Positions 1 to 64,000 of a stretch of DNA of 64,000 bases are shown piece after piece (position 1 is the stretch's first letter; every line of letters starts with the position of its first letter). A program made the position numbers and the translations under genes. The DNA is from Fodinibius sp. Rm-B-1B1-1 (lineage in GTDB: Bacteria > Bacteroidota > Rhodothermia > Balneolales > Balneolaceae): contig NZ_JBCFYD010000002.1 of NCBI RefSeq assembly GCF_038594945.1, positions 1,364,001 to 1,428,000 on the forward strand. The letters are read 5' to 3'. The notes beneath the pieces are model-generated. The model made no database searches. It was not told where the DNA came from and was given only the letters and a program-made list of their open reading frames with translations.

Positions 1-3000
1 GTATGAAACATTCTGAAAGTTTTCGATTCCACCTACCTTGCGCACCCATTCCTTAAGAGGTAAACGAACTTGATACCAGCGGTCCTGCTGATTAGGGCCG
101 TCCACTTTATCCACAATAAAAGTCCCCTCAGAACCGGGTTCGAGATCAGAAAAGTCGGCAGGGTTCCAATCAATTTCGTACTGAAAGTAAGCGTTATTTT
201 GCTCAACGATGGAAGGCGTAATCAAGCCCTCGGTATCGGGCTTGTTCGTTACCGCCTGCTTATCACCCTCATTGGGAGGAGTATTCCCATCGTGGTAACC
301 ATACATCCGAGAAAACCGTTCCTGAAGCTCTTGGCCCGCTACCTCGCTCTCACCGTAATACACATAATCATCATTCGATGGATCATCGACAATGTCCCGA
401 TAATTTTCAGTCCCTGCACCATAGGCTGAGGCCATCGCATCAATAAATTCAGAGAATAAGTTCTGCTCATTCTTATTATCGATCCCCCCTTCGTTAGGCG
501 CACCATCCAGTCCCACATCCGATAGCTCTCGCGTATCATTTGCAAACTGTCCCTCTGGTGAAGGCAGTGGGGATGGAATATATGACCGTGACTGACCACT
601 AATATTATCTTCCTGCAAATCCTGCGGCCGACGAACCAACCCATCCTCAGTATTGGTTTTGAAGTTTGGTACTACATCTTCCGAAACAACACCAATATCG
701 ATATACATTTTGCCGTCATAATCTTGTAGGTCTTGCGCTGTAGGAGTACGACCATTTGGTAATACCGACTGCACCCAAAATTCAAGAAACTCAATATTAT
801 TTTGCGTCAAATCTTCTTGCCCAGAAGGGAGTGTTGTCGTCATCCCACTCCAGGTACGCTCGGGCTCATCTTCGAGCAACGTTCGGAGATTTTCATTATA
901 GTTATACGGCCCGCGCTGGGTAGGATCAAAATGGACATCCAGCGTGTTGATAAAATTCTCCTCAGTCAACACATCGCGATTGGGAAATACATCCGTAACT
1001 TTCACCTGTTCCGTTTCGGGCGTAAAGTTAACGCCACCCAAAATTTGATCAATATTTTGAGGGATAGCATACCAGGCAAAAGTACCTCGCAAATCAGAGC
1101 GGGCAATTTTATCGGCAATATTAGTTGAGGGATTTTCAGGCGGATTATCTTCAAAAAACACCTCATCAGGCCCGTAACCCGGTACGGCAGCCGGTGCAGC
1201 CGCTAAATTCCAGCGTGATGGGTTCATAAAACTGAGTCCAATATCCGAACCCTCAAAATCATCAATAAACGACAACCCATTTCGCTCGTCCTCAAAGAGA
1301 CGATTCTGTTCAATGGCATCATTTACTGCACTGGTCTGCGATACATCGGGACGCAGATGAGCAAATTCACCGCTCAACGAAAAATTTGAATTTTCCTTGG
1401 TTTGCAGTAAGGGCACCTGATCAATAAGACGCGTTAGCCAAGGCGCATCGAAATAGGCATTGGCATCGACCCCAACAACGGAATTGTTCACCGGTTCATC
1501 GCCAATACGAATTTTATCTTGCAGTGGACGCTCTTTCAAATTAAAATAAGTGCTGCCCAACGTAATATTATCAGTAAACTCGTACTCTGCCCTAAGTCCT
1601 GTAAAACTCTTTTTCCCAATTTGAGTGAGCTGATTGTTTTCATATTCAATTTTGATCTCCTGTCCCTGGCGCAGATACTGCTCATTTAAAATCGTAATAC
1701 TCCCGATCGAATAATCCACAGCATAATCAGTCCCCTCCTGCAGTTCCCGACCGTTAGCAAAAACCTTAACTGATCCTTCCACCAACGAATATCCAAGTGA
1801 ATAACTCGATGAAATACTCCCCTTTGAGGTACCCTCAATTCTATAAAAACTATTCTTTGAACTTTGATTGGCATTTACCTTTTTCTCATCGTAAAGCTCA
1901 TCAAACGTAAGATCATTAATCCTCGTTTGATCAAGCCCGGTTTCGGAAAGCAGCGTTTGAATGCGATCCCCGAAGGGTTCCAAATACGGAAAGATGATTG
2001 TCCCTGTTGAAGGTTCCAATACCGAAGTGCTAAAATCGATTTTATTGTCAGGGTTGAGCGCCCCTTGCTGGTCAACACGATCAAGTCCCAAATCCTGCAA
2101 TAAAATAGCGTCGCGTTGGGGTAATGAGCTACTCGGTACATTCTGCTCGGTATACTTTATATCCAAATCCAATCCATCTTGCGTCAAATTATTGGCCCCC
2201 AGCGAGTATACATTTTTCATCATCAGTTCCCACAAAATATTGCTTGTTGTCACCGTTTGAGGACGCAATAGTTTTAAATAAATGCGTTCGTTACCACCCT
2301 GACTCACATCTCCTACGCTTATCGTTCCCCCCGTCTGGGGATTGCGATATTTGAATGATACCGCTAACGCCTGCCGCGATCCCAAATTCCGTTTTATAGA
2401 CAAATACCCGAGATTCCTGTTCAATTGGTAATCTGCCCCCTCTTGCAATGGAACAAAATATCCCTCAACAAAAGAAGACGAACTAACGCCAAAACTACCG
2501 GCTGAAACCCCCTCGGCCGGATCGCGATACTGGTCGAGAGTAGCCTCATCAAAACGGTCCTGCTCTTCGTCAGGTGGCAAATAGGTGCTGTCCGGATTTT
2601 GCACGACCCCAAGTTCGCCCAAGGCTATAGCCTGTCGTTCCCCTTCCTGCGATTGCGAAGCTTCACGTAGCACCCACACATTTATCTCAGTAAGCTGTAA
2701 GGCCTGCCCCTGCTGCTGAGGATTAGAAACATTATCCTCGAATTCCTGTCGCGTAAAGAAGTCCAGAAAAAAGTGCCGATCGGATTCATAATCTCCCGGA
2801 CGAATGGAAATTTCCCGCTCCTGTGCTCCACCCGTAATTGTTTCTGTTTGGTTGTCACCCTCTTGTTGAGATAAGACCGACGTCAACTTCAATGACCCAA
2901 TCTGTGCAACCGATTTAATTCCAAAAAGCGCACTCCCCCCACGCACCAGCGAATTGCCCGTCTGCATTGAGACATTCCCCAATTCCAGGCGCTGCAAAAT

Positions 3001-3726
3001 CTCATCGTCATAACCATCATACACAATGCTAAGGCGGTTCATAAAATCAAAATCGCGCTCAGTATCCCAGTCGGTTTGTATCGACAGTTTATCCCCAATA
3101 GTCCCCTGAATATTCAGCTTCAGATTTTGCTCAAAAGTAGGATCAATCTGTCGGCGCTGATCCTCGGGAATTTCAGGATTTTCGGTTGTCTGTATCGATG
3201 CCCCTACGTTCATGTTAGCTGTTCCGTTGATCCGGAGATTCACTTCCGGTTTCCCAAAAATCGTTGTAAAGGCTGATTCTTCTCCCCCCGGGATATCCAA
3301 GTTAAAGTCAAGCAACCCCTCACGCTGCTGACTTCGAGACTCTTGTTCTTGGATCAAAAGCTGCCAATTGTTTTTCAAATGACGGCGCTTCGACTCTTCA
3401 GCATATTCCTCAAAATCCATTACATAACTTGAAGCCACTGGCATCTCATACAAAAACCGCTGACTGCTATAGGTGCCCAACGAATCGCGCTGCACATAGG
3501 TCTGCTCTTGCTGAAGTGGGATATAAAAAAGCTTGGGCGGCATATTGAGAAATGGGTACGAGACAGCAGGCAACGGATATACTTTGGCTAATGTATCCGG
3601 TCGGGACTCCGTTCTGCCAACCGAATCGGCTTGAATTTGGGCCATACCATACTCAGGGACTGCCAAAATAATGGGCAGACAAATAAATAAAAAAAACGTA
3701 CAAAAATTGGATAGTTTGAGCTGCAC
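1..3726 (-). CDS. sprA: SprA, type IX secretion translocon (N-terminal half, cut by window edge)
   Basis: This is the giant outer-membrane barrel through which type IX secretion (T9SS) cargo leaves the cell; in gliding Bacteroidota it also supports motility. The minus frame is open from a GTG at 3726 to base 1 (1242 codons, no stop); the family is usually well over 2000 residues, so roughly half is present. The GTG is the first usable start after an in-frame TAA. It gives a signal peptide: basic start VQLKLSN, hydrophobic core around FFLFICLPIILAV, then Ala at MAQ. After it come SprA-type stretches such as PPKLFYIPL, a QTDWDTERDFDFMNRL segment, and repeated beta-rich passages. The start codon is uncertain and no clear Shine-Dalgarno sequence is present. 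A matching Plug protein gene lies at 18330-19637. Family call is from recognition of conserved motifs; the C-terminal half could not be checked. Confidence 0.9.
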   Translation of the reverse strand, partial: MQLKLSNFCTFFLFICLPIILAVPEYGMAQIQADSVGRTESRPDTLAKVYPLPAVSYPFLNMPPKLFYIPLQQEQTYVQRDSLGTYSSQRFLYEMPVASSYVMDFEEYAEESKRRHLKNNWQLLIQEQESRSQQREGLLDFNLDIPGGEESAFTTIFGKPEVNLRINGTANMNVGASIQTTENPEIPEDQRRQIDPTFEQNLKLNIQGTIGDKLSIQTDWDTERDFDFMNRLSIVYDGYDDEILQRLELGNVSMQTGNSLVRGGSALFGIKSVAQIGSLKLTSVLSQQEGDNQTETITGGAQEREISIRPGDYESDRHFFLDFFTRQEFEDNVSNPQQQGQALQLTEINVWVLREASQSQEGERQAIALGELGVVQNPDSTYLPPDEEQDRFDEATLDQYRDPAEGVSAGSFGVSSSSFVEGYFVPLQEGADYQLNRNLGYLSIKRNLGSRQALAVSFKYRNPQTGGTISVGDVSQGGNERIYLKLLRPQTVTTSNILWELMMKNVYSLGANNLTQDGLDLDIKYTEQNVPSSSLPQRDAILLQDLGLDRVDQQGALNPDNKIDFSTSVLEPSTGTIIFPYLEPFGDRIQTLLSETGLDQTRINDLTFDELYDEKKVNANQSSKNSFYRIEGTSKGSISSSYSLGYSLVEGSVKVFANGRELQEGTDYAVDYSIGSITILNEQYLRQGQEIKIEYENNQLTQIGKKSFTGLRAEYEFTDNITLGSTYFNLKERPLQDKIRIGDEPVNNSVVGVDANAYFDAPWLTRLIDQVPLLQTKENSNFSLSGEFAHLRPDVSQTSAVNDAIEQNRLFEDERNGLSFIDDFEGSDIGLSFMNPSRWNLAAAPAAVPGYGPDEVFFEDNPPENPSTNIADKIARSDLRGTFAWYAIPQNIDQILGGVNFTPETEQVKVTDVFPNRDVLTEENFINTLDVHFDPTQRGPYNYNENLRTLLEDEPERTWSGMTTTLPSGQEDLTQNNIEFLEFWVQSVLPNGRTPTAQDLQDYDGKMYIDIGVVSEDVVPNFKTNTEDGLVRRPQDLQEDNISGQSRSYIPSPLPSPEGQFANDTRELSDVGLDGAPNEGGIDNKNEQNLFSEFIDAMASAYGAGTENYRDIVDDPSNDDYVYYGESEVAGQELQERFSRMYGYHDGNTPPNEGDKQAVTNKPDTEGLITPSIVEQNNAYFQYEIDWNPADFSDLEPGSEGTFIVDKVDGPNQQDRWYQVRLPLKEWVRKVGGIENFQNVSY

Positions 3727-3904
3727 GAAACCGTTGCAGAATAAATTAATGTATTACATCTATCAACTAACTATAGTAGCAATATGCTATATACAGCTCC
3801 TTTTTTTGAAATGATTATTTCCCTTACGCTCCGCAGCATTATAATAGATTCCCACTTTTCATAAAAGTATAAACTCTGGGTTTGTCCTCATAATAAATAT
3901 CCAT

Positions 3905-3935
3905 TTTGTAAAGAACCCATATAGGCCTAATTTTA
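3905..3935 (+). promoter_or_regulatory. Candidate Bacteroidota-type promoter for lptF-lptG
   Basis: TTTG (3905-3908), a 19-base spacer and TAATTTTA (3928-3935) match the Bacteroidota sigma-A pattern TTTG / TAnnTTTG in all but the last base. The start codon of lptF follows 23 bases after the box, which would leave a leader of roughly 15 bases. Pattern match only. Confidence 0.4.
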
Positions 3936-3957
3936 GGCTGATCAACAAATAAACAAT

Positions 3958-5397
3958 ATGCGATTACTTCCCAATAAATTACAATTAGATATTCTTAAGC
4001 GGCATGTAGGGCCCTTCGTATTTTGTTTTTGCACCCTCATGTTTTTGCTGCTGATGCAGTTTCTCATTCTCTATATCGATATGCTGATCGGTAAAGGACT
4101 GCCCCTGGGGGTGATTTTAGAACTTATTGTGACCAACTTAGCCTCAATGGTAGTGCTTGCAGTCCCCATGGCTGTGTTAGTGGCCTCTTTGATGGCTTTT
4201 GGGAAAATAACAGAGCTAAACGAACTAACCGCTTTGCGGGCAGCGGGTGTAAATCCTATCCAAATTATTAGCCCAGTACTGGTATCGGCCGTTTTGCTTT
4301 CCATTTTTCTGATGTGGTTTTCAAATGACATCTTGCCAGATGCTAATCAACGTGCGCGATCACTTTTCATTGATATCCGACTTAAAAAACCAGGCTTTGA
4401 TCTCAAGGAAAATGAATTTTATGAGGGGATCGACAATTATACATTCTTAGTCAAAAAAATTACCAATGAGTCTGATTCCCTGCATAACGTCACTATTTAT
4501 CAACATCCTACCCGTGACCGAAAAGAAGCCTATATAAAAGCCCAAAACGGACGGCTCGAAAGTGAACAGGATGGCCAAACTCTTACCCTTTTTCTCAATA
4601 ACGGATCAGTACTCCGAAAACTTGACCGACGTCAAAAGGGAAAACTTATTGATGTCTTCGAAGAAACGAAATTTGACCGCTATCGCATTAGTTTTGATTT
4701 ATCTGATCTGGCATTTTCTCGCTCTAATCCGGCCGACCGCTCCCGCAACGACCGGACCATGAATATCCAAGCGATGAGCAGTGTTGTTGACTCTTTGCGT
4801 AATCAGATTGAAAACCAAAGAGAGCAGATTATTGAGAATAACCGCTATATTTATCCCACACTTAGCAATCAAAATACTGGTAAAAAAAGGGAACCGCATC
4901 TCAACCGAAATCGTGTTGATACCACAGACATCCCCTATTACAGTACCTATTTAGCACTGCAACATCTTCAATCAAAAAATGAGCAGCAACGATTACACGA
5001 TATAGCTTTAATGAAGCTGCGCAATTATAAATCATTCGTCGAAGATATTACGCAAGACACTCAGTGGCGACTTGAAAAAATTGCGCAGTACCTCGTTGAA
5101 ATCCATAAAAAGTTTTCTATACCCATAGCATGTATTGTTTTCGTGCTGCTGGGTGCCCCTATAGGCATGTATACTAAAAAGGGGAATCTTGGATATGCAG
5201 CCCTCATCGGTACCGTCTTTTTAACATTCTACTGGATTTCCATAATCCAAGGCGAAAAAATGGCCGATCGTCTGTTTATTTCTCCCTTTACCGGTATGTG
5301 GATATCTGATATTGTGCTTGGCTTGGTAGGCCTCATATTGGTCATCAGCATTAGCACCCCTTTTCAACTTTCAAAGCTTTGGAACAGCAGTGACTAA
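3958..5397 (+). CDS. lptF: LPS export permease LptF (YjgP/YjgQ family)
   Basis: Inner-membrane subunit of the LptB2FG ABC transporter that pulls lipopolysaccharide out of the inner membrane for transfer to LptC and the periplasmic bridge. The first gene of an lptF-lptG pair. It shows the family layout: an N-terminal amphipathic start followed by membrane segments near residues 18-45, 60-82 and 102-122, the coupling-helix-like stretch ITELNELTALRAAGVNP around 84-100, a periplasmic beta-rich region, and three C-terminal membrane segments from about 395. At 479 residues it is about 100 longer than proteobacterial LptF. The extra is a charged, coiled-coil-like insert (roughly 265-370, rich in Q, N, E, R) before the last membrane segments, a feature often seen in Bacteroidota homologues. 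ATG start at 3958; the stop overlaps the next start. Which of the pair is LptF and which LptG is by gene order. Confidence 0.88.
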   Translation: MRLLPNKLQLDILKRHVGPFVFCFCTLMFLLLMQFLILYIDMLIGKGLPLGVILELIVTNLASMVVLAVPMAVLVASLMAFGKITELNELTALRAAGVNPIQIISPVLVSAVLLSIFLMWFSNDILPDANQRARSLFIDIRLKKPGFDLKENEFYEGIDNYTFLVKKITNESDSLHNVTIYQHPTRDRKEAYIKAQNGRLESEQDGQTLTLFLNNGSVLRKLDRRQKGKLIDVFEETKFDRYRISFDLSDLAFSRSNPADRSRNDRTMNIQAMSSVVDSLRNQIENQREQIIENNRYIYPTLSNQNTGKKREPHLNRNRVDTTDIPYYSTYLALQHLQSKNEQQRLHDIALMKLRNYKSFVEDITQDTQWRLEKIAQYLVEIHKKFSIPIACIVFVLLGAPIGMYTKKGNLGYAALIGTVFLTFYWISIIQGEKMADRLFISPFTGMWISDIVLGLVGLILVISISTPFQLSKLWNSSD

Positions 5398-6472
5398 AAA
5401 GATTGATCGCTACATATTTTTTAGAATGCTAACCATCACCCTCTTTGTGATGGCGGTACTGATCTTCATTTTTATCGTCATCGACTTCTCTGAAAACAGC
5501 GAAGATTTTACCGACAAAGGTGCCACCTTTGTTCAAGTATTTGGTGTCTACTATCTCAATTATATCCCCGAAATTATACGGTTGATTATTCCTGTCGCTG
5601 TATTTATTGCCTGCCTCTATTTAACAGGACAAATGGCTGAACGGCTCGAAATTACGGCCCTAAAAGCAGCTGGTATCAGCCTTTATCGCCTTATGGCACC
5701 CTACCTGGCCTTTGCTTTTTTGATGACCGCTACGATGAGTTATTTGGATGCATTTGTAATTCCTAATACCAATGAAACCCGTATTGCTTTCGAACAGGAA
5801 TATCTTAGTGGAAAATCAGACAAAGTAGATACGAATCGTATTTTTCGTCAGGAATCAGAAAATTCCATCTTTAAAATCAATTATTTCAATACCAGTAAAC
5901 AAACAGGATACCGTGTAGACGTAGTAAAATTTGAGGGTGACAGCATCTCTGAAAAGCTTTTCATACAACGCATGATTTGGCAAAAAGAACAAGAGCATTG
6001 GAAGTTTGAAAACGTTACGAAGCAAACGTTTAATGAGATGGGATACAAAGAAGTTCATATCGACTCGATGGACACAACACTAAATATTTATCCCCGTGAT
6101 CTAACCCGAAAAACTTCTGATATCTATCAACTTACCTATCCCGAAGCGCAAAACTATATTGCAGCCATTGAACGCAGCGGTGCTGGCGGCGTTGAGCTCC
6201 CAAAGGTGCAGCTTTACGGACGCTATGCCTATCCCTTCTCTATAATCATCGTCTCTATTGTAGGCTTTGCACTTGCCTCAGTACGACGAAAAGGTGGCAA
6301 AGGCTTTTATATCGCAGCCGGACTGGCTGTCAGCTTCCTCTACCTGGTGATGATGAAAGTTATTGAACCTTTTGGCGGCCAAGGGACTATCTCTCCCATG
6401 TTAGCCGCCACCCTCCCTCACCTGATATTCTTAGTTGTAGGGGTCAGCATTTTAGTTAATGCCCGTAAGTGA
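5390..6472 (+). CDS. lptG: LPS export permease LptG (YjgP/YjgQ family)
   Basis: Second permease of the LPS extraction ABC transporter, paired with the gene just upstream. 360 residues, the usual family length. It has an N-terminal membrane segment (about 10-30, TLFVMAVLIFIFIVID), the family stretch AERLEITALKAAGISLYRLM around 84-103, a periplasmic jellyroll region, and C-terminal membrane segments from about 280 with YAYPFSIIIVSIVGFALAS. The start is a GTG at 5390 that overlaps the end of lptF by 8 bases, so the two are translationally coupled. No lptB is in the window; lptC and an OstA-like gene lie at another locus (37233-39296). Confidence 0.88.
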   Translation: MTKKIDRYIFFRMLTITLFVMAVLIFIFIVIDFSENSEDFTDKGATFVQVFGVYYLNYIPEIIRLIIPVAVFIACLYLTGQMAERLEITALKAAGISLYRLMAPYLAFAFLMTATMSYLDAFVIPNTNETRIAFEQEYLSGKSDKVDTNRIFRQESENSIFKINYFNTSKQTGYRVDVVKFEGDSISEKLFIQRMIWQKEQEHWKFENVTKQTFNEMGYKEVHIDSMDTTLNIYPRDLTRKTSDIYQLTYPEAQNYIAAIERSGAGGVELPKVQLYGRYAYPFSIIIVSIVGFALASVRRKGGKGFYIAAGLAVSFLYLVMMKVIEPFGGQGTISPMLAATLPHLIFLVVGVSILVNARK

Positions 6473-6498
6473 TAACTCAGTACTTTCGTAAAAACTTC

Positions 6499-8089
<1,591 letters not shown>

Positions 8090-8120
8090 CCGCTTGCAGC
8101 CAAGCGCCTCTCCTAAAATT

Positions 8121-8450
8121 TCACAACGACTTTATATGCAGTGCTTCAATAGCGGTATCTAGCGAGCAAATGCCATCACGATAACTTTCGACCCAATGAA
8201 CCACGCGCTGACGACGACGTTCTACATGAGGATCGCAGCTGGAATATTGCCCTTTTAATTCATCAACCATTGCTGACACATCATCTTTGATTTCCATCTT
8301 CAGCGCATCAGGAATATCCCCCCATCCCATCAGCTTAAACATATCCTGGAGTTCACGGTGCTCTTTTTCAGCCTCTTTGAGGACTTTTCGAAGAACAGGC
8401 TCTAAATTGGTATCCAGACGTTTATTCGTTGTTTTTATCGCAGTATTCAT
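8121..8450 (-). CDS. Small conserved-looking protein of unknown function
   Basis: I do not recognise this 109-residue protein. It is hydrophilic and predicted mostly helical, with no signal peptide or membrane segment. The middle has the unusual stretch FKLMGWGDIPDALK, and the C-terminal half is charged (DPHVERRRQRVVHWVESY) with two Cys residues well apart. It has its own ATG, a terminator downstream and a promoter-like box upstream (8483-8490), so it is probably a monocistronic real gene. Cytoplasmic location is inferred. No function is assigned. Confidence 0.7.
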   Translation of the reverse strand: MNTAIKTTNKRLDTNLEPVLRKVLKEAEKEHRELQDMFKLMGWGDIPDALKMEIKDDVSAMVDELKGQYSSCDPHVERRRQRVVHWVESYRDGICSLDTAIEALHIKSL

Positions 8451-8482
8451 GGTGAATTCTTTTGTTTAGTTGATGTTCAGTT

Positions 8483-8490
8483 CAAACCTA
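8483..8490 (-). promoter_or_regulatory. Candidate -7 promoter box for the 8121-8450 gene
   Basis: TAGGTTTG on the minus strand matches TAnnTTTG exactly and lies 33 bases before the ATG at 8450. No TTG element is present 17-23 bases upstream; an 18-bp palindrome (8501-8518) occupies that position instead. Confidence 0.35.
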
Positions 8491-8500
8491 ATAACTAACA

Positions 8501-8518
8501 GTGACACCGTTATGTCAC
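8501..8518. promoter_or_regulatory. 18-bp palindrome in a divergent promoter region, possible operator
   Basis: GTGACA-CCGTTA-TGTCAC is a perfect 6+6 inverted repeat. It lies just upstream of the -7-like box of the minus-strand gene and between that gene and the divergent GH97 gene. Position and symmetry suggest a dimeric regulator site; the regulator is unknown. Confidence 0.3.
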
Positions 8519-8645
8519 CCCACTTTTGAGAAGATTTCAATACCTCGAGGAAGCACTGCATGACCTTTCATAAGTCAGTTGTTTTTTAATCTAAAACCAT
8601 GAATTTTAAGAGCCGCCAATAATTTAGTACACCAATAACTTACTT

Positions 8646-10757
8646 ATGCAATATTTGAAAGCGCTTTCATTCACAATTATTAGCTTATTTTTATTCATGG
8701 CCTGTAATATGGAAGACCTGTCAACCGTCTCTTCCCCTAATGGAAATCTTTTGGTGACATTCTCGCTATCAGATTCGGGAACCCCACAATACGCCGCACA
8801 ATACGAGGGGGCCCAAATTATTGACACTTCTGGCCTGGGATTTGAATTCAGAGATGCACTCCCGTTAAATGACAGCCTACGGATCACAAATATTGAAAGC
8901 CGGTCGTTTGATGAAACGTGGCAGCCGGTGTGGGGCGAGCAAGAGGAAGTCCGGAATCAGTATAATGAGTTGCTGATCTCACTTGAAGAAACAGGCAATA
9001 CCAACCGTACTATCAATGTACGATTTCGAGTTTTTGATGATGGGATCGGGTTCCGCTATGAAGTTCCCGAACAAGAATCTATGGGCGATAGCTTGTTCAT
9101 TATGGATGAAAAAACTGAGTTTGCCCTTACCGGCGACCACACCAGCTGGTGGATTCCCGCCGACTACGATAGCTACGAATACAATTACAAGCAGTCAAAA
9201 GTAAGCGCGATTGATGCCTCTGAATTCGCCAGTGAAAATGAACGTGTGGATCGCCAGATTGATAACTTTAACGCAGCTAATACTCCCCTCACCATGAAAA
9301 CGGCTGATGGGGTTTACCTTAGTTTCCACGAAGCAAATCTCACCGACTATGCGGGTATGACCCTTGGTGTAACTGGAGATTTAAAGTTAAAAAGTGAACT
9401 CGTACCCTGGGCTGATGGCACGAAAGTCAAAACTAAAGCCCCTTTTAATACGCCCTGGCGTACTATTCAAGTTAGCAAAAGCGCTGGTGATCTGGCTGAG
9501 TCATTCATCCTTCAAAATCTAAACAACCCCAATAAACTTAAAAATACTTCCTGGATAGAACCCATGAAGTACACTGGAATTTGGTGGGAAATGCATATCG
9601 AAAAATCAGCCTGGGGTATGGAAGAAGCTGCAGAAGGATCTTTTGACAATCCGGGAAGATCAGCCCATGGAGCTACCACCGAAAATGCTAAACGTTATAT
9701 AGATTTCAATAACCGGGCTGAAATCCGTGGACTGCTCATCGAGGGCTGGAATACCGGCTGGGAATACTGGGGAACTGATTCGCTGGGCTTTTTCGATTTC
9801 ACTACCCCCTACCCTGATTTCGATCTGCAGGAAGTAGCCGATTACGCCCAAGAAAATAATGTAGCCTTGGTTGGTCATCACGAAACATCGGGACAAGCTG
9901 CCCACTACGAAACCCGGCTTGATACTGCTTTTCAACTATATCAAGATCTGGGCATCCATCACGTGAAAACAGGCTATGCCGGCGGCGTAATCCCCAAGGG
10001 AGAATATCACCACGGACAATGGATGGTTCGCCATTATCGTAACGTGGTGGAAAAAGCAGCGAAGTACCAAATTGGCGTCAATGCTCACGAACCTATCAAG
10101 GCAACCGGGCTACGACGGACCTATCCCAATATGATGACCCGTGAAGGCGTTCGTGGTATGGAATATAATGCCTGGAGCGAAGGCATGCCTCCCGGGCATA
10201 CCACTATTCTACCATTTACTCGTGTTCTGGGAGGGCCTATTGATTACACACCCGGCATTTTTGATATCACATTTGATGAATATTCAGATGACGAACAAGT
10301 AAAGTCGACCTTAGCTAACCAGTTGGCACTGTATGTTGTGCTCTACAGCCCCATGCAGATGGCGGCCGATCTTCCCGAAAACTACCTGACTGATGATGGA
10401 GAATTTCATCCCATGTTTCAGTTTATTCATGAGGTACCTGTAGACTGGGATACCTCACACATTCTGGACGCTCAAATTGGTGATTATGTAGTGACTACGC
10501 GGAAAGAAAAAAGAACAGATAACTGGTTTTTAGGAGCTATTACCGATGAAGAGGAACGTACAAAGAAAGTTTCCCTGGATTTCCTTGATGATGGCAAAAC
10601 ATACGAGGCTATCATCTATCATGATGGAGAAAATGCTCACTGGCAGGATAATCCCACCGATTATCAAATAAAGACCCAGGAAGTGACAGCTGGTACTACG
10701 CTTGAACTCTGGATGGCTCCGGGTGGCGGAACGGCCATCAGCTTTGAGGCGTTATAA
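8646..10757 (+). CDS. GH97 alpha-glucosidase lipoprotein (SusB-like, inverting type)
   Basis: Glycoside hydrolase family 97 enzyme, expected to cleave alpha-glucosidic bonds of starch-derived oligosaccharides in the periplasm or at the outer membrane. The N-terminus is a lipoprotein signal (hydrophobic run to LFLFMAC, Cys at about 20). Then comes the GH97 N-terminal beta-sandwich beginning SPNGNLLVTF, the (beta/alpha)8 barrel with YTGIWWEMHI, and a C-terminal beta domain. The stretch HHVKTGYAGGVIPKGE has Gly where retaining GH97 enzymes carry an Asp nucleophile. The Glu-rich motifs NAHEP (Glu about 481) and REGVRGMEYNAW (Glu about 500 and 506) are present. By family knowledge this is the inverting SusB pattern. 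703 residues is normal. No SusC/SusD genes are adjacent, so it is not in a typical utilisation locus here. Confidence 0.93.
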   Translation: MQYLKALSFTIISLFLFMACNMEDLSTVSSPNGNLLVTFSLSDSGTPQYAAQYEGAQIIDTSGLGFEFRDALPLNDSLRITNIESRSFDETWQPVWGEQEEVRNQYNELLISLEETGNTNRTINVRFRVFDDGIGFRYEVPEQESMGDSLFIMDEKTEFALTGDHTSWWIPADYDSYEYNYKQSKVSAIDASEFASENERVDRQIDNFNAANTPLTMKTADGVYLSFHEANLTDYAGMTLGVTGDLKLKSELVPWADGTKVKTKAPFNTPWRTIQVSKSAGDLAESFILQNLNNPNKLKNTSWIEPMKYTGIWWEMHIEKSAWGMEEAAEGSFDNPGRSAHGATTENAKRYIDFNNRAEIRGLLIEGWNTGWEYWGTDSLGFFDFTTPYPDFDLQEVADYAQENNVALVGHHETSGQAAHYETRLDTAFQLYQDLGIHHVKTGYAGGVIPKGEYHHGQWMVRHYRNVVEKAAKYQIGVNAHEPIKATGLRRTYPNMMTREGVRGMEYNAWSEGMPPGHTTILPFTRVLGGPIDYTPGIFDITFDEYSDDEQVKSTLANQLALYVVLYSPMQMAADLPENYLTDDGEFHPMFQFIHEVPVDWDTSHILDAQIGDYVVTTRKEKRTDNWFLGAITDEEERTKKVSLDFLDDGKTYEAIIYHDGENAHWQDNPTDYQIKTQEVTAGTTLELWMAPGGGTAISFEAL

Positions 10758-10784
10758 AATTCGACGTCACTAAAACATCGAGTT

Positions 10785-11081
10785 ATGTTTACGCTTTATC
10801 ACCAAAAGTCGGATACTTTTACAAACTGGGTAGAAAACAAACTACAGGAGATGGTCGTAGCCCACAAAGTTGTTGATATAGATGAATATAATTCCGATTC
10901 CCTACCCGAAAATATCTCTACTGATGACTTGCCGATACTGAGTGATGGCCACAAGCATTGCTCATCTCCTGAGGAGATCAAAACATTTCTCGAGGAATTA
11001 GACAGAGACTTGCAGTTTAGTCGAAGCCTGACCTCTGATGCCTGTGTCATAGATCCCGATAACCCCAAGAAGTGTCTTTAA
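10785..11081 (+). CDS. Small protein, possibly thioredoxin/glutaredoxin-like fold without active-site Cys
   Basis: 98 residues, starting 27 bases after the GH97 stop, so probably cotranscribed. The start MFTLYHQ is followed by a helix and a beta strand (VVAHKVVDID). Then comes LPILSDG, resembling the cis-Pro strand of glutaredoxin/GST N-domains, and a final helix SPEEIKTFLEELDRDL. The usual CxxC position (after LYHQKS) holds no Cys. Two Cys sit at the extreme C-terminus instead (DACVIDPDNPKKCL). The fold guess is inference from pattern only and the function is unknown. A strong terminator follows at 11125-11164. Confidence 0.7.
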   Translation: MFTLYHQKSDTFTNWVENKLQEMVVAHKVVDIDEYNSDSLPENISTDDLPILSDGHKHCSSPEEIKTFLEELDRDLQFSRSLTSDACVIDPDNPKKCL

Positions 11082-11124
11082 AAGCAATACCCTTTTAAAC
11101 AAATTGGTTTGATATCCCAAGAAG

Positions 11125-11164
11125 GATCCATCCGGCAACAATAACTTCGGATGGATCTTTTTTT
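11125..11164 (+). terminator. Intrinsic terminator after the GH97 / small-protein pair
   Basis: A perfect 10-bp stem, GATCCATCCG with CGGATGGATC, is followed by seven T. It abuts the stop codon of folD on the opposite strand, so it closes the plus-strand transcript between convergent genes. Confidence 0.85.
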
Positions 11165-12056
11165 ATTCCGGATAAATCGACTTCTTGGCAGCAAGCAGGG
11201 TATTTTTCATCAACATAGCAACCGTCATTGGCCCTACACCACCAGGCACGGGCGTAATCCAGCTGGCTTTTTCTTTCACACTTTCAAAGTCACAATCTCC
11301 CACCAAGCTGTAACCTTTATCTTTGGTTTCATCAGCCACCCGATTGATACCCACGTCAATTACCACAACTCCTTCTTTAACCATCTCTCCTTTTATAAAC
11401 TCTGGCTGGCCAGCTGCAACCACTAAAATATCCGCCCCGATCGTATGCTTGGTAAGATCCTTTGTATACTTATGGCAAACAGTCGTCGTGGTTTTACCCT
11501 GTTCACCACTCTCTTTGTTCAACAGAATAGAAATAGGTCGCCCCACAATATTGCTGGCTCCAACTACTACGGCATGTTTTCCTTTTGTGGGGATGCTATA
11601 GTGCTTTAATAACTCGAGAATTCCTGCCGGTGTACACGAGCGAAAACTGGGTTGTCCCACCGTTAACCGGCCAACATTCATCGGGTGAAATCCATCTACA
11701 TCTTTACGAAAATCAATAGATTCAATAACATCGTGCGCTGACAGGTGATTGGGAAGTGGCAGCTGAACCAAAATACCATCTACCGAATCATCTTCATTTA
11801 ATTTATTTATAGTAGTTTTCAGCTCTTTGCCTGAAATCGTATCCGGCAACCGCATAGTATCCGTTTCGATCCCCACCTCTTTACAGGCTCGCGTTTTCGC
11901 TCCCACATACACATCTGAAGCAGGGTTATTACCCACCAAAACAACCTGTAGAAATGGTGGACGATGGCCCGCTTCTGTCCAGTCTTCTACATCCTGGCGA
12001 ACCTCATCACGTGTTAGCTGAGCAACTTTTTTTCCGTCTATAATCTTTGCTGACAT
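11163..12056 (-). CDS. folD: Bifunctional methylene-THF dehydrogenase / methenyl-THF cyclohydrolase
   Basis: Interconverts 5,10-methylene-, methenyl- and 10-formyl-tetrahydrofolate, supplying one-carbon units in the cytoplasm. The N-terminal catalytic domain has VGNNPASDVYVGAKTRACKEVGI with the catalytic Lys, followed by QLPLPNHL and the signature DVDGFHPMNVGRL. The C-terminal Rossmann domain shows GASNIVGRPISILL for NADP binding and ends with TPVPGGVGPMTVAMLM. 297 residues is the normal length, and the ATG (MSAKIIDGKKVA) is at the expected place. It is downstream of the response-regulator gene on the same strand, but an intergenic hairpin (12098-12146) separates them. Confidence 0.97.
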   Translation of the reverse strand: MSAKIIDGKKVAQLTRDEVRQDVEDWTEAGHRPPFLQVVLVGNNPASDVYVGAKTRACKEVGIETDTMRLPDTISGKELKTTINKLNEDDSVDGILVQLPLPNHLSAHDVIESIDFRKDVDGFHPMNVGRLTVGQPSFRSCTPAGILELLKHYSIPTKGKHAVVVGASNIVGRPISILLNKESGEQGKTTTTVCHKYTKDLTKHTIGADILVVAAGQPEFIKGEMVKEGVVVIDVGINRVADETKDKGYSLVGDCDFESVKEKASWITPVPGGVGPMTVAMLMKNTLLAAKKSIYPE

Positions 12057-12097
12057 TCTAAGTACTTTTTATATCTAATATTAGCAGTCTAAATCAT

Positions 12098-12146
12098 ACG
12101 AAATACGAGATACGCACCTTTAGTTGATGCGTATTTCGTATTGCGT
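12098..12146. repeat. Long intergenic hairpin built from a CGTATTTCGTATTGCGTAT-like palindrome
   Basis: The arms 12098-12116 and 12128-12146 pair over about 19 bp with one wobble and one mismatch around an 11-base loop. It fills the gap between the sigma54 regulator and folD, both on the minus strand. There is no T-run on the minus-strand side, so it looks more like a REP-type palindrome or an mRNA-stabilising stem than a terminator. Confidence 0.6.
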
Positions 12147-12150
12147 ATTT

Positions 12151-13524
12151 TCAACGTTCAATATTGTACTTTTTCATTTTGTTATACATATGACTCCGCT
12201 GAATATCGATGGCTTGGGCCGTTTGTGAGATATTCCAGTCATTTTCTTCCAGCTTACGGATTAAAAACACTCGTTCGGCCGACTCTTTGAATCCCTGAAA
12301 CGTATCCATGTCATCAACTAATTCTTCGATGGCATCTCCTTTCTTCTTACCTGAAAGTGTCAGCGATTGCACATCATCTTGGGTGATAGTGGAATCTTCA
12401 GCCAATAATCCCAAACGCTCAATTCCATTTTGAAGCTCACGAACATTCCCCGACCAGTTTTGTTTTTTAAGCTCTTCCAAGGCCTCATCAGTAAAACTGA
12501 TTCCCGAAAACATAATGTCTTTTTGAGCCAATCGTTCAAGCCAATCCTTGGCAAGTAACGGGATATCATCGCGCCGCTTTCGCAATGGGGGTACATGAAT
12601 AGGAATCACATTTAACCGATGATACAGATCCTCACGAAAACCACCCGTTTCAATTTCTTCCAGCAAATCTTTGTTGGTTGCTGATACAACACGGACATCT
12701 ACAGAAATCTTTTGGGTACCTCCTACGCGAACGATGGCATTTTCCTGAAGGGCACGGAGCACTTTTGCCTGGGCATCGGGACTCATATCTCCCACCTCAT
12801 CCAAAAAGAGGGTGCCTCCATCAGCTTGCTCAAACTTCCCAATTCGTTGACTTGTAGCCCCCGTAAACGATCCTTTTTCATGGCCAAAAAGCTCGCTTTC
12901 CAGCAGGTCGGCAGGAATAGCTGCACAGTTTACATCTACAAAAGTACCACTGCTGCGATCACTTTTCTCGTGAACCCAGCGTGCCACCAGCTCTTTTCCT
13001 GTTCCGTTTTCACCGGTGATCATCACCCGCGAACTGGTTTGCGCCACCTTATCGATGGTTTTCTTAATCTTTTTAATAGCATCACTTTCTCCAATAATAT
13101 CAGGTACATCAGGTAGCCGTGATTTAATGCTTTTGTTTTCTTCCGTTAACCGATGCTGATCCAACGCATTACGAACGCTCACCAACAGTCTATTTAGATC
13201 CGGCGGCTTTTCAATAAAATCGAACGCTCCTTTTTTCGTAGCCTCCACTGCAATTTCGATGTTACCATGCCCAGAAATCATAATCACGGGAAAATGATAC
13301 TGCTCGCTTTTCAGCTTTGACAATATTTCCATGCCGTCCATACCCCGCATCTTGATATCCAATAACATCAAATCGATACGATGATCCTTCAATATGCTAA
13401 AAACCTTTTCCCCGTTCTCAGCTTCAAGAACGTTATAATCCTCAAACTCAAGAATATCGCGCAGTGAATTACGGATACTCTGTTCATCATCCGTAATTAA
13501 AATTGTAGGTTTTTTTTCGGACAT
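12151..13524 (-). CDS. Sigma-54-dependent response regulator (NtrC/AtoC family)
   Basis: Transcription activator that, when phosphorylated, hydrolyses ATP to open sigma-54 promoters. A receiver domain (1-120) has the acidic pair DDE near the start and the phospho-acceptor Asp56 in LMLLDIKMRG. An AAA+ domain (about 135-365) has Walker A GENGTGKE, the sigma-54 contact loop as GSFTGA (Ser for Ala of the usual GAFTGA), and Walker B GGTLFLDEVGD. The C-terminus is a Fis-type helix-turn-helix (NWNISQTAQAIDIQRSHMY). 457 residues is normal. It starts 6 bases after dacB and ends the ptsN-dacB-regulator cluster. No histidine kinase gene is nearby, so the partner and target genes are unknown. Confidence 0.95.
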   Translation of the reverse strand: MSEKKPTILITDDEQSIRNSLRDILEFEDYNVLEAENGEKVFSILKDHRIDLMLLDIKMRGMDGMEILSKLKSEQYHFPVIMISGHGNIEIAVEATKKGAFDFIEKPPDLNRLLVSVRNALDQHRLTEENKSIKSRLPDVPDIIGESDAIKKIKKTIDKVAQTSSRVMITGENGTGKELVARWVHEKSDRSSGTFVDVNCAAIPADLLESELFGHEKGSFTGATSQRIGKFEQADGGTLFLDEVGDMSPDAQAKVLRALQENAIVRVGGTQKISVDVRVVSATNKDLLEEIETGGFREDLYHRLNVIPIHVPPLRKRRDDIPLLAKDWLERLAQKDIMFSGISFTDEALEELKKQNWSGNVRELQNGIERLGLLAEDSTITQDDVQSLTLSGKKKGDAIEELVDDMDTFQGFKESAERVFLIRKLEENDWNISQTAQAIDIQRSHMYNKMKKYNIER

Positions 13525-13530
13525 CAGCGG

Positions 13531-15000
13531 TTAATACTTAACGTAAATATTTTCCAAAATTTGCTCGTGAATAGAATCAATATAAGAAGTTTTCTGCGTG
13601 TAGTTATTTGTAACCACCGAAAAAACAAGCGGCTGGCCAGATATACCTTTCATATAACCACTCAAGCTACGCACCCCGGAAACATATCCTGTTTTACCGA
13701 TGACATTTTCTCGGAGAGGAGAATTCCGAAATCGATGTTCCAGCGACCCATCCTTTCCGGCAACCGGCAAACTTTTTTTATACGTATCAAAGTGGGGATG
13801 TGATCTCATCCCAACCAATAATTGACTAATATTTTCCATTTTCAGCAATGTTGAAGATGACATCCCCGAAGCATCGGCTATCTCAACTTTCGTGGTATCC
13901 ATCTGCATAGAATCAGCAAAATCTTTCACCAGGGTTAACCCAAGTTCAGTGCTACCAGCGGTGTTAAAATGCTCAGCAGCTGCTGTTTTTAACAACATTT
14001 CAGCGTAAAAGTTATCACTTTCTTTATTGAGTTGACCCAATAACGAATCTAACGATACCGATACATGCTCATGTAATACCTTGTACTTTTCAGTCTCCCA
14101 GTTTCGTGATTTTTCATCAACAATAATTCGTCCGTCAAGCTCAATAGAACCGTCTTCCAGATACTTCTTAAACGTATCCAGAAAAAATAGCGAAGCCTCT
14201 TTAATAGAGAGCGACTCTTTTTCCACATATCCCTTTGGAAGCTTACTACCCAACATGATAGTATTGGTGCCGGGAATACGGCGATAAAACTCATCATATT
14301 CCGTATCCGCTGGGGTTATCACCTGGTCGTTTTCAAAGTTCACATACTCAGTATCAAAAGGGAACCACTCAATTTCCGGCTTTTCCCCGACCTCTCCATT
14401 GGCATAGACCGTTAAATCAACGGCATTATTATTAAATGATAGCGCATTTATTTCCACGCCATAATAAAATGAGAGATCTTCCCAGCTCCACCCTTTCGGA
14501 TAAGGATGCTCATCAAAGTAAGAATCATTACCTATGAGGTTACCCTCAATTTTCCGGATACCGCGCTCATAGAGCGCAGAAAAAAACTTATCAAAAACAT
14601 GAAAACGATCTTCCCTGTAAAAACGTCCACTAATCGAAGGATCTCCCACCCCACGAATCACAATATCTCCATGCCAGGTATCTCCTTTTTGTTGCCCCAG
14701 CCCATACATTTTGGTACGAAAACGATAGTTAGGGCCCAACTCATCTAAAATGGTAGCAGAAGTTAACAGCTTTAAGTTCGAGGCGGGCCGAACCATTTTT
14801 TCAAAATTATATCCCTCCAAAACTTTCCCGGTTGTATCCCGAACAATCACCGACCAAAAGGCATCGCTGGCGCGACTGTTTTCAATCGTATTAACAACCT
14901 CAGGGGAATAAATTATTTGCTGCCCTCGGACCGAGCCGCCTAATAGCAATAGCGCAACAAATACACCTATGCTCAACCACGTAGATAACCTTTGAGGCAT
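13531..15000 (-). CDS. dacB: D-alanyl-D-alanine carboxypeptidase/endopeptidase, PBP4 (DacB) family
   Basis: Class C penicillin-binding protein that trims D-Ala from peptidoglycan peptides or cuts cross-links in the periplasm. It has an N-terminal signal peptide (membrane core LSIGVFVALLLLGGSV, about 8-25). The three active-site motifs follow in order: SxxK as SNLK (Ser74, Lys77), SxN as SDN in KESDNFYAEMLLKTAA, and KTG in VIGKTGYVSGVRSLSGY. The PBP4-specific insert lies between the first two motifs. 489 residues fits the family. It lies 25 bases downstream of ptsN and 6 bases upstream of the regulator gene on the same strand. Confidence 0.95.
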   Translation of the reverse strand: MPQRLSTWLSIGVFVALLLLGGSVRGQQIIYSPEVVNTIENSRASDAFWSVIVRDTTGKVLEGYNFEKMVRPASNLKLLTSATILDELGPNYRFRTKMYGLGQQKGDTWHGDIVIRGVGDPSISGRFYREDRFHVFDKFFSALYERGIRKIEGNLIGNDSYFDEHPYPKGWSWEDLSFYYGVEINALSFNNNAVDLTVYANGEVGEKPEIEWFPFDTEYVNFENDQVITPADTEYDEFYRRIPGTNTIMLGSKLPKGYVEKESLSIKEASLFFLDTFKKYLEDGSIELDGRIIVDEKSRNWETEKYKVLHEHVSVSLDSLLGQLNKESDNFYAEMLLKTAAAEHFNTAGSTELGLTLVKDFADSMQMDTTKVEIADASGMSSSTLLKMENISQLLVGMRSHPHFDTYKKSLPVAGKDGSLEHRFRNSPLRENVIGKTGYVSGVRSLSGYMKGISGQPLVFSVVTNNYTQKTSYIDSIHEQILENIYVKY

Positions 15001-15025
15001 AACCCTTATTTAATTACTTAACATA

Positions 15026-15496
15026 TTAGCCGTTTAGCGTAACGTGTTCTTCTTTTTTAAACTGTTCAATAATTTCTTCAGCCGTAGAACACTCTCGCAG
15101 GCGCTCCCGAAATTCGGTATTATTCATGAGTCGAGAAATCCGGCTAAGCATTTTGATGTGTAAACTATTACTGGCCTGCGGTCCCACCAAGAGAAAAACC
15201 ATATTCACTGGCTCACTGTCAATGGCTTCATATTCAACGGGTTCTTTCAGAATAGCAAAAGCCGCATATGTTTGATTTATACCTGATGCTTTACCGTGTG
15301 GAATCGCCAATCCTTTTCCAACGCCCGTAGACATTATTCGTTCTCGCTCAAAAACAGCCTCTCTAATTTCATCAAGTTCTCCATCCGATACTAAATGTTC
15401 TAATGAAGAAATCATCCTGTTCAATATCTCAGCTTTATCTTTGGCTTCTAAGTTGGGCAACACCGTTTTCTCGTTCAACAAGCTGAAAATATTCAT
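15026..15496 (-). CDS. ptsN: PTS EIIA-type regulatory protein (PtsN-like)
   Basis: A 156-residue EIIA domain of the fructose/mannitol superfamily. In the nitrogen-PTS this protein is phosphorylated on His and regulates metabolism rather than moving sugar. The phospho-acceptor is His67 in GKGLAIPHGKA. The domain begins LNEKTVLPNLEAKDKAEIL and ends in the helix SRLMNNTEFRERLRECSTAEEII, with no EIIB or EIIC partner fused. The first gene of a minus-strand run ptsN-dacB-sigma54 regulator, with a good promoter upstream (15533-15564). No EI or HPr gene is in the window. Linkage to a sigma-54 activator matches the historical ptsN-rpoN association, but the role here is inference. Confidence 0.9.
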   Translation of the reverse strand: MNIFSLLNEKTVLPNLEAKDKAEILNRMISSLEHLVSDGELDEIREAVFERERIMSTGVGKGLAIPHGKASGINQTYAAFAILKEPVEYEAIDSEPVNMVFLLVGPQASNSLHIKMLSRISRLMNNTEFRERLRECSTAEEIIEQFKKEEHVTLNG

Positions 15497-15532
15497 GCGA
15501 AAAAATCTAAATTAGTTATTTCATATGCAGTT

Positions 15533-15564
15533 CAAATATACTCATCGTTTTTCATCTGTTACAA
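15533..15564 (-). promoter_or_regulatory. ptsN: Bacteroidota-type promoter for ptsN-dacB-regulator
   Basis: On the minus strand TTG (15564-15562), a 21-base spacer and TATATTTG (15540-15533) match the Bacteroidota consensus TTG-N17-23-TAnnTTTG exactly. The -7 box is 36 bases before the ptsN ATG. This is the best two-element promoter match noticed in the window. Confidence 0.5.
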
Positions 15565-15644
15565 CTTAATTACAGCATCAATTTTTCGACTCGTATTTGG
15601 AATTTCAGTTTAATTCTTGGGAACAAATTTTGTAAACTTTGCTG

Positions 15645-16313
15645 ATGGATTTTTTACAAGGAATAACGACAATTTTAGCCAAGGATTTACAAACCGAACT
15701 CCGGTCGAGATATGCCATAAATACCGTTTTGGCATTCGTGAGTGCCGCGCTGCTGCTCATCCTGTTTGCCCTTAATGCCGAGCAGCTGGCTCCCACCCCC
15801 AAAAGCGCACTGGTTTGGATTGTGATACTTTTTGCCGCACTCTCAAGTCTCTCGCGTTCTTTTGTAATGGAAACCGACCGTAAAACCTTTGACCTTTTGC
15901 GACTTCATTGTAACGCTTCGGAGGTTTTCCTCGGCAAGCTGTGCTACAATTTTCTCTTTACCTTATCGGTAAACATCGTCACCTTTTTTCTATACATCTT
16001 TTTACTGGGGATGCCTTTGGCAGATGCTACAGCTTTTGTGCTCGTTTTGCTTTTTGGAACAGCTGGCTTGTCGGCGGTATCTACCATGCTGGGGGCTATT
16101 GTTTCGCAGGCCGACCGTAAGGGTGCTATCTTTTCGGTACTAAGTATCCCATTGCTTTTTCCGTTGATTCTGATTCTTGTGCGAACCACAAAAGCAGCCT
16201 TAATTGATGGCTTTACCGATAATTACCTCAACGACTTTTGGGCACTGGTGGGGTATGCAGGTGTAACCATCACTGCAGGAATTTTACTTTTTGATTATAT
16301 CTTTGAAGAATAA
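15645..16313 (+). CDS. ccmB: CcmB-like heme exporter / ABC-2 type membrane protein
   Basis: An inner-membrane protein of about 222 residues with six predicted helices, matching CcmB, the membrane subunit of the CcmAB ABC transporter in cytochrome c maturation. Family-like stretches are ILAKDLQTELRSRYAIN near the N-terminus, FVMETDRKTFDLLRL with NASEVFLGKL in the first cytoplasmic loop, and VSQADRKGAIFSVLSIPLLFPLIL. I use the ATG at 15645; the frame also allows TTG at 15639. The first gene of ccmB-holB-dapF-plug. No ccmA or ccmC lies nearby, so its ATPase partner must be elsewhere. Confidence 0.88.
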   Translation: MDFLQGITTILAKDLQTELRSRYAINTVLAFVSAALLLILFALNAEQLAPTPKSALVWIVILFAALSSLSRSFVMETDRKTFDLLRLHCNASEVFLGKLCYNFLFTLSVNIVTFFLYIFLLGMPLADATAFVLVLLFGTAGLSAVSTMLGAIVSQADRKGAIFSVLSIPLLFPLILILVRTTKAALIDGFTDNYLNDFWALVGYAGVTITAGILLFDYIFEE

Positions 16314-16319
16314 TGTATT

Positions 16320-17522
16320 ATGATCGACTATAAAGATCTTTCGTTTAGCTTTGGTGATCGACGGCTCGTAGGCCAATCTTTTGCGCGTGAGCAAATCGAA
16401 CGTATCACCCACTCGGGACGCATAAGTCATGCTTATCTCTTTTCGGGACCTTCTGGCATTGGTAAAACGGCCTTTGCCCTTGCTTTTGCCGAGCTTATTA
16501 ATGGTGTTGATCATCTTACGAATCTCGGTAGTCAAGCATTTTCAAAAAAATCCACCTGGTTTACCCATCCCGATATCCACGTATTTTTACCGGTACCTAC
16601 CAATGTTTCGGTGGAAGAACTGCGCGAACGGTTAGAACTCCTGCGTGAAGATCCCTACGAAATTGTTGATTTTAGCCTGCGTCCCTCACTGACCAATGAA
16701 GAAAGCACCAAAAATAAACGCGCTTTTTATCCCATCGATTACTTCCGGGAAGAAATTCGTCCAACGGCTTACTATAAGCCTAACGAAGGGCAAAAAACGG
16801 TTGTTATAATGACCGGCATTGAAAACATGAAAAAAGAAGCTGCCAACTCTTTTCTAAAACTGTTAGAAGAACCCGCAGAAGATCTCATCTTTTTACTTAC
16901 AACTGATCATACCGAGGCGCTGTTACCAACAATTATTTCACGATGCCAACACATTCAGTTGTCGCCACTCAAAACAGACGAAATCAAACGAGCATTAATC
17001 GAACATGACGATGTGCCCGAAAACGAAGCCTCCTATTTAGCGCGGGTTTCGGGCGGCAATTATGCTATGACGCGCTTTTTTGATGTGGATACCTTAAAAA
17101 GCACGCGAGAAGCTATTATTGAATATCTGAGATACGCTTATATGCAAGATGCGGTTAATATTACTGAAACAGCACAAGATTGGCAGAGTGAGCAGAATCT
17201 TGAAGGACAAATTGCGATTTTAAATGTCATGGAGGTCTTTCTCCGCGACTTGCTTGTTTACCGGTCAACACAAAAGAAAGAGCTCATTACCAATGCCGAT
17301 CAAATTGATGTCATCAAGAAGTTTTGCGAAACGCTTGCGGACGCCCGGCTTGAAGATATGATTGAACAGGTTAACGAATGTAAACCTATGGTGTATCAAA
17401 ACGTACAGCCCAAGCTTATCTTTACCGTCTTGGCCCTCCGATTCTCTCACTTGATGAGAGACAGCGATCCCGTTATCAGCAAAAATAATTCATGGAAACA
17501 CTTACCCGCTTTTTCTGAATGA
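16320..17522 (+). CDS. holB: DNA polymerase III delta' subunit (HolB-like clamp-loader ATPase)
   Basis: An AAA+ clamp-loader subunit that helps place the sliding clamp on DNA. It contains a Walker A motif GPSGIGKT (Lys49), a stretch ENMKKEAANSFLKLLEEPAEDLIFLLTT typical of delta'/DnaX, and the sensor-1/SRC region TIISRCQHIQLSPL. No zinc-binding Cys cluster is visible in the region after Walker A, unlike DnaX; instead there is an insert around residues 70-140. 400 residues is longer than E. coli HolB (334). It begins 6 bases after ccmB and its stop overlaps the dapF start (ATGA). A DnaX paralogue is the alternative, but the C-terminal tau region is absent. Confidence 0.88.
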   Translation: MIDYKDLSFSFGDRRLVGQSFAREQIERITHSGRISHAYLFSGPSGIGKTAFALAFAELINGVDHLTNLGSQAFSKKSTWFTHPDIHVFLPVPTNVSVEELRERLELLREDPYEIVDFSLRPSLTNEESTKNKRAFYPIDYFREEIRPTAYYKPNEGQKTVVIMTGIENMKKEAANSFLKLLEEPAEDLIFLLTTDHTEALLPTIISRCQHIQLSPLKTDEIKRALIEHDDVPENEASYLARVSGGNYAMTRFFDVDTLKSTREAIIEYLRYAYMQDAVNITETAQDWQSEQNLEGQIAILNVMEVFLRDLLVYRSTQKKELITNADQIDVIKKFCETLADARLEDMIEQVNECKPMVYQNVQPKLIFTVLALRFSHLMRDSDPVISKNNSWKHLPAFSE

Positions 17523-18358
17523 TGAATAATTCCGGACACGACATATTCTTCACAAAAATGCAGGCCGCTGGCAACGACTTTGTGGTTATCGATAACCGTT
17601 CAAAAACCTATACTAAAGATCAGCTTATTGCCCTGGCTCCCGACATTTGTGATCGAAGGTTTGGTGTGGGATCAGACGGTATTCTGGCGTTGTTTCCCTC
17701 AGAGCGAAAAGAGGTTGACTATACCATGTTCTACCGAAATCCCGACGGCAGCGATGCCGGAATGTGCGGCAACGGTGCAAGGTGCATGGCATTATTTGCA
17801 CAGTCCTTGGGCTTTGCTGACAAGCATACCTTTAATGTACATGACAACATTTATGAGGCTCATATTTTAGCTGAGGATACCGTTTCTGTTGCCTTCCCTA
17901 TGGAAGCGTCGGTTGAGGAGCTAACGCTTGATGACGAGCAATTATACGCTATTCATACCGGCACTCAGCATTTGGTTCTTCCCGTAGAAAAGCAGGAGTT
18001 AGAAGAGGAGAAAACTCTTGTTCAGCAGGGACGTCATTTGCGGTACCATAAACACTTTGCTCCAAAAGGGACTAATGTAAATTTTATCTATGGAGCCCAC
18101 GATACTGCTCTTCACCTTCAAACGTATGAGCGTGGTGTTGAAGATTTAACACTGGCCTGTGGCACCGGTGCCATTGCCTCGGCCCTTGTCTGGCATCATC
18201 TGCAAAACAATACTTCGACAGCAGGGAAATACTCTGTAGATACAAAAGGAGGCACCCTAAATGTTCACTTTGCTTTTGATGTTAACAATAAGACATACCG
18301 TAATATTAAACTCGAAGGTCCGGCCCACTTTGTTTTTAAAGGATCATATCTGCAATAA
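17519..18358 (+). CDS. dapF: Diaminopimelate epimerase
   Basis: Converts LL- to meso-diaminopimelate for lysine and peptidoglycan synthesis, cofactor-free, with two Cys as acid and base. Both are present: Cys83 in DGSDAGMCGNGARCMA and Cys214 in LTLACGTGAIASALV. The N-terminal hallmark TKMQAAGNDFVVIDNR and the RFGVGSDGIL stretch are intact. 279 residues is the standard length. The start codon overlaps the holB stop by 4 bases, indicating translational coupling. Its 3' end overlaps the coding frame of the next gene. Confidence 0.97.
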   Translation: MMNNSGHDIFFTKMQAAGNDFVVIDNRSKTYTKDQLIALAPDICDRRFGVGSDGILALFPSERKEVDYTMFYRNPDGSDAGMCGNGARCMALFAQSLGFADKHTFNVHDNIYEAHILAEDTVSVAFPMEASVEELTLDDEQLYAIHTGTQHLVLPVEKQELEEEKTLVQQGRHLRYHKHFAPKGTNVNFIYGAHDTALHLQTYERGVEDLTLACGTGAIASALVWHHLQNNTSTAGKYSVDTKGGTLNVHFAFDVNNKTYRNIKLEGPAHFVFKGSYLQ

Positions 18359-19637
18359 GATATCTATACTCATCATTTTGGGGATTATTTTGGGAGGTTG
18401 TGCCCCTTCCAATACATCTCAGAATCATAAAAAAACATCCCAAACTAAACCTCTTGAGGGAGCATTTTCCCTCCCCCAGCAGAAGGCATCTCCAAATGAC
18501 ATCCAAAGCATTCAACTACATCCCAAAGGGCAACCCGGACAAGCCCCCATCATTCGGTTGAACTCAAAACAACAGCTGGAACTTTCTTTTGATTATCTGG
18601 GAAGCCAAAATCGTCAGTTTCGAGTCACGGTTGTTCATTATGATCAGGACTGGCAGCAAAGCAGCATTGGCCCTAACACCTATCTCGACAGTTTTTCTGA
18701 GACAACTATAACATCTTCGCAAGCAAGTTTCGGGCAACGCCCTTCGTATCATCATGTGCAATTTTCTTTCCCTAATAATGAACTGCGTCCAGCAGTAAGT
18801 GGAAATTTTCTACTGGAAGTCCGTTCTACTGATGATAATACGCTTCTATTTTCAATGCCCTTTTTTGTCACTGAAGATGAGGGGGCAATTAAAACAGAGA
18901 TTAAACAGCAATTTACCCAACGACGTGATGGACGTCCTCTTAACCAACTATTTAGCACCTACCGTTATCCTGGCTTTGTAGAATATCCGCAATTTGATTT
19001 GGGAATGTCGTTTGCGCACAATCAATTTTGGGGACAAACAAAAATTGTAAAATCCCTTGATACGATTACCCCCGGTGAACTCAGGGGATATATCGAAGAC
19101 GAAAATGCTTTTATCGGAAACTATGAATTCAAGCATCTTAACCTTCAAGATTTTACAGCAGATGGGCGGCAAATTATAGAATATCAACCCGACACCATAC
19201 CACCCAAAATCACTTTACGGAGAGATGTGCAAAATCTCGATTTTAATCCACGTTTCGAAAGATCAGATTTATTTCAAAAGGGACCGAGTGATGGGCACAA
19301 CAACCAATATGCCCAAGTCAAATTTCAACTGGAGACTGTTGATAGTATTCCTCACTCATCGGATATCTACGTAGTTGGAGACTTCAACAACTGGATACTT
19401 AATGAGCAAAACAAAATGGATTATGACAATACGGAGCAGTTATGGAAAGGTAACGCACTCATCAAGCAGGGCTCTTATGCTTATAAATATGTTATTGTTG
19501 ATAACAACCGGATTGATGATCTGAACCTCGATCAAGGATTTTTATCAAGCCGACAAATATATTTCACCTTCATCTATTTTAATGATCCTGACCGACATTT
19601 TGATCGACTATTGAAAGTAGATCGAATCATAAAGTAA
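18330..19637 (+). CDS. Type IX secretion system Plug protein (DUF5103 family), lipoprotein
   Basis: A homologue of Plug, the periplasmic protein that seals the SprA translocon when no cargo is moving. A lipoprotein signal ends in IILGIILGGC, then IQSIQLHPKGQPGQAPIIRL and FDYLGSQNRQFRVTVVHYDQDW, which are typical of the first Plug domain. The C-terminus has an immunoglobulin-like/CBM48-like beta domain (IYVVGDFNNWILNEQNKMDY, GSYAYKYVIVDN). No ATG fits the signal. I use TTG at 18330, inside the dapF end, which gives a 22-residue leader to the lipid Cys. An ATG at 18261 with AAAGGAGG upstream would give a much longer leader and lies in conserved dapF sequence, so I consider it less likely. Last gene of the ccmB-holB-dapF-plug run; sprA lies 15 kb away. 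Confidence 0.85.
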   Translation: MFLKDHICNKISILIILGIILGGCAPSNTSQNHKKTSQTKPLEGAFSLPQQKASPNDIQSIQLHPKGQPGQAPIIRLNSKQQLELSFDYLGSQNRQFRVTVVHYDQDWQQSSIGPNTYLDSFSETTITSSQASFGQRPSYHHVQFSFPNNELRPAVSGNFLLEVRSTDDNTLLFSMPFFVTEDEGAIKTEIKQQFTQRRDGRPLNQLFSTYRYPGFVEYPQFDLGMSFAHNQFWGQTKIVKSLDTITPGELRGYIEDENAFIGNYEFKHLNLQDFTADGRQIIEYQPDTIPPKITLRRDVQNLDFNPRFERSDLFQKGPSDGHNNQYAQVKFQLETVDSIPHSSDIYVVGDFNNWILNEQNKMDYDNTEQLWKGNALIKQGSYAYKYVIVDNNRIDDLNLDQGFLSSRQIYFTFIYFNDPDRHFDRLLKVDRIIK

Positions 19638-19651
19638 CGACATATCTAAAC

Positions 19652-19687
19652 AAAAAGTCTCCAACACCTACATGCCGGAGACCTTTT
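19652..19687. terminator. Bidirectional intrinsic terminator
   Basis: AAAAAGTCTCC (19652-19662) pairs with GGAGACCTTTT (19677-19687) with one mismatch. A-run and T-run flank the stem, so it works in both directions between the convergent plug and barrel-protein genes. Confidence 0.8.
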
Positions 19688-19710
19688 ATCCCATCTAACA
19701 AATGAGCATT

Positions 19711-22700
19711 CTAAAAATCTAAGCCAATGGTTATATAGTGGATAGGATCGCTGTCAAATCCGCCACGATAGTATGGCCAACCTACATCGTAACGAAGCGG
19801 AAATCCAAACAAAATTGTTCGCAGACCAAATCCCGCTCCCATTAAGATATCACCATCATTAGCCGGGACATTAAATGTGCCATTCCCTGTATCAACTTGA
19901 CGTTGTGTTCTTTTACTCACCCGAAAATCAAGGTCACTCTCATTGAGTACCTCTTCGTCACGATTTCCAGCTTGATTACGATATTCAAAGACTACATCCT
20001 GTCCCCAAGCCATACCGGCATCCCAGAAAGCGACTCCTGTTAGGTTATACAGTGGCAAAATGGGAATAGGTCCGGGTAGTATAGCTGCAAACAGTGGAAA
20101 GCGGAACTCCGCGTTCATCAAAGAAAACCGATCACCATAGATCGAATTATAGGGATGCCCTCGTAACGGCAGCGCGGGTAAGGTGAAAAATGTACTGCCA
20201 AAACGGTCGGAAGGAATACTTCGTCCCGAATATCGCGCATTAATCCATCCAAGCATACCCCCCATAAAGAAGGTCTGCGCATCTCGTCCAAAAGAAGCTG
20301 CTCCCGAACCACGAAATGCTAATGAATATCGGGATCCCAAATTAAAATACTTCCGGTAGTCGCCCAGTATAGAAGCAAACTGTAAAGTCTCATTCGTGAT
20401 GGGCGGACTCCCTGTTAAACTAATTGAATAACGCGACCCTCCGGCGGGAGCCAAATAACCGGGGAGCGTTTTATCACTGGTGTAAACAATCTGCGGATAT
20501 GCAAAAGAGGTTGATTCATTTTGAGTAATATCAGCATAAGCAACGCTGTAGTCCTGGGCTACCCCAATCATCGAGATTCCGGCATCAATACGGCGAAATT
20601 TATCAATAGGATATTGCATGTTCACCCCACCCCCAAACGAGCGAAAGCGATATAACTGGCCGGAAAAATCCTGGAAGTTGTTAGCATTATGAAAAAAGGT
20701 AAACTGCCAGTTTGTCCTGTTTTCTAAATACGCATATTGCAAGAAATAGGTACTATTTCTCAAATCCAGGTTCAAATTCGTACCAAATGCAATTTGATGG
20801 TTCCCTAAAAGGTCACTGAACTGTATCTGGGTAATACCATACGTTCCATATGAGGTGGATATATTTCCGCCTGCATAAATAATATCGGTACTGAAACGCA
20901 GGCGATATTCTTGCGGAATATATCGTCCATCCTCGGTCCGATTTCCTTCAAGGTTAAATTTTGCCTCATCCATGTATTCAGCCACAAAAGCCGTGTCTTC
21001 TTCTACCGAAGAGTCAAATACATAATTACGAAAATCAAAATTATCACCCTCTTCTTGCTCGGTAGTATCTTGGACCGTTGCCATCGTATCTTGCACAGTT
21101 GCACTCGTATCTACGATCGCCTCTTTGGGTTCCGGATCAACTTGAGAAGCAACAGCATCTGTCAAGCTTGTTTGGCTTAATGGCTCCTTCGTAAGCATAT
21201 TTTGGACATATCTTGTAGCCGGCACACGCTCACCTTGTGATTCCTGTGCCCGTCGTTTCGCCCATTGGTTGGGCTCCAAAGGCTGATCCTTAATGCGACT
21301 TAACGGCGATTGAATCATAAAAATATCCAATGCCCCTTCATTAATCGAATTCACCGCTAACCGACTGGCATCAGCACTAATTGACATCTGCATAACTCCA
21401 GTTTGCAGATCCGTTATGGGCGATGAAGTTCGATCCTCTAAATTCATCAAATAAACGTTGGGGATACCGTTTTCATCAGAAATATAAAAGAGTTTTCCAT
21501 CTCTGCTTGTCGCCGGCTGGTTTTCATTCCACTGAGGCGTTTTCGTAAGGCGATCAGCCCGGGCATTACCAATCTTTACCGCGTAAATATCTGAGCTATA
21601 TATATCCTCGCTCATCAACAGCCGGGACGTATTTTTTACATTATTCAGACGGACATTGTCACCTCGGTGCGATACAAAATAGATCGTTTCAGAATCAGCC
21701 CCCCAAGCCGGTTCGTAATCAGAATACACATCATTCGTTACGTTACTAAACTCCTGCGTTTGCAGATTGTAGACATAAATATCTTTGTTGGGACCAATAT
21801 TACCGTCAAACGTAATTTTATTTCCATCTGGTGACCACGCTACTGAACCGATCGCATCCACTTTGGGAAAACGAACCATCTGCACTTTACCTGTTTCATA
21901 ATCGACAATGGCTAAGTTATCATTCCCTTTTGATTTTGTAGAAAGCGCAATTTTTCGTCCATCAGGGGACCAGGTCAAGTTGGGATTCAAAATATTCAAC
22001 TCTTCAAAGTTGATGTTATCTTCTCCCTTAATAAGCGTCTTAATCTTTTCGCCGGTGATTGCACTAATAACCACAACATCAAAATAGCCACGCTTATTGG
22101 TGATCATTGCTATTTTATCGCCTTGGGGAGATACAGCGGGACTGGTATTATATGATCCTGATTTGCCACGTTCTGTCACATGATCCGCAAACGAAGTGAT
22201 ATCTTCGCGATTGGCTACCTCCGGTAAATACCGTTTGCGATAAAAATCTTGCCAACGTTTTGACAATTCCTCAAGGCTTAACCCAAGGGTTCTTTGAATT
22301 GTAACTTCCAGGTTGCGTTGGTTATGGAGGGTCTGCATTATTTCGGTAATCTTGGGACGACCATATTCTTCTGCAATATAGTTCCATACCGACTGACCTC
22401 CTCGATAAGCAAAATATCCCCCTAACCGATTTATTGGCGGTAAGTAATTATTGATCGTGGCATCACGAATCCACATATCGGTATTCGTATCCCAACCAAG
22501 AGAGGTATACTCGGCCATACCTTCGTTAAACCAAAGTGGAATTTGCAACGCATTCCCGCTCAGTCGCGACTGAACATTACCGCCATAAAACATGTCATTT
22601 ATTACGGCGTGTTCGAGCTCATGATGCAGGGTACTTCTGAACTCTGCATAGTTCCCATTGAAAGGCATCGTAATCCGGTTTTTATAGGCATCAGTAACTC

Positions 22701-23061
22701 CACCAATACCCTCGGCATCAACCGGTAACGGCACTACATTTGTTTGAGAGAAATCATTATGAGAATCATAAATAATAACTTGAATACGATCTGCAATTTC
22801 GTGATCAAAATCTTCACTCAGCTGTTGAAGGGCCGCCTCCATGGTATAGGCGGTAAAGTTAGCCAAATCATAATTTTTAGTCTGGTAATAGTATATATCA
22901 AAATGCTCTGACTGTATGTACTTCCACTTAAAGTCATTGTACTGAACCCTGTTTTTACCGAAGGAAAAATACTGGGCTTGAGCCTCGTTTATAATTCCTC
23001 CGATAAAGATGCCGAGGAACAGAAATACAGTAAATCGCCGAACAAATTGAGAAAATTGCAT
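19711..23061 (-). CDS. Peptidase-MA-like domain + TolB-like beta-propeller + outer-membrane barrel protein
   Basis: A 1116-residue exported protein with three parts. After a signal peptide (cleavage near EAQAQ, about 28-30) comes a gluzincin-like domain. It has HExxH at His147-Glu148-His151 (STLHHELEHAVINDM) and a second motif WFNEGMAEYTS around 177-186, whose Glu would be the third zinc ligand. From about 290 to 640 runs a WD40/TolB/DPP-IV-type propeller with repeated LTWSPDGRKIA, VAWSPDGNKITF and PAWGADSETIYF blades. A charged linker (about 640-720) leads to a beta-rich C-terminus ending in PIHYITIGLDF, with terminal Phe as in Omp85/BamA-like barrels. Function is unknown; predicted location is the outer membrane with the peptidase and propeller in the periplasm. 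It starts 20 bases after rnr and closes the aroK-aroB-tamB-rnr run. Confidence 0.85.
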   Translation of the reverse strand: MQFSQFVRRFTVFLFLGIFIGGIINEAQAQYFSFGKNRVQYNDFKWKYIQSEHFDIYYYQTKNYDLANFTAYTMEAALQQLSEDFDHEIADRIQVIIYDSHNDFSQTNVVPLPVDAEGIGGVTDAYKNRITMPFNGNYAEFRSTLHHELEHAVINDMFYGGNVQSRLSGNALQIPLWFNEGMAEYTSLGWDTNTDMWIRDATINNYLPPINRLGGYFAYRGGQSVWNYIAEEYGRPKITEIMQTLHNQRNLEVTIQRTLGLSLEELSKRWQDFYRKRYLPEVANREDITSFADHVTERGKSGSYNTSPAVSPQGDKIAMITNKRGYFDVVVISAITGEKIKTLIKGEDNINFEELNILNPNLTWSPDGRKIALSTKSKGNDNLAIVDYETGKVQMVRFPKVDAIGSVAWSPDGNKITFDGNIGPNKDIYVYNLQTQEFSNVTNDVYSDYEPAWGADSETIYFVSHRGDNVRLNNVKNTSRLLMSEDIYSSDIYAVKIGNARADRLTKTPQWNENQPATSRDGKLFYISDENGIPNVYLMNLEDRTSSPITDLQTGVMQMSISADASRLAVNSINEGALDIFMIQSPLSRIKDQPLEPNQWAKRRAQESQGERVPATRYVQNMLTKEPLSQTSLTDAVASQVDPEPKEAIVDTSATVQDTMATVQDTTEQEEGDNFDFRNYVFDSSVEEDTAFVAEYMDEAKFNLEGNRTEDGRYIPQEYRLRFSTDIIYAGGNISTSYGTYGITQIQFSDLLGNHQIAFGTNLNLDLRNSTYFLQYAYLENRTNWQFTFFHNANNFQDFSGQLYRFRSFGGGVNMQYPIDKFRRIDAGISMIGVAQDYSVAYADITQNESTSFAYPQIVYTSDKTLPGYLAPAGGSRYSISLTGSPPITNETLQFASILGDYRKYFNLGSRYSLAFRGSGAASFGRDAQTFFMGGMLGWINARYSGRSIPSDRFGSTFFTLPALPLRGHPYNSIYGDRFSLMNAEFRFPLFAAILPGPIPILPLYNLTGVAFWDAGMAWGQDVVFEYRNQAGNRDEEVLNESDLDFRVSKRTQRQVDTGNGTFNVPANDGDILMGAGFGLRTILFGFPLRYDVGWPYYRGGFDSDPIHYITIGLDF

Positions 23062-23081
23062 ATCTATATCTTAAGATTTAA

Positions 23082-25253
23082 TTAACTGCCATCATCAACC
23101 AGCTTAAGATCAATCTGTCGTGCCTTTAGATCTGTATTAACGACTTTAACACGAATTTCTTTCCCCAGCTGATATTTTTTACCATGATTTTTTCCAACCA
23201 AACAATGACGTTGCTCATCATACTCATAATAATCATCATCAAGATCACTTACACGAACCATTCCTTCGCAATGGATATCTTTTAAATCCACAAAAATACC
23301 GCTATCCATTACACCACTGATAACACCCTCAAAATCTTCACCAAGGTGTTCGCTCAGATATTCGACCTGTTTCAATTTCACAGAATCACGTTCGGCATCG
23401 ATTGCCGCCCGTTCTCGTTCACTACAATGTGAACCCAACTGTTTAAGTTCATTATATGTATAACTGGGTTTCCCAGAAAGATAACTTTTTAGCAATCGGT
23501 GTACCAGTACATCAGGATAACGTCGTATGGGACTCGTAAAGTGTGCATAATTTTTAAACCCTAAGCCGAAGTGTCCAATATTATCCGGACTGTATTCCGC
23601 CTTCGACATAGCACGGAGCATCAGGTCATTGATGGTCATTTCGAGCGATGTATCCTCGATTTGTTCAAGAAGCACATTTATAGCTTTCGAACTTACTGTA
23701 GGACTATCAATATGGAAGTTAATTCCAATCGGCTTCACATTTTCTTCGATATTTTTGAGCTTATCCAGATCGGGCTGATCGTGGATACGATATAAAAACG
23801 GAAACAGATCTTTCGATTTTTCCTTATTTGATTCCTTGCGTTTATCTTCGATGTATTTTGCCACCGTTCGATTCGCCATCAGCATGCATTCTTCAATGAG
23901 ACGATGTGCAAACAATCGTTTTTTGAGTTTTACATCAATCGGCTTCCCATTTTCATCCAGTACAAATTTAGGCTCGGGCGTCTCAAAATTGATACTTCCC
24001 TCCCGAAAACGCTTATCAAGAAGTACATGAGCTAACTTCGCTGCAGTCTGAATCTGCTGCGAAAACTTATGATTCTTGCCATCAATAATTTCTTGTGCCT
24101 CCTCATACGTAAAGCGCCGGTTCGAATGGATCACCGTCTCTTCAATTGAATAGTCTACCAACTTACCGTTGGGAGCAATCTCCATAAAACAGCTAAATGC
24201 CAGCTTATCCTCCTTGGGATTAAGGCTACACACATCATTACTGAGCACTTCCGGCAGCATCGGGATTACGCGATCTACCAAATACACGCTTGTTGCACGA
24301 TTTATCGCCTCTTCATCAAGCACCGTGTTACGAGGCAAGTAATGCGTTACATCCGCAATATGGACGCCCAAATAATAGTTACCGTTATCCAACATTTTAA
24401 TGCTCAGTCCGTCGTCAAAATCCTTGGCCGTGTCGGGATCAATGGTAAGTACCACCTCGTCCCGCATATCGCGCCGGCGGGTAATTTCTTGCTGGGTAAT
24501 TTCCCGGTCGATATCATCTGCAAACTCTTGGACTTCATCAGGGAAACCAGCTTTTATCTGGTTTTCAGCCAAAATGGATAGCAGGTTAGCATCGTTCGTT
24601 CCTTCTTTACCAAGAACTTCAACAATTTTGGCCTCCGGTAGTGATTTGGGATGCACCCAATCTACCAATTCAAATACCACTTTTTCGCCGGGCTGGGCAT
24701 CACCGATGTTATTGGGGAGCACAAAAAACTCAATATGAGCCGATTTTTCATCAGGCTCGATAACATAGTTCTGTTTGCCCTGCTTTTTTAGAATACCGAC
24801 GAAAATATTTCGTCCGCGTTCAACAATATTAACAACTTTTCCTTCCTGGCGACTTTTTCGTCCTTTCTTGCGAAGAAGCTGAACTTCTACGGTGTCATCC
24901 TGCAAAGCCGTCCCCAAATGTTTCGAGGGGACACGAATATCTTCATCATATCCATCAGCAATTAGATAACCCGTACCGCGTCGGCTGATATCTATTTTGC
25001 CGACTACCGTATTTTTATCGCTCCGATTATTGTCACTTCCATTGGGAGAAAGCTGTATGGCTCCTCCCTTTCTTTTGATGATCAGGTTTCGATCATACAA
25101 ACTGTTAATAGCATCTTTAAGACGCTGATTATCTTTCTTACCGTTCACTCTCAAAATATTTTGCAGAACTTCGAATGGCAGCTGTGCCTCCGGATTATTC
25201 TGCAAGATATCGAGAATAATATCTTCAAATGTTTCTTTCTTACTTTTCTTCAT
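23082..25253 (-). CDS. rnr: Ribonuclease R
   Basis: Processive 3'-5' exoribonuclease of the RNB family that degrades structured RNA in the cytoplasm. Domain order: N-terminal winged helix (DIILDILQNNPEAQLPFEVL), cold-shock OB folds (TGYLIADGYDEDIRVPSKHL), RNB catalytic domain with the metal-binding DPDTAKDFDDGLSI and the SYTYNELKQLGSHCSERERAA helix, then an S1 domain (GVISGVMDSGIFVDLKDIHC). It ends shortly after S1, without the long Lys-rich tail of E. coli RNase R. ATG at 25253 gives 723 residues; a TTG immediately upstream is possible. It lies between tamB and the barrel-protein gene on the same strand. Confidence 0.96.
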   Translation of the reverse strand: MKKSKKETFEDIILDILQNNPEAQLPFEVLQNILRVNGKKDNQRLKDAINSLYDRNLIIKRKGGAIQLSPNGSDNNRSDKNTVVGKIDISRRGTGYLIADGYDEDIRVPSKHLGTALQDDTVEVQLLRKKGRKSRQEGKVVNIVERGRNIFVGILKKQGKQNYVIEPDEKSAHIEFFVLPNNIGDAQPGEKVVFELVDWVHPKSLPEAKIVEVLGKEGTNDANLLSILAENQIKAGFPDEVQEFADDIDREITQQEITRRRDMRDEVVLTIDPDTAKDFDDGLSIKMLDNGNYYLGVHIADVTHYLPRNTVLDEEAINRATSVYLVDRVIPMLPEVLSNDVCSLNPKEDKLAFSCFMEIAPNGKLVDYSIEETVIHSNRRFTYEEAQEIIDGKNHKFSQQIQTAAKLAHVLLDKRFREGSINFETPEPKFVLDENGKPIDVKLKKRLFAHRLIEECMLMANRTVAKYIEDKRKESNKEKSKDLFPFLYRIHDQPDLDKLKNIEENVKPIGINFHIDSPTVSSKAINVLLEQIEDTSLEMTINDLMLRAMSKAEYSPDNIGHFGLGFKNYAHFTSPIRRYPDVLVHRLLKSYLSGKPSYTYNELKQLGSHCSERERAAIDAERDSVKLKQVEYLSEHLGEDFEGVISGVMDSGIFVDLKDIHCEGMVRVSDLDDDYYEYDEQRHCLVGKNHGKKYQLGKEIRVKVVNTDLKARQIDLKLVDDGS

Positions 25254-25324
25254 CAATTATATCTAATAAAACGTTATAAAAAATTCGTACTTCTTTAATT
25301 CTTCAGTTATTCAACAAAAAATTC

Positions 25325-28300
25325 TTATTCATTGTTTTCGGAGTTTTTATCGCTCCCAAAAATTCCGCTAAATACAGCTTTAATACGACTGACTAATTCT
25401 TGCCAGGTATTAAACTGTACTCTCGACTCAAGCCCTAATCCATCCACATAAGGCGTTACATCTCCTGCCTGTGGGCTGGTTGCCTGCACGCCATTAAGAG
25501 CTTGATCCTGTCGGTGGAAAGCTGTCAGTGACAATCCTCTTCTGATTCGGTACGTTGCATTTAAATCTCCAATACGATCTCCGGGATTATTTTGCTCACC
25601 GGATCCTGTTATTTGTCCTTCTCTTCGCAAAATCAGTCGGTCATTATAAAGTCGTAAAGCAATACCTAAATCCACCTCGTTATAGGCATTCAAGTTAAAA
25701 TCAATATCCAATCGGCTTACATCACTATTTAGTAATGTATTTATTTGGTTTGATAATAACGAACTCACCTGATTTGATAGCAGTGGATTTAAATACGTAG
25801 AACCACGCGCTAAATTTTGACTAAGTTCAGCCGTTCCACTGCCAATACCTTGTGTGGGGATAAATTGCCCCGTAAACAGAATACTGGTTGCCTGTAATAG
25901 CTTCTGCTGCTCATCCCTGTTAATTTGATTAATCGTATATTGCAACGTAGAGTTTGAGGAGAGATCTATTGTGGAAGGAAGCCTAAAATAGTAATTATTT
26001 TCGACACTATTAAGTGTACCTGTTATTTCCACGATAAGTTCGATAGGAACCTGTTGGCCGCCATTTTGATTTTGATCACTAAGCCCTCCCTCACTTATCA
26101 AGGTAGATACATTGGGGCGGGCATTATAAATAGCGCTGATATTAAGCCGTGCATTATCGGGGGGGCCTTCCCAAACAATGGTTCCCCCTTCCTCGAGCTG
26201 AAGTCTGCGACTGATAATTTCCCCGGTTACAAACTGGTAGGTCCCACCATTAATATTGTACTGTCCAAACATCTGTACGTCTTGATCTTGCATAGTAATG
26301 CGAAGCTGTCCAGTACCCTGGGCTGTCAACACATCTCCAATTACGGGATCAAAGATAAGATCAACCGTTACATTTTCAGGAGCCTCAAACTGTAAATCCA
26401 GATCAAAACGCTCGGTAAATGTCATCTCTTCAAGCGCCTGTTCGAGGGCCTCCTCAGTACGTTGCGATTGATTAGATGTGCTTTCGATAGCAGATTGCGA
26501 CTTCTTGAAGACTTCGTCGAAAGAGTCTACAAATTGAATAAATTTACCGCTTTCCTGCAGCTCCGTTTCCTCTAACAGGGGAATAGATATATGCGAATTG
26601 TTGGTAACCTGTACCGGGTTGGAGGTCCGCATATAGACATCGGTATTAGACCCCGAAAGCCGTACCAATCCTGTGCCTGAAACGTTTCCATAGAAAGGTA
26701 TATCAGGATCCATATTATTGTTGAGGAACTGAAGCCGGTTCATTTCTAAAGAAAGGTCCAGATACGTGATGGGATCAAAATCATTAAGGTCAACAGTACC
26801 CCATACTGTGCCGGTTCCACCCTTGGTATCCATAACATTCAGCGAATCCAGAACTACCCCTTCATCCCTGTTAAACTGCACCGGACCGCTCACAAAATAG
26901 TTGGTATTCAAAAACTGGGGACGTACAAAAACATTTTCGGTCTGGAACTGAGAGCCAAAGTCGTAATCCTCTAAGTTACCGGTAATATAGCCCGTTCCTG
27001 AAGCTTGCCCCTCCATCTCGGCAAAAACGTTTTCTGCAATTACCGCCAAGAACCAAAGGTCAACCTGATCAAAATCGGCATCAAAATGATATACCGTATC
27101 CTGTTGTACATTAGGGTCAGGCGTCACAAAATATCCATCGAGCCTGATATCCTGACCAATACCATCATTGCGCTCCAAATAATCCTCGTATTTCGTACTA
27201 TCGGTAACAACATCAATCTGGGTATCAAATCGCTGTCTATCCGAATTATATTGACTACTAAAACGAACATCCCCAACCATACGGTTATTCATCTGGAACC
27301 GATTAACATTTAAATCGCCCTGTATAGTAGGTTGCTGTGTTAAGGATTTGGTTATTAATTTCCCATTTAAGATACCGGCGAAATCGATCTTGCCTTTGAT
27401 GAGATCTGATATTCTGCTAAGATTAATATCACGCAGCGTGTAGGTTAACGAATCTGCCCGATCGGGACTGAGACTTCCCTGGAGACGAAAATATTCGTTG
27501 TTGTTTTCAAAACTAAATTGATTAAAGTCCACTTCACCGGATCGGTGATAGGTAAATGATGGCACCTGCTCGTTGGTCCAGGCATACGTATTATTGCCTA
27601 AATAAAAATCACGGATGGAAACATAAATGGCACTGTCAGCAATACTTGATTCCAGTGTCATATTAAATTCTGCATCATCCGAAATTCGTCCCACCTGTTG
27701 GTTAAAATAAACCGAATCTTGCTTAACGGCTAAATCAAGGGAAAGAGAATCGAAATCAACCGATTCTGTTTCCAGCCGTAATACATCCGCTTCCCAATCA
27801 AATGTTGAAAATTCTTGCAGTCTACGATCACTCCTTACACTGGCCGTAAACTGGGTAGTGGCATCATTAAAACTAAAACTGTTGTATTGCGCGGTATCGG
27901 CGGCCATTTTTGCAGAGAACAACAAACGAGTGCCATCCGTATTAACATTAAATGAAATATCAGAATCGGCATACAAAGATGGGAATTGGGGGAAATATCG
28001 ATTTATTAATCCCAAATCTTTCGTTTCTATCGTTCCATCAACTACTACATTCTTATTGCCGGGGGGATTAACTGAAAAAGAAGTATCGGCAGGTTCAGTC
28101 ATCGTAATTTCCGACTTGAACTGCTCTGTAAGATGACGACTCCAAAACCGCACTTGCGCAAGAACATCAGCAGGAGTTACCTCTCCGCTTATATTAAGAT
28201 CTAATAACGAACTCGTTAACCGGAATTGCCGCGTAGATGCATCTGGAGAATTTAAATCCATATACAGCTGGTGAGCCCGCACCGTATCACCCGCAATAAC

Positions 28301-30022
28301 AGATGGATTAATATCGAGATTAGCCCTTCCCTGGATGCGTTCTGTATTCAGTCCCTGGGTTTCTATATTATAATCAAAATTGAGGCTCGTTTGTGCTATT
28401 GTGTTTGCTGGGAAAAAATCAGCCAGATTTATATTAGTGGCATCTCCCCGGACCAATAGCTTAGGATCATCCGGGTTAAAATCGGCCGATATAGAACCTG
28501 AAAACTTTTCATTGCCATTACGATAGAAATACTTTTGGTTCCAAACTTTATTGGACAATGTGGAATTAAGCATTAGTTCCTCGAACTGGTGGTCTCCAAT
28601 CAAACTATTTGTTAACGAGAAACGTAGCTCAGATTCAGCTTTGGCCAGAGTAAACTCCTCTCCTTCAAATTCAGCTTCGCCCGTTAGCGAAGTGGTATCA
28701 ATACGCCCGGTAAAAAAGGGACTTATATCTACTGAATCTACTGATACAGTGCCCCGGTAACGATAGGGACGCACCAGCTGGGTTTCTCCCTTCAACGCAA
28801 TATCTCCCAAGGTACTGGATATATCGAAATCAGCATTCACATTTTCTAAACTCCCTTTTGCATGCCCATTAATAGTCAAACTTTGAAGGGCTTCATTATT
28901 GGGGATAGCTAATGTATCTAACAATGCAGACAGGTCTTGATTACGTAAATTCAACCCTTCGAAATATAAATCATACGACAACTGCCGAGGAGTTATAACA
29001 TTTTGCACCAATCCGTTAATATTGACATAACTTTCTCCAATACCCAGCTCTGCCCGGTCAACCCAAAGAGAATCAGCTGATCCCTCGGTGCGAAATTCCA
29101 GACTCAGCGGCTCCTTAATATCAGGCACTTTTGCAATAAGATCGCGCAAGTCTCCAAGAAAAACTTCATCCGATTGAATATCCAAATCGTATGACGCCTC
29201 CGTTAATTGCCCCGTAATATCAGGCTCAAGAATATTAACGCCATCAATTTCACCATTAAAGATAAGCTGAGAATTACCAAGGGTCAGATAAAATGAATTA
29301 AACTCCAAAAACCGCTCATCATTATACAACTGACCGTAAACATTCAGGTTATCGACTTGTAGATTTTCGGGCCGGGCACTAAATGACTCAATATCAAGAT
29401 ACCGCTGATTAGCACTCCAATCCACAAATAATGTCGTATTCAAGTTATTGAGCGAAAAGTTAATAGGCAGATTTCCTATTTGATGCTCTTTCGTTTCTGC
29501 TTCCAAATGCACCTCTCCATCCGTTATCTGCACTTGAGGGGCTATAATTTCAACTCGTTCTAATAAATTATTTATCCCCGAAGCCGAACGCTTTTTTGCA
29601 TTGGGTCTGCGTTCGAGAAATACCAACCGACCGTTCTCATCAGACGTAAGATGAACTTCCGGCTGCTGCATCGAAAATCCCACAATGGTAAGCTTATTTT
29701 GCAGCAATCCCCATACATCAACCCGGCTGTCGATCTGATTAATAGCCAGCAATGTGTCTGCATTAACAGTATCCCCTTTCATTAAGCTCACATCATGCAA
29801 ACTTACCCAGAAAGGAAGAAATCCATCAATACCTCCAATTTCGAGTTCTGTTATATAGGTCTTCTCAATCTCCTGCTCAATCTGATTTGCTAAATAATTC
29901 TTCGTTACATCGAGCTGCAACACACCGATAACAATCCCCCCCAACAGTGCTACTAACACAAGCACGGCAAAGATAAATCTCCAAAAATATTTCCAGCTCT
30001 TATGTAACCAGCGATAAAACAC
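25325..30022 (-). CDS. tamB: TamB-like translocation and assembly module protein (DUF490)
   Basis: A 1565-residue AsmA-like protein anchored by one N-terminal helix (FWRFIFAVLVLVALLGGIVIG, about 14-34). A long periplasmic repetitive beta structure follows, thought in this family to bridge inner and outer membrane for lipid or barrel-protein delivery. The early segment LANQIEQEIEKTYITELEIGGI is typical. The C-terminal TamB domain includes GGTYQFVTGEIISRRLQLEEGG, INPDVSTLI-like strands and STLQYTINQINRDEQQK, then VDLGIALRLYNDRLILRREG. The start is a GTG at 30022; an in-frame TGA lies just upstream, so no longer form is possible. It lies 13 bases after aroB and upstream of rnr. Confidence 0.93.
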   Translation of the reverse strand: MFYRWLHKSWKYFWRFIFAVLVLVALLGGIVIGVLQLDVTKNYLANQIEQEIEKTYITELEIGGIDGFLPFWVSLHDVSLMKGDTVNADTLLAINQIDSRVDVWGLLQNKLTIVGFSMQQPEVHLTSDENGRLVFLERRPNAKKRSASGINNLLERVEIIAPQVQITDGEVHLEAETKEHQIGNLPINFSLNNLNTTLFVDWSANQRYLDIESFSARPENLQVDNLNVYGQLYNDERFLEFNSFYLTLGNSQLIFNGEIDGVNILEPDITGQLTEASYDLDIQSDEVFLGDLRDLIAKVPDIKEPLSLEFRTEGSADSLWVDRAELGIGESYVNINGLVQNVITPRQLSYDLYFEGLNLRNQDLSALLDTLAIPNNEALQSLTINGHAKGSLENVNADFDISSTLGDIALKGETQLVRPYRYRGTVSVDSVDISPFFTGRIDTTSLTGEAEFEGEEFTLAKAESELRFSLTNSLIGDHQFEELMLNSTLSNKVWNQKYFYRNGNEKFSGSISADFNPDDPKLLVRGDATNINLADFFPANTIAQTSLNFDYNIETQGLNTERIQGRANLDINPSVIAGDTVRAHQLYMDLNSPDASTRQFRLTSSLLDLNISGEVTPADVLAQVRFWSRHLTEQFKSEITMTEPADTSFSVNPPGNKNVVVDGTIETKDLGLINRYFPQFPSLYADSDISFNVNTDGTRLLFSAKMAADTAQYNSFSFNDATTQFTASVRSDRRLQEFSTFDWEADVLRLETESVDFDSLSLDLAVKQDSVYFNQQVGRISDDAEFNMTLESSIADSAIYVSIRDFYLGNNTYAWTNEQVPSFTYHRSGEVDFNQFSFENNNEYFRLQGSLSPDRADSLTYTLRDINLSRISDLIKGKIDFAGILNGKLITKSLTQQPTIQGDLNVNRFQMNNRMVGDVRFSSQYNSDRQRFDTQIDVVTDSTKYEDYLERNDGIGQDIRLDGYFVTPDPNVQQDTVYHFDADFDQVDLWFLAVIAENVFAEMEGQASGTGYITGNLEDYDFGSQFQTENVFVRPQFLNTNYFVSGPVQFNRDEGVVLDSLNVMDTKGGTGTVWGTVDLNDFDPITYLDLSLEMNRLQFLNNNMDPDIPFYGNVSGTGLVRLSGSNTDVYMRTSNPVQVTNNSHISIPLLEETELQESGKFIQFVDSFDEVFKKSQSAIESTSNQSQRTEEALEQALEEMTFTERFDLDLQFEAPENVTVDLIFDPVIGDVLTAQGTGQLRITMQDQDVQMFGQYNINGGTYQFVTGEIISRRLQLEEGGTIVWEGPPDNARLNISAIYNARPNVSTLISEGGLSDQNQNGGQQVPIELIVEITGTLNSVENNYYFRLPSTIDLSSNSTLQYTINQINRDEQQKLLQATSILFTGQFIPTQGIGSGTAELSQNLARGSTYLNPLLSNQVSSLLSNQINTLLNSDVSRLDIDFNLNAYNEVDLGIALRLYNDRLILRREGQITGSGEQNNPGDRIGDLNATYRIRRGLSLTAFHRQDQALNGVQATSPQAGDVTPYVDGLGLESRVQFNTWQELVSRIKAVFSGIFGSDKNSENNE

Positions 30023-30035
30023 GTACGCTCAATAA

Positions 30036-31127
30036 TTATTGATTAAACTTTTTCAATGTATAACTCCAACTTTCTTCCAATAGTGCACGTTGCTCACAGC
30101 TATAAAGATAAGGGGATCCCCAATCATTCAATAACACTAATCGAATGATATTATTTTTTACTTTTTTGTCGGATTTCATCGCTTCAATTAGTTCTTCGGC
30201 ATTAGCCGAAAGTGGAGACATCTGCTTTTTATACAACGCCAGGAAAGGAGAAAAACGTGTATCATCCACCGGATGATCTAATTGATCCGAGAAATAGGTA
30301 GCAGCAATCATCCCCACAAAAACCGCCTCTCCATGGGTAATGGCACCATACCCGCTGACCTTTTCTAAGGCATGACCAAAAGTGTGACCAAAATTAAGGT
30401 AGGCCCTCTTGCCCGCCTCAAGGGTATCTTCTTGTACAATATCAGATTTAATACGGGCACTCTCTTCTATCACATCCGCCCAACGCGATTTTGGCGTCAA
30501 CGGCTGATGCACCAATTCGTCCAATTCCCCAAATAGTTTGGGATTTCGAATAGCGGCATATTTCAAAATCTCAGCCATTCCCGTAATCCACTCCGATTCC
30601 TCCAGCGTCTCGAGAAAAGCGATATCTGCAAAAACAGCATCCGGCTGATAAAAACTACCAATTAAATTTTTACCTGTACTGTGATTAACCCCCGTTTTGC
30701 CACCAATCGAACTATCTACCATAGCCAGCAAGGTCGTTGGCACGTGAACCAGCGGCACACCGCGCAAAACGGTTGCGGCCACAAAACCAGCCAGATCTCC
30801 CGTTACTCCACCTCCGATGCCAATAATAGGCGTTGACCGCTCAAGACCAATTTCTAAAATCTCATTTACAAATCGATGCCACAACTTCACCGATTTCGAT
30901 GTTTCTCCCTGAGGCACCGTCAAAAAATGAACCTCATCAAAAAAGTCCATTAATGTTTTAACTCGCTCTTCATGCAGCTGGTACACATTTTCGTCGATAA
31001 TCACGAATGCTTTTGCTGATGGGTATCGCCCTTTGCAAAACGCCTTAAAATCTTCTCCTAAATGCTGTCCTACATAAATCTGATACTGCTGCTTCAGATC
31101 AATTCCGATATCAATAATGTTCGACAT
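30036..31127 (-). CDS. aroB: 3-dehydroquinate synthase
   Basis: Second step of the shikimate pathway: cyclises DAHP to 3-dehydroquinate using NAD+ and a divalent metal. It shows the family signature GIGGGVTGDLAGFVAATVLRG, then VHVPTTLLAMVDSSIGGKTG, and the metal-binding histidine motif YLNFGHTFGHALEK. 363 residues is normal. Its first 17 bases overlap the end of aroK, an aroK-aroB coupling also seen in other bacteria. Confidence 0.97.
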   Translation of the reverse strand: MSNIIDIGIDLKQQYQIYVGQHLGEDFKAFCKGRYPSAKAFVIIDENVYQLHEERVKTLMDFFDEVHFLTVPQGETSKSVKLWHRFVNEILEIGLERSTPIIGIGGGVTGDLAGFVAATVLRGVPLVHVPTTLLAMVDSSIGGKTGVNHSTGKNLIGSFYQPDAVFADIAFLETLEESEWITGMAEILKYAAIRNPKLFGELDELVHQPLTPKSRWADVIEESARIKSDIVQEDTLEAGKRAYLNFGHTFGHALEKVSGYGAITHGEAVFVGMIAATYFSDQLDHPVDDTRFSPFLALYKKQMSPLSANAEELIEAMKSDKKVKNNIIRLVLLNDWGSPYLYSCEQRALLEESWSYTLKKFNQ

Positions 31128-31671
31128 GATTTCTAATCTTATTCAACAACTGTTTTATAATCTGTTTCACCGGCTCACTGCCGTCGTTTTCAACCGTAAT
31201 GACCGCCTGTTTGTATAACGGCAATCGTTCTTCATACAGCGCCGTCAACTCGGTTTGTAATGTTTCTTTACTTTTGGAATTTCCTTGCTCGTCGAGCAAA
31301 AGCGGGCGATTCTCATCCGCGGATATGCGCTCTAAAATAACAGAAATAGGTGTCTCAATAAAAACAAGCAACCCATTTAATTTGATGTGATCAACCATGT
31401 GCTGATTGTGCAGGCTGCCCCCACCCAGCGAAACTACGCCCTCAAACTCGCGGACCACTTCTAAAATAGCCTGCCGTTCCAGCGTACGAAACCCTGCTTC
31501 GCCCTCCTGCTCGAAAATTTCGGGGATAGCATGGCCAGCCTTTTCTTCGATACGATCATCTAAATCCAAATAATTGCACTCCAAGCTCTCAGCTAACTGT
31601 CGACCAATAACCGACTTGCCAGCACCCATAAATCCACATAAAAAAATACGTCCAGGTAAATTCGATATCAT
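31111..31671 (-). CDS. aroK: Shikimate kinase
   Basis: Phosphorylates shikimate at the 3-hydroxyl with ATP. The P-loop GFMGAGKSVIGRQLAE lies near the N-terminus, followed by YLDLDDRIEEKAGHAIPEIF (Asp for substrate), FRTLERQAI (Arg for shikimate) and SLGGGSLHN. The LID region RPLLLDEQGN is present. I use the ATG at 31671 (186 residues, starts MISNLPGRIFLCGF); a TTG two codons upstream is possible. It heads the aroK-aroB-tamB-rnr-barrel run. Confidence 0.96.
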   Translation of the reverse strand: MISNLPGRIFLCGFMGAGKSVIGRQLAESLECNYLDLDDRIEEKAGHAIPEIFEQEGEAGFRTLERQAILEVVREFEGVVSLGGGSLHNQHMVDHIKLNGLLVFIETPISVILERISADENRPLLLDEQGNSKSKETLQTELTALYEERLPLYKQAVITVENDGSEPVKQIIKQLLNKIRNHVEHY

Positions 31672-31690
31672 GTTCAAGATTTAAGTAAAG

Positions 31691-31822
31691 TGTCATTCTG
31701 AACTTGTGTTACGAAGCCTTGGCATAGTAATACTTGTTTCAGAATCTGCTAATTAAAATAATTCTTAAAGACCCTGAAATAAATTCAGGGTGATATACTG
31801 CTTTTGCTAAAGTGTATCACTC
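31691..31822. repeat. Structured intergenic repeat with three nested inverted repeats
   Basis: The aroK-rqcH gap contains TCATTCTGAACTTG (31693-31706) facing CTTGTTTCAGAATC (31733-31746). It also has a perfect stem CCCTGAA-ATAAA-TTCAGGG (31772-31790) and GTGATATAC (31790-31798) facing GTGTATCAC (31812-31820). The look is that of an interspersed palindromic element rather than of a single terminator. Whether it recurs elsewhere in the genome cannot be tested here. Confidence 0.5.
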
Positions 31823-31845
31823 CTCATTTTATATCAATAGCACTA

Positions 31846-33432
31846 TCACTGTTTGGGTTTCATTGGCGGCACCATTTCCACTTCCTCGCGCTCTACCACT
31901 ACAGCTCCCGGGGCAGCTCCTTTAGGCTTGCGGACGTACTTCACTTTCGTATACATCACTGGGGCCGATTGCATTCCTTTGGCCTTCGAAAAATACGCCG
32001 CATAGCTGGCCGCCTTCAGCAAGACATGCTGTGGGGGATAATCCTTCCGATTCCCCATCCGAATAACCACATGCGATCCCCCCACCCCTCTGGCATGCAG
32101 CCAGATATCTTCTTTATGTGCATGGCTCGTCAACTTATCATTACTTTTGGCATTTTTTCCGATCCAGATTTCAAACTTGCCTTCCTTGTATTTTCTGAAT
32201 GGCGATGTAGCCTGATTATCGTCATTGCTGCCATAACCAAACTCTTCGAGGGTATTGATATTATTTTTAATCCAGCTATCCATATCCGGCAGATGATCGA
32301 TCCTTTCGATCTCCGCTAATAACTCTTTAATCTGTCCCAATTCCCTTTTTACTTTTGGAAGCCGCTGCTTAGCATGTTCATACGACTTTTTTGCATCCTT
32401 CGACTTTTCGTAATAATACTCTGCATTCTCGGGAATCGATTTATCTTCCTTCAGCGGGATGGTAATCTGCTCATTACCTTCATAAAAATCCTCAATAGTA
32501 ATTTCAGTAGTCCCATCGTGCAGTTTTTCGTGCGCGTGAGCCATCAATAGATGACCATATTTTTCATACTCCTCCGACCGTTCTAAACTTTTATCAGCCT
32601 GTTGCAGCTGTTCGATCAAAGATTCCTTCTGGGATTCACTCCGCTCCAAAAACTGGACAACTTCTTCCTTCTTTTCATGCAGGCGCCGCAAATGAACGGC
32701 ATTTTTATACCCGAAGGCCACACAGTCGTTCACTTCGGTACACTCTTTTTCACTTTCAATATCGAGCCACTCCTTCGACCATAAACAAAAATCACCGGTC
32801 TTCAGTACACGTGGATGGGGATCTTCCAATAGCGCTTCCGAAACTTCGTCCGTAAATTTCTTTACCTCTTCGGGGCTCATCTCATCCACATCATGCTGCT
32901 CTATTAAATATGGCAGTAAATTTCGCGGCAATAGTGGATTGGCTTCCGTCATCTGGTTCTTTGCCGATCGCCGGGGACTCAGTTCCTCTAAAAATTCAGG
33001 CGCCTCCGGTTCAGGCGGCTGCTCCCCTTTCACCTCACCGGGATTTTTAAACGCATCAACAATCACCCCATCCTCAACTAAAAACACATTAGGGTTTCCA
33101 CTGAAAAGTTTGAAGAGCAAATGCTGACCGTTATCAAAATAGATAGAAACCAACCGATCCTTATCAGCCAATCGCATATCAATAATTTCTTGTCCCTCAA
33201 GCCCTTCAAAAAAATCAATGACATTACTTTTTTTGGGAGGTCGATAGAAATCCAAAAACAAAACAGTTTCGCGCGGATTCGCACTAAATATTAACCGCGA
33301 TGTCTCGTTGTTATCCGTCACATAAATATGGAGAACGTCTTTGTGAGGAGAAATAGCAAAGTCAAAAAATGAACCCTCAATTTTTTCTTTTATCTCACGG
33401 TTTAAATATATTAGTGTATAAAAGTTGTTCAT
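31846..33432 (-). CDS. rqcH: NFACT-family ribosome quality-control protein (RqcH/Rqc2 homologue)
   Basis: Binds stalled 50S subunits carrying peptidyl-tRNA and drives addition of alanine tails that mark the nascent chain for degradation. The NFACT-N domain (1-180) keeps the Asp92-Arg93 pair (LADKDRLVSIYF), which in studied RqcH proteins is needed for tRNA-dependent tailing. A central helical coiled coil (about 240-400, with LERSESQKESLIEQLQQADK) follows. The NFACT-R domain at about 405-510 contains WIGKNAKSNDKLTSHAHKED and IWLHARGVGGSHVVIRMG. 528 residues, slightly shorter than B. subtilis RqcH. It is divergent from the unknown gene at 33486. Confidence 0.92.
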   Translation of the reverse strand: MNNFYTLIYLNREIKEKIEGSFFDFAISPHKDVLHIYVTDNNETSRLIFSANPRETVLFLDFYRPPKKSNVIDFFEGLEGQEIIDMRLADKDRLVSIYFDNGQHLLFKLFSGNPNVFLVEDGVIVDAFKNPGEVKGEQPPEPEAPEFLEELSPRRSAKNQMTEANPLLPRNLLPYLIEQHDVDEMSPEEVKKFTDEVSEALLEDPHPRVLKTGDFCLWSKEWLDIESEKECTEVNDCVAFGYKNAVHLRRLHEKKEEVVQFLERSESQKESLIEQLQQADKSLERSEEYEKYGHLLMAHAHEKLHDGTTEITIEDFYEGNEQITIPLKEDKSIPENAEYYYEKSKDAKKSYEHAKQRLPKVKRELGQIKELLAEIERIDHLPDMDSWIKNNINTLEEFGYGSNDDNQATSPFRKYKEGKFEIWIGKNAKSNDKLTSHAHKEDIWLHARGVGGSHVVIRMGNRKDYPPQHVLLKAASYAAYFSKAKGMQSAPVMYTKVKYVRKPKGAAPGAVVVEREEVEMVPPMKPKQ

Positions 33433-33485
33433 GCTTTAAAGAGACGTTCTTAAAACAAAAAATTTAAACTTAACAAGTTGGACGA

Positions 33486-34136
33486 ATGACATATCCGATT
33501 TTCAACTCTGTAGTGAACCGGATAGAAAGTGACTTAATAAAGAGAGACTTTACCATAAATACCTTTCGAACTTGGAATGAAGATAGAATAAATGCAACGG
33601 GACTGGAAATTGAATTTGATCTTCGTCCCAAGTCGGATTTCCTTAAGGCACTATCTATAAATTTTGACTGGGATCGATTCCGTGAAACTGTACTTGCCAA
33701 ACAACTTAAGGGGATGGAAGAACATCCTTTTTTGCAAGAAGATAAAATGGTAAGCACCTCCATATCACCGGCTATCGATATTGAGATTACGTGGTTGTTC
33801 AATGAAAAATCGCCTCAGTCAGGATTAGCAGCCCAAAACGGACATCATCGCCTGGAAGAGGCCAGCCAATGGATGGAAGATATTAGCAAAGAAGTTAATG
33901 AGCTCTTGGCAGATGATGATATTATCACCCGCTGGCACATTGAAGTGGAAGGATCAGAAAGTGGAAAATATTTATCGGCTGTAAATCTAATTTCTTACTT
34001 CCAATATACGTTAGAAGATATGAACAGTCTTAACGACGTCCATGAATTTGTGAGCCGATGCCTGCAAGAACTGTTAGTAAAATCAAACCGAGTACTCCAG
34101 ATAGCTGACCAGACGTTAGAATCTCAGGCTGCTTGA
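33486..34136 (+). CDS. Protein of unknown function, 216 residues
   Basis: I do not recognise a family. The protein is acidic, soluble and without a signal peptide. Notable stretches are NAVNRIE-like N-terminal helices, FDLRPKSDFLKALSINFDWDR in the first third, ISPAIDIEITWLFNEK in the middle, and a helical C-terminal half (LISYFQYTLEDMNSLNDV). The order suggests an alternating alpha/beta protein. It is divergently transcribed from rqcH across a 53-base gap, so a shared regulatory region is possible. It ends at a strong bidirectional terminator. Confidence 0.75.
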   Translation: MTYPIFNSVVNRIESDLIKRDFTINTFRTWNEDRINATGLEIEFDLRPKSDFLKALSINFDWDRFRETVLAKQLKGMEEHPFLQEDKMVSTSISPAIDIEITWLFNEKSPQSGLAAQNGHHRLEEASQWMEDISKEVNELLADDDIITRWHIEVEGSESGKYLSAVNLISYFQYTLEDMNSLNDVHEFVSRCLQELLVKSNRVLQIADQTLESQAA

Positions 34137-34160
34137 TATCTTTCTGTAACCTTACTCAAT

Positions 34161-34193
34161 AAAAAAGCCTTCAGTTTGTGCTGAAGGCTTTTT
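34161..34193. terminator. Bidirectional intrinsic terminator
   Basis: AAAAAAGCCTTCAG and CTGAAGGCTTTTT form a perfect stem around a TTTGTG loop, with an A-run before and T-run after. It separates the plus-strand unknown gene from the minus-strand 29-codon gene. Confidence 0.9.
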
Positions 34194-34213
34194 CTAAAAT
34201 GGTACTAATCGCG

Positions 34214-34303
34214 CTACTTCTTTTTATGACGATTTTTGCGCAATCGTTTTTTTCGTTTGTGCTTAGCAATCTTTGATCGTTTCCTTTTCTTTCCGCTTGG
34301 CAT
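34214..34303 (-). CDS. 29-residue basic peptide, COX24/AURKAIP1-type (likely ribosome-associated)
   Basis: A very short ORF read on the minus strand: ATG at 34303, stop TAG at 34214. The peptide begins MPSGKKRKRSKIAKHKRKK and ends RLRKNRHKKK; 18 of 29 residues are Lys or Arg. This matches the tiny AURKAIP1/COX24-domain proteins annotated in many Bacteroidota genomes. The mitochondrial relative (mS38) is a small-subunit ribosomal protein, so a ribosomal role is likely by family knowledge. An AGGTGA Shine-Dalgarno-like sequence precedes the ATG by a few bases. It lies downstream of the HU-family gene on the same strand. Genes this short are easily missed by automated callers. Confidence 0.85.
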   Translation of the reverse strand: MPSGKKRKRSKIAKHKRKKRLRKNRHKKK

Positions 34304-34429
34304 AACAGTCACCTGCTTATTTAAAATTCTTGATACTAACTAAAAGTATCTGGGATAATAGTATTAACCCGGAAAGATACAATCATTCCGAACATAAAAC
34401 CTGAAAATTTTCTACTCTCGCGTTAGAGT

Positions 34430-34729
34430 TTACTCATCTTCATCTTCCATTATAGATTCATTAACCGATTCCTTAAAATCTTTCGACATTTTTAGAACCG
34501 GCACATATTGCTCGGGGACAATAACTTCTTCATTCGTTTTTGGGTTACGCGCTACACGCTGAGCTCTTTTAACGACCTTAAATGTTCCAAATCCTCGTAA
34601 TTCAATATGTTCTCCTCTCTCCATGGCATCAATCACTGTTTCCATAAAACCGTTCACAACAGCCTCGGTTTCAACCTTCGTAAGTCCCGTTGAAGATGCA
34701 ATCACATCAACAATATCTGCTTTTGTCAT
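34430..34729 (-). CDS. HU/IHF-family DNA-binding protein
   Basis: A small dimeric nucleoid protein that bends DNA. It starts MTKADIVDVIASSTGLTK, has the core GFGTFKVVKRAQRVARNPKTN that forms the DNA-binding arm (RNPKTNE motif), and finishes with KMSKDFKESVNESI and an acidic tail EDEDE. The 99 residues are slightly longer than E. coli HU because of that acidic tail. A GGTGAGG sequence lies shortly before the ATG. The upstream region has nested palindromes (34779-34800). HU and IHF subunits cannot be told apart from sequence alone here. Confidence 0.94.
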   Translation of the reverse strand: MTKADIVDVIASSTGLTKVETEAVVNGFMETVIDAMERGEHIELRGFGTFKVVKRAQRVARNPKTNEEVIVPEQYVPVLKMSKDFKESVNESIMEDEDE

Positions 34730-34778
34730 AAAACCTCACCTTTTTATTTGCAATCACAATTAACCATTGAATCTGCTA

Positions 34779-34800
34779 AATGTAAGTACATTAGTACATT
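34779..34800. promoter_or_regulatory. Nested palindromes upstream of the HU/IHF gene
   Basis: The 22-base block contains three near-repeats of TGTAC/TACAT in alternating orientation (AATGTA-AG-TACATT, then TAGTACATT). It is 50-70 bases upstream of the HU-family start, in a spacing suited to a promoter-proximal site. An autoregulatory site is possible but unproven. Confidence 0.25.
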
Positions 34801-34946
34801 GGAAGAAAAACTCTTCTATATCATTTTAACGTTTTTTAATGGTTTGTCATAGCAGATTATCAATTAAACTTAAAAAATTCGGAAATCTTTTTATACATTC
34901 CGCCTGATTGTTTCTCAAAATAACCGAAGAATACTTTTTATCGCAC

Positions 34947-36617
34947 ATGGAGACATTTGATCAAATTATAAGTTGGCTTGTAGATATCATCTGGAATTGG
35001 CCGGAGACTTTTCCGGCGATGGTGGCAATACTGCTTGCCTTTGGATTATTTATTACCCTCAGGCTTGGTTTTATTCAAATCCGAAAGTTTAGTCACGGAT
35101 TAAAAGTTGTAACGGGCTTTTATGACGATCCGGAAGACGAGGGAGACATCAACCACTTTCAAGCTTTGACAACAGCTCTCTCCGCAACTGTTGGTATCGG
35201 TAATATTGCGGGTGTGGCATTAGCTATTCACTACGGTGGACCCGGTGCACTTTTTTGGATGTGGGTTACTGCAGTTTTTGGGATGGCTATAAAATATACC
35301 GAGGTTACCCTTGCCCAGGAATATCGCGGCACTAATCCCGATGGCAGTGTTTCCGGCGGCCCCATGTATTATATTGAAAAAGGCTTAGGAGATAACTGGA
35401 AATGGTTAGCAGTAGCATTCGCTATTTCAGCAGCTATTTGTGCATTCCTTACTGGTAATGCGGTACAAGCAAATACCGTTGCCGATGTTATGAAAACAGA
35501 TTTTCAAATTCCCGTTTGGATTACCGGGCTTGTTACCGCGAGTTTAGTTGCAGCTGTAGTTCTTGGTGGTATTAAACGGATTGGTAAAGTAACCTCCCGC
35601 CTTGTCCCTTTTATGGGAATTCTCTATGTGTTGGGAGCTTTGGTAATTTTGCTGATCAACTATCAGGATGTCATTCCAGCATTAACAGCTATTGTAAGCA
35701 ACGCCTTTAATCCACAAGCCGGCGCGCTGGGAGTTGGCTCGGGAGCCATCATCTTTACATTAAGCTATGGAGTACAGCGTGGATTATTCTCGAACGAAGC
35801 CGGCCAGGGTTCTGCCCCTATCGCCCACTCTGCTGCTAAAACTGACCAACCCGTCCGCGAAGGTGTTGTTGCACTCCTTGAACCTTTTATTGATACTCTC
35901 GTCATTTGTACGATGACAGGATTGGTTATTATTTCTACCGGCGCTTGGGATATGCAGCACAAGTCTTCTATTGATCCCACTGCTGATATCGTAACGTATA
36001 CCTATTCCGCTGAGGCCATAGATGGAGATCAAGCAGATGGAGCACCCGTTATTTACTTCGAAGACGGGCTGCCCACCAATGGTGAAATGACCCACTACGA
36101 AGCCCCGGTCGATACCATGTATACCGATGAATCCTATGCAACACCTTTCAATGGCCGTATTACACTTACTCCACAATCAAATGGCGATGGATATCGTGGC
36201 GTAACGGTGTACACCAATAACGATCAACAATTATCGAGCCTTTATGGAGGTGTTGTCCAAAACGGAGCACCGCTCACAGCTGCAGCCTTTGAACGCGGAC
36301 TCGCTCCGCTTATTCCGGGCGGTGGTTATCTCGTAACTTTCGCGGTATTACTGTTTGCTATTTCAACATCTATCAGTTGGAGTTACTATGGCGATCGTGC
36401 GGCACAATATCTCTTCGGATTTGAGTCCATTTTCTGGTATCGATTGGCCTTTGTGGGCATGCACTTTTTTGGTGCCGTCGTCACACTAACGACCATCTGG
36501 GCGTTTGGTGATGTGATGCTTGGCCTAATGGCATTCTTCAATATTATTGCGTTGTTTGCACTATCTGGTGTAGCGTATAGAATTACCAAGAAGTACTTCG
36601 AAAATCCGGACGTATAA
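34947..36617 (+). CDS. AGCS-family sodium:alanine/glycine symporter with periplasm-side insert
   Basis: An inner-membrane carrier importing alanine or glycine with sodium. Family motifs are visible: FQALTTALSATVGIGNIAGVALAI near the first helices, GGPMYYIEKGLG, FSNEAGQGSAPIAHSAAKTDQPVREG, and the C-terminal ISTSISWSYYGDRAAQYLFG. I use ATG at 34947 (556 residues); the frame opens further to a TTG at 34908. It carries an extra segment of about 100 residues (bases about 35965-36255), hydrophilic and beta-rich (DGAPVIYFEDGLPTNGEM, FNGRITLTPQSNGDGYRG), between two membrane helices. Most AGCS proteins lack it. The substrate is inferred from the family. Confidence 0.92.
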   Translation: METFDQIISWLVDIIWNWPETFPAMVAILLAFGLFITLRLGFIQIRKFSHGLKVVTGFYDDPEDEGDINHFQALTTALSATVGIGNIAGVALAIHYGGPGALFWMWVTAVFGMAIKYTEVTLAQEYRGTNPDGSVSGGPMYYIEKGLGDNWKWLAVAFAISAAICAFLTGNAVQANTVADVMKTDFQIPVWITGLVTASLVAAVVLGGIKRIGKVTSRLVPFMGILYVLGALVILLINYQDVIPALTAIVSNAFNPQAGALGVGSGAIIFTLSYGVQRGLFSNEAGQGSAPIAHSAAKTDQPVREGVVALLEPFIDTLVICTMTGLVIISTGAWDMQHKSSIDPTADIVTYTYSAEAIDGDQADGAPVIYFEDGLPTNGEMTHYEAPVDTMYTDESYATPFNGRITLTPQSNGDGYRGVTVYTNNDQQLSSLYGGVVQNGAPLTAAAFERGLAPLIPGGGYLVTFAVLLFAISTSISWSYYGDRAAQYLFGFESIFWYRLAFVGMHFFGAVVTLTTIWAFGDVMLGLMAFFNIIALFALSGVAYRITKKYFENPDV

Positions 36618-36628
36618 CCCAAACTGTT

Positions 36629-37264
36629 ATGTCTGATTTCAAGAACGTAACACTCGTAAAGCATCCCGTAGTTAACCGCGACTTAACGATTCTGCGGGAT
36701 GTAAATACGAACATTTCCGAATTTAGGGCAGCCATCAAACGTATAGCCATGATTCTGGCATATCATGCTTTGAAGGAACTGCCCCAAAAAACATTCGAAG
36801 TCGAAACCCCTATCAAAAAGACAACAGGCTACGATATTGATCAGGGCGTTATGGTTGTCCCTATTCTCCGTGCCGGACTTAGTCTTTCTGATGCTTTGCT
36901 TCAATTTATTCCCGACGCGCGGGTCGGCCATCTTGGGATGGAGCGAGACGAGACAACACACCAACCCGTCGACTATTACTCTAACATCCCTGACGGCGTC
37001 GAAAATGATATGGTGCTGGTTGTCGATCCCATGCTGGCAACGGGTGGCAGTGCCCATGATGCACTCTCCTTTTTAGAGGATCAGGGCGCACAACATCTGC
37101 GTTTTGTATCGTTAATATGTGCACCGGAAGGCTTACAAAAACTGGAGCAAGAACATCCCCAGGTACATACCATTACAGCTGCCATTGACAGTCACTTAAA
37201 TGATGACGCCTTTATTGTACCGGGGTTAGGTGATGCGGGTGACCGATATTTTGGAACAACATAA
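36629..37264 (+). CDS. upp: Uracil phosphoribosyltransferase
   Basis: Salvages uracil to UMP using PRPP. The PRPP loop is VVDPMLATGGSAHDAL and the uracil-binding C-terminal region is FIVPGLGDAGDRYFGTT, both standard. YDIDQGVMVVPILRAGLSLSDAL matches the flexible-loop region of the family. 211 residues is normal. It lies 11 bases after the symporter gene and overlaps the start of lptC by about 30 bases, so the four genes 34947-39296 may form one transcript. Confidence 0.96.
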   Translation: MSDFKNVTLVKHPVVNRDLTILRDVNTNISEFRAAIKRIAMILAYHALKELPQKTFEVETPIKKTTGYDIDQGVMVVPILRAGLSLSDALLQFIPDARVGHLGMERDETTHQPVDYYSNIPDGVENDMVLVVDPMLATGGSAHDALSFLEDQGAQHLRFVSLICAPEGLQKLEQEHPQVHTITAAIDSHLNDDAFIVPGLGDAGDRYFGTT

Positions 37265-37814
37265 ATCACTTTTCCTTTTTGTCATTACACTTGGCCTTGT
37301 CTTAGGATTGGCTTCCTGTGGAGAACTTTCTGAACAGGAGTCCCAAAAGGTTGATGAAGCTCTCCGCGATTCTCTTACCTCCTCTACCGAAACCTGGGAT
37401 GTTGATATGGAAATTATGGAAGACGGGCTTAAAAAAGTACGCCTTTGGGGATCATATGCAGCTACTTTTACGGATGGTGATCGTAATGAAACTAAAATAA
37501 AAGGTCCTGTCACCATCCACGTATTTGATTCTGTAGGAACTACCAAGACAAAAGTTTTTTCTAATCGCGCGGTTTATAAACCGGACGATGCTGTCTTTGA
37601 ACTTTTTGGAAATGTTGAAGTTGAAACACGCGACAACCGGTATCTAAATTCAGAATATTTGGAATGGAATCAATCCGATAACACCATCAATACGCCAAAA
37701 TTCGTTATTATAAAAACACCCAGCGACAGTATTGCCGGTACCGGTTTCAAGGGTGATACCGACTTAGTCGACTACACCATCAAAGAACCTAAGGGCCGCG
37801 TAATTGTAGATTAA
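37233..37814 (+). CDS. lptC: LPS export protein LptC, lipoprotein form
   Basis: A periplasmic component that accepts LPS from LptB2FG and passes it on. The N-terminus looks like a lipoprotein signal (FLFVITLGLVLGLASC), which differs from the bitopic helix anchor of E. coli LptC. The beta-jellyroll follows: VRLWGSYAATFTDG, KTKVFSNRAVYKPDDAVFELFGNVEVETRDN and YLNSEYLEWNQSDNTINT. ATG at 37233 (193 residues); GTG at 37230 or 37239 are alternatives. It is directly followed by the OstA-like gene with no gap. Confidence 0.88.
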   Translation: MRVTDILEQHKSLFLFVITLGLVLGLASCGELSEQESQKVDEALRDSLTSSTETWDVDMEIMEDGLKKVRLWGSYAATFTDGDRNETKIKGPVTIHVFDSVGTTKTKVFSNRAVYKPDDAVFELFGNVEVETRDNRYLNSEYLEWNQSDNTINTPKFVIIKTPSDSIAGTGFKGDTDLVDYTIKEPKGRVIVD

Positions 37815-39296
37815 ATGACTAATATCAAAGTACATAAAAAGAGTGCCCAGCAAACCTTTCTGCAATTCTTTCTTCTGATCTCTATTCTGTGGGGACTGCC
37901 TCAACTAACCGCTGCACAAAACCTCGTCGATATTTTAGAAGCGGATCAAATTCAGGGGGGACAATTCAAAGGTGATCGGGTTCAAAAAATATTGGGCAAT
38001 GTACATCTGCAGACTCAAAATATGGAAATGTACTGTGATAGCGCCTACCAGTTTGTGAATAAGGATGAGATTCGAGCCTATGGTAACATTCAGATCAATA
38101 CTGAAACGGAAAAAATTTGGGCAGACTCTCTCACTTACTACACAAATGTTGATTTTAGTCAGCTGCGTGGAAGAGTTGTTATTGAAGCTGACAGCACTAC
38201 CCTCTTTGGGAATAGCGTAGACTACCGATTTAGTACCCGGGTAGCCAATTTTTTGGACGAAATTCGCCTGGAAGATCAGCGTGGAACTCTTGTGGCTGAT
38301 TCAGGATTCTATTACCGCGAAGCCGACAGTGCTAAATTTTATGGAAACGTTCAGCTTGCCGATTCTCTGCAATACTTAGAAGGCGACTCATTGTTCAGTA
38401 ATAGAAACTCGGAATACTATGAGCTGTATGGAGATATTTTTGGAGATGATCATGAAAACGATTCAATGATCCAAGGTGAATACCTCGAAGCTGATTCCAC
38501 CGGACGGCGACTATTAGAGGGCAATGCATGGCTCCAAAGTTTTGAACAGGATACTTCCGACACAACCCAAGCTGATACGACCCATATCAGAGCCCATACC
38601 ATTTTATCACTCGAAGACCGGACACCAGTTGATACCACCGGCATTATTTTTGGATACGATAGCGTTCGAATTTGGTCTCCCACCTTTGCATCGGTTTCTG
38701 ACACCTCAAAATACACCGATAGTACCGAAACCTTTGAACTTTGGTCCAATGCTAAATCCTGGCATGAAGACGTGCAGCTTACCGGACCCTATATTGAAGC
38801 CCAAATTGTAAATGGAGATATCGATAGCCTAAAATCGTATCCCCGGCCGTTTTCGGTGCAGCAAGACACTGCCCTTGACCGGCTAAATCAAATCACAGGT
38901 GATACCCTGCATGCTGATTTCAAAGACGGGCAGCTTTGGGAGATCTATGTTTTTGGCAATTCAAAATTGCTGCGATTCACTAAAAATGAACAAGATCAAC
39001 CCGATGGAGCCGTAGATCTGACAGCTCCTAATATTCGTATCTTTTTTAGGGATGGACAACTCCATCGAATGAAGGCTATGGGGCCCGTTGATGGATCATA
39101 TCTACCAGAAAGTGACAAAACAGCCAATCGAAGACTGGATGGATTTAGTTGGAATCCAGAGCTCCGGCCCCAACGTCCCCAAACTGACATGGAGCGTCGC
39201 TTCCCTCCAATCCCCAAAAAACTTTTCTTTGAACTCCCGCGCCAATATATTCGACACCTCAAAGAAAATCACCCAACCAGCAAGTGGCTGGAATAA
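37815..39296 (+). CDS. OstA-like / LptA-related periplasmic protein
   Basis: A 493-residue exported protein (signal peptide with core FLQFFLLISILWGLP, cleavage near TAAQ) whose body is built from LptA/OstA-type beta repeats. Examples are ADQIQGGQFKGDRVQKILGNVHLQ, MYCDSAYQFVNKDEIRAYGNIQI and ADSGFYYREADSAKFYGNVQL. Bacteroidota carry this long OstA-like protein as a likely periplasmic bridge in LPS transport. A large 70-residue region rich in Asp, Thr and Ser (about 225-290) interrupts the repeats. The stop of lptC is immediately followed by the ATG. It is not LptD: there is no long barrel domain. The role is inferred from fold and neighbour. Confidence 0.85.
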   Translation: MTNIKVHKKSAQQTFLQFFLLISILWGLPQLTAAQNLVDILEADQIQGGQFKGDRVQKILGNVHLQTQNMEMYCDSAYQFVNKDEIRAYGNIQINTETEKIWADSLTYYTNVDFSQLRGRVVIEADSTTLFGNSVDYRFSTRVANFLDEIRLEDQRGTLVADSGFYYREADSAKFYGNVQLADSLQYLEGDSLFSNRNSEYYELYGDIFGDDHENDSMIQGEYLEADSTGRRLLEGNAWLQSFEQDTSDTTQADTTHIRAHTILSLEDRTPVDTTGIIFGYDSVRIWSPTFASVSDTSKYTDSTETFELWSNAKSWHEDVQLTGPYIEAQIVNGDIDSLKSYPRPFSVQQDTALDRLNQITGDTLHADFKDGQLWEIYVFGNSKLLRFTKNEQDQPDGAVDLTAPNIRIFFRDGQLHRMKAMGPVDGSYLPESDKTANRRLDGFSWNPELRPQRPQTDMERRFPPIPKKLFFELPRQYIRHLKENHPTSKWLE

Positions 39297-39310
39297 TTTT
39301 TTAGAAGCAT

Positions 39311-39344
39311 AAACATAGGATATCTCAAAGAGTATCCTATGTTT
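39311..39344. terminator. Bidirectional stem-loop between convergent genes
   Basis: AAACATAGGATA and TATCCTATGTTT form a perfect 12-bp stem with a 10-base loop, between the OstA-like gene and the EF-G-like gene. The flanking T-run is short (TTT then AATAAC), so termination is likely but weaker than at the other convergent sites. Confidence 0.6.
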
Positions 39345-39350
39345 AATAAC

Positions 39351-41477
39351 TTAAGCCTCTTGCACCTGCATTGTTTCTTCCATCACACGCTGCTGGATAT
39401 CATACGGTACTTGATCGTAATGCGAAAAGGAACGACTATATCGAGCACTACCCTGCGTCATCGATTTGAGTCGGGTGGCATAGTGATCAAGCTCTTCCAA
39501 TGGCACCTGGGCTTTGATTTTCTGTATAGATCCCTCCGAATCCATACCCAGAATCTGTCCACGACGAGTACTGATATCACTCATCACATCACCCATGAAA
39601 TTAGCGGGAACGGTCACCTCTATCGTATAGATAGGCTCCATCAACTTGGGATTCGCTTTCAAAAATCCATCCTTGAAAGCCATGAGCGCGGCCGTACGAA
39701 ATGCAGCATCATTGGAATCGACTGAGTGCATATCCCCATCATAAACCGAGATACGAAGATCCCGAACCCGGCAATTGCTGAGCGGCCCGGCCTCCATCTT
39801 TTCCATGATACCTTTGAGAATAGCCGGCATAAAACGATTATCAATAACACCACCTACAATGCAGTTCCTGAAGATTAGTTTTCCACCCCATTCCAGATCA
39901 ATCTCTTGCACATCACGTACTTTCAGATCACTGTGTTCCTCCATATTTTCCGTAAGTGGCTCTATTAACATTGAAACGGCCCCATATTGTCCCGCTCCGC
40001 CCGACTGTTTTTTGTGCTTATATTCCGTACGTACAGCTTTGGTGATGGTCTCGCGATAAGGAATCCGTGGCTGGACAAACTCCAGCTCCAAGTTAAACCG
40101 TGTTTCCAAGGCGTACTTAATTACTGCCAAGTGTTCTTCGCCTTGTCCATGCACAATAACCTGCTTTAGTTCCTGGCTATGCTCAATTTGCATGGAAGGG
40201 TCTTCGCGCTGGAGCTGATGCAAGGCATTACCTAACTTATCTTCCTCACCATCATGTTTAAGCCTAATCGCTGTGCGAATGATAGGTTCGGGGAAATGAA
40301 TAGGTTCAATTTTAATATCTCGATCCTTACTATGAAGCGTATCATTTACCCCGGTATTTTTAAGCTTAACAGCCGCAGCTAAATCTCCAGTGGGAATTTG
40401 TGGTACCTCCTCCCGCTTGTGCCCATTAATGCCATAAAGTCCCGACAATCGTACGCCACTACCCGTACTTTCATTAATTAAATCGAGACCCGCTGTAGCT
40501 GTACCTCCATACATTTTAAAAAAGAGCATATCTCCCACATGCGACTCGGAACTGTTTTTCCAGATAAACATCAGCGGTTCACCGTTAGGATTGAGTTCCA
40601 CCGGTTCACCACCCACCGTTTTAGGCGGATTTGCTTCTAATGGATTTGGCGCCACGTTTCCGAGAAATCCCATAACCCGACCAGTACCCATATTCCGTTT
40701 GGCGCAGCAGCAAAAAAGTGGAAAGATATCCCGGTTCAATAACGACTGCTGTAATCCTTCGCGCATCTGACTCTCCGTAAGCTCCCCCTGCTCCAGGTAC
40801 AAATCCAGTAGTGTTTCGTCATTTTCCGCCACCGCCTCAACCAGCTGATTGTGCAACAGATCTGCCTGCGCTTTATGAGAATCTGGAATCGGTAACTTAT
40901 CAGGCTTGCCGCCCTTTTCAGGAAACTCGTACATCGTCATTTTCAGCACATCAATAATAGCATGGAAATCTTCGCCCTCGCTGTATGGATACTGAACAAC
41001 CACTACACCACGACCAAAATGTTCCTTAGCGGAATCCACCGCATTTTGGAAATCCGCATATTCATTATCTGGTTTGTTGACGATAAATAGTGACGGAATA
41101 TTATACTTTTCGGTGTATTTCCAATGTAATTCCGTACCAACCTCAACGCCATATTCCCCATTGAGGGCAAAAATAGCTGTATCTGCCACCCGCAGTGCTC
41201 CGGCTACCTCACCGATATAATCTGCCGTACCGGGTGTATCAATAAGATTAATTTTGCTGCCTCTCCAATCGAAATGCAACAAGCTCGAAAAAACCGATTT
41301 CCCTTTTTCACGTTCAATGTCATGGTAATCCGACGACGTATTTTTCTGCTCAACTGAACCACGCCTCTTTTTACTTCCCGACTCAAATAACATCGTCTCG
41401 GCCAGGGTTGTTTTCCCGGAACCGGAATGTCCCAATAGTACAATATTTCTGATCTTTGATGGCTTATACACATTCAT
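39351..41477 (-). CDS. Elongation-factor-G-like GTPase (EF-G2 type paralogue)
   Basis: A 708-residue translational GTPase resembling EF-G domains I-V but not the canonical translocase. G1 is GHSGSGKTT (residues 16-24; EF-G proper has AHIDAGKTT), G3 is DTPGTADY (80-87), and G4 is NKPD (134-137; usually NKMD). In switch I the usual RGITI is replaced by EKGKSVFSS, so the key Thr is missing at its normal place. Domains IV-V are present (RIPYRETITKAV, then GQILGMDSEGSIQKIKAQVPLEEL). Such paralogues are widespread; their role is unsettled and may involve stress or recycling. GGAGGT precedes the ATG at good spacing. Divergent from ansA. Confidence 0.88.
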   Translation of the reverse strand: MNVYKPSKIRNIVLLGHSGSGKTTLAETMLFESGSKKRRGSVEQKNTSSDYHDIEREKGKSVFSSLLHFDWRGSKINLIDTPGTADYIGEVAGALRVADTAIFALNGEYGVEVGTELHWKYTEKYNIPSLFIVNKPDNEYADFQNAVDSAKEHFGRGVVVVQYPYSEGEDFHAIIDVLKMTMYEFPEKGGKPDKLPIPDSHKAQADLLHNQLVEAVAENDETLLDLYLEQGELTESQMREGLQQSLLNRDIFPLFCCCAKRNMGTGRVMGFLGNVAPNPLEANPPKTVGGEPVELNPNGEPLMFIWKNSSESHVGDMLFFKMYGGTATAGLDLINESTGSGVRLSGLYGINGHKREEVPQIPTGDLAAAVKLKNTGVNDTLHSKDRDIKIEPIHFPEPIIRTAIRLKHDGEEDKLGNALHQLQREDPSMQIEHSQELKQVIVHGQGEEHLAVIKYALETRFNLELEFVQPRIPYRETITKAVRTEYKHKKQSGGAGQYGAVSMLIEPLTENMEEHSDLKVRDVQEIDLEWGGKLIFRNCIVGGVIDNRFMPAILKGIMEKMEAGPLSNCRVRDLRISVYDGDMHSVDSNDAAFRTAALMAFKDGFLKANPKLMEPIYTIEVTVPANFMGDVMSDISTRRGQILGMDSEGSIQKIKAQVPLEELDHYATRLKSMTQGSARYSRSFSHYDQVPYDIQQRVMEETMQVQEA

Positions 41478-41643
41478 AGGCTACCTCCGTTTTAAAAGAT
41501 GTGGATATGGAAGCGGAGTTGCTCATAGACGCAAAAATAACACAAACCACGAATGGAAAGAGAGAAAGGCTGCTATGGATGTGGGTTGTGCCCATTTTGC
41601 CTCCGCTAATAGATATTGTTTTGGTAAGTAAGGCAAAAAAAGA

Positions 41644-41672
41644 TTTGAACTCAATACTTTGTTGTAAATTTG
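41644..41672 (+). promoter_or_regulatory. ansA: Candidate Bacteroidota-type promoter for ansA
   Basis: TTTG (41644-41647), a 17-base spacer and TAAATTTG (41665-41672) fit the Bacteroidota consensus. The -7 box lies 43 bases before the ansA ATG. Confidence 0.4.
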
Positions 41673-41715
41673 GTAACATTAGCACCGAATATAATCCCAC
41701 ATAAAATTGTGCTGC

Positions 41716-42714
41716 ATGAAAGACATTTTGCTTATCCAGACCGGCGGGACGATTGCCATGGATATCAGCGAAGACCAAAAACCCACTCTGAATTCCGAGA
41801 AATGGACACAGCTGATGTATCAGGCCATCCCCGAACTCGAAGAAATTGCTAATATCACCGCGGAGCGGCTCTTTTTCGAAGACAGCTCAGACATCCACAA
41901 AAAACATTGGGCAACACTGGCCAAATTTATTGAAGACAGCTATGAGGATTATGATGGGTTTGTAATTCTACATGGTACCGATACCATGGCATATACCGGG
42001 TCAGCCCTGTCTTTTTCGCTGCAGGGGTTAAACAAGCCCATTATTCTAACCGGTAGCCAAGTGCCAATGAGTAATATCCGCAGCGATGCGCGCCGGAATC
42101 TTGTCAATGCTATTGAGATGGCCACCCTGCCCCTGCCCGAAGTTGCAATCTGCTTCAACGATTTTGTGTACCGTGGCAACCGGGCGACGAAAATGAGTAT
42201 TGGTGATTTTGATGCTTTTGCCTCTCCCAATTATCCTCCACTGGCCGAAATTGGATTAAATATCAAACTGCGCGATCACATTCTTCCCGCATCAAATTCG
42301 CTGTCGGTAGCTACCAACTTTTCGGATAAAGTTTTCCTCTTAAAAATATATCCAAACCTAAATCCCGAGTTTTTACAGCAAATTAATTTTGATGATACCC
42401 GTGCCTTAATTGTCGAAGCCTTTGGAAGCGGCAATTTTCCCATTCACGGCCGACAAAACCTGCTTCCATTCTTCGAACAGTGCCTCGAAAATGATATTTT
42501 GCTTATTATCACCTCGCAAGCAGCCTACGATGCGGTGGATCTAAGCAATTACGAAAGTGGCCGAAAAGCTATGGAGCTTGGTGCCCTTAGCGCCCGTGAT
42601 ATGACAACCGAAGCAACGCTCACAAAAATAATGTATCTTTTTGCCAAGCATGACGATACTGATACCATAATCAAACAATTTAATGCCAACATCGTTGGTG
42701 AAATGACCGAATAA
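41716..42714 (+). CDS. ansA: L-asparaginase, type I
   Basis: Hydrolyses asparagine to aspartate and ammonia; the lack of a signal peptide points to the cytoplasmic type. Active-site motif 1 is QTGGTIAM with Thr12, and motif 2 is FVILHGTDTMAYT with Thr88-Asp89. The family stretch KPIILTGSQVPMSNIRSDARRNLVNAI is present. I use ATG at 41716 (332 residues); the frame opens at TTG 41707. The stop is followed 2 bases later by the exonuclease start, so the two are cotranscribed. Confidence 0.95.
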   Translation: MKDILLIQTGGTIAMDISEDQKPTLNSEKWTQLMYQAIPELEEIANITAERLFFEDSSDIHKKHWATLAKFIEDSYEDYDGFVILHGTDTMAYTGSALSFSLQGLNKPIILTGSQVPMSNIRSDARRNLVNAIEMATLPLPEVAICFNDFVYRGNRATKMSIGDFDAFASPNYPPLAEIGLNIKLRDHILPASNSLSVATNFSDKVFLLKIYPNLNPEFLQQINFDDTRALIVEAFGSGNFPIHGRQNLLPFFEQCLENDILLIITSQAAYDAVDLSNYESGRKAMELGALSARDMTTEATLTKIMYLFAKHDDTDTIIKQFNANIVGEMTE

Positions 42715-42716
42715 TT

Positions 42717-43430
42717 ATGTTTTTTGTTTTTGATGTCGAGACTGTCCCCGATTTTGAATTTGTTCGCCAGGTGATTGACGATCCCTTAGAGGATGAAGAT
42801 GAGTTACTTATCCAGGCCAGTGAAGATTTGGCTCGGAATTCTTCCGGCTTTTTGCCTCCCATGTATCACCGCATGATTTCGTGGGTGGGATTGTGGATCG
42901 AAAACAACGGTGTACCCAAACAGAAAGTGGGCTGGAATGGCACTGATGAAAAAGAAGGACTTGAAGAACTTTTTGACGCCCTAAGTACTTATAAAGATTT
43001 TGGATTGGTCCACCATAACGGGCGCGGATTTGATCTGCCATTGCTTACCTATCGTGCACTCAAATATGGCCTTCAAATGCCAAAACGCCTAAACCATTAC
43101 GAAATCAAATATCGCTACAGTGACGACAATGTTGATCTACTGGATGAATTCAGTAACTATGGAGCAAGCTCATGGCCAAAACTCAAGCATTTAGGCTATC
43201 TTATTGACATCCCTTTTAAGCAAACCGGCGAAGGCAACGAAGTACTCAAAATGTTTCGCGAGGATAAGCTGGACGAAATTGAGCATTACTGCTATGAAGA
43301 TGTAATGGCTACCTATGTCGTATGGCTTCATCTAAAATATACCGTCGGCGATATTACTAAGGAGCTCTTTGATAATCTCAACGATCGTGCCATGAATAAG
43401 CTAAAGGATATTCAGGGGATTGAGAAGTAA
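42717..43430 (+). CDS. 3'-5' exonuclease, DNA polymerase B exo-like (DEDD fold)
   Basis: A 237-residue predicted exonuclease of the RNase H-like DnaQ fold, PolB-like branch. Exo I is FDVETVPD (Asp6, Glu8), Exo II is LVHHNGRGFDLPLL (Asn101, Asp106), and Exo III is the tyrosine-type motif HYCYEDVMATYVV. These four acidic positions and the Tyr are what catalysis needs, so activity is likely. The substrate (DNA or RNA) is not evident. It follows ansA directly. It is the last gene before the AT-rich glycosyltransferase insert. Confidence 0.88.
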   Translation: MFFVFDVETVPDFEFVRQVIDDPLEDEDELLIQASEDLARNSSGFLPPMYHRMISWVGLWIENNGVPKQKVGWNGTDEKEGLEELFDALSTYKDFGLVHHNGRGFDLPLLTYRALKYGLQMPKRLNHYEIKYRYSDDNVDLLDEFSNYGASSWPKLKHLGYLIDIPFKQTGEGNEVLKMFREDKLDEIEHYCYEDVMATYVVWLHLKYTVGDITKELFDNLNDRAMNKLKDIQGIEK

Positions 43431-43523
43431 AAAATACTATTGGTACTGTTCAATGTGTCTTTAAATCCAATAGGGTGGAGATAGAGGTAATTTAAATTAC
43501 TACATTCTAAAACTAACCACCTC

Positions 43524-44369
43524 ATGTTAATGTACAAACCATCAAAAGAGGCTATTTCAATATCTGAAAATGACCATAAACGTTCTGATAAAGTTTGCGA
43601 CTTTATAAAAACATATAAAGGTAATTCAATAGCCAAAGGAACTATCCCTAAAATAATTATTCAATATTGGGACAATCCAAAGCAAATTCCTAAAGATGTA
43701 AACAAATGTGTTAAGACGTGGGATAAACTTGATTCAAAAGACTATAAGCATTTGTTATTCAATGATTATAGTGCACGAAAACTTATTGCCAATAAGTTTA
43801 ACCAACGTCATGTTAAAGCCTATGATCACTGTTATCATCCTGCTATGAAAAGTGATTATTTCCGTCTTTGCTTCATTCACTCATATGGTGGATGCTATAT
43901 TGATACGGATGATGCTTATTGTGGAACAAATATTGAGCATCTTTTCAATGATGCACGTTTAAAGTTACAACCTCTTTGTTACGATGTTTCAACCAATAGC
44001 ATGGTTGACCCAAACAAGTTTACCAAACCAAAACAATATTCTACAAACTGGATTTTCTATTTCAACAACAATCCAATAATTGCTCCTCCCAAAAATCCCA
44101 TAATCCAATATGCGTTAAAAAGAGCAACTGATATTTTGCTTAAACCTAACCATGATAACCTACCTGATATCCAGTCGACAACTGGACCAGGTAATCTAAC
44201 TGCAAGCGTTGTTGCCCAGATGACTACTAGTAATTCCTATGAAGTTGAAACGCATTTCAGGGTGCTAACAAATTGGGCAAACTATATTGATACTATCTGG
44301 TCACTTAGATATAGGAACGACAATAGAAATTGGCGACTATCAAATAAAAAAAACTTTTATAGAGAGTAA
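43524..44369 (+). CDS. GT32-like glycosyltransferase
   Basis: A 281-residue enzyme resembling the glycosyltransferase family 32 sugar-binding/DXD group (OCH1- and capsule-type). After a short N-terminal part comes IPKIIIQYWDNPKQIP, the usual family opening. Then SDYFRLCFIHSYGGCYIDTDD holds the DXD motif (Asp127-Thr-Asp129) that binds the metal and nucleotide sugar. TGPGNLTASVV is another family feature. No membrane segment, so cytoplasmic. Base composition is clearly more AT-rich than in neighbouring genes, with AAA, AAT and ATT codons favoured. Donor and acceptor are unknown. It precedes the GT25/GH16 gene by 26 bases and is likely cotranscribed with it. Confidence 0.85.
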   Translation: MLMYKPSKEAISISENDHKRSDKVCDFIKTYKGNSIAKGTIPKIIIQYWDNPKQIPKDVNKCVKTWDKLDSKDYKHLLFNDYSARKLIANKFNQRHVKAYDHCYHPAMKSDYFRLCFIHSYGGCYIDTDDAYCGTNIEHLFNDARLKLQPLCYDVSTNSMVDPNKFTKPKQYSTNWIFYFNNNPIIAPPKNPIIQYALKRATDILLKPNHDNLPDIQSTTGPGNLTASVVAQMTTSNSYEVETHFRVLTNWANYIDTIWSLRYRNDNRNWRLSNKKNFYRE

Positions 44370-44395
44370 TAACTAAAATTCGGCAATTATATATA

Positions 44396-46558
44396 ATGAA
44401 CTTATCAAAATCACCAGGCAAGATATTCAATTTTCTATATCGATGGTTTTTAAGGGGAAGATGGTTAATGGGCAAAAAGAAATGTAAAACATTCGGTAAA
44501 ATGAATGGTGATAATTCACAAAAAAGAATTGAACAAATCTATGTAATTAACTTAGATCGACAACCGCAACGTTGGAAACAAACTATCCAAGAACTATCAA
44601 ATATTCTTGATTCAAATGACAAACCATTAAGTGATCTTACAACTCGTATTTCAGCTATCGATGCCAGCCAGTTTGATAAATCTATGGATATTGATGTAGT
44701 TAATCGAACCTATACACTTGGTGATCAACTATTTGTGGAACCCCGCCAAACATTGCCTTCCCAATTGGACCTTGACAAGCAAATCGAAATGACAGAACAA
44801 GAAATTGCTGTTGCACAATCTCATATTAAGACTTGGAGGAAAATTGCTAACGGAAACGACAAATATGCCTTAGTCCTTGAAGATGATGTTGGAATTCGTC
44901 TCAATTTCGCAAATTATGTTGATCAGATATGGCAACAAATTTGCTCATATCAAGATAAATCTTCCTTATTCGATATTCTCTATTTATCTTATAAAGAGGT
45001 AGAAAATGGCGCAGAGAAGCACCCAATAACAAAGGATGTTTTCAAACTCTTCCGAGGCCTATGGTTTCTATCTGGTTATGTAATATCAAAAAAGGGGGCG
45101 AAAAAATTACTGGACTTCCTCCCAATTTGTGGACCTGTCGATCTTTGGATCAACCATAAGTTTAATGAGATTACTGCTTTGACTGCCTCAGAATCTGTAA
45201 TTTTTCAACGTATGGACCAAAACTCGGAAAATTCCTATTCTGTTCTACCTGCCCTTTCAGAAATTGGTGTTCTCAACAATGAAGCGCCCAGTTTATTTCA
45301 AGCACCATCTTTGGTAAAACCTATATTCGCCATAGGTACCAAAAACTCAGGACTGACCTCACTCTCGATGGCTTTATCTATGTTAGGATATAGGTGTTGC
45401 AGCGATCTTGACGATTTACCTAATGAGGAAAAAAACAAGCTAATATCGAAGGGTAAGCCACGAATATTTGATGCTTATGTAAACATCGGGTTCGTAGAAA
45501 AATATCTTAGTAAACTTTCAAAACTTTATCCAGAAGCCAAATTAATTATAGCAATTGACAGTGGTTCGAATATAGACATTTCAAAATATATTGACGGATG
45601 GTCAGAACGTTTCTTAGTCTTGCCTTCTACTGAACAAAGAAAATGGAAATTACTATGTGAGTTTCTAGGTACTGTCCCACCAGCATCTCCTTACCCATCA
45701 TTACCAGAGAAAGGAAAACGCATGATCTCTCAACATAATAGAAAGAGATCAAAAAAGAATTCCTCTGTGCAAAAGCTTAAGTCTGACTCCTTACCTTGGA
45801 TAGTTTCATCAAAAAATGGATGGAACGGTATCCCCTTAAATACAGAATTGAAAAGCTCATTTGCTACTAGCAAAAATAGTATTAGAATTTCTAGTAATTT
45901 TGACCAATTAGATAAGTCTACATGGTTTCTTCGAGAGGATACCTTTCCTGGAAACTTAGCCTTATTTAAACCATCTAACATCTACTTGAATAATGATGCC
46001 CCCACAGAAATTTATGTTAGACAAGAAAATATGAAGGTTAGAAACTACAGTTCAGGAGCTCTTACGACTCATACGGAATTTCTATTTGGTCGTTTTGAGG
46101 CCATTCTTAAACCACCTAAAACAACTGGTCTTATCACTGGCTTGTTTTTGCATCGCAACTCTCCAAGACAAGAAGTTGATATAGAATTTCTTGGTAAATA
46201 TCCGCAAAAATTATTACTAAATGTCTTTTATAACCCAGGTGATGAGGGAGCGCGATTCGATTATGGATATAGAGGAACACCAATTTTAGTAAACTTAGGA
46301 TTTGATGTAACTAATGACTTTCATTCTTATGCTATCGAATGGGAACCAGATGAATTAAGATGGTTTGTTGATGATCAACTCATTCACAGACGTGTTAATT
46401 GGAATCCAACACCAATACCTCACCTTCCAATGAAATTTCATGTAAACCATTGGCCCTCAAAGTCACGTGAATTAGCAGGCAAGTTATCAAATAAATCTCT
46501 TCCTTCATCTACGTTATTAAAGTCAGTTGAATTAGCTACTTCTCAAATGAACTGCTAA
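44396..46558 (+). CDS. Three-part protein: GT25 glycosyltransferase + sulfotransferase-like + GH16 domain
   Basis: 720 residues in three segments. (1) About 45-285: LPS-type family 25 glycosyltransferase, with IEQIYVINLDRQPQRW, TEQEIAVAQSHIKTWRKI, LVLEDDVGI (about 159-167) and WFLSGYVISKKGAKKLLDF. (2) About 307-440: sulfotransferase-like P-loop region, FAIGTKNSGLTSLSMALSMLG resembling the PAPS-binding loop of bacterial sulfotransferases, then YPEAKLIIAI and WKLLCEFLGTVPPASPYPS. It looks shortened and may not be active. (3) About 470-700: GH16-like jellyroll with catalytic-type motif EVDIEFLG (Glu593, Asp595, Glu597), then HSYAIEWEPDELRWFVDDQLI and FHVNHWP. There is no signal peptide, although GH16 enzymes are normally exported. 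The AT-rich base composition matches the gene before it. The fusion is in one unbroken frame. Domain calls are by motif; substrate unknown. Confidence 0.8.
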   Translation: MNLSKSPGKIFNFLYRWFLRGRWLMGKKKCKTFGKMNGDNSQKRIEQIYVINLDRQPQRWKQTIQELSNILDSNDKPLSDLTTRISAIDASQFDKSMDIDVVNRTYTLGDQLFVEPRQTLPSQLDLDKQIEMTEQEIAVAQSHIKTWRKIANGNDKYALVLEDDVGIRLNFANYVDQIWQQICSYQDKSSLFDILYLSYKEVENGAEKHPITKDVFKLFRGLWFLSGYVISKKGAKKLLDFLPICGPVDLWINHKFNEITALTASESVIFQRMDQNSENSYSVLPALSEIGVLNNEAPSLFQAPSLVKPIFAIGTKNSGLTSLSMALSMLGYRCCSDLDDLPNEEKNKLISKGKPRIFDAYVNIGFVEKYLSKLSKLYPEAKLIIAIDSGSNIDISKYIDGWSERFLVLPSTEQRKWKLLCEFLGTVPPASPYPSLPEKGKRMISQHNRKRSKKNSSVQKLKSDSLPWIVSSKNGWNGIPLNTELKSSFATSKNSIRISSNFDQLDKSTWFLREDTFPGNLALFKPSNIYLNNDAPTEIYVRQENMKVRNYSSGALTTHTEFLFGRFEAILKPPKTTGLITGLFLHRNSPRQEVDIEFLGKYPQKLLLNVFYNPGDEGARFDYGYRGTPILVNLGFDVTNDFHSYAIEWEPDELRWFVDDQLIHRRVNWNPTPIPHLPMKFHVNHWPSKSRELAGKLSNKSLPSSTLLKSVELATSQMNC

Positions 46559-46594
46559 AAAAAACTATTCAGGCTAAAGTTTCTATTGGAATAA

Positions 46595-47866
46595 CTATAT
46601 CTTCGTCCCGTCTTCGATGACTTCTCCTTTGGGAATAATGACAATGCCATCGACGACATGATAATTGGCGTATTCTCCATCATCAAGATGATCTCCTCCT
46701 GCAATACGGACATCATTACCAATCTTTACATCCTTATCTATAATAGCATTGCTAATAAAGCAGCGCTGCCCAATACCCATTGGGGGATTTTTATCGTCAC
46801 TTTCCATAATCTCTTCCTGGGATTGGAAATAATCATTTCCCATCACAATTGAATTTTCTATGGTCGTTCCCTTGCCGATACGTGACCGAATTCCGATCAC
46901 CGATCGTTCTACCCTGCTTGCTTCAATAATACATCCCTCGGCCAACACAGAATGATCGAACGTTGTACCTGATAATTTAGACGCCGGCAGCATACGAGCG
47001 TGTGTATAAATAAAATCTTCATTATCAAAAAGGTTAAAACTGGGTAGATCATCTGTAAGTGCCAGATTCGCCTCAAAGAATGACTTAATCGTTCCAATAT
47101 CAGTCCAGTAACCGTCAAACTCATAACTCTGAACTTTATAATCTTCTTTTATAGCCTCAGGAATAATTTCTTTTCCAAAATCCGTTGCATCCTCATATTC
47201 ATCAAATAATTCATTTAAAATCTCTTTTTTGAAGATATAGATACCCATGGAAGCCAAGTATACGCGATCATCTTTTTTAAACTGCTCAGGCGTATCAGAT
47301 TTCCATTGATCCAAATCATCATAATCGGGTTTCTCTACAAACCGTTGAATAAAGCCCTCTTTATTGGTCTGCATAATACCAAAGCCCGTTGCATCTTCGG
47401 CCACTACCGGTATGGTTCCAATAGTAATATCAGCCTCATTATCCTCGTGACGTTTCATCATCTTTCGGTAGTCCATTTGGTAGAGTTGGTCACCAGAAAG
47501 AATAAGTACATGTTCGTGAGAATGGTTTTCCATATGATGAACGGACTGCCGTACAGCATCGGCAGTACCCTGGTACCAGTTTTTGCTATCAGGCGTTTGT
47601 TCGGCTGCCAAAATATCTACAAACCCGCGACTAAAAACATCAAAATTGTAGGAGTTTTTGATGTGCCGATTTAACGAAGCTGAATTAAACTGCGTAAGAA
47701 CATAGATACGACGAACCCCGGAATTAATACAGTTTGAGATAGGGATATCAACCAACCGGTACTTCCCTGCTACTGGCACCGCAGGCTTCGATCGTAGCTT
47801 CGTTAACGGAAATAAACGTGTACCCTGTCCTCCACCTAAAATAACCGCAATTACTTTTCTACGCAT
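46595..47866 (-). CDS. glgC: Glucose-1-phosphate adenylyltransferase
   Basis: Makes ADP-glucose from glucose-1-phosphate and ATP for glycogen synthesis. The nucleotide-binding start is VIAVILGGGQGTRLFPLTK, then the substrate-binding KPAVPVAGKYRLVDIPISNCINSG-type stretch. Also present are ILSGDQLYQMDY, FVEKPDYDD and a C-terminal left-handed beta-helix region (VERSVIGIRSRIGKGTTIEN). 423 residues is normal. It starts 21 bases after glgA, forming a glgA-glgC unit. It is convergent with the GT25/GH16 gene. Confidence 0.97.
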   Translation of the reverse strand: MRRKVIAVILGGGQGTRLFPLTKLRSKPAVPVAGKYRLVDIPISNCINSGVRRIYVLTQFNSASLNRHIKNSYNFDVFSRGFVDILAAEQTPDSKNWYQGTADAVRQSVHHMENHSHEHVLILSGDQLYQMDYRKMMKRHEDNEADITIGTIPVVAEDATGFGIMQTNKEGFIQRFVEKPDYDDLDQWKSDTPEQFKKDDRVYLASMGIYIFKKEILNELFDEYEDATDFGKEIIPEAIKEDYKVQSYEFDGYWTDIGTIKSFFEANLALTDDLPSFNLFDNEDFIYTHARMLPASKLSGTTFDHSVLAEGCIIEASRVERSVIGIRSRIGKGTTIENSIVMGNDYFQSQEEIMESDDKNPPMGIGQRCFISNAIIDKDVKIGNDVRIAGGDHLDDGEYANYHVVDGIVIIPKGEVIEDGTKI

Positions 47867-47887
47867 ACTTATAATTTTCTTTTAATA

Positions 47888-49327
47888 CTATTGTTCAATC
47901 AGCTCGTCATACATTGTAATATACTTTTTAGCCGAGGCATTCCAAGAAAAATCGAGATTCATGATTCGCTTTCGAATGCCCGCCATCGTACGACCGTCTT
48001 GAAACAAATCAATCGCTCGCTGCACGGCCTCCCGGGCTGGTGATAATGCAAAATCATTGAATGTAATTCCATACCCGCCATCAAGGGCAATATCTTTCAC
48101 AGTATCTTTCAACCCGCCAATATTACGAACAACAGGCACCGTTCCGTACCGCATACAGTACATTTGATTCAACCCACAGGGCTCTACCCGTGATGGCATA
48201 ATCATAAAATCACTGCCGGCATAAATCTGATGCGCTAAAGATTCATTGTAATCCAGCGTGGCATCAAAATATCCTACAAAGCGATTATTCATAGCTTCAA
48301 ACTGGTGATGTAGCTCCCGATCCCCCGTTCCCAATACCACAAAATTTACCGACTGCTCCGACTCTAAAAATGTCTGAAACAAATCGGGCAGTAAGTCAGC
48401 TCCTTTTTCATGTACTAACCGTCCAATGAATGAAATGGTCGGATACTGCGGATCTAATCCAAACTGCTCGCAAAGTACTTTTTTATTTTTACGCTTGCCC
48501 TCCGCCATTTTCCGTTTGTCATAAGAATGAGCAATCATGGAATCTGTTTTGGGATTCCAAACTTCCGTATCAATCCCATTGATGATACCGCGCGATTTCT
48601 GCTGCTCATTCTGAAAAAGCCATTCAAGTCCATTACTGTTATAAGACAGCTCTTTCATATACGATTTCGAAACGGTGGTAATTTGCCAGCAGGTTTTAAG
48701 CCCCGCCGCCAAACAATTTAGCTGCCCATCCCAATCCAGCAATCCAAAATTACGTTCATCAAATTGTGGCAATTTATGTGATTTTTCATGACTGTATGAT
48801 CCATGATACTCAGCGTTATGTACCGTCAGGGCAGTAGGAATATGCTTTAAATCCATATAACGATAACACTGTGTCATCATAAACGGTACTAAACCGGTAT
48901 GATGATCGTGACAATGAATGATATCGGGCTTCTCCTCCATCCCGTTCATCCAGTCTAACACCGCAATCTGAAAGCTGGCAAAACGCTCAAAATCATCCCA
49001 GTAACTGCTACCCGTTTCCGCATCAGTATAGATGCCCGGACGATCAAACCGGCCGGGAATATCCACCACATAGAGTGGAAATCCAAGGATACCATCCACC
49101 TCGCGCTGTATAGTAAACTCAAACTGCCAATCGCCCAAAGGTGCCGTCCCCTTAAGCACCGTTTCAAAGGTGTGCTCAGCAATCCATTCATTGGCATATT
49201 TGGGCATTACCACTGATGCCTGACCGATTTTTTTATGCAGATATTTGGGCAGTGCCCCTACGACATCTGCAAGCCCGCCCACCTTGGCAACGGGATAACA
49301 TTCGGCACTTAAATGAAAAACGTTCAT
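47888..49327 (-). CDS. glgA: Glycogen synthase
   Basis: Transfers glucose from ADP-glucose to growing alpha-1,4-glucan (GT5 family). The ADP-glucose-binding motif KVGGLADVVGALPKYL is near the N-terminus, GIDTEVWNPKTDS is central, and the C-terminal FIGRLVHEKGADLL and SRVEPCGLNQMYCMRYGTVPVV complete the GT-B fold. 479 residues is normal. Together with glgC downstream it gives the bacterium a glycogen pathway. A possible -7 box TATTTTTG lies about 136 bases upstream on this strand, close to the divergent ABC transporter start. Confidence 0.97.
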   Translation of the reverse strand: MNVFHLSAECYPVAKVGGLADVVGALPKYLHKKIGQASVVMPKYANEWIAEHTFETVLKGTAPLGDWQFEFTIQREVDGILGFPLYVVDIPGRFDRPGIYTDAETGSSYWDDFERFASFQIAVLDWMNGMEEKPDIIHCHDHHTGLVPFMMTQCYRYMDLKHIPTALTVHNAEYHGSYSHEKSHKLPQFDERNFGLLDWDGQLNCLAAGLKTCWQITTVSKSYMKELSYNSNGLEWLFQNEQQKSRGIINGIDTEVWNPKTDSMIAHSYDKRKMAEGKRKNKKVLCEQFGLDPQYPTISFIGRLVHEKGADLLPDLFQTFLESEQSVNFVVLGTGDRELHHQFEAMNNRFVGYFDATLDYNESLAHQIYAGSDFMIMPSRVEPCGLNQMYCMRYGTVPVVRNIGGLKDTVKDIALDGGYGITFNDFALSPAREAVQRAIDLFQDGRTMAGIRKRIMNLDFSWNASAKKYITMYDELIEQ

Positions 49328-49488
49328 TAATTTAGTCAGTTAAAATGGTGATAGCTGTTTGCAGAACAATATGTTATCGCTTTAATATTACGTTGAAATA
49401 ATCAAAACTTTACGCTTCAATCAAAATCTTTCTTTATCATTATCTTTCCACTACTTTCAAGGCAAAAATAATTCAGTAAAAATTGAGC

Positions 49489-50409
49489 ATGGCTGTAATT
49501 GAAGTAGATAACATTTCTAAATCGTTTGGGGATACAAAAGCTGTCCAGAATGTAAGCTTTAGCATTCCCGAGGGACGTATATTTGGACTTTTGGGCCCTA
49601 ATGGCGCGGGCAAAACCACTTCTATCCGTATTATTAATCACATTCTTATCGCTGACAGCGGCTCTGTTACTATTAATGGACATCCCGTAAGCCCTAAAAC
49701 GCAACGCATGATTGGCTATATGCCCGAAGAGCGCGGCCTCTACAAAAAGATGAAAGTAGGAGAGCAGCTGATCTATTTGGCCCGACTTAAAGGCTTAACC
49801 CGTACCGAGGCAGAAAATACCACTAAGTATTGGCTCGATCGCTTTGAGGCTTCTGACTGGTTTGAAAAGGAAGTGGGAGAACTGTCCAAAGGGATGTCGC
49901 AAAAAATTCAATTTATTGCCACCATTGCCCACGATCCAGACATCTATATTTTCGATGAACCGTTTAGCGGACTCGATCCCATCAATAGCGAGATGCTTAA
50001 AGAAATTGTTATTGAGCTCCGTGATAAAGGCAATACTATTCTATTTTCAACACACCGGATGGAACAGGTTGAACAGATGTGTGATGACATCTGCCTATTT
50101 AATAAGGGAAAAACAGTCTTAAAAGGAAATCTACGCGAAATAAAACAACGATACGGTAAAAATACCGTCAACATTGAATTTGAAGGTGATGATTCCTTTT
50201 TGGATCAGCTTCAAGACGTACGCATTAACAACCGATCGGCCAATTTTGCAGAGATTCGAGTCCTGAATGGGCAATCCATGCAAGATATCCTAAAAACAGC
50301 TATGCAGCACGCCGAAATTTACAAGTTTGAACGTGTTGAACCCTCCCTTACTGAAATCTTTATCTCCACCGTTGGCGAAGACAATATTAATCCAAACGAA
50401 TTAGCCTAA
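49489..50409 (+). CDS. ABC transporter ATP-binding protein (NatA-like)
   Basis: The ATPase subunit of an ABC-2 type exporter. Walker A is GPNGAGKTT (36-44), the signature is LSKGMSQ, and Walker B is IYIFDEPFSGLDP, followed by the H-loop STHRMEQ. The C-terminal extension (residues about 220-306) matches the NatA/YhaQ type. I use ATG at 49489 (306 residues); the upstream TTG at 49483 is less likely. It is followed 10 bases later by its permease. Substrate is unknown; sodium export is known only for B. subtilis NatAB. Confidence 0.93.
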   Translation: MAVIEVDNISKSFGDTKAVQNVSFSIPEGRIFGLLGPNGAGKTTSIRIINHILIADSGSVTINGHPVSPKTQRMIGYMPEERGLYKKMKVGEQLIYLARLKGLTRTEAENTTKYWLDRFEASDWFEKEVGELSKGMSQKIQFIATIAHDPDIYIFDEPFSGLDPINSEMLKEIVIELRDKGNTILFSTHRMEQVEQMCDDICLFNKGKTVLKGNLREIKQRYGKNTVNIEFEGDDSFLDQLQDVRINNRSANFAEIRVLNGQSMQDILKTAMQHAEIYKFERVEPSLTEIFISTVGEDNINPNELA

Positions 50410-50419
50410 GCTTCACATC

Positions 50420-51730
50420 ATGAGTTTGCAACAAATTTTACTTGTGCTCAAACGGGAATATATGACCCGTATTCGCTCAAAAGCGTTTATTATTGCTACC
50501 ATTTTAATCCCCATTGGTATGATTGTTTTTATCGGGATTATGGTAGGCATTGCCGTATGGGATTCTGACACAGAACAAAAAATTGGTATTTCAGATCAAA
50601 CTGAAGTCCTTTACCCACGACTACAAGAAATTTCCAAAGAACGCTACAGCAATCTATCGGATTTGACTGAGGATTCCCTGCGAGCCTTGGTACAGCGTAA
50701 TGAAATTGATGGGTTTATCCAGCTGGATTCACTTCACATTAGCAGCGACAAAAAAATTGAGTTCGTTTCTGGTGGCGGCGGTGGACTTAAGCTGCAATCT
50801 GATATCCAAACTGATTTACGAGAGGTAATCCGTAACGAGCGTCTGGCCCGAGCGAATGTATCCGAAAATATCCAAAAAATTTATGAGAGTGATATTACCC
50901 TCGAAACCCGTAAGCTGACACAGGCAGGAGAAGAAACAGATGACGACACCGGCTTTTTAACGGTCGTCGGTATTGTGATGGGCGTCATCATCTTTGGTTC
51001 CATTACCGGTTACGGTGGACTAATTACTCGCAGCGTGATCGAAGAAAAAACCAATCGTATTGTGGAGGTTATAGCATCATCCGTAAAACCTATCGAATTA
51101 TTATTTGGTAAGATGGGGGGTATCGGGGCACTGGCACTAACACAGATGACCTTCTGGGTAGCTTCACTACTGGGACTGGCTGCCGCTGCCGGCCCTGTAG
51201 CAAGCATTTTTTTATCAGAGCAAATGAACCAAATGTCCCAAGCCCAGGAGGTAGCTCAGGTTTCACAAGCCCAAAGTATTGATCCCGAAATGTTTGCCCT
51301 TCCTGCAATTGATACGTCTCTGATCATCTATTTTGCTATCTTTTTCGTTTTGGGATACCTAATCTATGCTTCCCTCTTCGCTGCCATTGGTTCTGCCGTC
51401 GATTCCGAAGCCGATACCCAGCAATACATGTTTCCCATTATGGTACCTATTTTTATCGCCTATGTTATCATGTTTCAAACGATGAGCAATCCCGATGGCA
51501 CTATATCGGTTATTGGTTCGCTGATACCATTTTGCACCCCCATTGTTATGATCACGCGCATTGCCATTACAGATGTCCCCTTCTGGCAAATTGGGCTTTC
51601 TATCTTGCTAATGATTGGAACTTTTGCAGGCACGATGTGGTTGAGCGCAAAAATTTACAGCGTGGGGATTCTAAGCTATGGTAAAAGCGCCAACTGGAAA
51701 GAGCTGATCAAATGGATTCGGCAGGGATAA
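50420..51730 (+). CDS. ABC transporter permease (NatB-like, ABC-2 type)
   Basis: The membrane partner of the ATPase just upstream. 436 residues with one N-terminal helix (about 20-42), a large periplasmic domain (about 45-170), and five C-terminal helices from about 178. The pattern VIEEKTNRIVEVIASSVKPIELLFGKM between the first and second C-terminal segments is the typical ABC-2 permease coupling region. The short Gly-rich run VSGGGGGLKL is in the periplasmic part. Function beyond export is not evident. Confidence 0.92.
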   Translation: MSLQQILLVLKREYMTRIRSKAFIIATILIPIGMIVFIGIMVGIAVWDSDTEQKIGISDQTEVLYPRLQEISKERYSNLSDLTEDSLRALVQRNEIDGFIQLDSLHISSDKKIEFVSGGGGGLKLQSDIQTDLREVIRNERLARANVSENIQKIYESDITLETRKLTQAGEETDDDTGFLTVVGIVMGVIIFGSITGYGGLITRSVIEEKTNRIVEVIASSVKPIELLFGKMGGIGALALTQMTFWVASLLGLAAAAGPVASIFLSEQMNQMSQAQEVAQVSQAQSIDPEMFALPAIDTSLIIYFAIFFVLGYLIYASLFAAIGSAVDSEADTQQYMFPIMVPIFIAYVIMFQTMSNPDGTISVIGSLIPFCTPIVMITRIAITDVPFWQIGLSILLMIGTFAGTMWLSAKIYSVGILSYGKSANWKELIKWIRQG

Positions 51731-51765
51731 ACAAGTCTTGAGATATAAGAAGTGAGTATTGCGAT

Positions 51766-51793
51766 AATGGCGCAAGCATCCGCTTGTGCCATT
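51766..51793. repeat. REP-like hairpin AATGGCGCAAGC / GCTTGTGCCATT
   Basis: The 12-bp arms flank a 4-base loop ATCC and pair completely with one G-T wobble. It is 35 bases after the permease stop. There is no T-run after it, so it is more like an interspersed palindrome than an intrinsic terminator, though it may protect the transcript's 3' end. Confidence 0.55.
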
Positions 51794-51901
51794 AATTATA
51801 TAAACTTATTGTAACCTCACTCTATAGCTTCCAACCCAATAAAGTTATCTAATTCTATAACCACCTGGCAATCATTTATAAAAAATCATCTCACCTCATT
51901 C

Positions 51902-51934
51902 CGTAGCTCTATCCAGATTGCATAAGGAATAATT
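51902..51934. repeat. Degenerate copy of the CGTTCCGTAGCTCTGCTGCGGAAC-type element
   Basis: ATTCCGTAGCTCT resembles the left arm of the palindrome at 55582-55604 over 12 bases, and the pair ATTCC/GGAAT closes it. It lies in the same intergenic gap as the REP-like hairpin at 51766. The relation is by eye only. Confidence 0.35.
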
Positions 51935-51994
51935 GTTAGTTGTATATCGATATCACACCGCCCCAGGAGTACTACACCAGAATTAAAAAACTCT

Positions 51995-54334
51995 TTAAAG
52001 AATATCCATTATTCTTCGATACACGCGCTCATCATATTCATCTTGCCGATAGTCGGATAAATACGATCGAATCTCATCATTGGCATTGCGCTCCAATCCT
52101 CGCATTAAAAAGAATCGAATGCGAGGGTCAGAAATTTCAGCCAAATTCTCAGCTCGTCCTAACCAGTTTACTGCAGAATGATCATGCTGAATAAGCAATT
52201 GATAAGCACGACTTCGAATTTCGTATGTGTACTCCTTCTCAATAAACAGATTAGCCTGCTCAACGGCTTTTTCAACCTGTCCCATATTAGCCAACTCCTG
52301 GATTGCAAAAACTGACCGTGTCCCCACCGTATCGGATTGCACCACCGACTCTACAAACCCACCGAATGACTCTTTATTCATCACGGTAGTCAGCACCTGC
52401 ACCGACTTTTGAAACAACGTATTATCTTCGGCTCCTTGTGCCACCGAACGTACCGTATTAATCACATTCGCATTTTCGGGATAGTTTTGCAGTGCCATTA
52501 ACCCGGCTTCCCTAATAACACGATGGTCGCTTTGCAACGCATCCAAAAACATCTCTTCTGTACCAGACGCTCCATCCGTAACTTCAGCCAGTGAAAGATA
52601 CAGTCCCGCCTCAACTTCAGGCTCCAGATCACGTTTCATAAAGTCCTGTATTGCCAACTGCAGATCAGGATTATCGCTGTGATGTCCTAACTTTTGAGCC
52701 GCCTCAGCACGCTGTTCTACCGGGGCATCACTTCTCAACTCATTAATCAAGAACGAAGACGGTTTGAATTGATCCAGCGTCAGTGTTGGATACTCATCGT
52801 ACGCTAATCGAAGTGTATTAATCGTAGGGTCAACCTGAAGAACAATAGTATCTTCCTTTCCAGTAAAAGTGACTTCGGAAGTATCCACCTTACCGGGATA
52901 AATTTCGTACGCCTGCAATGTGGTAAGCTCTCCAAAGTACCCCTGCGTTGCTTTAAAGTTCAGCGTGAGTGCTCCTTCTGCTTCATTAAAATCATAATGC
53001 ACTTCGTAGGCCACCGAATCGGATCGGGATGTAGTACCCTCTTTCTCAAACGAGAACCGGGGCATATCAAACAGTGGTTGCCCGGTGTGCTCGTACCAAT
53101 ATTCGGCATAATCCCCCCACCTTATTACATTGCTCTTTTCAAATACTTTTCCAATCGAGCCTTTTAAAAATGATCGTATCGACTCATTTTTCCATTCTTC
53201 AATACCACGCTGCCATTCATTCCATCGATTTGGACCAAAATGCTGGTACAACGCCCCCTCTGTAAAACCTTTAGGGTCATCTTGAATATTAAGCAACGAA
53301 TCGTTTGACATCACATTATCAAAAACCAGTGTTTGGTATAGGTTGATAGCATCAGCCTGACTCCATTGCCGCTCTCGCTGTTGTACACCAAACCACTGAC
53401 CAATGATACCACGCACCAGCTGTACATCTATATTTCCTCGATTTTCATACACATAAATGGTGGAAGCGCCCCAAGATTTTGTCTCCCCATGATGATCTTC
53501 AAGTGCTACTACCTGCAACTCTTCAAAGGGATATTCACGCTCCATTTCATCTTCAACCATACCCAAATAATCATACGCTTTTTGCAGTAATTGTTTAGGA
53601 TCCACCTGCTCAGATAAAGATTTCTCAACCGCTACATTAATTTTTTTGATGCCATAACCGGTCGATTGCTGCTCAAAATCTCCGATGGTAAACATCAAAG
53701 CTGATGCCGGCACGTCTCTTTGGGAGGCAAACCGATACCGCATTGCATCAACCGATACAACCTCTTCATCCACTTTCTTACCTGTGGCCCAAACCTGTAC
53801 GCCAGATGGAACAGCAATAGTGAAATTGGTGCGGAGCGTTACCTGGGGATGATCTACAATAGGTACCCAATGACGTTGTGCTTTCGGTAAAAAGGAGGTC
53901 CATACCGTCTCATGATGATCTTGTAGCATACCAAACTGTGGTCGACCAGAATATCGAATATTCACTTCGTACCTCGATCCCGCCTCGGCCGAATCATCCA
54001 CCGGAACAAACAGCGAGTCGTTCTGCAGCGAAAAATCAGCTGATTCTCCATTCACCGATACATTACTAATATCCAGATGAGAAGCGTAAAGCGTGAGTGT
54101 ATCAGCACCGCTAATATTAGCTTCAACTTGGTAGGTCGCCTGACCATCAATTCGCATATTTTGAGGCTGCACTCCTAAATTCAGGTCTAATGAAATAAAA
54201 TCAAAATCGAGTTTGGGATAGGGCTCGTGATCAAATGATTGAGCTCTGAGATCCGTGGCAGATCCCATCATCAAAAAAACAGCTAACAAAAGTGCCGATA
54301 GGAAACCAATACGATTCGTACGCATGAGCAACAT
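51995..54334 (-). CDS. M1 aminopeptidase-like protein lacking the zinc motif, with C-terminal helical repeats
   Basis: A 779-residue exported protein (signal peptide with core FLSALLLAVFLMMGSA, cleavage near DLRAQS). It keeps the M1 N-terminal beta-saddle and catalytic-domain outline: WTSFLPKAQRHWVPIVDHP, then SALMFTIGDFEQ, EREYPFEELQVVAL and NIDVQLVRGIIGQWFG. The last stretch aligns with the family's HELAHQWFG. Here the zinc ligands and general base are replaced: His to Arg, Glu to Gly, second His to Gly (bases 53387-53413). No Asn-Glu pair occurs about 18 residues later. The usual GAMEN motif is also not found. From about residue 560 the C-terminus is HEAT/ARM-like helical repeats. It is probably a catalytically dead binding protein. 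Neighbours give no clue. Confidence 0.8.
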   Translation of the reverse strand: MLLMRTNRIGFLSALLLAVFLMMGSATDLRAQSFDHEPYPKLDFDFISLDLNLGVQPQNMRIDGQATYQVEANISGADTLTLYASHLDISNVSVNGESADFSLQNDSLFVPVDDSAEAGSRYEVNIRYSGRPQFGMLQDHHETVWTSFLPKAQRHWVPIVDHPQVTLRTNFTIAVPSGVQVWATGKKVDEEVVSVDAMRYRFASQRDVPASALMFTIGDFEQQSTGYGIKKINVAVEKSLSEQVDPKQLLQKAYDYLGMVEDEMEREYPFEELQVVALEDHHGETKSWGASTIYVYENRGNIDVQLVRGIIGQWFGVQQRERQWSQADAINLYQTLVFDNVMSNDSLLNIQDDPKGFTEGALYQHFGPNRWNEWQRGIEEWKNESIRSFLKGSIGKVFEKSNVIRWGDYAEYWYEHTGQPLFDMPRFSFEKEGTTSRSDSVAYEVHYDFNEAEGALTLNFKATQGYFGELTTLQAYEIYPGKVDTSEVTFTGKEDTIVLQVDPTINTLRLAYDEYPTLTLDQFKPSSFLINELRSDAPVEQRAEAAQKLGHHSDNPDLQLAIQDFMKRDLEPEVEAGLYLSLAEVTDGASGTEEMFLDALQSDHRVIREAGLMALQNYPENANVINTVRSVAQGAEDNTLFQKSVQVLTTVMNKESFGGFVESVVQSDTVGTRSVFAIQELANMGQVEKAVEQANLFIEKEYTYEIRSRAYQLLIQHDHSAVNWLGRAENLAEISDPRIRFFLMRGLERNANDEIRSYLSDYRQDEYDERVYRRIMDIL

Positions 54335-54525
54335 CAAATTAAATAGTTAAAAGTCACTTCTAAATTTCAGGAATATATTATTGTAACGCAGGAATATAAG
54401 GAGTCTTATGCTTTCCGATAAATCTAAGTGAAGCTTTTTTATATTGTTCCGAAATCAGTAAATGATACGCTGCTGTTTTATGTTTTCAGGATGGACAAAA
54501 AAAGTTTAACGCTAAAATATTTTTT

Positions 54526-55539
54526 ATGGGAACAATGAAAGCAATGCAAGTATCAGAACCGGGTTCGGACTTTGAACTCGTTGAGAAAGATATCCCCACT
54601 CCTTCTGAGGATGAGGTATTAATCAAAGTTCAAGCCTGCGGTATTTGTCACAGCGACGCTTTTGTAAAAGACGGGACGATGCCGGGCATTGAATATCCAC
54701 GTGTGCCGGGACACGAAGTAATCGGAACGATAGAATCAGTCGGCAGTAATATCTCCGAATGGAGCGATGGTCAGCGCGTTGGCGTAGGCTGGCACGGCGG
54801 ACATTGCCACGAATGCGAAGCCTGCCGAAAGGGTGACTTCATCAACTGCGAAAACGCAAAAGTAACAGGGCTCAGCTTCGACGGCGGCTATGCCGAGTAT
54901 ATGACCGCTCCGCAAAACGCGTTGGCAGCGGTACCAGAATCACTTGATTCTGCCGAAGCCGCTCCCCTGCTCTGTGCAGGCATAACAACCTTCAATGCCT
55001 TGCGCAACAGTAATCTTAATCCAGGCGACTTGGTTGCCGTACAAGGTATTGGCGGACTTGGTCACCTGGGGGTGCAGTATGCTCATAAATTTGGATGCGA
55101 AGTCGTTGCACTATCACGCGGAACAGATAAGCAGGAACTGGCTTATGGACTCGGGGCAGATCATTTTATTGATACCGAAGCTTATGACGCTGCCGAAGAG
55201 CTTCAAAAGCTGGGCGGAGCAAAAGTCATTTTAGCAACTGCTCCCAACAGCGATGCTATCAGTTCAGTCATCGACGGGCTCGGTACCGACGGTACGCTCA
55301 TGATTGTGGCTGCTACCGGAGAACCGGTTGAAGTAAGTCCCTTCCAGCTTATTATGGGACGAAAATCCGTTCGAGGATGGCCCAGTGGTACTGCTAAAGA
55401 TTCCGAAGACACACTGGACTTTAGTGCGCTGACAAATATTACGCCTACTATTGAAACCTATCCTCTTGAAGAAGCCAACGAAGCTTATGATCAAATGATC
55501 AATAATGAGGCCCGGTTTCGCGTAGTTCTGGAGATGTGA
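54526..55539 (+). CDS. Zinc-dependent alcohol dehydrogenase (medium-chain, AdhA/AdhP type)
   Basis: An NAD(P)-dependent medium-chain dehydrogenase. Catalytic zinc ligands are Cys41 (CGICHSDA), His63-Glu64 (VPGHEVIG) and Cys149 (APLLCAG). The structural zinc Cys are 94, 97, 100 and 108 (GHCHECEACRKGDFINC). The Rossmann motif is GIGGLGHLGVQYAHKFG. 337 residues is normal. It starts at ATG 54526 with no strong Shine-Dalgarno sequence. The substrate is not evident; the GYAEYM and TFNALRNS stretches resemble the general alcohol/aldehyde group. Confidence 0.93.
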   Translation: MGTMKAMQVSEPGSDFELVEKDIPTPSEDEVLIKVQACGICHSDAFVKDGTMPGIEYPRVPGHEVIGTIESVGSNISEWSDGQRVGVGWHGGHCHECEACRKGDFINCENAKVTGLSFDGGYAEYMTAPQNALAAVPESLDSAEAAPLLCAGITTFNALRNSNLNPGDLVAVQGIGGLGHLGVQYAHKFGCEVVALSRGTDKQELAYGLGADHFIDTEAYDAAEELQKLGGAKVILATAPNSDAISSVIDGLGTDGTLMIVAATGEPVEVSPFQLIMGRKSVRGWPSGTAKDSEDTLDFSALTNITPTIETYPLEEANEAYDQMINNEARFRVVLEM

Positions 55540-55581
55540 TTCGTAATTAGTTAATGGTTATTTGAGTTGCATTGTTTCCTC

Positions 55582-55604
55582 GTTCCGTAGCTCTGCTGCG
55601 GAAC
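55582..55604. repeat. REP-like palindrome GTTCCGTAGC-TCT-GCTGCGGAAC
   Basis: A 10-bp stem with one G-T wobble and a 3-base loop, 43 bases after the alcohol dehydrogenase stop. A related, degenerate copy lies at 51902-51934. It is followed by a second, longer inverted repeat (55620-55697). Confidence 0.6.
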
Positions 55605-55619
55605 CATGGTTTTAACTCC

Positions 55620-55697
55620 AAACCCGCAGGGTTTCTTTTCCGAAAACCCTTCGTATTAATTGATACTGCTCCTTATTCAGAAAAACTCTGCGGGTTT
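55620..55697. repeat. 78-base inverted-repeat element AAACCCGCAGGGTTT...AAACTCTGCGGGTTT
   Basis: Terminal 15-base arms (55620-55634 and 55683-55697) are inverted copies with one mismatch around a 48-base interior. It sits directly after the palindrome at 55582 and before the HisN-like gene's stop codon. It looks like a small interspersed element, not a gene. Confidence 0.5.
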
Positions 55698-55710
55698 AAT
55701 CCTTTATCTC

Positions 55711-56484
55711 CTAATTTTCTTCAAACACCTCTAACACTTCCGGAAGTAATTCTCGGCTGCAGGAAAAACCATTACCCGATTGGATGGTTTCGTTCCCATC
55801 CGTATCACAAAAAACCCCACCTGATTCCTGTAAAACGGTAAGCAGCGGCGCCGCATCCCAAATATTCAAAATAGGATCAAACATCAGGTCTGCACGTCCC
55901 GTAGCTACGAGCATATGTCCATATGCATCGCCCCACGTGCGGTGAATACGCGTTTTTTCGATCAGGGTATCAAAGGCATCCCCATAGCCAAATTTTGCCG
56001 CGGTGTACACATCAGTGCTCATGAAACTGGCTTTGGCAATACCATCACACGAACGCACACGACATGATTCACCATTGAGACGTGCCCCTTTATTCTTGGC
56101 CGCGTCACAGAGCTCATCCAGCGCCGGGGCATAAATGATGCCGATCACCGGCTCCTCATCAACAACAACACCAATCAACGTGGTGTACAGCGGCACACCG
56201 TGAATAAAGGATTTCGTACCGTCGATGGGATCGAGAATCCACTGCACATTACTCTCAGGATTATGGTCGTCGTGCTCTTCGCCCACAATACCGTGTTCAG
56301 GAAACCGTTTTTGGATTTCCTCACGCATGATCGATTCGGCCTCGCGGTCGGCTACAGTCACAGGCGAATCATCTGACTTACGCTCTACATCAAATGATTT
56401 ATTAAAATAATTAAGCGTATAATCTCCGCCCTTTTCTGCGATTTCAATGGCCGCCTCGTGTACAGTATCCAAGTCAAAATTCAT
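55711..56484 (-). CDS. hisN: Inositol monophosphatase-family phosphatase, likely histidinol-phosphatase (HisN)
   Basis: A metal-dependent phosphatase of the IMPase superfamily, 257 residues. The metal site is complete: GIVGEEHDDH (Glu69, Glu70), WILDPIDGTKSF (Asp85, Asp88) and NIWDAAPLLTVLQESGG. The pattern KSDDSPVTVADREAE and YGDAFDTLIE are close to HisN-type histidinol-phosphatases of actinobacteria and Bacteroidota. Inositol phosphatase or CysQ are alternatives and the substrate is not proven by sequence. No other his genes are in the window. It lies tail to tail with the alcohol dehydrogenase. Confidence 0.85.
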   Translation of the reverse strand: MNFDLDTVHEAAIEIAEKGGDYTLNYFNKSFDVERKSDDSPVTVADREAESIMREEIQKRFPEHGIVGEEHDDHNPESNVQWILDPIDGTKSFIHGVPLYTTLIGVVVDEEPVIGIIYAPALDELCDAAKNKGARLNGESCRVRSCDGIAKASFMSTDVYTAAKFGYGDAFDTLIEKTRIHRTWGDAYGHMLVATGRADLMFDPILNIWDAAPLLTVLQESGGVFCDTDGNETIQSGNGFSCSRELLPEVLEVFEEN

Positions 56485-56533
56485 GTGTACTTATAGTCTT
56501 AGTGTGGTTATTTTCAGCAAGTCAAATATAGGA

Positions 56534-56554
56534 TTCTGAATTAAGGATTCAGAA
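56534..56554. repeat. Small hairpin upstream of tex
   Basis: TTCTGAAT-TAAGG-ATTCAGAA is a perfect 8-bp stem with a 5-base loop in the divergent gap between the HisN-like gene and tex. The core TTCTGAA resembles the arms in the 31691-31822 element. Confidence 0.35.
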
Positions 56555-56663
56555 TATGAAAACAGTATTAAACTGAACTTAGATTCTTCGATAGCATTAT
56601 ATTCAGGGTTGGCTGAGAATTGCAATTTATCCGGCCTCGAACTTTAAACTTCTATTATTAAGA

Positions 56664-58838
56664 ATGACCGATTCACAGATTTTTAGCAGCATAGCACAAG
56701 AATTGAATTTCAAACCGAAACAGATAAAAACGGTAGCTGACTTTTTGGATGACGGGGCCACCGTTCCATTTTTGGCTCGTTATCGTCAGGAGGCAACCGG
56801 CGGACTTGATGAAGAGGATATCCGAAGCGTTCGTGACAAGCTGGAGTTTCACCGAACGCTCGAAGACCGCAAGAAAACCATTCTCAAAACTATTGACGAG
56901 CAGGATAAGCTGACCGAAGAGCTCGAAGAAAAAATTAAATCGTGTACTGATCTTAATACATTGGAGGATCTATACCTGCCTTACAAACCCAAACGCCGTA
57001 CCAAGGGCGATATGGCTAAGGAGAAAGGGCTGGAGCCGCTGGCCGAGCTTATCTGGGAACAAGAGATCGAAAAAGGCGATCCTATGGAGCATGCGGCTAA
57101 GTTTGTTGATGAGGAAAACGAGGTTGAGTCCGCTGAAGATGCCATGGACGGTGCCCTCGATATTGTCGCCGAGTGGATCAACGAGTCAGCCGACGTGAGG
57201 GAAAAATTGCGCGATATTTTCCAGGAACACGCTGTAATCAAAACGGAGAAAAATCCTGCAGTTGATGAGCGCACCAACTTTGAGGACTATTACGAATTTT
57301 CTCAAAAGGCTAAACACCTTAAACCGTACCAAATATTGGCCATCAATCGCGGAGAACGTGAAAATATCCTTTTTGTCAATGTCGAACTTTGGGATGAGAT
57401 CACCCTTGAGAATATTGACGATGTAGTGATCACCAATGATATGAGTATTTTCGTTCCCCATATCCAGGATGCCGTTGAAGATGCCTACAAACGACTGCTG
57501 TTTCCGTCGTTGGAGCGAGAGTTAAGGAATCAACTCACCGAAAAAGCCGACCAGCACGCCATCGAAACTTTTGCTACCAATCTTTCTAATTTATTGATGC
57601 AGCCGCCGCTCGATCATAAGGTAGTCATGGGTATCGACCCCGCCTACCGCTCGGGCTGTAAGGTAGCTGTAGTGGATGAGACGGGGAAGTATCTCGAAGG
57701 GACGACCACCTATCCCACTCCTCCACAAGAAAAGGTTGCTGAAGCAGAAGAAGTGTTTGATAAACTTATCAATAAATACAGCGTAAATCTTATTGCCATC
57801 GGCAACGGAACGGCCAGCCGCGAGACGGAACAGATTGTGGCAAACTTTATTCAGAAGCGAAAAGAAAAACATCCCGATGAAGAACTTAGTTATATGATCG
57901 TCAATGAAGCCGGGGCTTCGGTCTATTCAGCATCGAAAGTGGCCGCCGAAGAATTCCCTGATCTGGATGCCCCCCAACGCGGAAATATTTCCATAGCCCG
58001 ACGCGTGCAGGACCCATTGGCCGAACTCGTAAAAATCGATCCCAAGTCGATTGGCGTGGGATTGTACCAACATGATGTGAATCAAAACCAGTTGGCCCAG
58101 TCGCTGGATGATGTCGTCGAAAGTTGTGTAAACCAAGTGGGCGTAAACCTCAATACGGCAAGTGCCCCATTACTTTCCCATATTTCGGGATTAAGCAGTC
58201 GTGTTGCCAAAAATATTGTGAAGCGCAGAGAAACGGAAGGGACGTTTAAAGACCGGGAAGAAATAAAGGATATTAGTGGCGTCGGGGAATTTCGCTTTCA
58301 GCAGGCTGCCGGATTTATGCGCATTCCCGAATCAGACAACCCACTCGACAATACCGCTATCCACCCGGAAAGTTATGAAGCTACCGAAAAACTCTGCAAT
58401 CTTTTTAGTATTAAGCTGGAAAAATTAAATGAGCAAACTGAAGCTATTTCAAAGAAGCTCAAAAACATCGACAAAAAACAGGTTGCCGAGCAGATCGGAG
58501 TAGGCATCCCGACCCTTGAACTCATCATCGAAAACTTGCAGAAACCAGGACGCGATCCCAGGGAATCGCTACCCAAACCAGTACTCCGAAATGATATTAT
58601 GAAGATGGAAGATTTGAGTGAAGGACAGGTGCTTGAAGGCACGGTTCGTAACGTCGTTGATTTCGGTGCTTTTGTAGACATCGGGGTGAAGCAAGACGGG
58701 CTCCTACACATCTCAAAAATGGCCGATCGAAAAGTCGAAGACCCGCACGATGTTGTAGCAGTTGGAGACATCCTAAAACTCACGATTGTATCCCTCGATT
58801 TGGAACGCGGACGCATCGGATTATCACTCGTAGATTAG
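56664..58838 (+). CDS. tex: Tex-family RNA-binding transcription accessory protein
   Basis: A 724-residue RNA-binding protein of the Tex/Spt6 family. Domain order: N-terminal helical region (LDDGATVPFLARYRQEATGGLDEE), YqgF-like RNase H fold (VMGIDPAYRSGCKVAVVDETG), helix-hairpin-helix pair (ISGLSSRVAKNIVKRRE), and a C-terminal S1 domain (LEGTVRNVVDFGAFVDIGVK). Length and order are standard. A good terminator follows at 58916-58964. Confidence 0.97.
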   Translation: MTDSQIFSSIAQELNFKPKQIKTVADFLDDGATVPFLARYRQEATGGLDEEDIRSVRDKLEFHRTLEDRKKTILKTIDEQDKLTEELEEKIKSCTDLNTLEDLYLPYKPKRRTKGDMAKEKGLEPLAELIWEQEIEKGDPMEHAAKFVDEENEVESAEDAMDGALDIVAEWINESADVREKLRDIFQEHAVIKTEKNPAVDERTNFEDYYEFSQKAKHLKPYQILAINRGERENILFVNVELWDEITLENIDDVVITNDMSIFVPHIQDAVEDAYKRLLFPSLERELRNQLTEKADQHAIETFATNLSNLLMQPPLDHKVVMGIDPAYRSGCKVAVVDETGKYLEGTTTYPTPPQEKVAEAEEVFDKLINKYSVNLIAIGNGTASRETEQIVANFIQKRKEKHPDEELSYMIVNEAGASVYSASKVAAEEFPDLDAPQRGNISIARRVQDPLAELVKIDPKSIGVGLYQHDVNQNQLAQSLDDVVESCVNQVGVNLNTASAPLLSHISGLSSRVAKNIVKRRETEGTFKDREEIKDISGVGEFRFQQAAGFMRIPESDNPLDNTAIHPESYEATEKLCNLFSIKLEKLNEQTEAISKKLKNIDKKQVAEQIGVGIPTLELIIENLQKPGRDPRESLPKPVLRNDIMKMEDLSEGQVLEGTVRNVVDFGAFVDIGVKQDGLLHISKMADRKVEDPHDVVAVGDILKLTIVSLDLERGRIGLSLVD

Positions 58839-58915
58839 TGTTCTACGAACAAATTTATCCTGCCATATTTTTCTAAGTTTTCCCTTTATCTTTTAGTTTA
58901 AATCTCTTCGAACTT

Positions 58916-58964
58916 AGGGGCTAAGCAGTAATCAATTATGAACTGTTTGGCCCCTCAGTTTTTT
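58916..58964 (+). terminator. Intrinsic terminator after tex
   Basis: AGGGGC...GCCCCT extends to a 13-bp stem (58916-58928 with 58943-58955, two G-T wobbles) around a 14-base loop. CAG and six T follow, 78 bases after the tex stop. Confidence 0.75.
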
Positions 58965-59255
58965 GGTAAAAATTCTTTGTTTCACTCTTCCCTTCCTCCC
59001 AGAAAATATCTCTGATTTTCGTTCTAAGACATTTACTTTGCTTTAAGAAATTGGCATCTCTCCGACTCCACAAAAAGGTCAATAGTCCAAAATACTAAGG
59101 TGATTTCAGGAAACTACTATCCAAAAACGTCACTCAAAAAGCCATATTTATTAAAATATACTTTAAGTGTTTTATATAAATTTATGAATATTATACTATT
59201 ACATATATCATAATTACTCATGATAAATTGTCTCAGCTCCCTCTTTTTGACATTA

Positions 59256-59270
59256 CCTAAATAATTTAGG
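59256..59270. promoter_or_regulatory. Palindrome CCTAAATAATTTAGG, copy 1
   Basis: A perfect 7+7 inverted repeat with a central A, preceded by TTA and followed by CGATT. The same 15 bases recur exactly at 59400-59414. Confidence 0.4.
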
Positions 59271-59399
59271 CGATTATATTACGGGGAAAATTGCTGAAAT
59301 AGTCAAATAATATATCAACATAAAGTATTGATAACACTGAACTTATCATCAAAAATAGGCGTTTTATATACAATTCTCGCTGCGTGACCCACATTCCCA

Positions 59400-59414
59400 C
59401 CTAAATAATTTAGG
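59400..59414. promoter_or_regulatory. Palindrome CCTAAATAATTTAGG, copy 2
   Basis: An identical 15-bp palindrome to 59256-59270, 144 bases later; one A before it is shared but the flanks otherwise differ. Repetition of an exact symmetric site in an otherwise featureless gap suggests a protein-binding site. Confidence 0.4.
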
Positions 59415-60114
59415 GAAAGCACAGAATAAGCATACCCAAGTATCTATAGTATTTTTTAAGTAATTTACTTAACGTTCTTATTTCAATAGGAATACATAAA
59501 TATATGCGTCATATTCAGTTACTATTGACAATTTAATCATTCGCTATTCTGGCCCGTATGTCCCAAATTTTCAACTATTACTACATCAATCCTTCTAAGT
59601 TGTTGTCAGGCAATATGATATTCTATCTTATCCCTCAACCTTACCTCTATACCTGGTTACTATGTCAAATTGCCAGACAAAGAGTATTTCCCGATATCCA
59701 AAAAAGTGGGAGTCCATATATCTCCACTATTGCTGTTTTATTTGATTAGCTAAACGCCTCTTCCCCACCCATTAACTTCTTGTCAGAACCACTACAATTT
59801 CAGAAGAATTTATCCTCACTTTACCACTTCCGTCTATCCGCCATCCCTACTATTATGTACAATGAATATTTCTATTATGACACCAGCACTATTTCTTCAA
59901 ATTGATCTTGTTTCGTCATTAAATTTAGCAGAATTTGCCCCCTTATTTTTCATGCCCTTTTAGCTTATTTGTCCGGTTACTTTCAGACCTCAAATCTGCC
60001 CCCTATCCCCCTGACTTTTCATTTCAAAGTTCCCTTTATTTTTTATTACTATAAGTGAACTATTTTATTGTAATCCACCCCTTATAATTATCAGGATACA
60101 GGGCTTATATTTTT

Positions 60115-60127
60115 AGAATTTAATTCT
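60115..60127. promoter_or_regulatory. Palindrome AGAATTTAATTCT just before the aminotransferase gene
   Basis: A perfect 13-bp inverted repeat ending 8 bases before the ATG. The core GAAT-N3-ATTC resembles an arginine-repressor (ARG) box, which has GAAT-N4-ATTC, but is one base shorter. A regulatory role is a guess based on the gene's likely place in arginine synthesis. Confidence 0.25.
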
Positions 60128-60135
60128 TCTATTTT

Positions 60136-61314
60136 ATGAATTTTCAACAGCTCACCGAACAGTATCATCTCCCAGTTTACAATCGTTATCCCATCACAAT
60201 TACCAAAGGAAAAGGAGCGTATGTTTGGGATGATGAAGGCAACAAATACCTGGATGCTTTGGCCGGTATTGCCGTCAACAGTTTGGGACACTGTCACCCC
60301 AATGTCGTTGAAGCCGTTCAAAATCAGGTGGGTCAGCTGATGCATATCTCTAACTTTTACTACAGCAAGCCGCAGGCTGAGCTGCTGCAATTGTTATCAG
60401 AAATTACCGGCTTGAATAAAGGATTTATCTGCAATAGCGGCGGCGAAGCTATGGAAGCATGTATCAAGGCAGCACGCAAATTTGGGCAGGCTCACGACAA
60501 AAAAGGAGCCATCCTAACCGTTAGTAACGCCTTCCATGGGCGTACAATGGGTACTATATCCATGGGCATGGACAAGTATGCCAAGGGCTACGATCCCCTC
60601 TTAGACGGCTTCCAACAGATCGGAATGAATGATATTGCGGCCTTAAAAGCGCATTTTAATGAAGATACGCTCGGTATCGTACTTGAAACAATCCAGGGTT
60701 CGGGCGGACTACACATCGCTTCCCAGGAATTTATGGATGGTGTTCAAGAACTTTGCAATAAACATAATGCACTCCTGATCATAGATGAAGTACAAACGGG
60801 TGTTGCCCGAACCGGCAAGATGTTTGGTTTTAATCACTACGGCGTGCAACCTGATATTATTGGGATGGCTAAAGCCATGGGCGGCGGATTTCCCATTGGA
60901 GCAATGGTCTGCCGTAATAAGGTTGCTGAAACAATGAATTATGGTGACCACGGTAGCACTTATGGCGGTAATCCACTGGCTTGTGCGGCCTCACTTGCTG
61001 CTCTCCAAACAGTTATCAACAAGGACTTGGTCAATCAGGCAAAGCAAAAAGGAACCTTTTTAAAGCAAGAAATTGCTGATCGCACTTCAGGGATGGCTGA
61101 GGTTATTGATATCCGCGGTCGAGGGCTGATGATCGGCGTGGAGCTTTCGTTTGAAGGACGTCAAGTGGTTGAAGAAATGATGAACCAAGGTGTATTATCG
61201 AACTGTACGCAAGGGAATGTTATGAGACTTGTGCCGCCGCTGGTGACCAAAAAAGAAGGGTTATCTACCTTAGCTGAGGTATTAGTATCAGCAATCAAAA
61301 AAATTACATCCTAA
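60136..61314 (+). CDS. argD: Acetylornithine aminotransferase-type PLP enzyme (class III)
   Basis: A class III aminotransferase, most like acetylornithine/N-succinyldiaminopimelate aminotransferases. Visible features: YLDALAGIAVNSLGHCHPNVVEA near the N-terminus, CNSGGEAMEACIKAARKF for cofactor phosphate, FHGRTMGTISMGMD, the PLP Asp in LLIIDEVQTGVARTG, and the Schiff-base Lys246 in GMAKAMGGGFPIGAM. 392 residues is normal. No other arginine genes are in the window, so another omega-aminotransferase role is possible. Confidence 0.88.
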   Translation: MNFQQLTEQYHLPVYNRYPITITKGKGAYVWDDEGNKYLDALAGIAVNSLGHCHPNVVEAVQNQVGQLMHISNFYYSKPQAELLQLLSEITGLNKGFICNSGGEAMEACIKAARKFGQAHDKKGAILTVSNAFHGRTMGTISMGMDKYAKGYDPLLDGFQQIGMNDIAALKAHFNEDTLGIVLETIQGSGGLHIASQEFMDGVQELCNKHNALLIIDEVQTGVARTGKMFGFNHYGVQPDIIGMAKAMGGGFPIGAMVCRNKVAETMNYGDHGSTYGGNPLACAASLAALQTVINKDLVNQAKQKGTFLKQEIADRTSGMAEVIDIRGRGLMIGVELSFEGRQVVEEMMNQGVLSNCTQGNVMRLVPPLVTKKEGLSTLAEVLVSAIKKITS

Positions 61315-61330
61315 GAAAACAAAATGCCCA

Positions 61331-61338
61331 TATTTTTG
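61331..61338 (+). promoter_or_regulatory. Candidate -7 promoter box for the 61370 gene
   Basis: TATTTTTG matches TAnnTTTG exactly, 31 bases before the ATG. No TTG element fits upstream. Confidence 0.3.
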
Positions 61339-61369
61339 TTATAGTAAGTGAAATTATAAGGAGCAATAC

Positions 61370-61813
61370 ATGGGGATGTCTTTAAATCATTTATTAATTG
61401 TGATGCTGACCGGGGGTTGTTTACTGTTTGGGATATCTAAACAGGGATTGGCACAAGAAACAGATACAACCCGCATTACTATCGAACAGGATGAAGAAAC
61501 GGATGCTCCCATCCAGTTGGACCAACAATATAGCCGATCAGTTTCGGGCGGAGCGCTTACGGATATGGGTACGTATAATGTCCCTTCCTCCACGCAATAC
61601 TATCAGGCTCCTTTTGAAGCGCAAAAAGAGCTGGATCAATTCATGGAAGAGTACCGAAAAGAGATGGAGGAAAATACTTACTGGAATTTTCTGAAGGCTG
61701 TAAGTCCCTACTTAAGACTCCACTTAGGTGTTCGCGATTTCAATACCCTGGATATTGTGGGACGTGATAATCCGCTCTGGCAGTCGTACAGCAACGATGA
61801 AGAACTTGAGTAA
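61370..61813 (+). CDS. Small exported protein of unknown function
   Basis: A 147-residue protein with a signal peptide (core LLIVMLTGGCLLFGI, likely cleavage after GLAQ near residue 29), so periplasmic or secreted. The mature part is acidic (TIEQDEETDAPIQLDQQYSR), then has a helical stretch FEAQKELDQFMEEYRKEMEEN and ends SPYLRLHLGVRDFNTLDIVGRDN. I do not recognise a family. TAAGGAG 6 bases before the ATG is one of the better Shine-Dalgarno sites in this window, and its own -7-like box precedes it. It follows the aminotransferase by 55 bases. Confidence 0.75.
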   Translation: MGMSLNHLLIVMLTGGCLLFGISKQGLAQETDTTRITIEQDEETDAPIQLDQQYSRSVSGGALTDMGTYNVPSSTQYYQAPFEAQKELDQFMEEYRKEMEENTYWNFLKAVSPYLRLHLGVRDFNTLDIVGRDNPLWQSYSNDEELE

Positions 61814-61865
61814 GTTTCTTTTTACCGCTTAAAGATTAAGGGGAATATTTTTTGCAAGTGGTTAA

Positions 61866-62885
61866 TCAATTAAAAATTGAGTAAAAAGCCCCTTTTACTC
61901 TTTGCAGATCCTCATCATCAATCTGGAAATGGAAGGTTGCACGCAGCGTTTGCGGACCGAATGGTACAACTTTTATCCCTTCCTCTGCCAGCAATTCTAC
62001 CGCTTGTTCTGCAGGCATACCATTGACATCAAAGATGAGAATATTGGTTTCAACGGATTCCAAATCAATGGAAAGCTGCGAGCACTGACTTACTGTTTCG
62101 GCCAGCTCGCGTGCCCGGCGGTGGTCTTCTTTAAGTTTTGAAAGATGATGCTCAATAGCATAATCGGCTGCGGCGGCCAGCAACCCAATCTGACGCATAC
62201 CCCCGCCCCACATCTTACGCATTCGTCGTGCTCCGGTAATATTTTCCTGGGATGACAACAGCATCGACCCCACAGGCGCACCAAGTCCTTTGCTAAAGCA
62301 TACAGACATCGTATCGGCAATTCGGCTATAAAAACTGGGAGCTGTATTCGTAGCAGTCATCGCATTCCAGATTCGCGCACCATCGAGATGGATACCCAAC
62401 TCGTTTTGGGTGGCAAATGAGCTGATTGCTGCCAGCTCCTGTTCGGTATAACAGCATCCCCCGCCCTTATTCGTCGAGTTTTCAAGGGCAATAACTCTCG
62501 TTTGGGGCTCCCATTCCTTTTGGCCGCGAACCGTATCCTTTAGCAGATCGGCTGACAATTTGCCTTTTTGGCCCTTCAACGGTCGCAGAAGAACGGACGA
62601 CAAATGCGATGCTGCCGTGGACTCGTAATTAAAAATATGCCCCGTTTCCTCGATGAGGACTTCATCTCCCTGATCCGTTAACATGTTTACCGCCAACTGA
62701 TTAGCCATGGTGCCGCTGGGCGTAAAAAGTCCGGCCTCAAAACCAAACATTTTGGCTATCTTCTTTTCAAGTGCATTCACGGTGGGATCTTCCCCAAAGA
62801 CGTCATCCCCAACCTTCGCATCCGCCATCACTTTTCGCATCTCAGCAGTTGGAGTCGTTACCGTATCACTTCGCAAGTCAATCAT
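61866..62885 (-). CDS. L-threonine aldolase (low specificity)
   Basis: A PLP enzyme splitting threonine (and allo-threonine) to glycine and acetaldehyde. It starts [20 protein letters not shown] with [15 protein letters not shown], the standard opening. [10 protein letters not shown] holds the Asp that binds the PLP ring nitrogen, and Lys199 in [13 protein letters not shown] is the Schiff-base residue. 339 residues is normal. It lies 94 bases after the threonine dehydratase on the same strand. Together they give two ways to break down threonine. Confidence 0.95.
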
Positions 62886-62979
62886 TGATAACTTATGTTT
62901 TTAGTTTATTAAAGATCTTGTAATGAGTTTAGGATGACATATTATTGATTCATATTTCAGCCCCAAAGGAGGTTATAAG

Positions 62980-63966
62980 TCATTTTGTTTTTTCCAAAAT
63001 GCTGAAGAAACTTTGAGGATCAATATTGGTGCCGCAGACAATGATCCCCACATTCTTACCAATAACCTGGTCGGCCAGCGGACCCGTAGCAGCAGCGAGC
63101 GCCGAAGCTCCCGCAGGCTCAACGGCCAGCTTTAACTCCTCAAACATCACACGCATTATCTGCGCCATTTTCAGATCCGTAACCGTCACCACCTCGTCCA
63201 CAAAACGCTGGCACAACCCAAAGCTATAGGGAGCGGCATGGGGAGCGCCCAGACTATCAGCGATGGTATCAACCTCATCAATTTCCACGGGTTCACCGGC
63301 TACACGACTCTTACTCATGCTGTCGGCCCCCACCGGCTCTACGCCATAAACCTTACAATCAGAAACCATCTGTTTAATCGCTGCAGCAATACCGGCACAT
63401 AATCCACCGCCGCCAATGGGAACAATTACAGCATCCAGTTCGGGGACATCCTGTGCAAATTCAAGCCCAACGGTTGCCGTTCCCAACGCTGTTTGTTCGC
63501 CTTCAAACGGGTGAATAAAGGCACGGTTTTCTTCTTTTTCGATTTCTTTCACGCGATGGAAGGCCTCATGCACGTCATCCACCAGCTCTACTGTAGCACC
63601 ATGTGATTTACACTTTTCCACCCGGAAATTATTAGCCGTTTTCGGCATCACCACTTTGGCGGTCGTACCAAGCGACTTAGCTGCATACGCCACTGCTATA
63701 GCATGGTTACCCGCACTAACAGCAGTAACACCATTTTTAAGCTGCTCCTCAGAAAGATCCAGCATATTCATCAGCGCACCGCGCGGTTTGAAGCTGCCGG
63801 CATATTGAAAGAGCTCCAACTTTAAAAACAGATTCGTTTCTTTACTTAGCAGCTTATCCTTAACATCACTTTTCCACTCCCAAACAGGCGTTCGTCGGAC
63901 GCTCTCTCCCAACTTCTCTCTGGCCTGTTCAATTTGTCGGGGCGTAGGAATTTTTATTGTATTCAT
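62980..63966 (-). CDS. Threonine/serine dehydratase, PLP fold type II (no regulatory domain)
   Basis: A catabolic-type threonine dehydratase that deaminates threonine to 2-oxobutyrate. Lys60 in YAGSFKPRGALMNML carries PLP, SAGNHAIAVAYAAKSLG is the substrate loop, and VPIGGGGLCAGIA is the phosphate-binding Gly loop. It ends at about 328 residues without the ACT-type regulatory domain of biosynthetic IlvA, so it is TdcB-like; serine racemase or related activities cannot be excluded. I use ATG at 63966, preceded by GAGGTGG; a GTG at 63972 is possible. Confidence 0.9.
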   Translation of the reverse strand: MNTIKIPTPRQIEQAREKLGESVRRTPVWEWKSDVKDKLLSKETNLFLKLELFQYAGSFKPRGALMNMLDLSEEQLKNGVTAVSAGNHAIAVAYAAKSLGTTAKVVMPKTANNFRVEKCKSHGATVELVDDVHEAFHRVKEIEKEENRAFIHPFEGEQTALGTATVGLEFAQDVPELDAVIVPIGGGGLCAGIAAAIKQMVSDCKVYGVEPVGADSMSKSRVAGEPVEIDEVDTIADSLGAPHAAPYSFGLCQRFVDEVVTVTDLKMAQIMRVMFEELKLAVEPAGASALAAATGPLADQVIGKNVGIIVCGTNIDPQSFFSILEKTK

Positions 63967-64000
63967 AACCACCTCTTTATTTCTACCAATAACATGAAGT

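Follow-up and report, generated by a model that had tools for sequence, protein, structure and literature searches.

What could a single protein do that joins a glycosyltransferase, a sulfotransferase-like and a glycoside hydrolase domain, and what kind of genetic element carries it? This question is raised by one gene in the stretch of 64,000 nucleotides analysed here (hereafter the window). The original prediction had read an unbroken frame of 720 codons with GT25 motifs (INLDRQPQRW, LVLEDDVGI), a sulfotransferase-type motif (FAIGTKNSGLTSLSMALSML) and a GH16 motif (EVDIEFLG). On re-reading, this frame, which starts with ATG, and all of its motifs were borne out, and the trio of folds was recovered by Pfam and by a model of the middle segment analysed with Foldseek and VIA-align 2. 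The fusion gene comes second in a pair, directly after a gene for a partner glycosyltransferase (Table 1). No classical signal peptide was seen by eye at the fusion N-terminus, in agreement with the prediction.

Table 1. Positions in the window of the partner gene, the fusion gene and the parts of the fusion protein (residue numbers refer to the respective protein).
Feature	Position	Strand	Basis
Partner glycosyltransferase, Gly_transf_sug (PF04488), DXD, 281 aa	43524..44369	+	Pfam E 6.3e-10; co-occurrence
Fusion of GT25, degenerate sulfotransferase fold and GH16, 720 aa	44396..46558	+	Pfam, alignment, models
Basic amphipathic N-terminal stretch of the fusion, residues 1-34, net charge +9	44396..44497	+	model helix 7-23; moment and charge in 14 rows
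GT25 domain, residues 47-248, EDD at 162-164, followed by GP.D.WIN at 246-253	44534..45139	+	Pfam, alignment
Sulfotransferase-fold domain, residues ~306-445, PAPS motifs lost	45311..45730	+	alignment, segment model, Foldseek, VIA-align 2
GH16 domain, residues 543-692, ExDxE = E593, D595, E597	46022..46471	+	Pfam, alignment, model

The two outer domains retain the hallmarks of their families. Glyco_transf_25 (PF01755) matched the window fusion with an E value of 1e-18 (68.4 bits, Pfam cut-off 24) and all ten members of alignment A1 at E 0.001, and the acidic residues of the EDD motif are invariant in A1 (10/10) and in a second alignment, A2 (5/5). Glyco_hydro_16 (PF00722) matched within residues 465-705, where a GH16 domain had been predicted, with an E value of 1.3e-29 (103.3 bits, cut-off 22); it also matched 10/10 A1 members, and the catalytic ExDxE is kept in 13/13 aligned rows. 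For a low-confidence model of the whole fusion (pLDDT 61, five sequences), Foldseek gave GH16 beta-glucanases as the best matches; the 50 matches listed were all GH16-type enzymes or constructs derived from them, and the best fold matches of the GH16 part were beta-1,3-1,4-glucanases. Judged by family, GT25 and GH16 would be sugar-transferring and glycan-cleaving domains, and it is possible that the former builds and the latter trims a glycan.

The middle domain presents a different picture. Sulfotransfer_4 (PF17784) barely exceeded its Pfam cut-off in the window fusion (25.2 vs 22.8 bits), and only two of the ten A1 members reached E 0.001 for this part. The segment, for which a sulfotransferase fold had been predicted at residues 305-445, was modelled alone (149 aa, pLDDT 79) and gave five Foldseek matches under E 0.001, all of them sulfotransferases. 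VIA-align 2, whose ranking is confined to the matches delivered by Foldseek, placed SgdX2 first (Z 10.9, rmsd 3.6, 134 residues), followed by Cpz8 (Z 10.8, rmsd 3.5, 139 residues) and schistosome sulfotransferases (Z 9.9); other P-loop proteins scored about 8. Sulfotransferases bind PAPS through two motifs, the 5'-PSB loop [KR][ST]G and the 3'-PSB R-D/N after the second core strand. Neither is present in any of the 13 aligned rows, so that the predicted sulfation is not supported and an active sulfotransferase was rejected; a K or R in the loop column is kept by three rows (Flavobacterium, Sphingobium and Rhizobium), in which the S/T-G is gone. Conservation is also lowest in the middle segment: across the 13 rows, 41 of 231 columns are invariant in GT25, 2 of 140 in the middle and 50 of 212 in GH16, and mean pairwise identities are 0.47, 0.34 and 0.52, respectively. 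From this conservation and the retention or loss of motifs, we infer that GT25 and GH16 have probably been selected as enzymes and the sulfotransferase fold as a scaffold.

The order GT25, sulfotransferase fold, GH16, which the original prediction had proposed to look for elsewhere, recurs in 13 further rows, of which 12 are complete and one is cut by a contig end; with the window and with the Aliarcobacter plasmids merged into one row, the comparison comprises 14 rows. The hosts are Flavobacterium, Campylobacterota, alpha- and gammaproteobacteria, two genomes of the window's phylum and phage contigs. By tblastn, 143 plasmid records were matched, and the whole fusion was found in nine of 72,556 (four from Aliarcobacter and one each from Rhizorhabdus, Klebsiella, Citrobacter, Sphingobium and Rhizobium); the identical nine were recovered with the Rhizobium fusion as query. 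Two of these host plasmids come from sphingomonads, and four of the nine records are typed as conjugative. Furthermore, the fusion is present in one Flavobacterium metagenome bin, in two of 393 further genomes from the same phylum as the window and in four IMG/VR viral contigs, one of them cut by the contig end. These four were found by a profile scan, and a single-sequence scan of the viral contigs gave nothing; two further IMG/VR contigs carry the GT25 part only. No match was obtained by tblastn in 50,697 phage records with the window and Rhizorhabdus fusions or in phage records with the partner of L046 (loci are given by L numbers where needed), and a distant blastn search with the Citrobacter cassette DNA, which detects only about 65-70% identity or more, found none in 5,426 E. 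coli genomes. Identity to the window fusion ranges from 33 to 50% among the nine A1 relatives and from 36 to 46% in A2. Stand-alone GT25 proteins, about 30% identical to the fusion GT25 and sharing GPVDLWIN with it, were seen on two phage contigs (L050:7863-8750 and L051:4315-5202) with genes reading as DNA polymerase, GroEL and NAD synthetase; behind each lies a short ORF resembling, by reading, a 2-oxoglutarate oxygenase.

The partner glycosyltransferase, whose D127 and D129 are invariant in 14/14 rows, accompanies the fusion without exception. Searched alone, it was found in the same nine of 72,556 plasmids, the same four viral contigs and the same three of 394 genomes, and partner and fusion thus form a strict pair. 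The gene trees of the two proteins share 7 of 11 splits, and cassette genes overlap by 4 bp in L045 and L046. In nine of the 14 rows a NodU/TobZ-like carbamoyltransferase lies beside the pair, either downstream, upstream or divergently oriented. The copy of the Citrobacter cassette (L035:3021-4622) matched nodul_NodU with an E value of 9.9e-75 and 252 bits against a cut-off of 1000; the profile match refers to this copy, and the others were assigned by annotation, tblastn or reading. No carbamoyltransferase was found in the window's genome, in the Flavobacterium bin or in three plasmid records and the L048 contig, where the search covered that record alone. Another carbamoyltransferase search also matched copies without the pair in regions that were read (L053, L054 and L055). 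One of these, in a Salmonella plasmid operon (L053:9995-14337), is a related carbamoyltransferase with 49% identity, whose neighbours are annotated as thymidylate synthase, inosine/xanthosine triphosphatase and amidohydrolase and resemble a nucleotide-modifying set. Some cassettes appear to be decaying: the partner is split into two ORFs on an A. butzleri plasmid (L032:11080-11929), and the Rhizorhabdus carbamoyltransferase is interrupted by an IS4-type transposase gene (L033:14220-16781). A Sinorhizobium sojae plasmid (L052:1298-1444 and 10031-11179) carries a partial carbamoyltransferase, 82% identical to that of the Citrobacter cassette, and a short ORF annotated as family 16 glycosylhydrolase, and is perhaps a decayed cassette.

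Several observations show that plasmids and prophages carry the cassette between unrelated bacteria. In the window, the pair is inserted between glgC and an exonuclease gene and has a lower GC content (0.350) than the remaining sequence (0.432). Of 11 genus mates, 10 have these two genes next to each other with no cassette at the site; the remaining one likewise lacks the cassette there, and no glgC was found next to its exonuclease gene. Descent within the genus was rejected, as four of the 11 genus mates match in the GH16 part only and the site is cassette-free in 10 of 11. Two of these ten have a small ORF in the gap (L080:4137-4544 and L081:3428-3973), which may therefore be a repeated insertion site. 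Contrary to the kinship of the species, the window fusion groups with the Aliarcobacter plasmid fusion (tree support 100/98). Transposase, recombinase or integrase genes occur in six of seven plasmid stretches, and L047 and L049 contain terminase genes together with ORFs reading as serine recombinases. On two plasmid stretches, from Citrobacter freundii (L035:896-14932) and Aliarcobacter butzleri (L032:11950-26097), the cassette lies together with predicted drug-resistance genes.

The neighbours that were read are anti-phage, phage, transposase, plasmid or housekeeping genes, with no indication of a sulfated exopolysaccharide locus. PADLOC found defence genes within about 10 kb of the cassette in eight of the 13 other rows, at distances of 0.2 to about 10 kb. 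A complete Wadjet system, JetA-D, lies 470 bp downstream of the cassette in L044, and DUF4297 and HerA end 237 bp upstream in L031. In L048, PDC-S53 adjoins the fusion and GajA and GajB (Gabija) lie about 4 kb away; this GajA covers profile positions 115-694 of 694 and may thus be short. Other neighbours are PDC-S06 (0.3 kb), AbiD (4 kb) and SngA/SngB (6-10 kb) in L033, Orf5/HEC-06 (0.4 kb) in L037, an NsnA-like protein (3 kb) in L035 and SoFic (6 kb) in L036. Of the four Aliarcobacter plasmids, three have SduA (Shedu) less than 2 kb away and one has Lit at 5 kb; a protein of about 1,230 residues encoded upstream of the Aliarcobacter cassette (L038:4676-8365 and L039:4899-8591) had no PADLOC match. 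Among the genes read, no named defence gene lies beside the pair in the window, L034 or L045. PADLOC was applied to L034, where two proteins scanned singly gave no match, and left out the window neighbours, L045, L047 and L049. In L046, the cassette is preceded by genes for a portal protein and a DNA methyltransferase that belong to a head module of P2 type. Head genes of this module match the portal, terminase, scaffold and head-protein PHROGs and are arranged as in P2. The contig ends there, so that the gpA side is not visible. A study of E. coli P2-like phages describes the region between gpA and gpQ as a hotspot of anti-phage systems, and its main text contains neither 'glycosyltransferase' nor 'carbamoyl' (PMC9122126).

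The excess of defence genes near the cassette is suggestive; it is not significant, and the protein sets behind it were picked by reading. For the PADLOC batches, 75 proteins were taken from the 159 features annotated around the cassette and 105 from the 334 in distant control stretches of the same seven plasmids, chosen after the annotations had been seen. Cassette, transposase, integrase and resistance genes, most short genes and one edge-cut gene were excluded; for the control stretches, their outer parts and some of the conjugation genes were left out as well. The 105 control proteins gave seven protein-family matches at E 1e-20 and hence at most seven proteins. Among the 75 from around the cassette, at least 11 distinct proteins, in six of the seven plasmids, had a PADLOC match, which is a lower bound because 25 of the 32 foreground families are listed and batch members are not named. 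Fisher's p is 0.085 with seven control proteins and 0.068 with six. Since the cassette often lies near known anti-virus genes, it may itself be an unrecognised anti-phage system.

From the domains, motifs, strict pairing, mobility and neighbours of the cassette, we infer a localisation, an order of reactions, a product and an anti-phage role. Our best reading is that the cassette is a mobile operon that acts against phages by altering an envelope glycan or glycolipid and so preventing adsorption or injection, a tentative proposal that, taken as a whole, is nearly as likely to hold as to fail. The basic amphipathic N-terminus would anchor the fusion to the inner side of the cytoplasmic membrane, where the partner glycosyltransferase and then GT25 would add sugars stepwise to a membrane acceptor. 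The degenerate sulfotransferase fold would serve as a non-catalytic spacer or binding module, GH16 would cut or transfer the beta-glucan-like product, and the carbamoyltransferase, where present, would cap it. The product would most likely change an envelope glycan or glycolipid and thereby block adsorption or injection, so that the plasmid or prophage would confer defence or exclude superinfecting phages. Consistent with a possible peripheral membrane tether, residues 1-34 are basic in 14/14 rows (net +4 to +9), and the best 18-residue stretch is amphipathic at a shuffle p under 0.05 in 10 of 14 rows, a value flattered by the test, which first picks the best stretch. However, it is unusual for the GH16 enzyme of an envelope pathway to be cytoplasmic, and neither a flippase nor a polymerase gene accompanies the cassette; both points count against an envelope target. 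Sphingomonads are not known to make LPS, and with two sphingomonad hosts LPS cannot be the general target.

An alternative is an intracellular anti-phage system, in which the two glycosyltransferases and the carbamoyltransferase would act inside the cell on a macromolecule of the phage or the host (protein, DNA, RNA or nucleotide), GH16 would act as reverser or activator, and phage replication or host growth would stop. All parts of the cassette look cytoplasmic by reading, and the defence-gene neighbours fit such a system as they fit an envelope-directed one; the LPS-free sphingomonad hosts agree with it as well. The PDB relatives of the GT25 part include the protein-glycosylating collagen galactosyltransferase. 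Furthermore, a member of the carbamoyltransferase family is reported to act on 5-hydroxymethylcytosine of DNA and RNA (PMC8670742). However, the cassette has no sensor, nuclease, base-oxidising or thymidylate-synthase-like gene, and the characterised GH16 relatives have extracellular glucans as substrates. On balance, an intracellular mode of action is possible and rather doubtful.

It is unlikely that the cassette decorates surface glycans without any role against phages, for instance in biofilms or in interactions with plant or animal hosts, and that the defence genes nearby are island cargo. The control comparison, the lone copies in the window and L045, the one copy on a Rhizobium plasmid and the transposase or integrase genes near six of the seven plasmid copies would all be accounted for in this way. 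Less easily explained are Wadjet and DUF4297-HerA within 0.5 kb of the cassette, GajA and GajB close by, and the position of the L046 copy in a P2-like phage. An improbable alternative is the biosynthesis of a small carbamoylated glycoside for chemical defence or as a signal. TobZ-type carbamoyltransferases act on antibiotics, and the cassette enzyme matches their family; however, it was not found with five of the 14 copies (four of them searched in a plasmid record, contig or unfinished genome only), and in the loci that were read the pair is not accompanied by any gene for a core scaffold, an exporter or resistance. The original proposal, a single protein that builds, sulfates and trims the precursor of a sulfated exopolysaccharide, agrees with the presence of all three folds and is highly improbable given the missing PAPS-binding motifs. 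A sequencing error or chance join of separate genes has practically no likelihood, as 12 other complete copies and one cut by a contig end have the same order, and the three-domain content was checked by Pfam in 10/10 A1 members.

A cassette that blocks phages would be a defence system of carbohydrate-modifying enzymes only, with a composition absent from PADLOC-DB 2.0.0, and would provide a rationale for fusing GT25, a dead sulfotransferase fold and GH16 in one protein. It might even be that immunity arises from sugar enzymes alone, with a glycosyltransferase pair, a dead sulfotransferase module, an intracellular hydrolase and an optional carbamoyltransferase marking a molecule that the phage needs by glycosylation (and carbamoylation) and the hydrolase setting or reversing the mark; the chances of this appear small to modest. 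Irrespective of its function, the cassette has crossed phyla on plasmids and prophages, with two copies near drug-resistance genes.

Each domain belongs to a known family, and the trio, the pair and the cassette were absent from PADLOC-DB, the NCBIfam equivalogs and the literature searched. Fusion, partner and carbamoyltransferase matched none of the 5027 models of PADLOC-DB 2.0.0 at E 0.01, the cassette was not found as an equivalog in NCBIfam (with one carbamoyltransferase copy scanned), and no such cassette was found in a literature search whose scope fell short of most subscription papers and bioRxiv-only work. The GT25 part resembles LPS enzymes and collagen galactosyltransferase in profile and EDD motif, but is fused here to two further domains. 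Likewise, the GH16 part shares profile, ExDxE and beta-1,3-1,4-glucanase fold matches with the lichenase, ExoK and xyloglucan-enzyme types, but belongs to a protein without a visible signal peptide and scores well below the NCBIfam cut-offs (BglS 100 vs 300 bits, ExoK 68.3 vs 350 bits). The middle domain has the fold of SgdX2, Cpz8 and the schistosome sulfotransferases, but comprises only about 140 residues and has lost both PAPS motifs, and the Citrobacter carbamoyltransferase matches the NodU/TobZ profile, but lies far below the cut-off and is tied to a glycosyltransferase pair. With the defence systems of PADLOC-DB 2.0.0 (2023), the cassette shares neighbourhoods and vehicles. A further parallel is offered by gtr, the prophage glycosyltransferase cassettes of serotype conversion, which also consist of mobile glycosyltransferase genes and could exclude phages; in contrast to gtr, the cassette described here has no flippase or polytopic transferase, uses other enzyme families and is spread across phyla.
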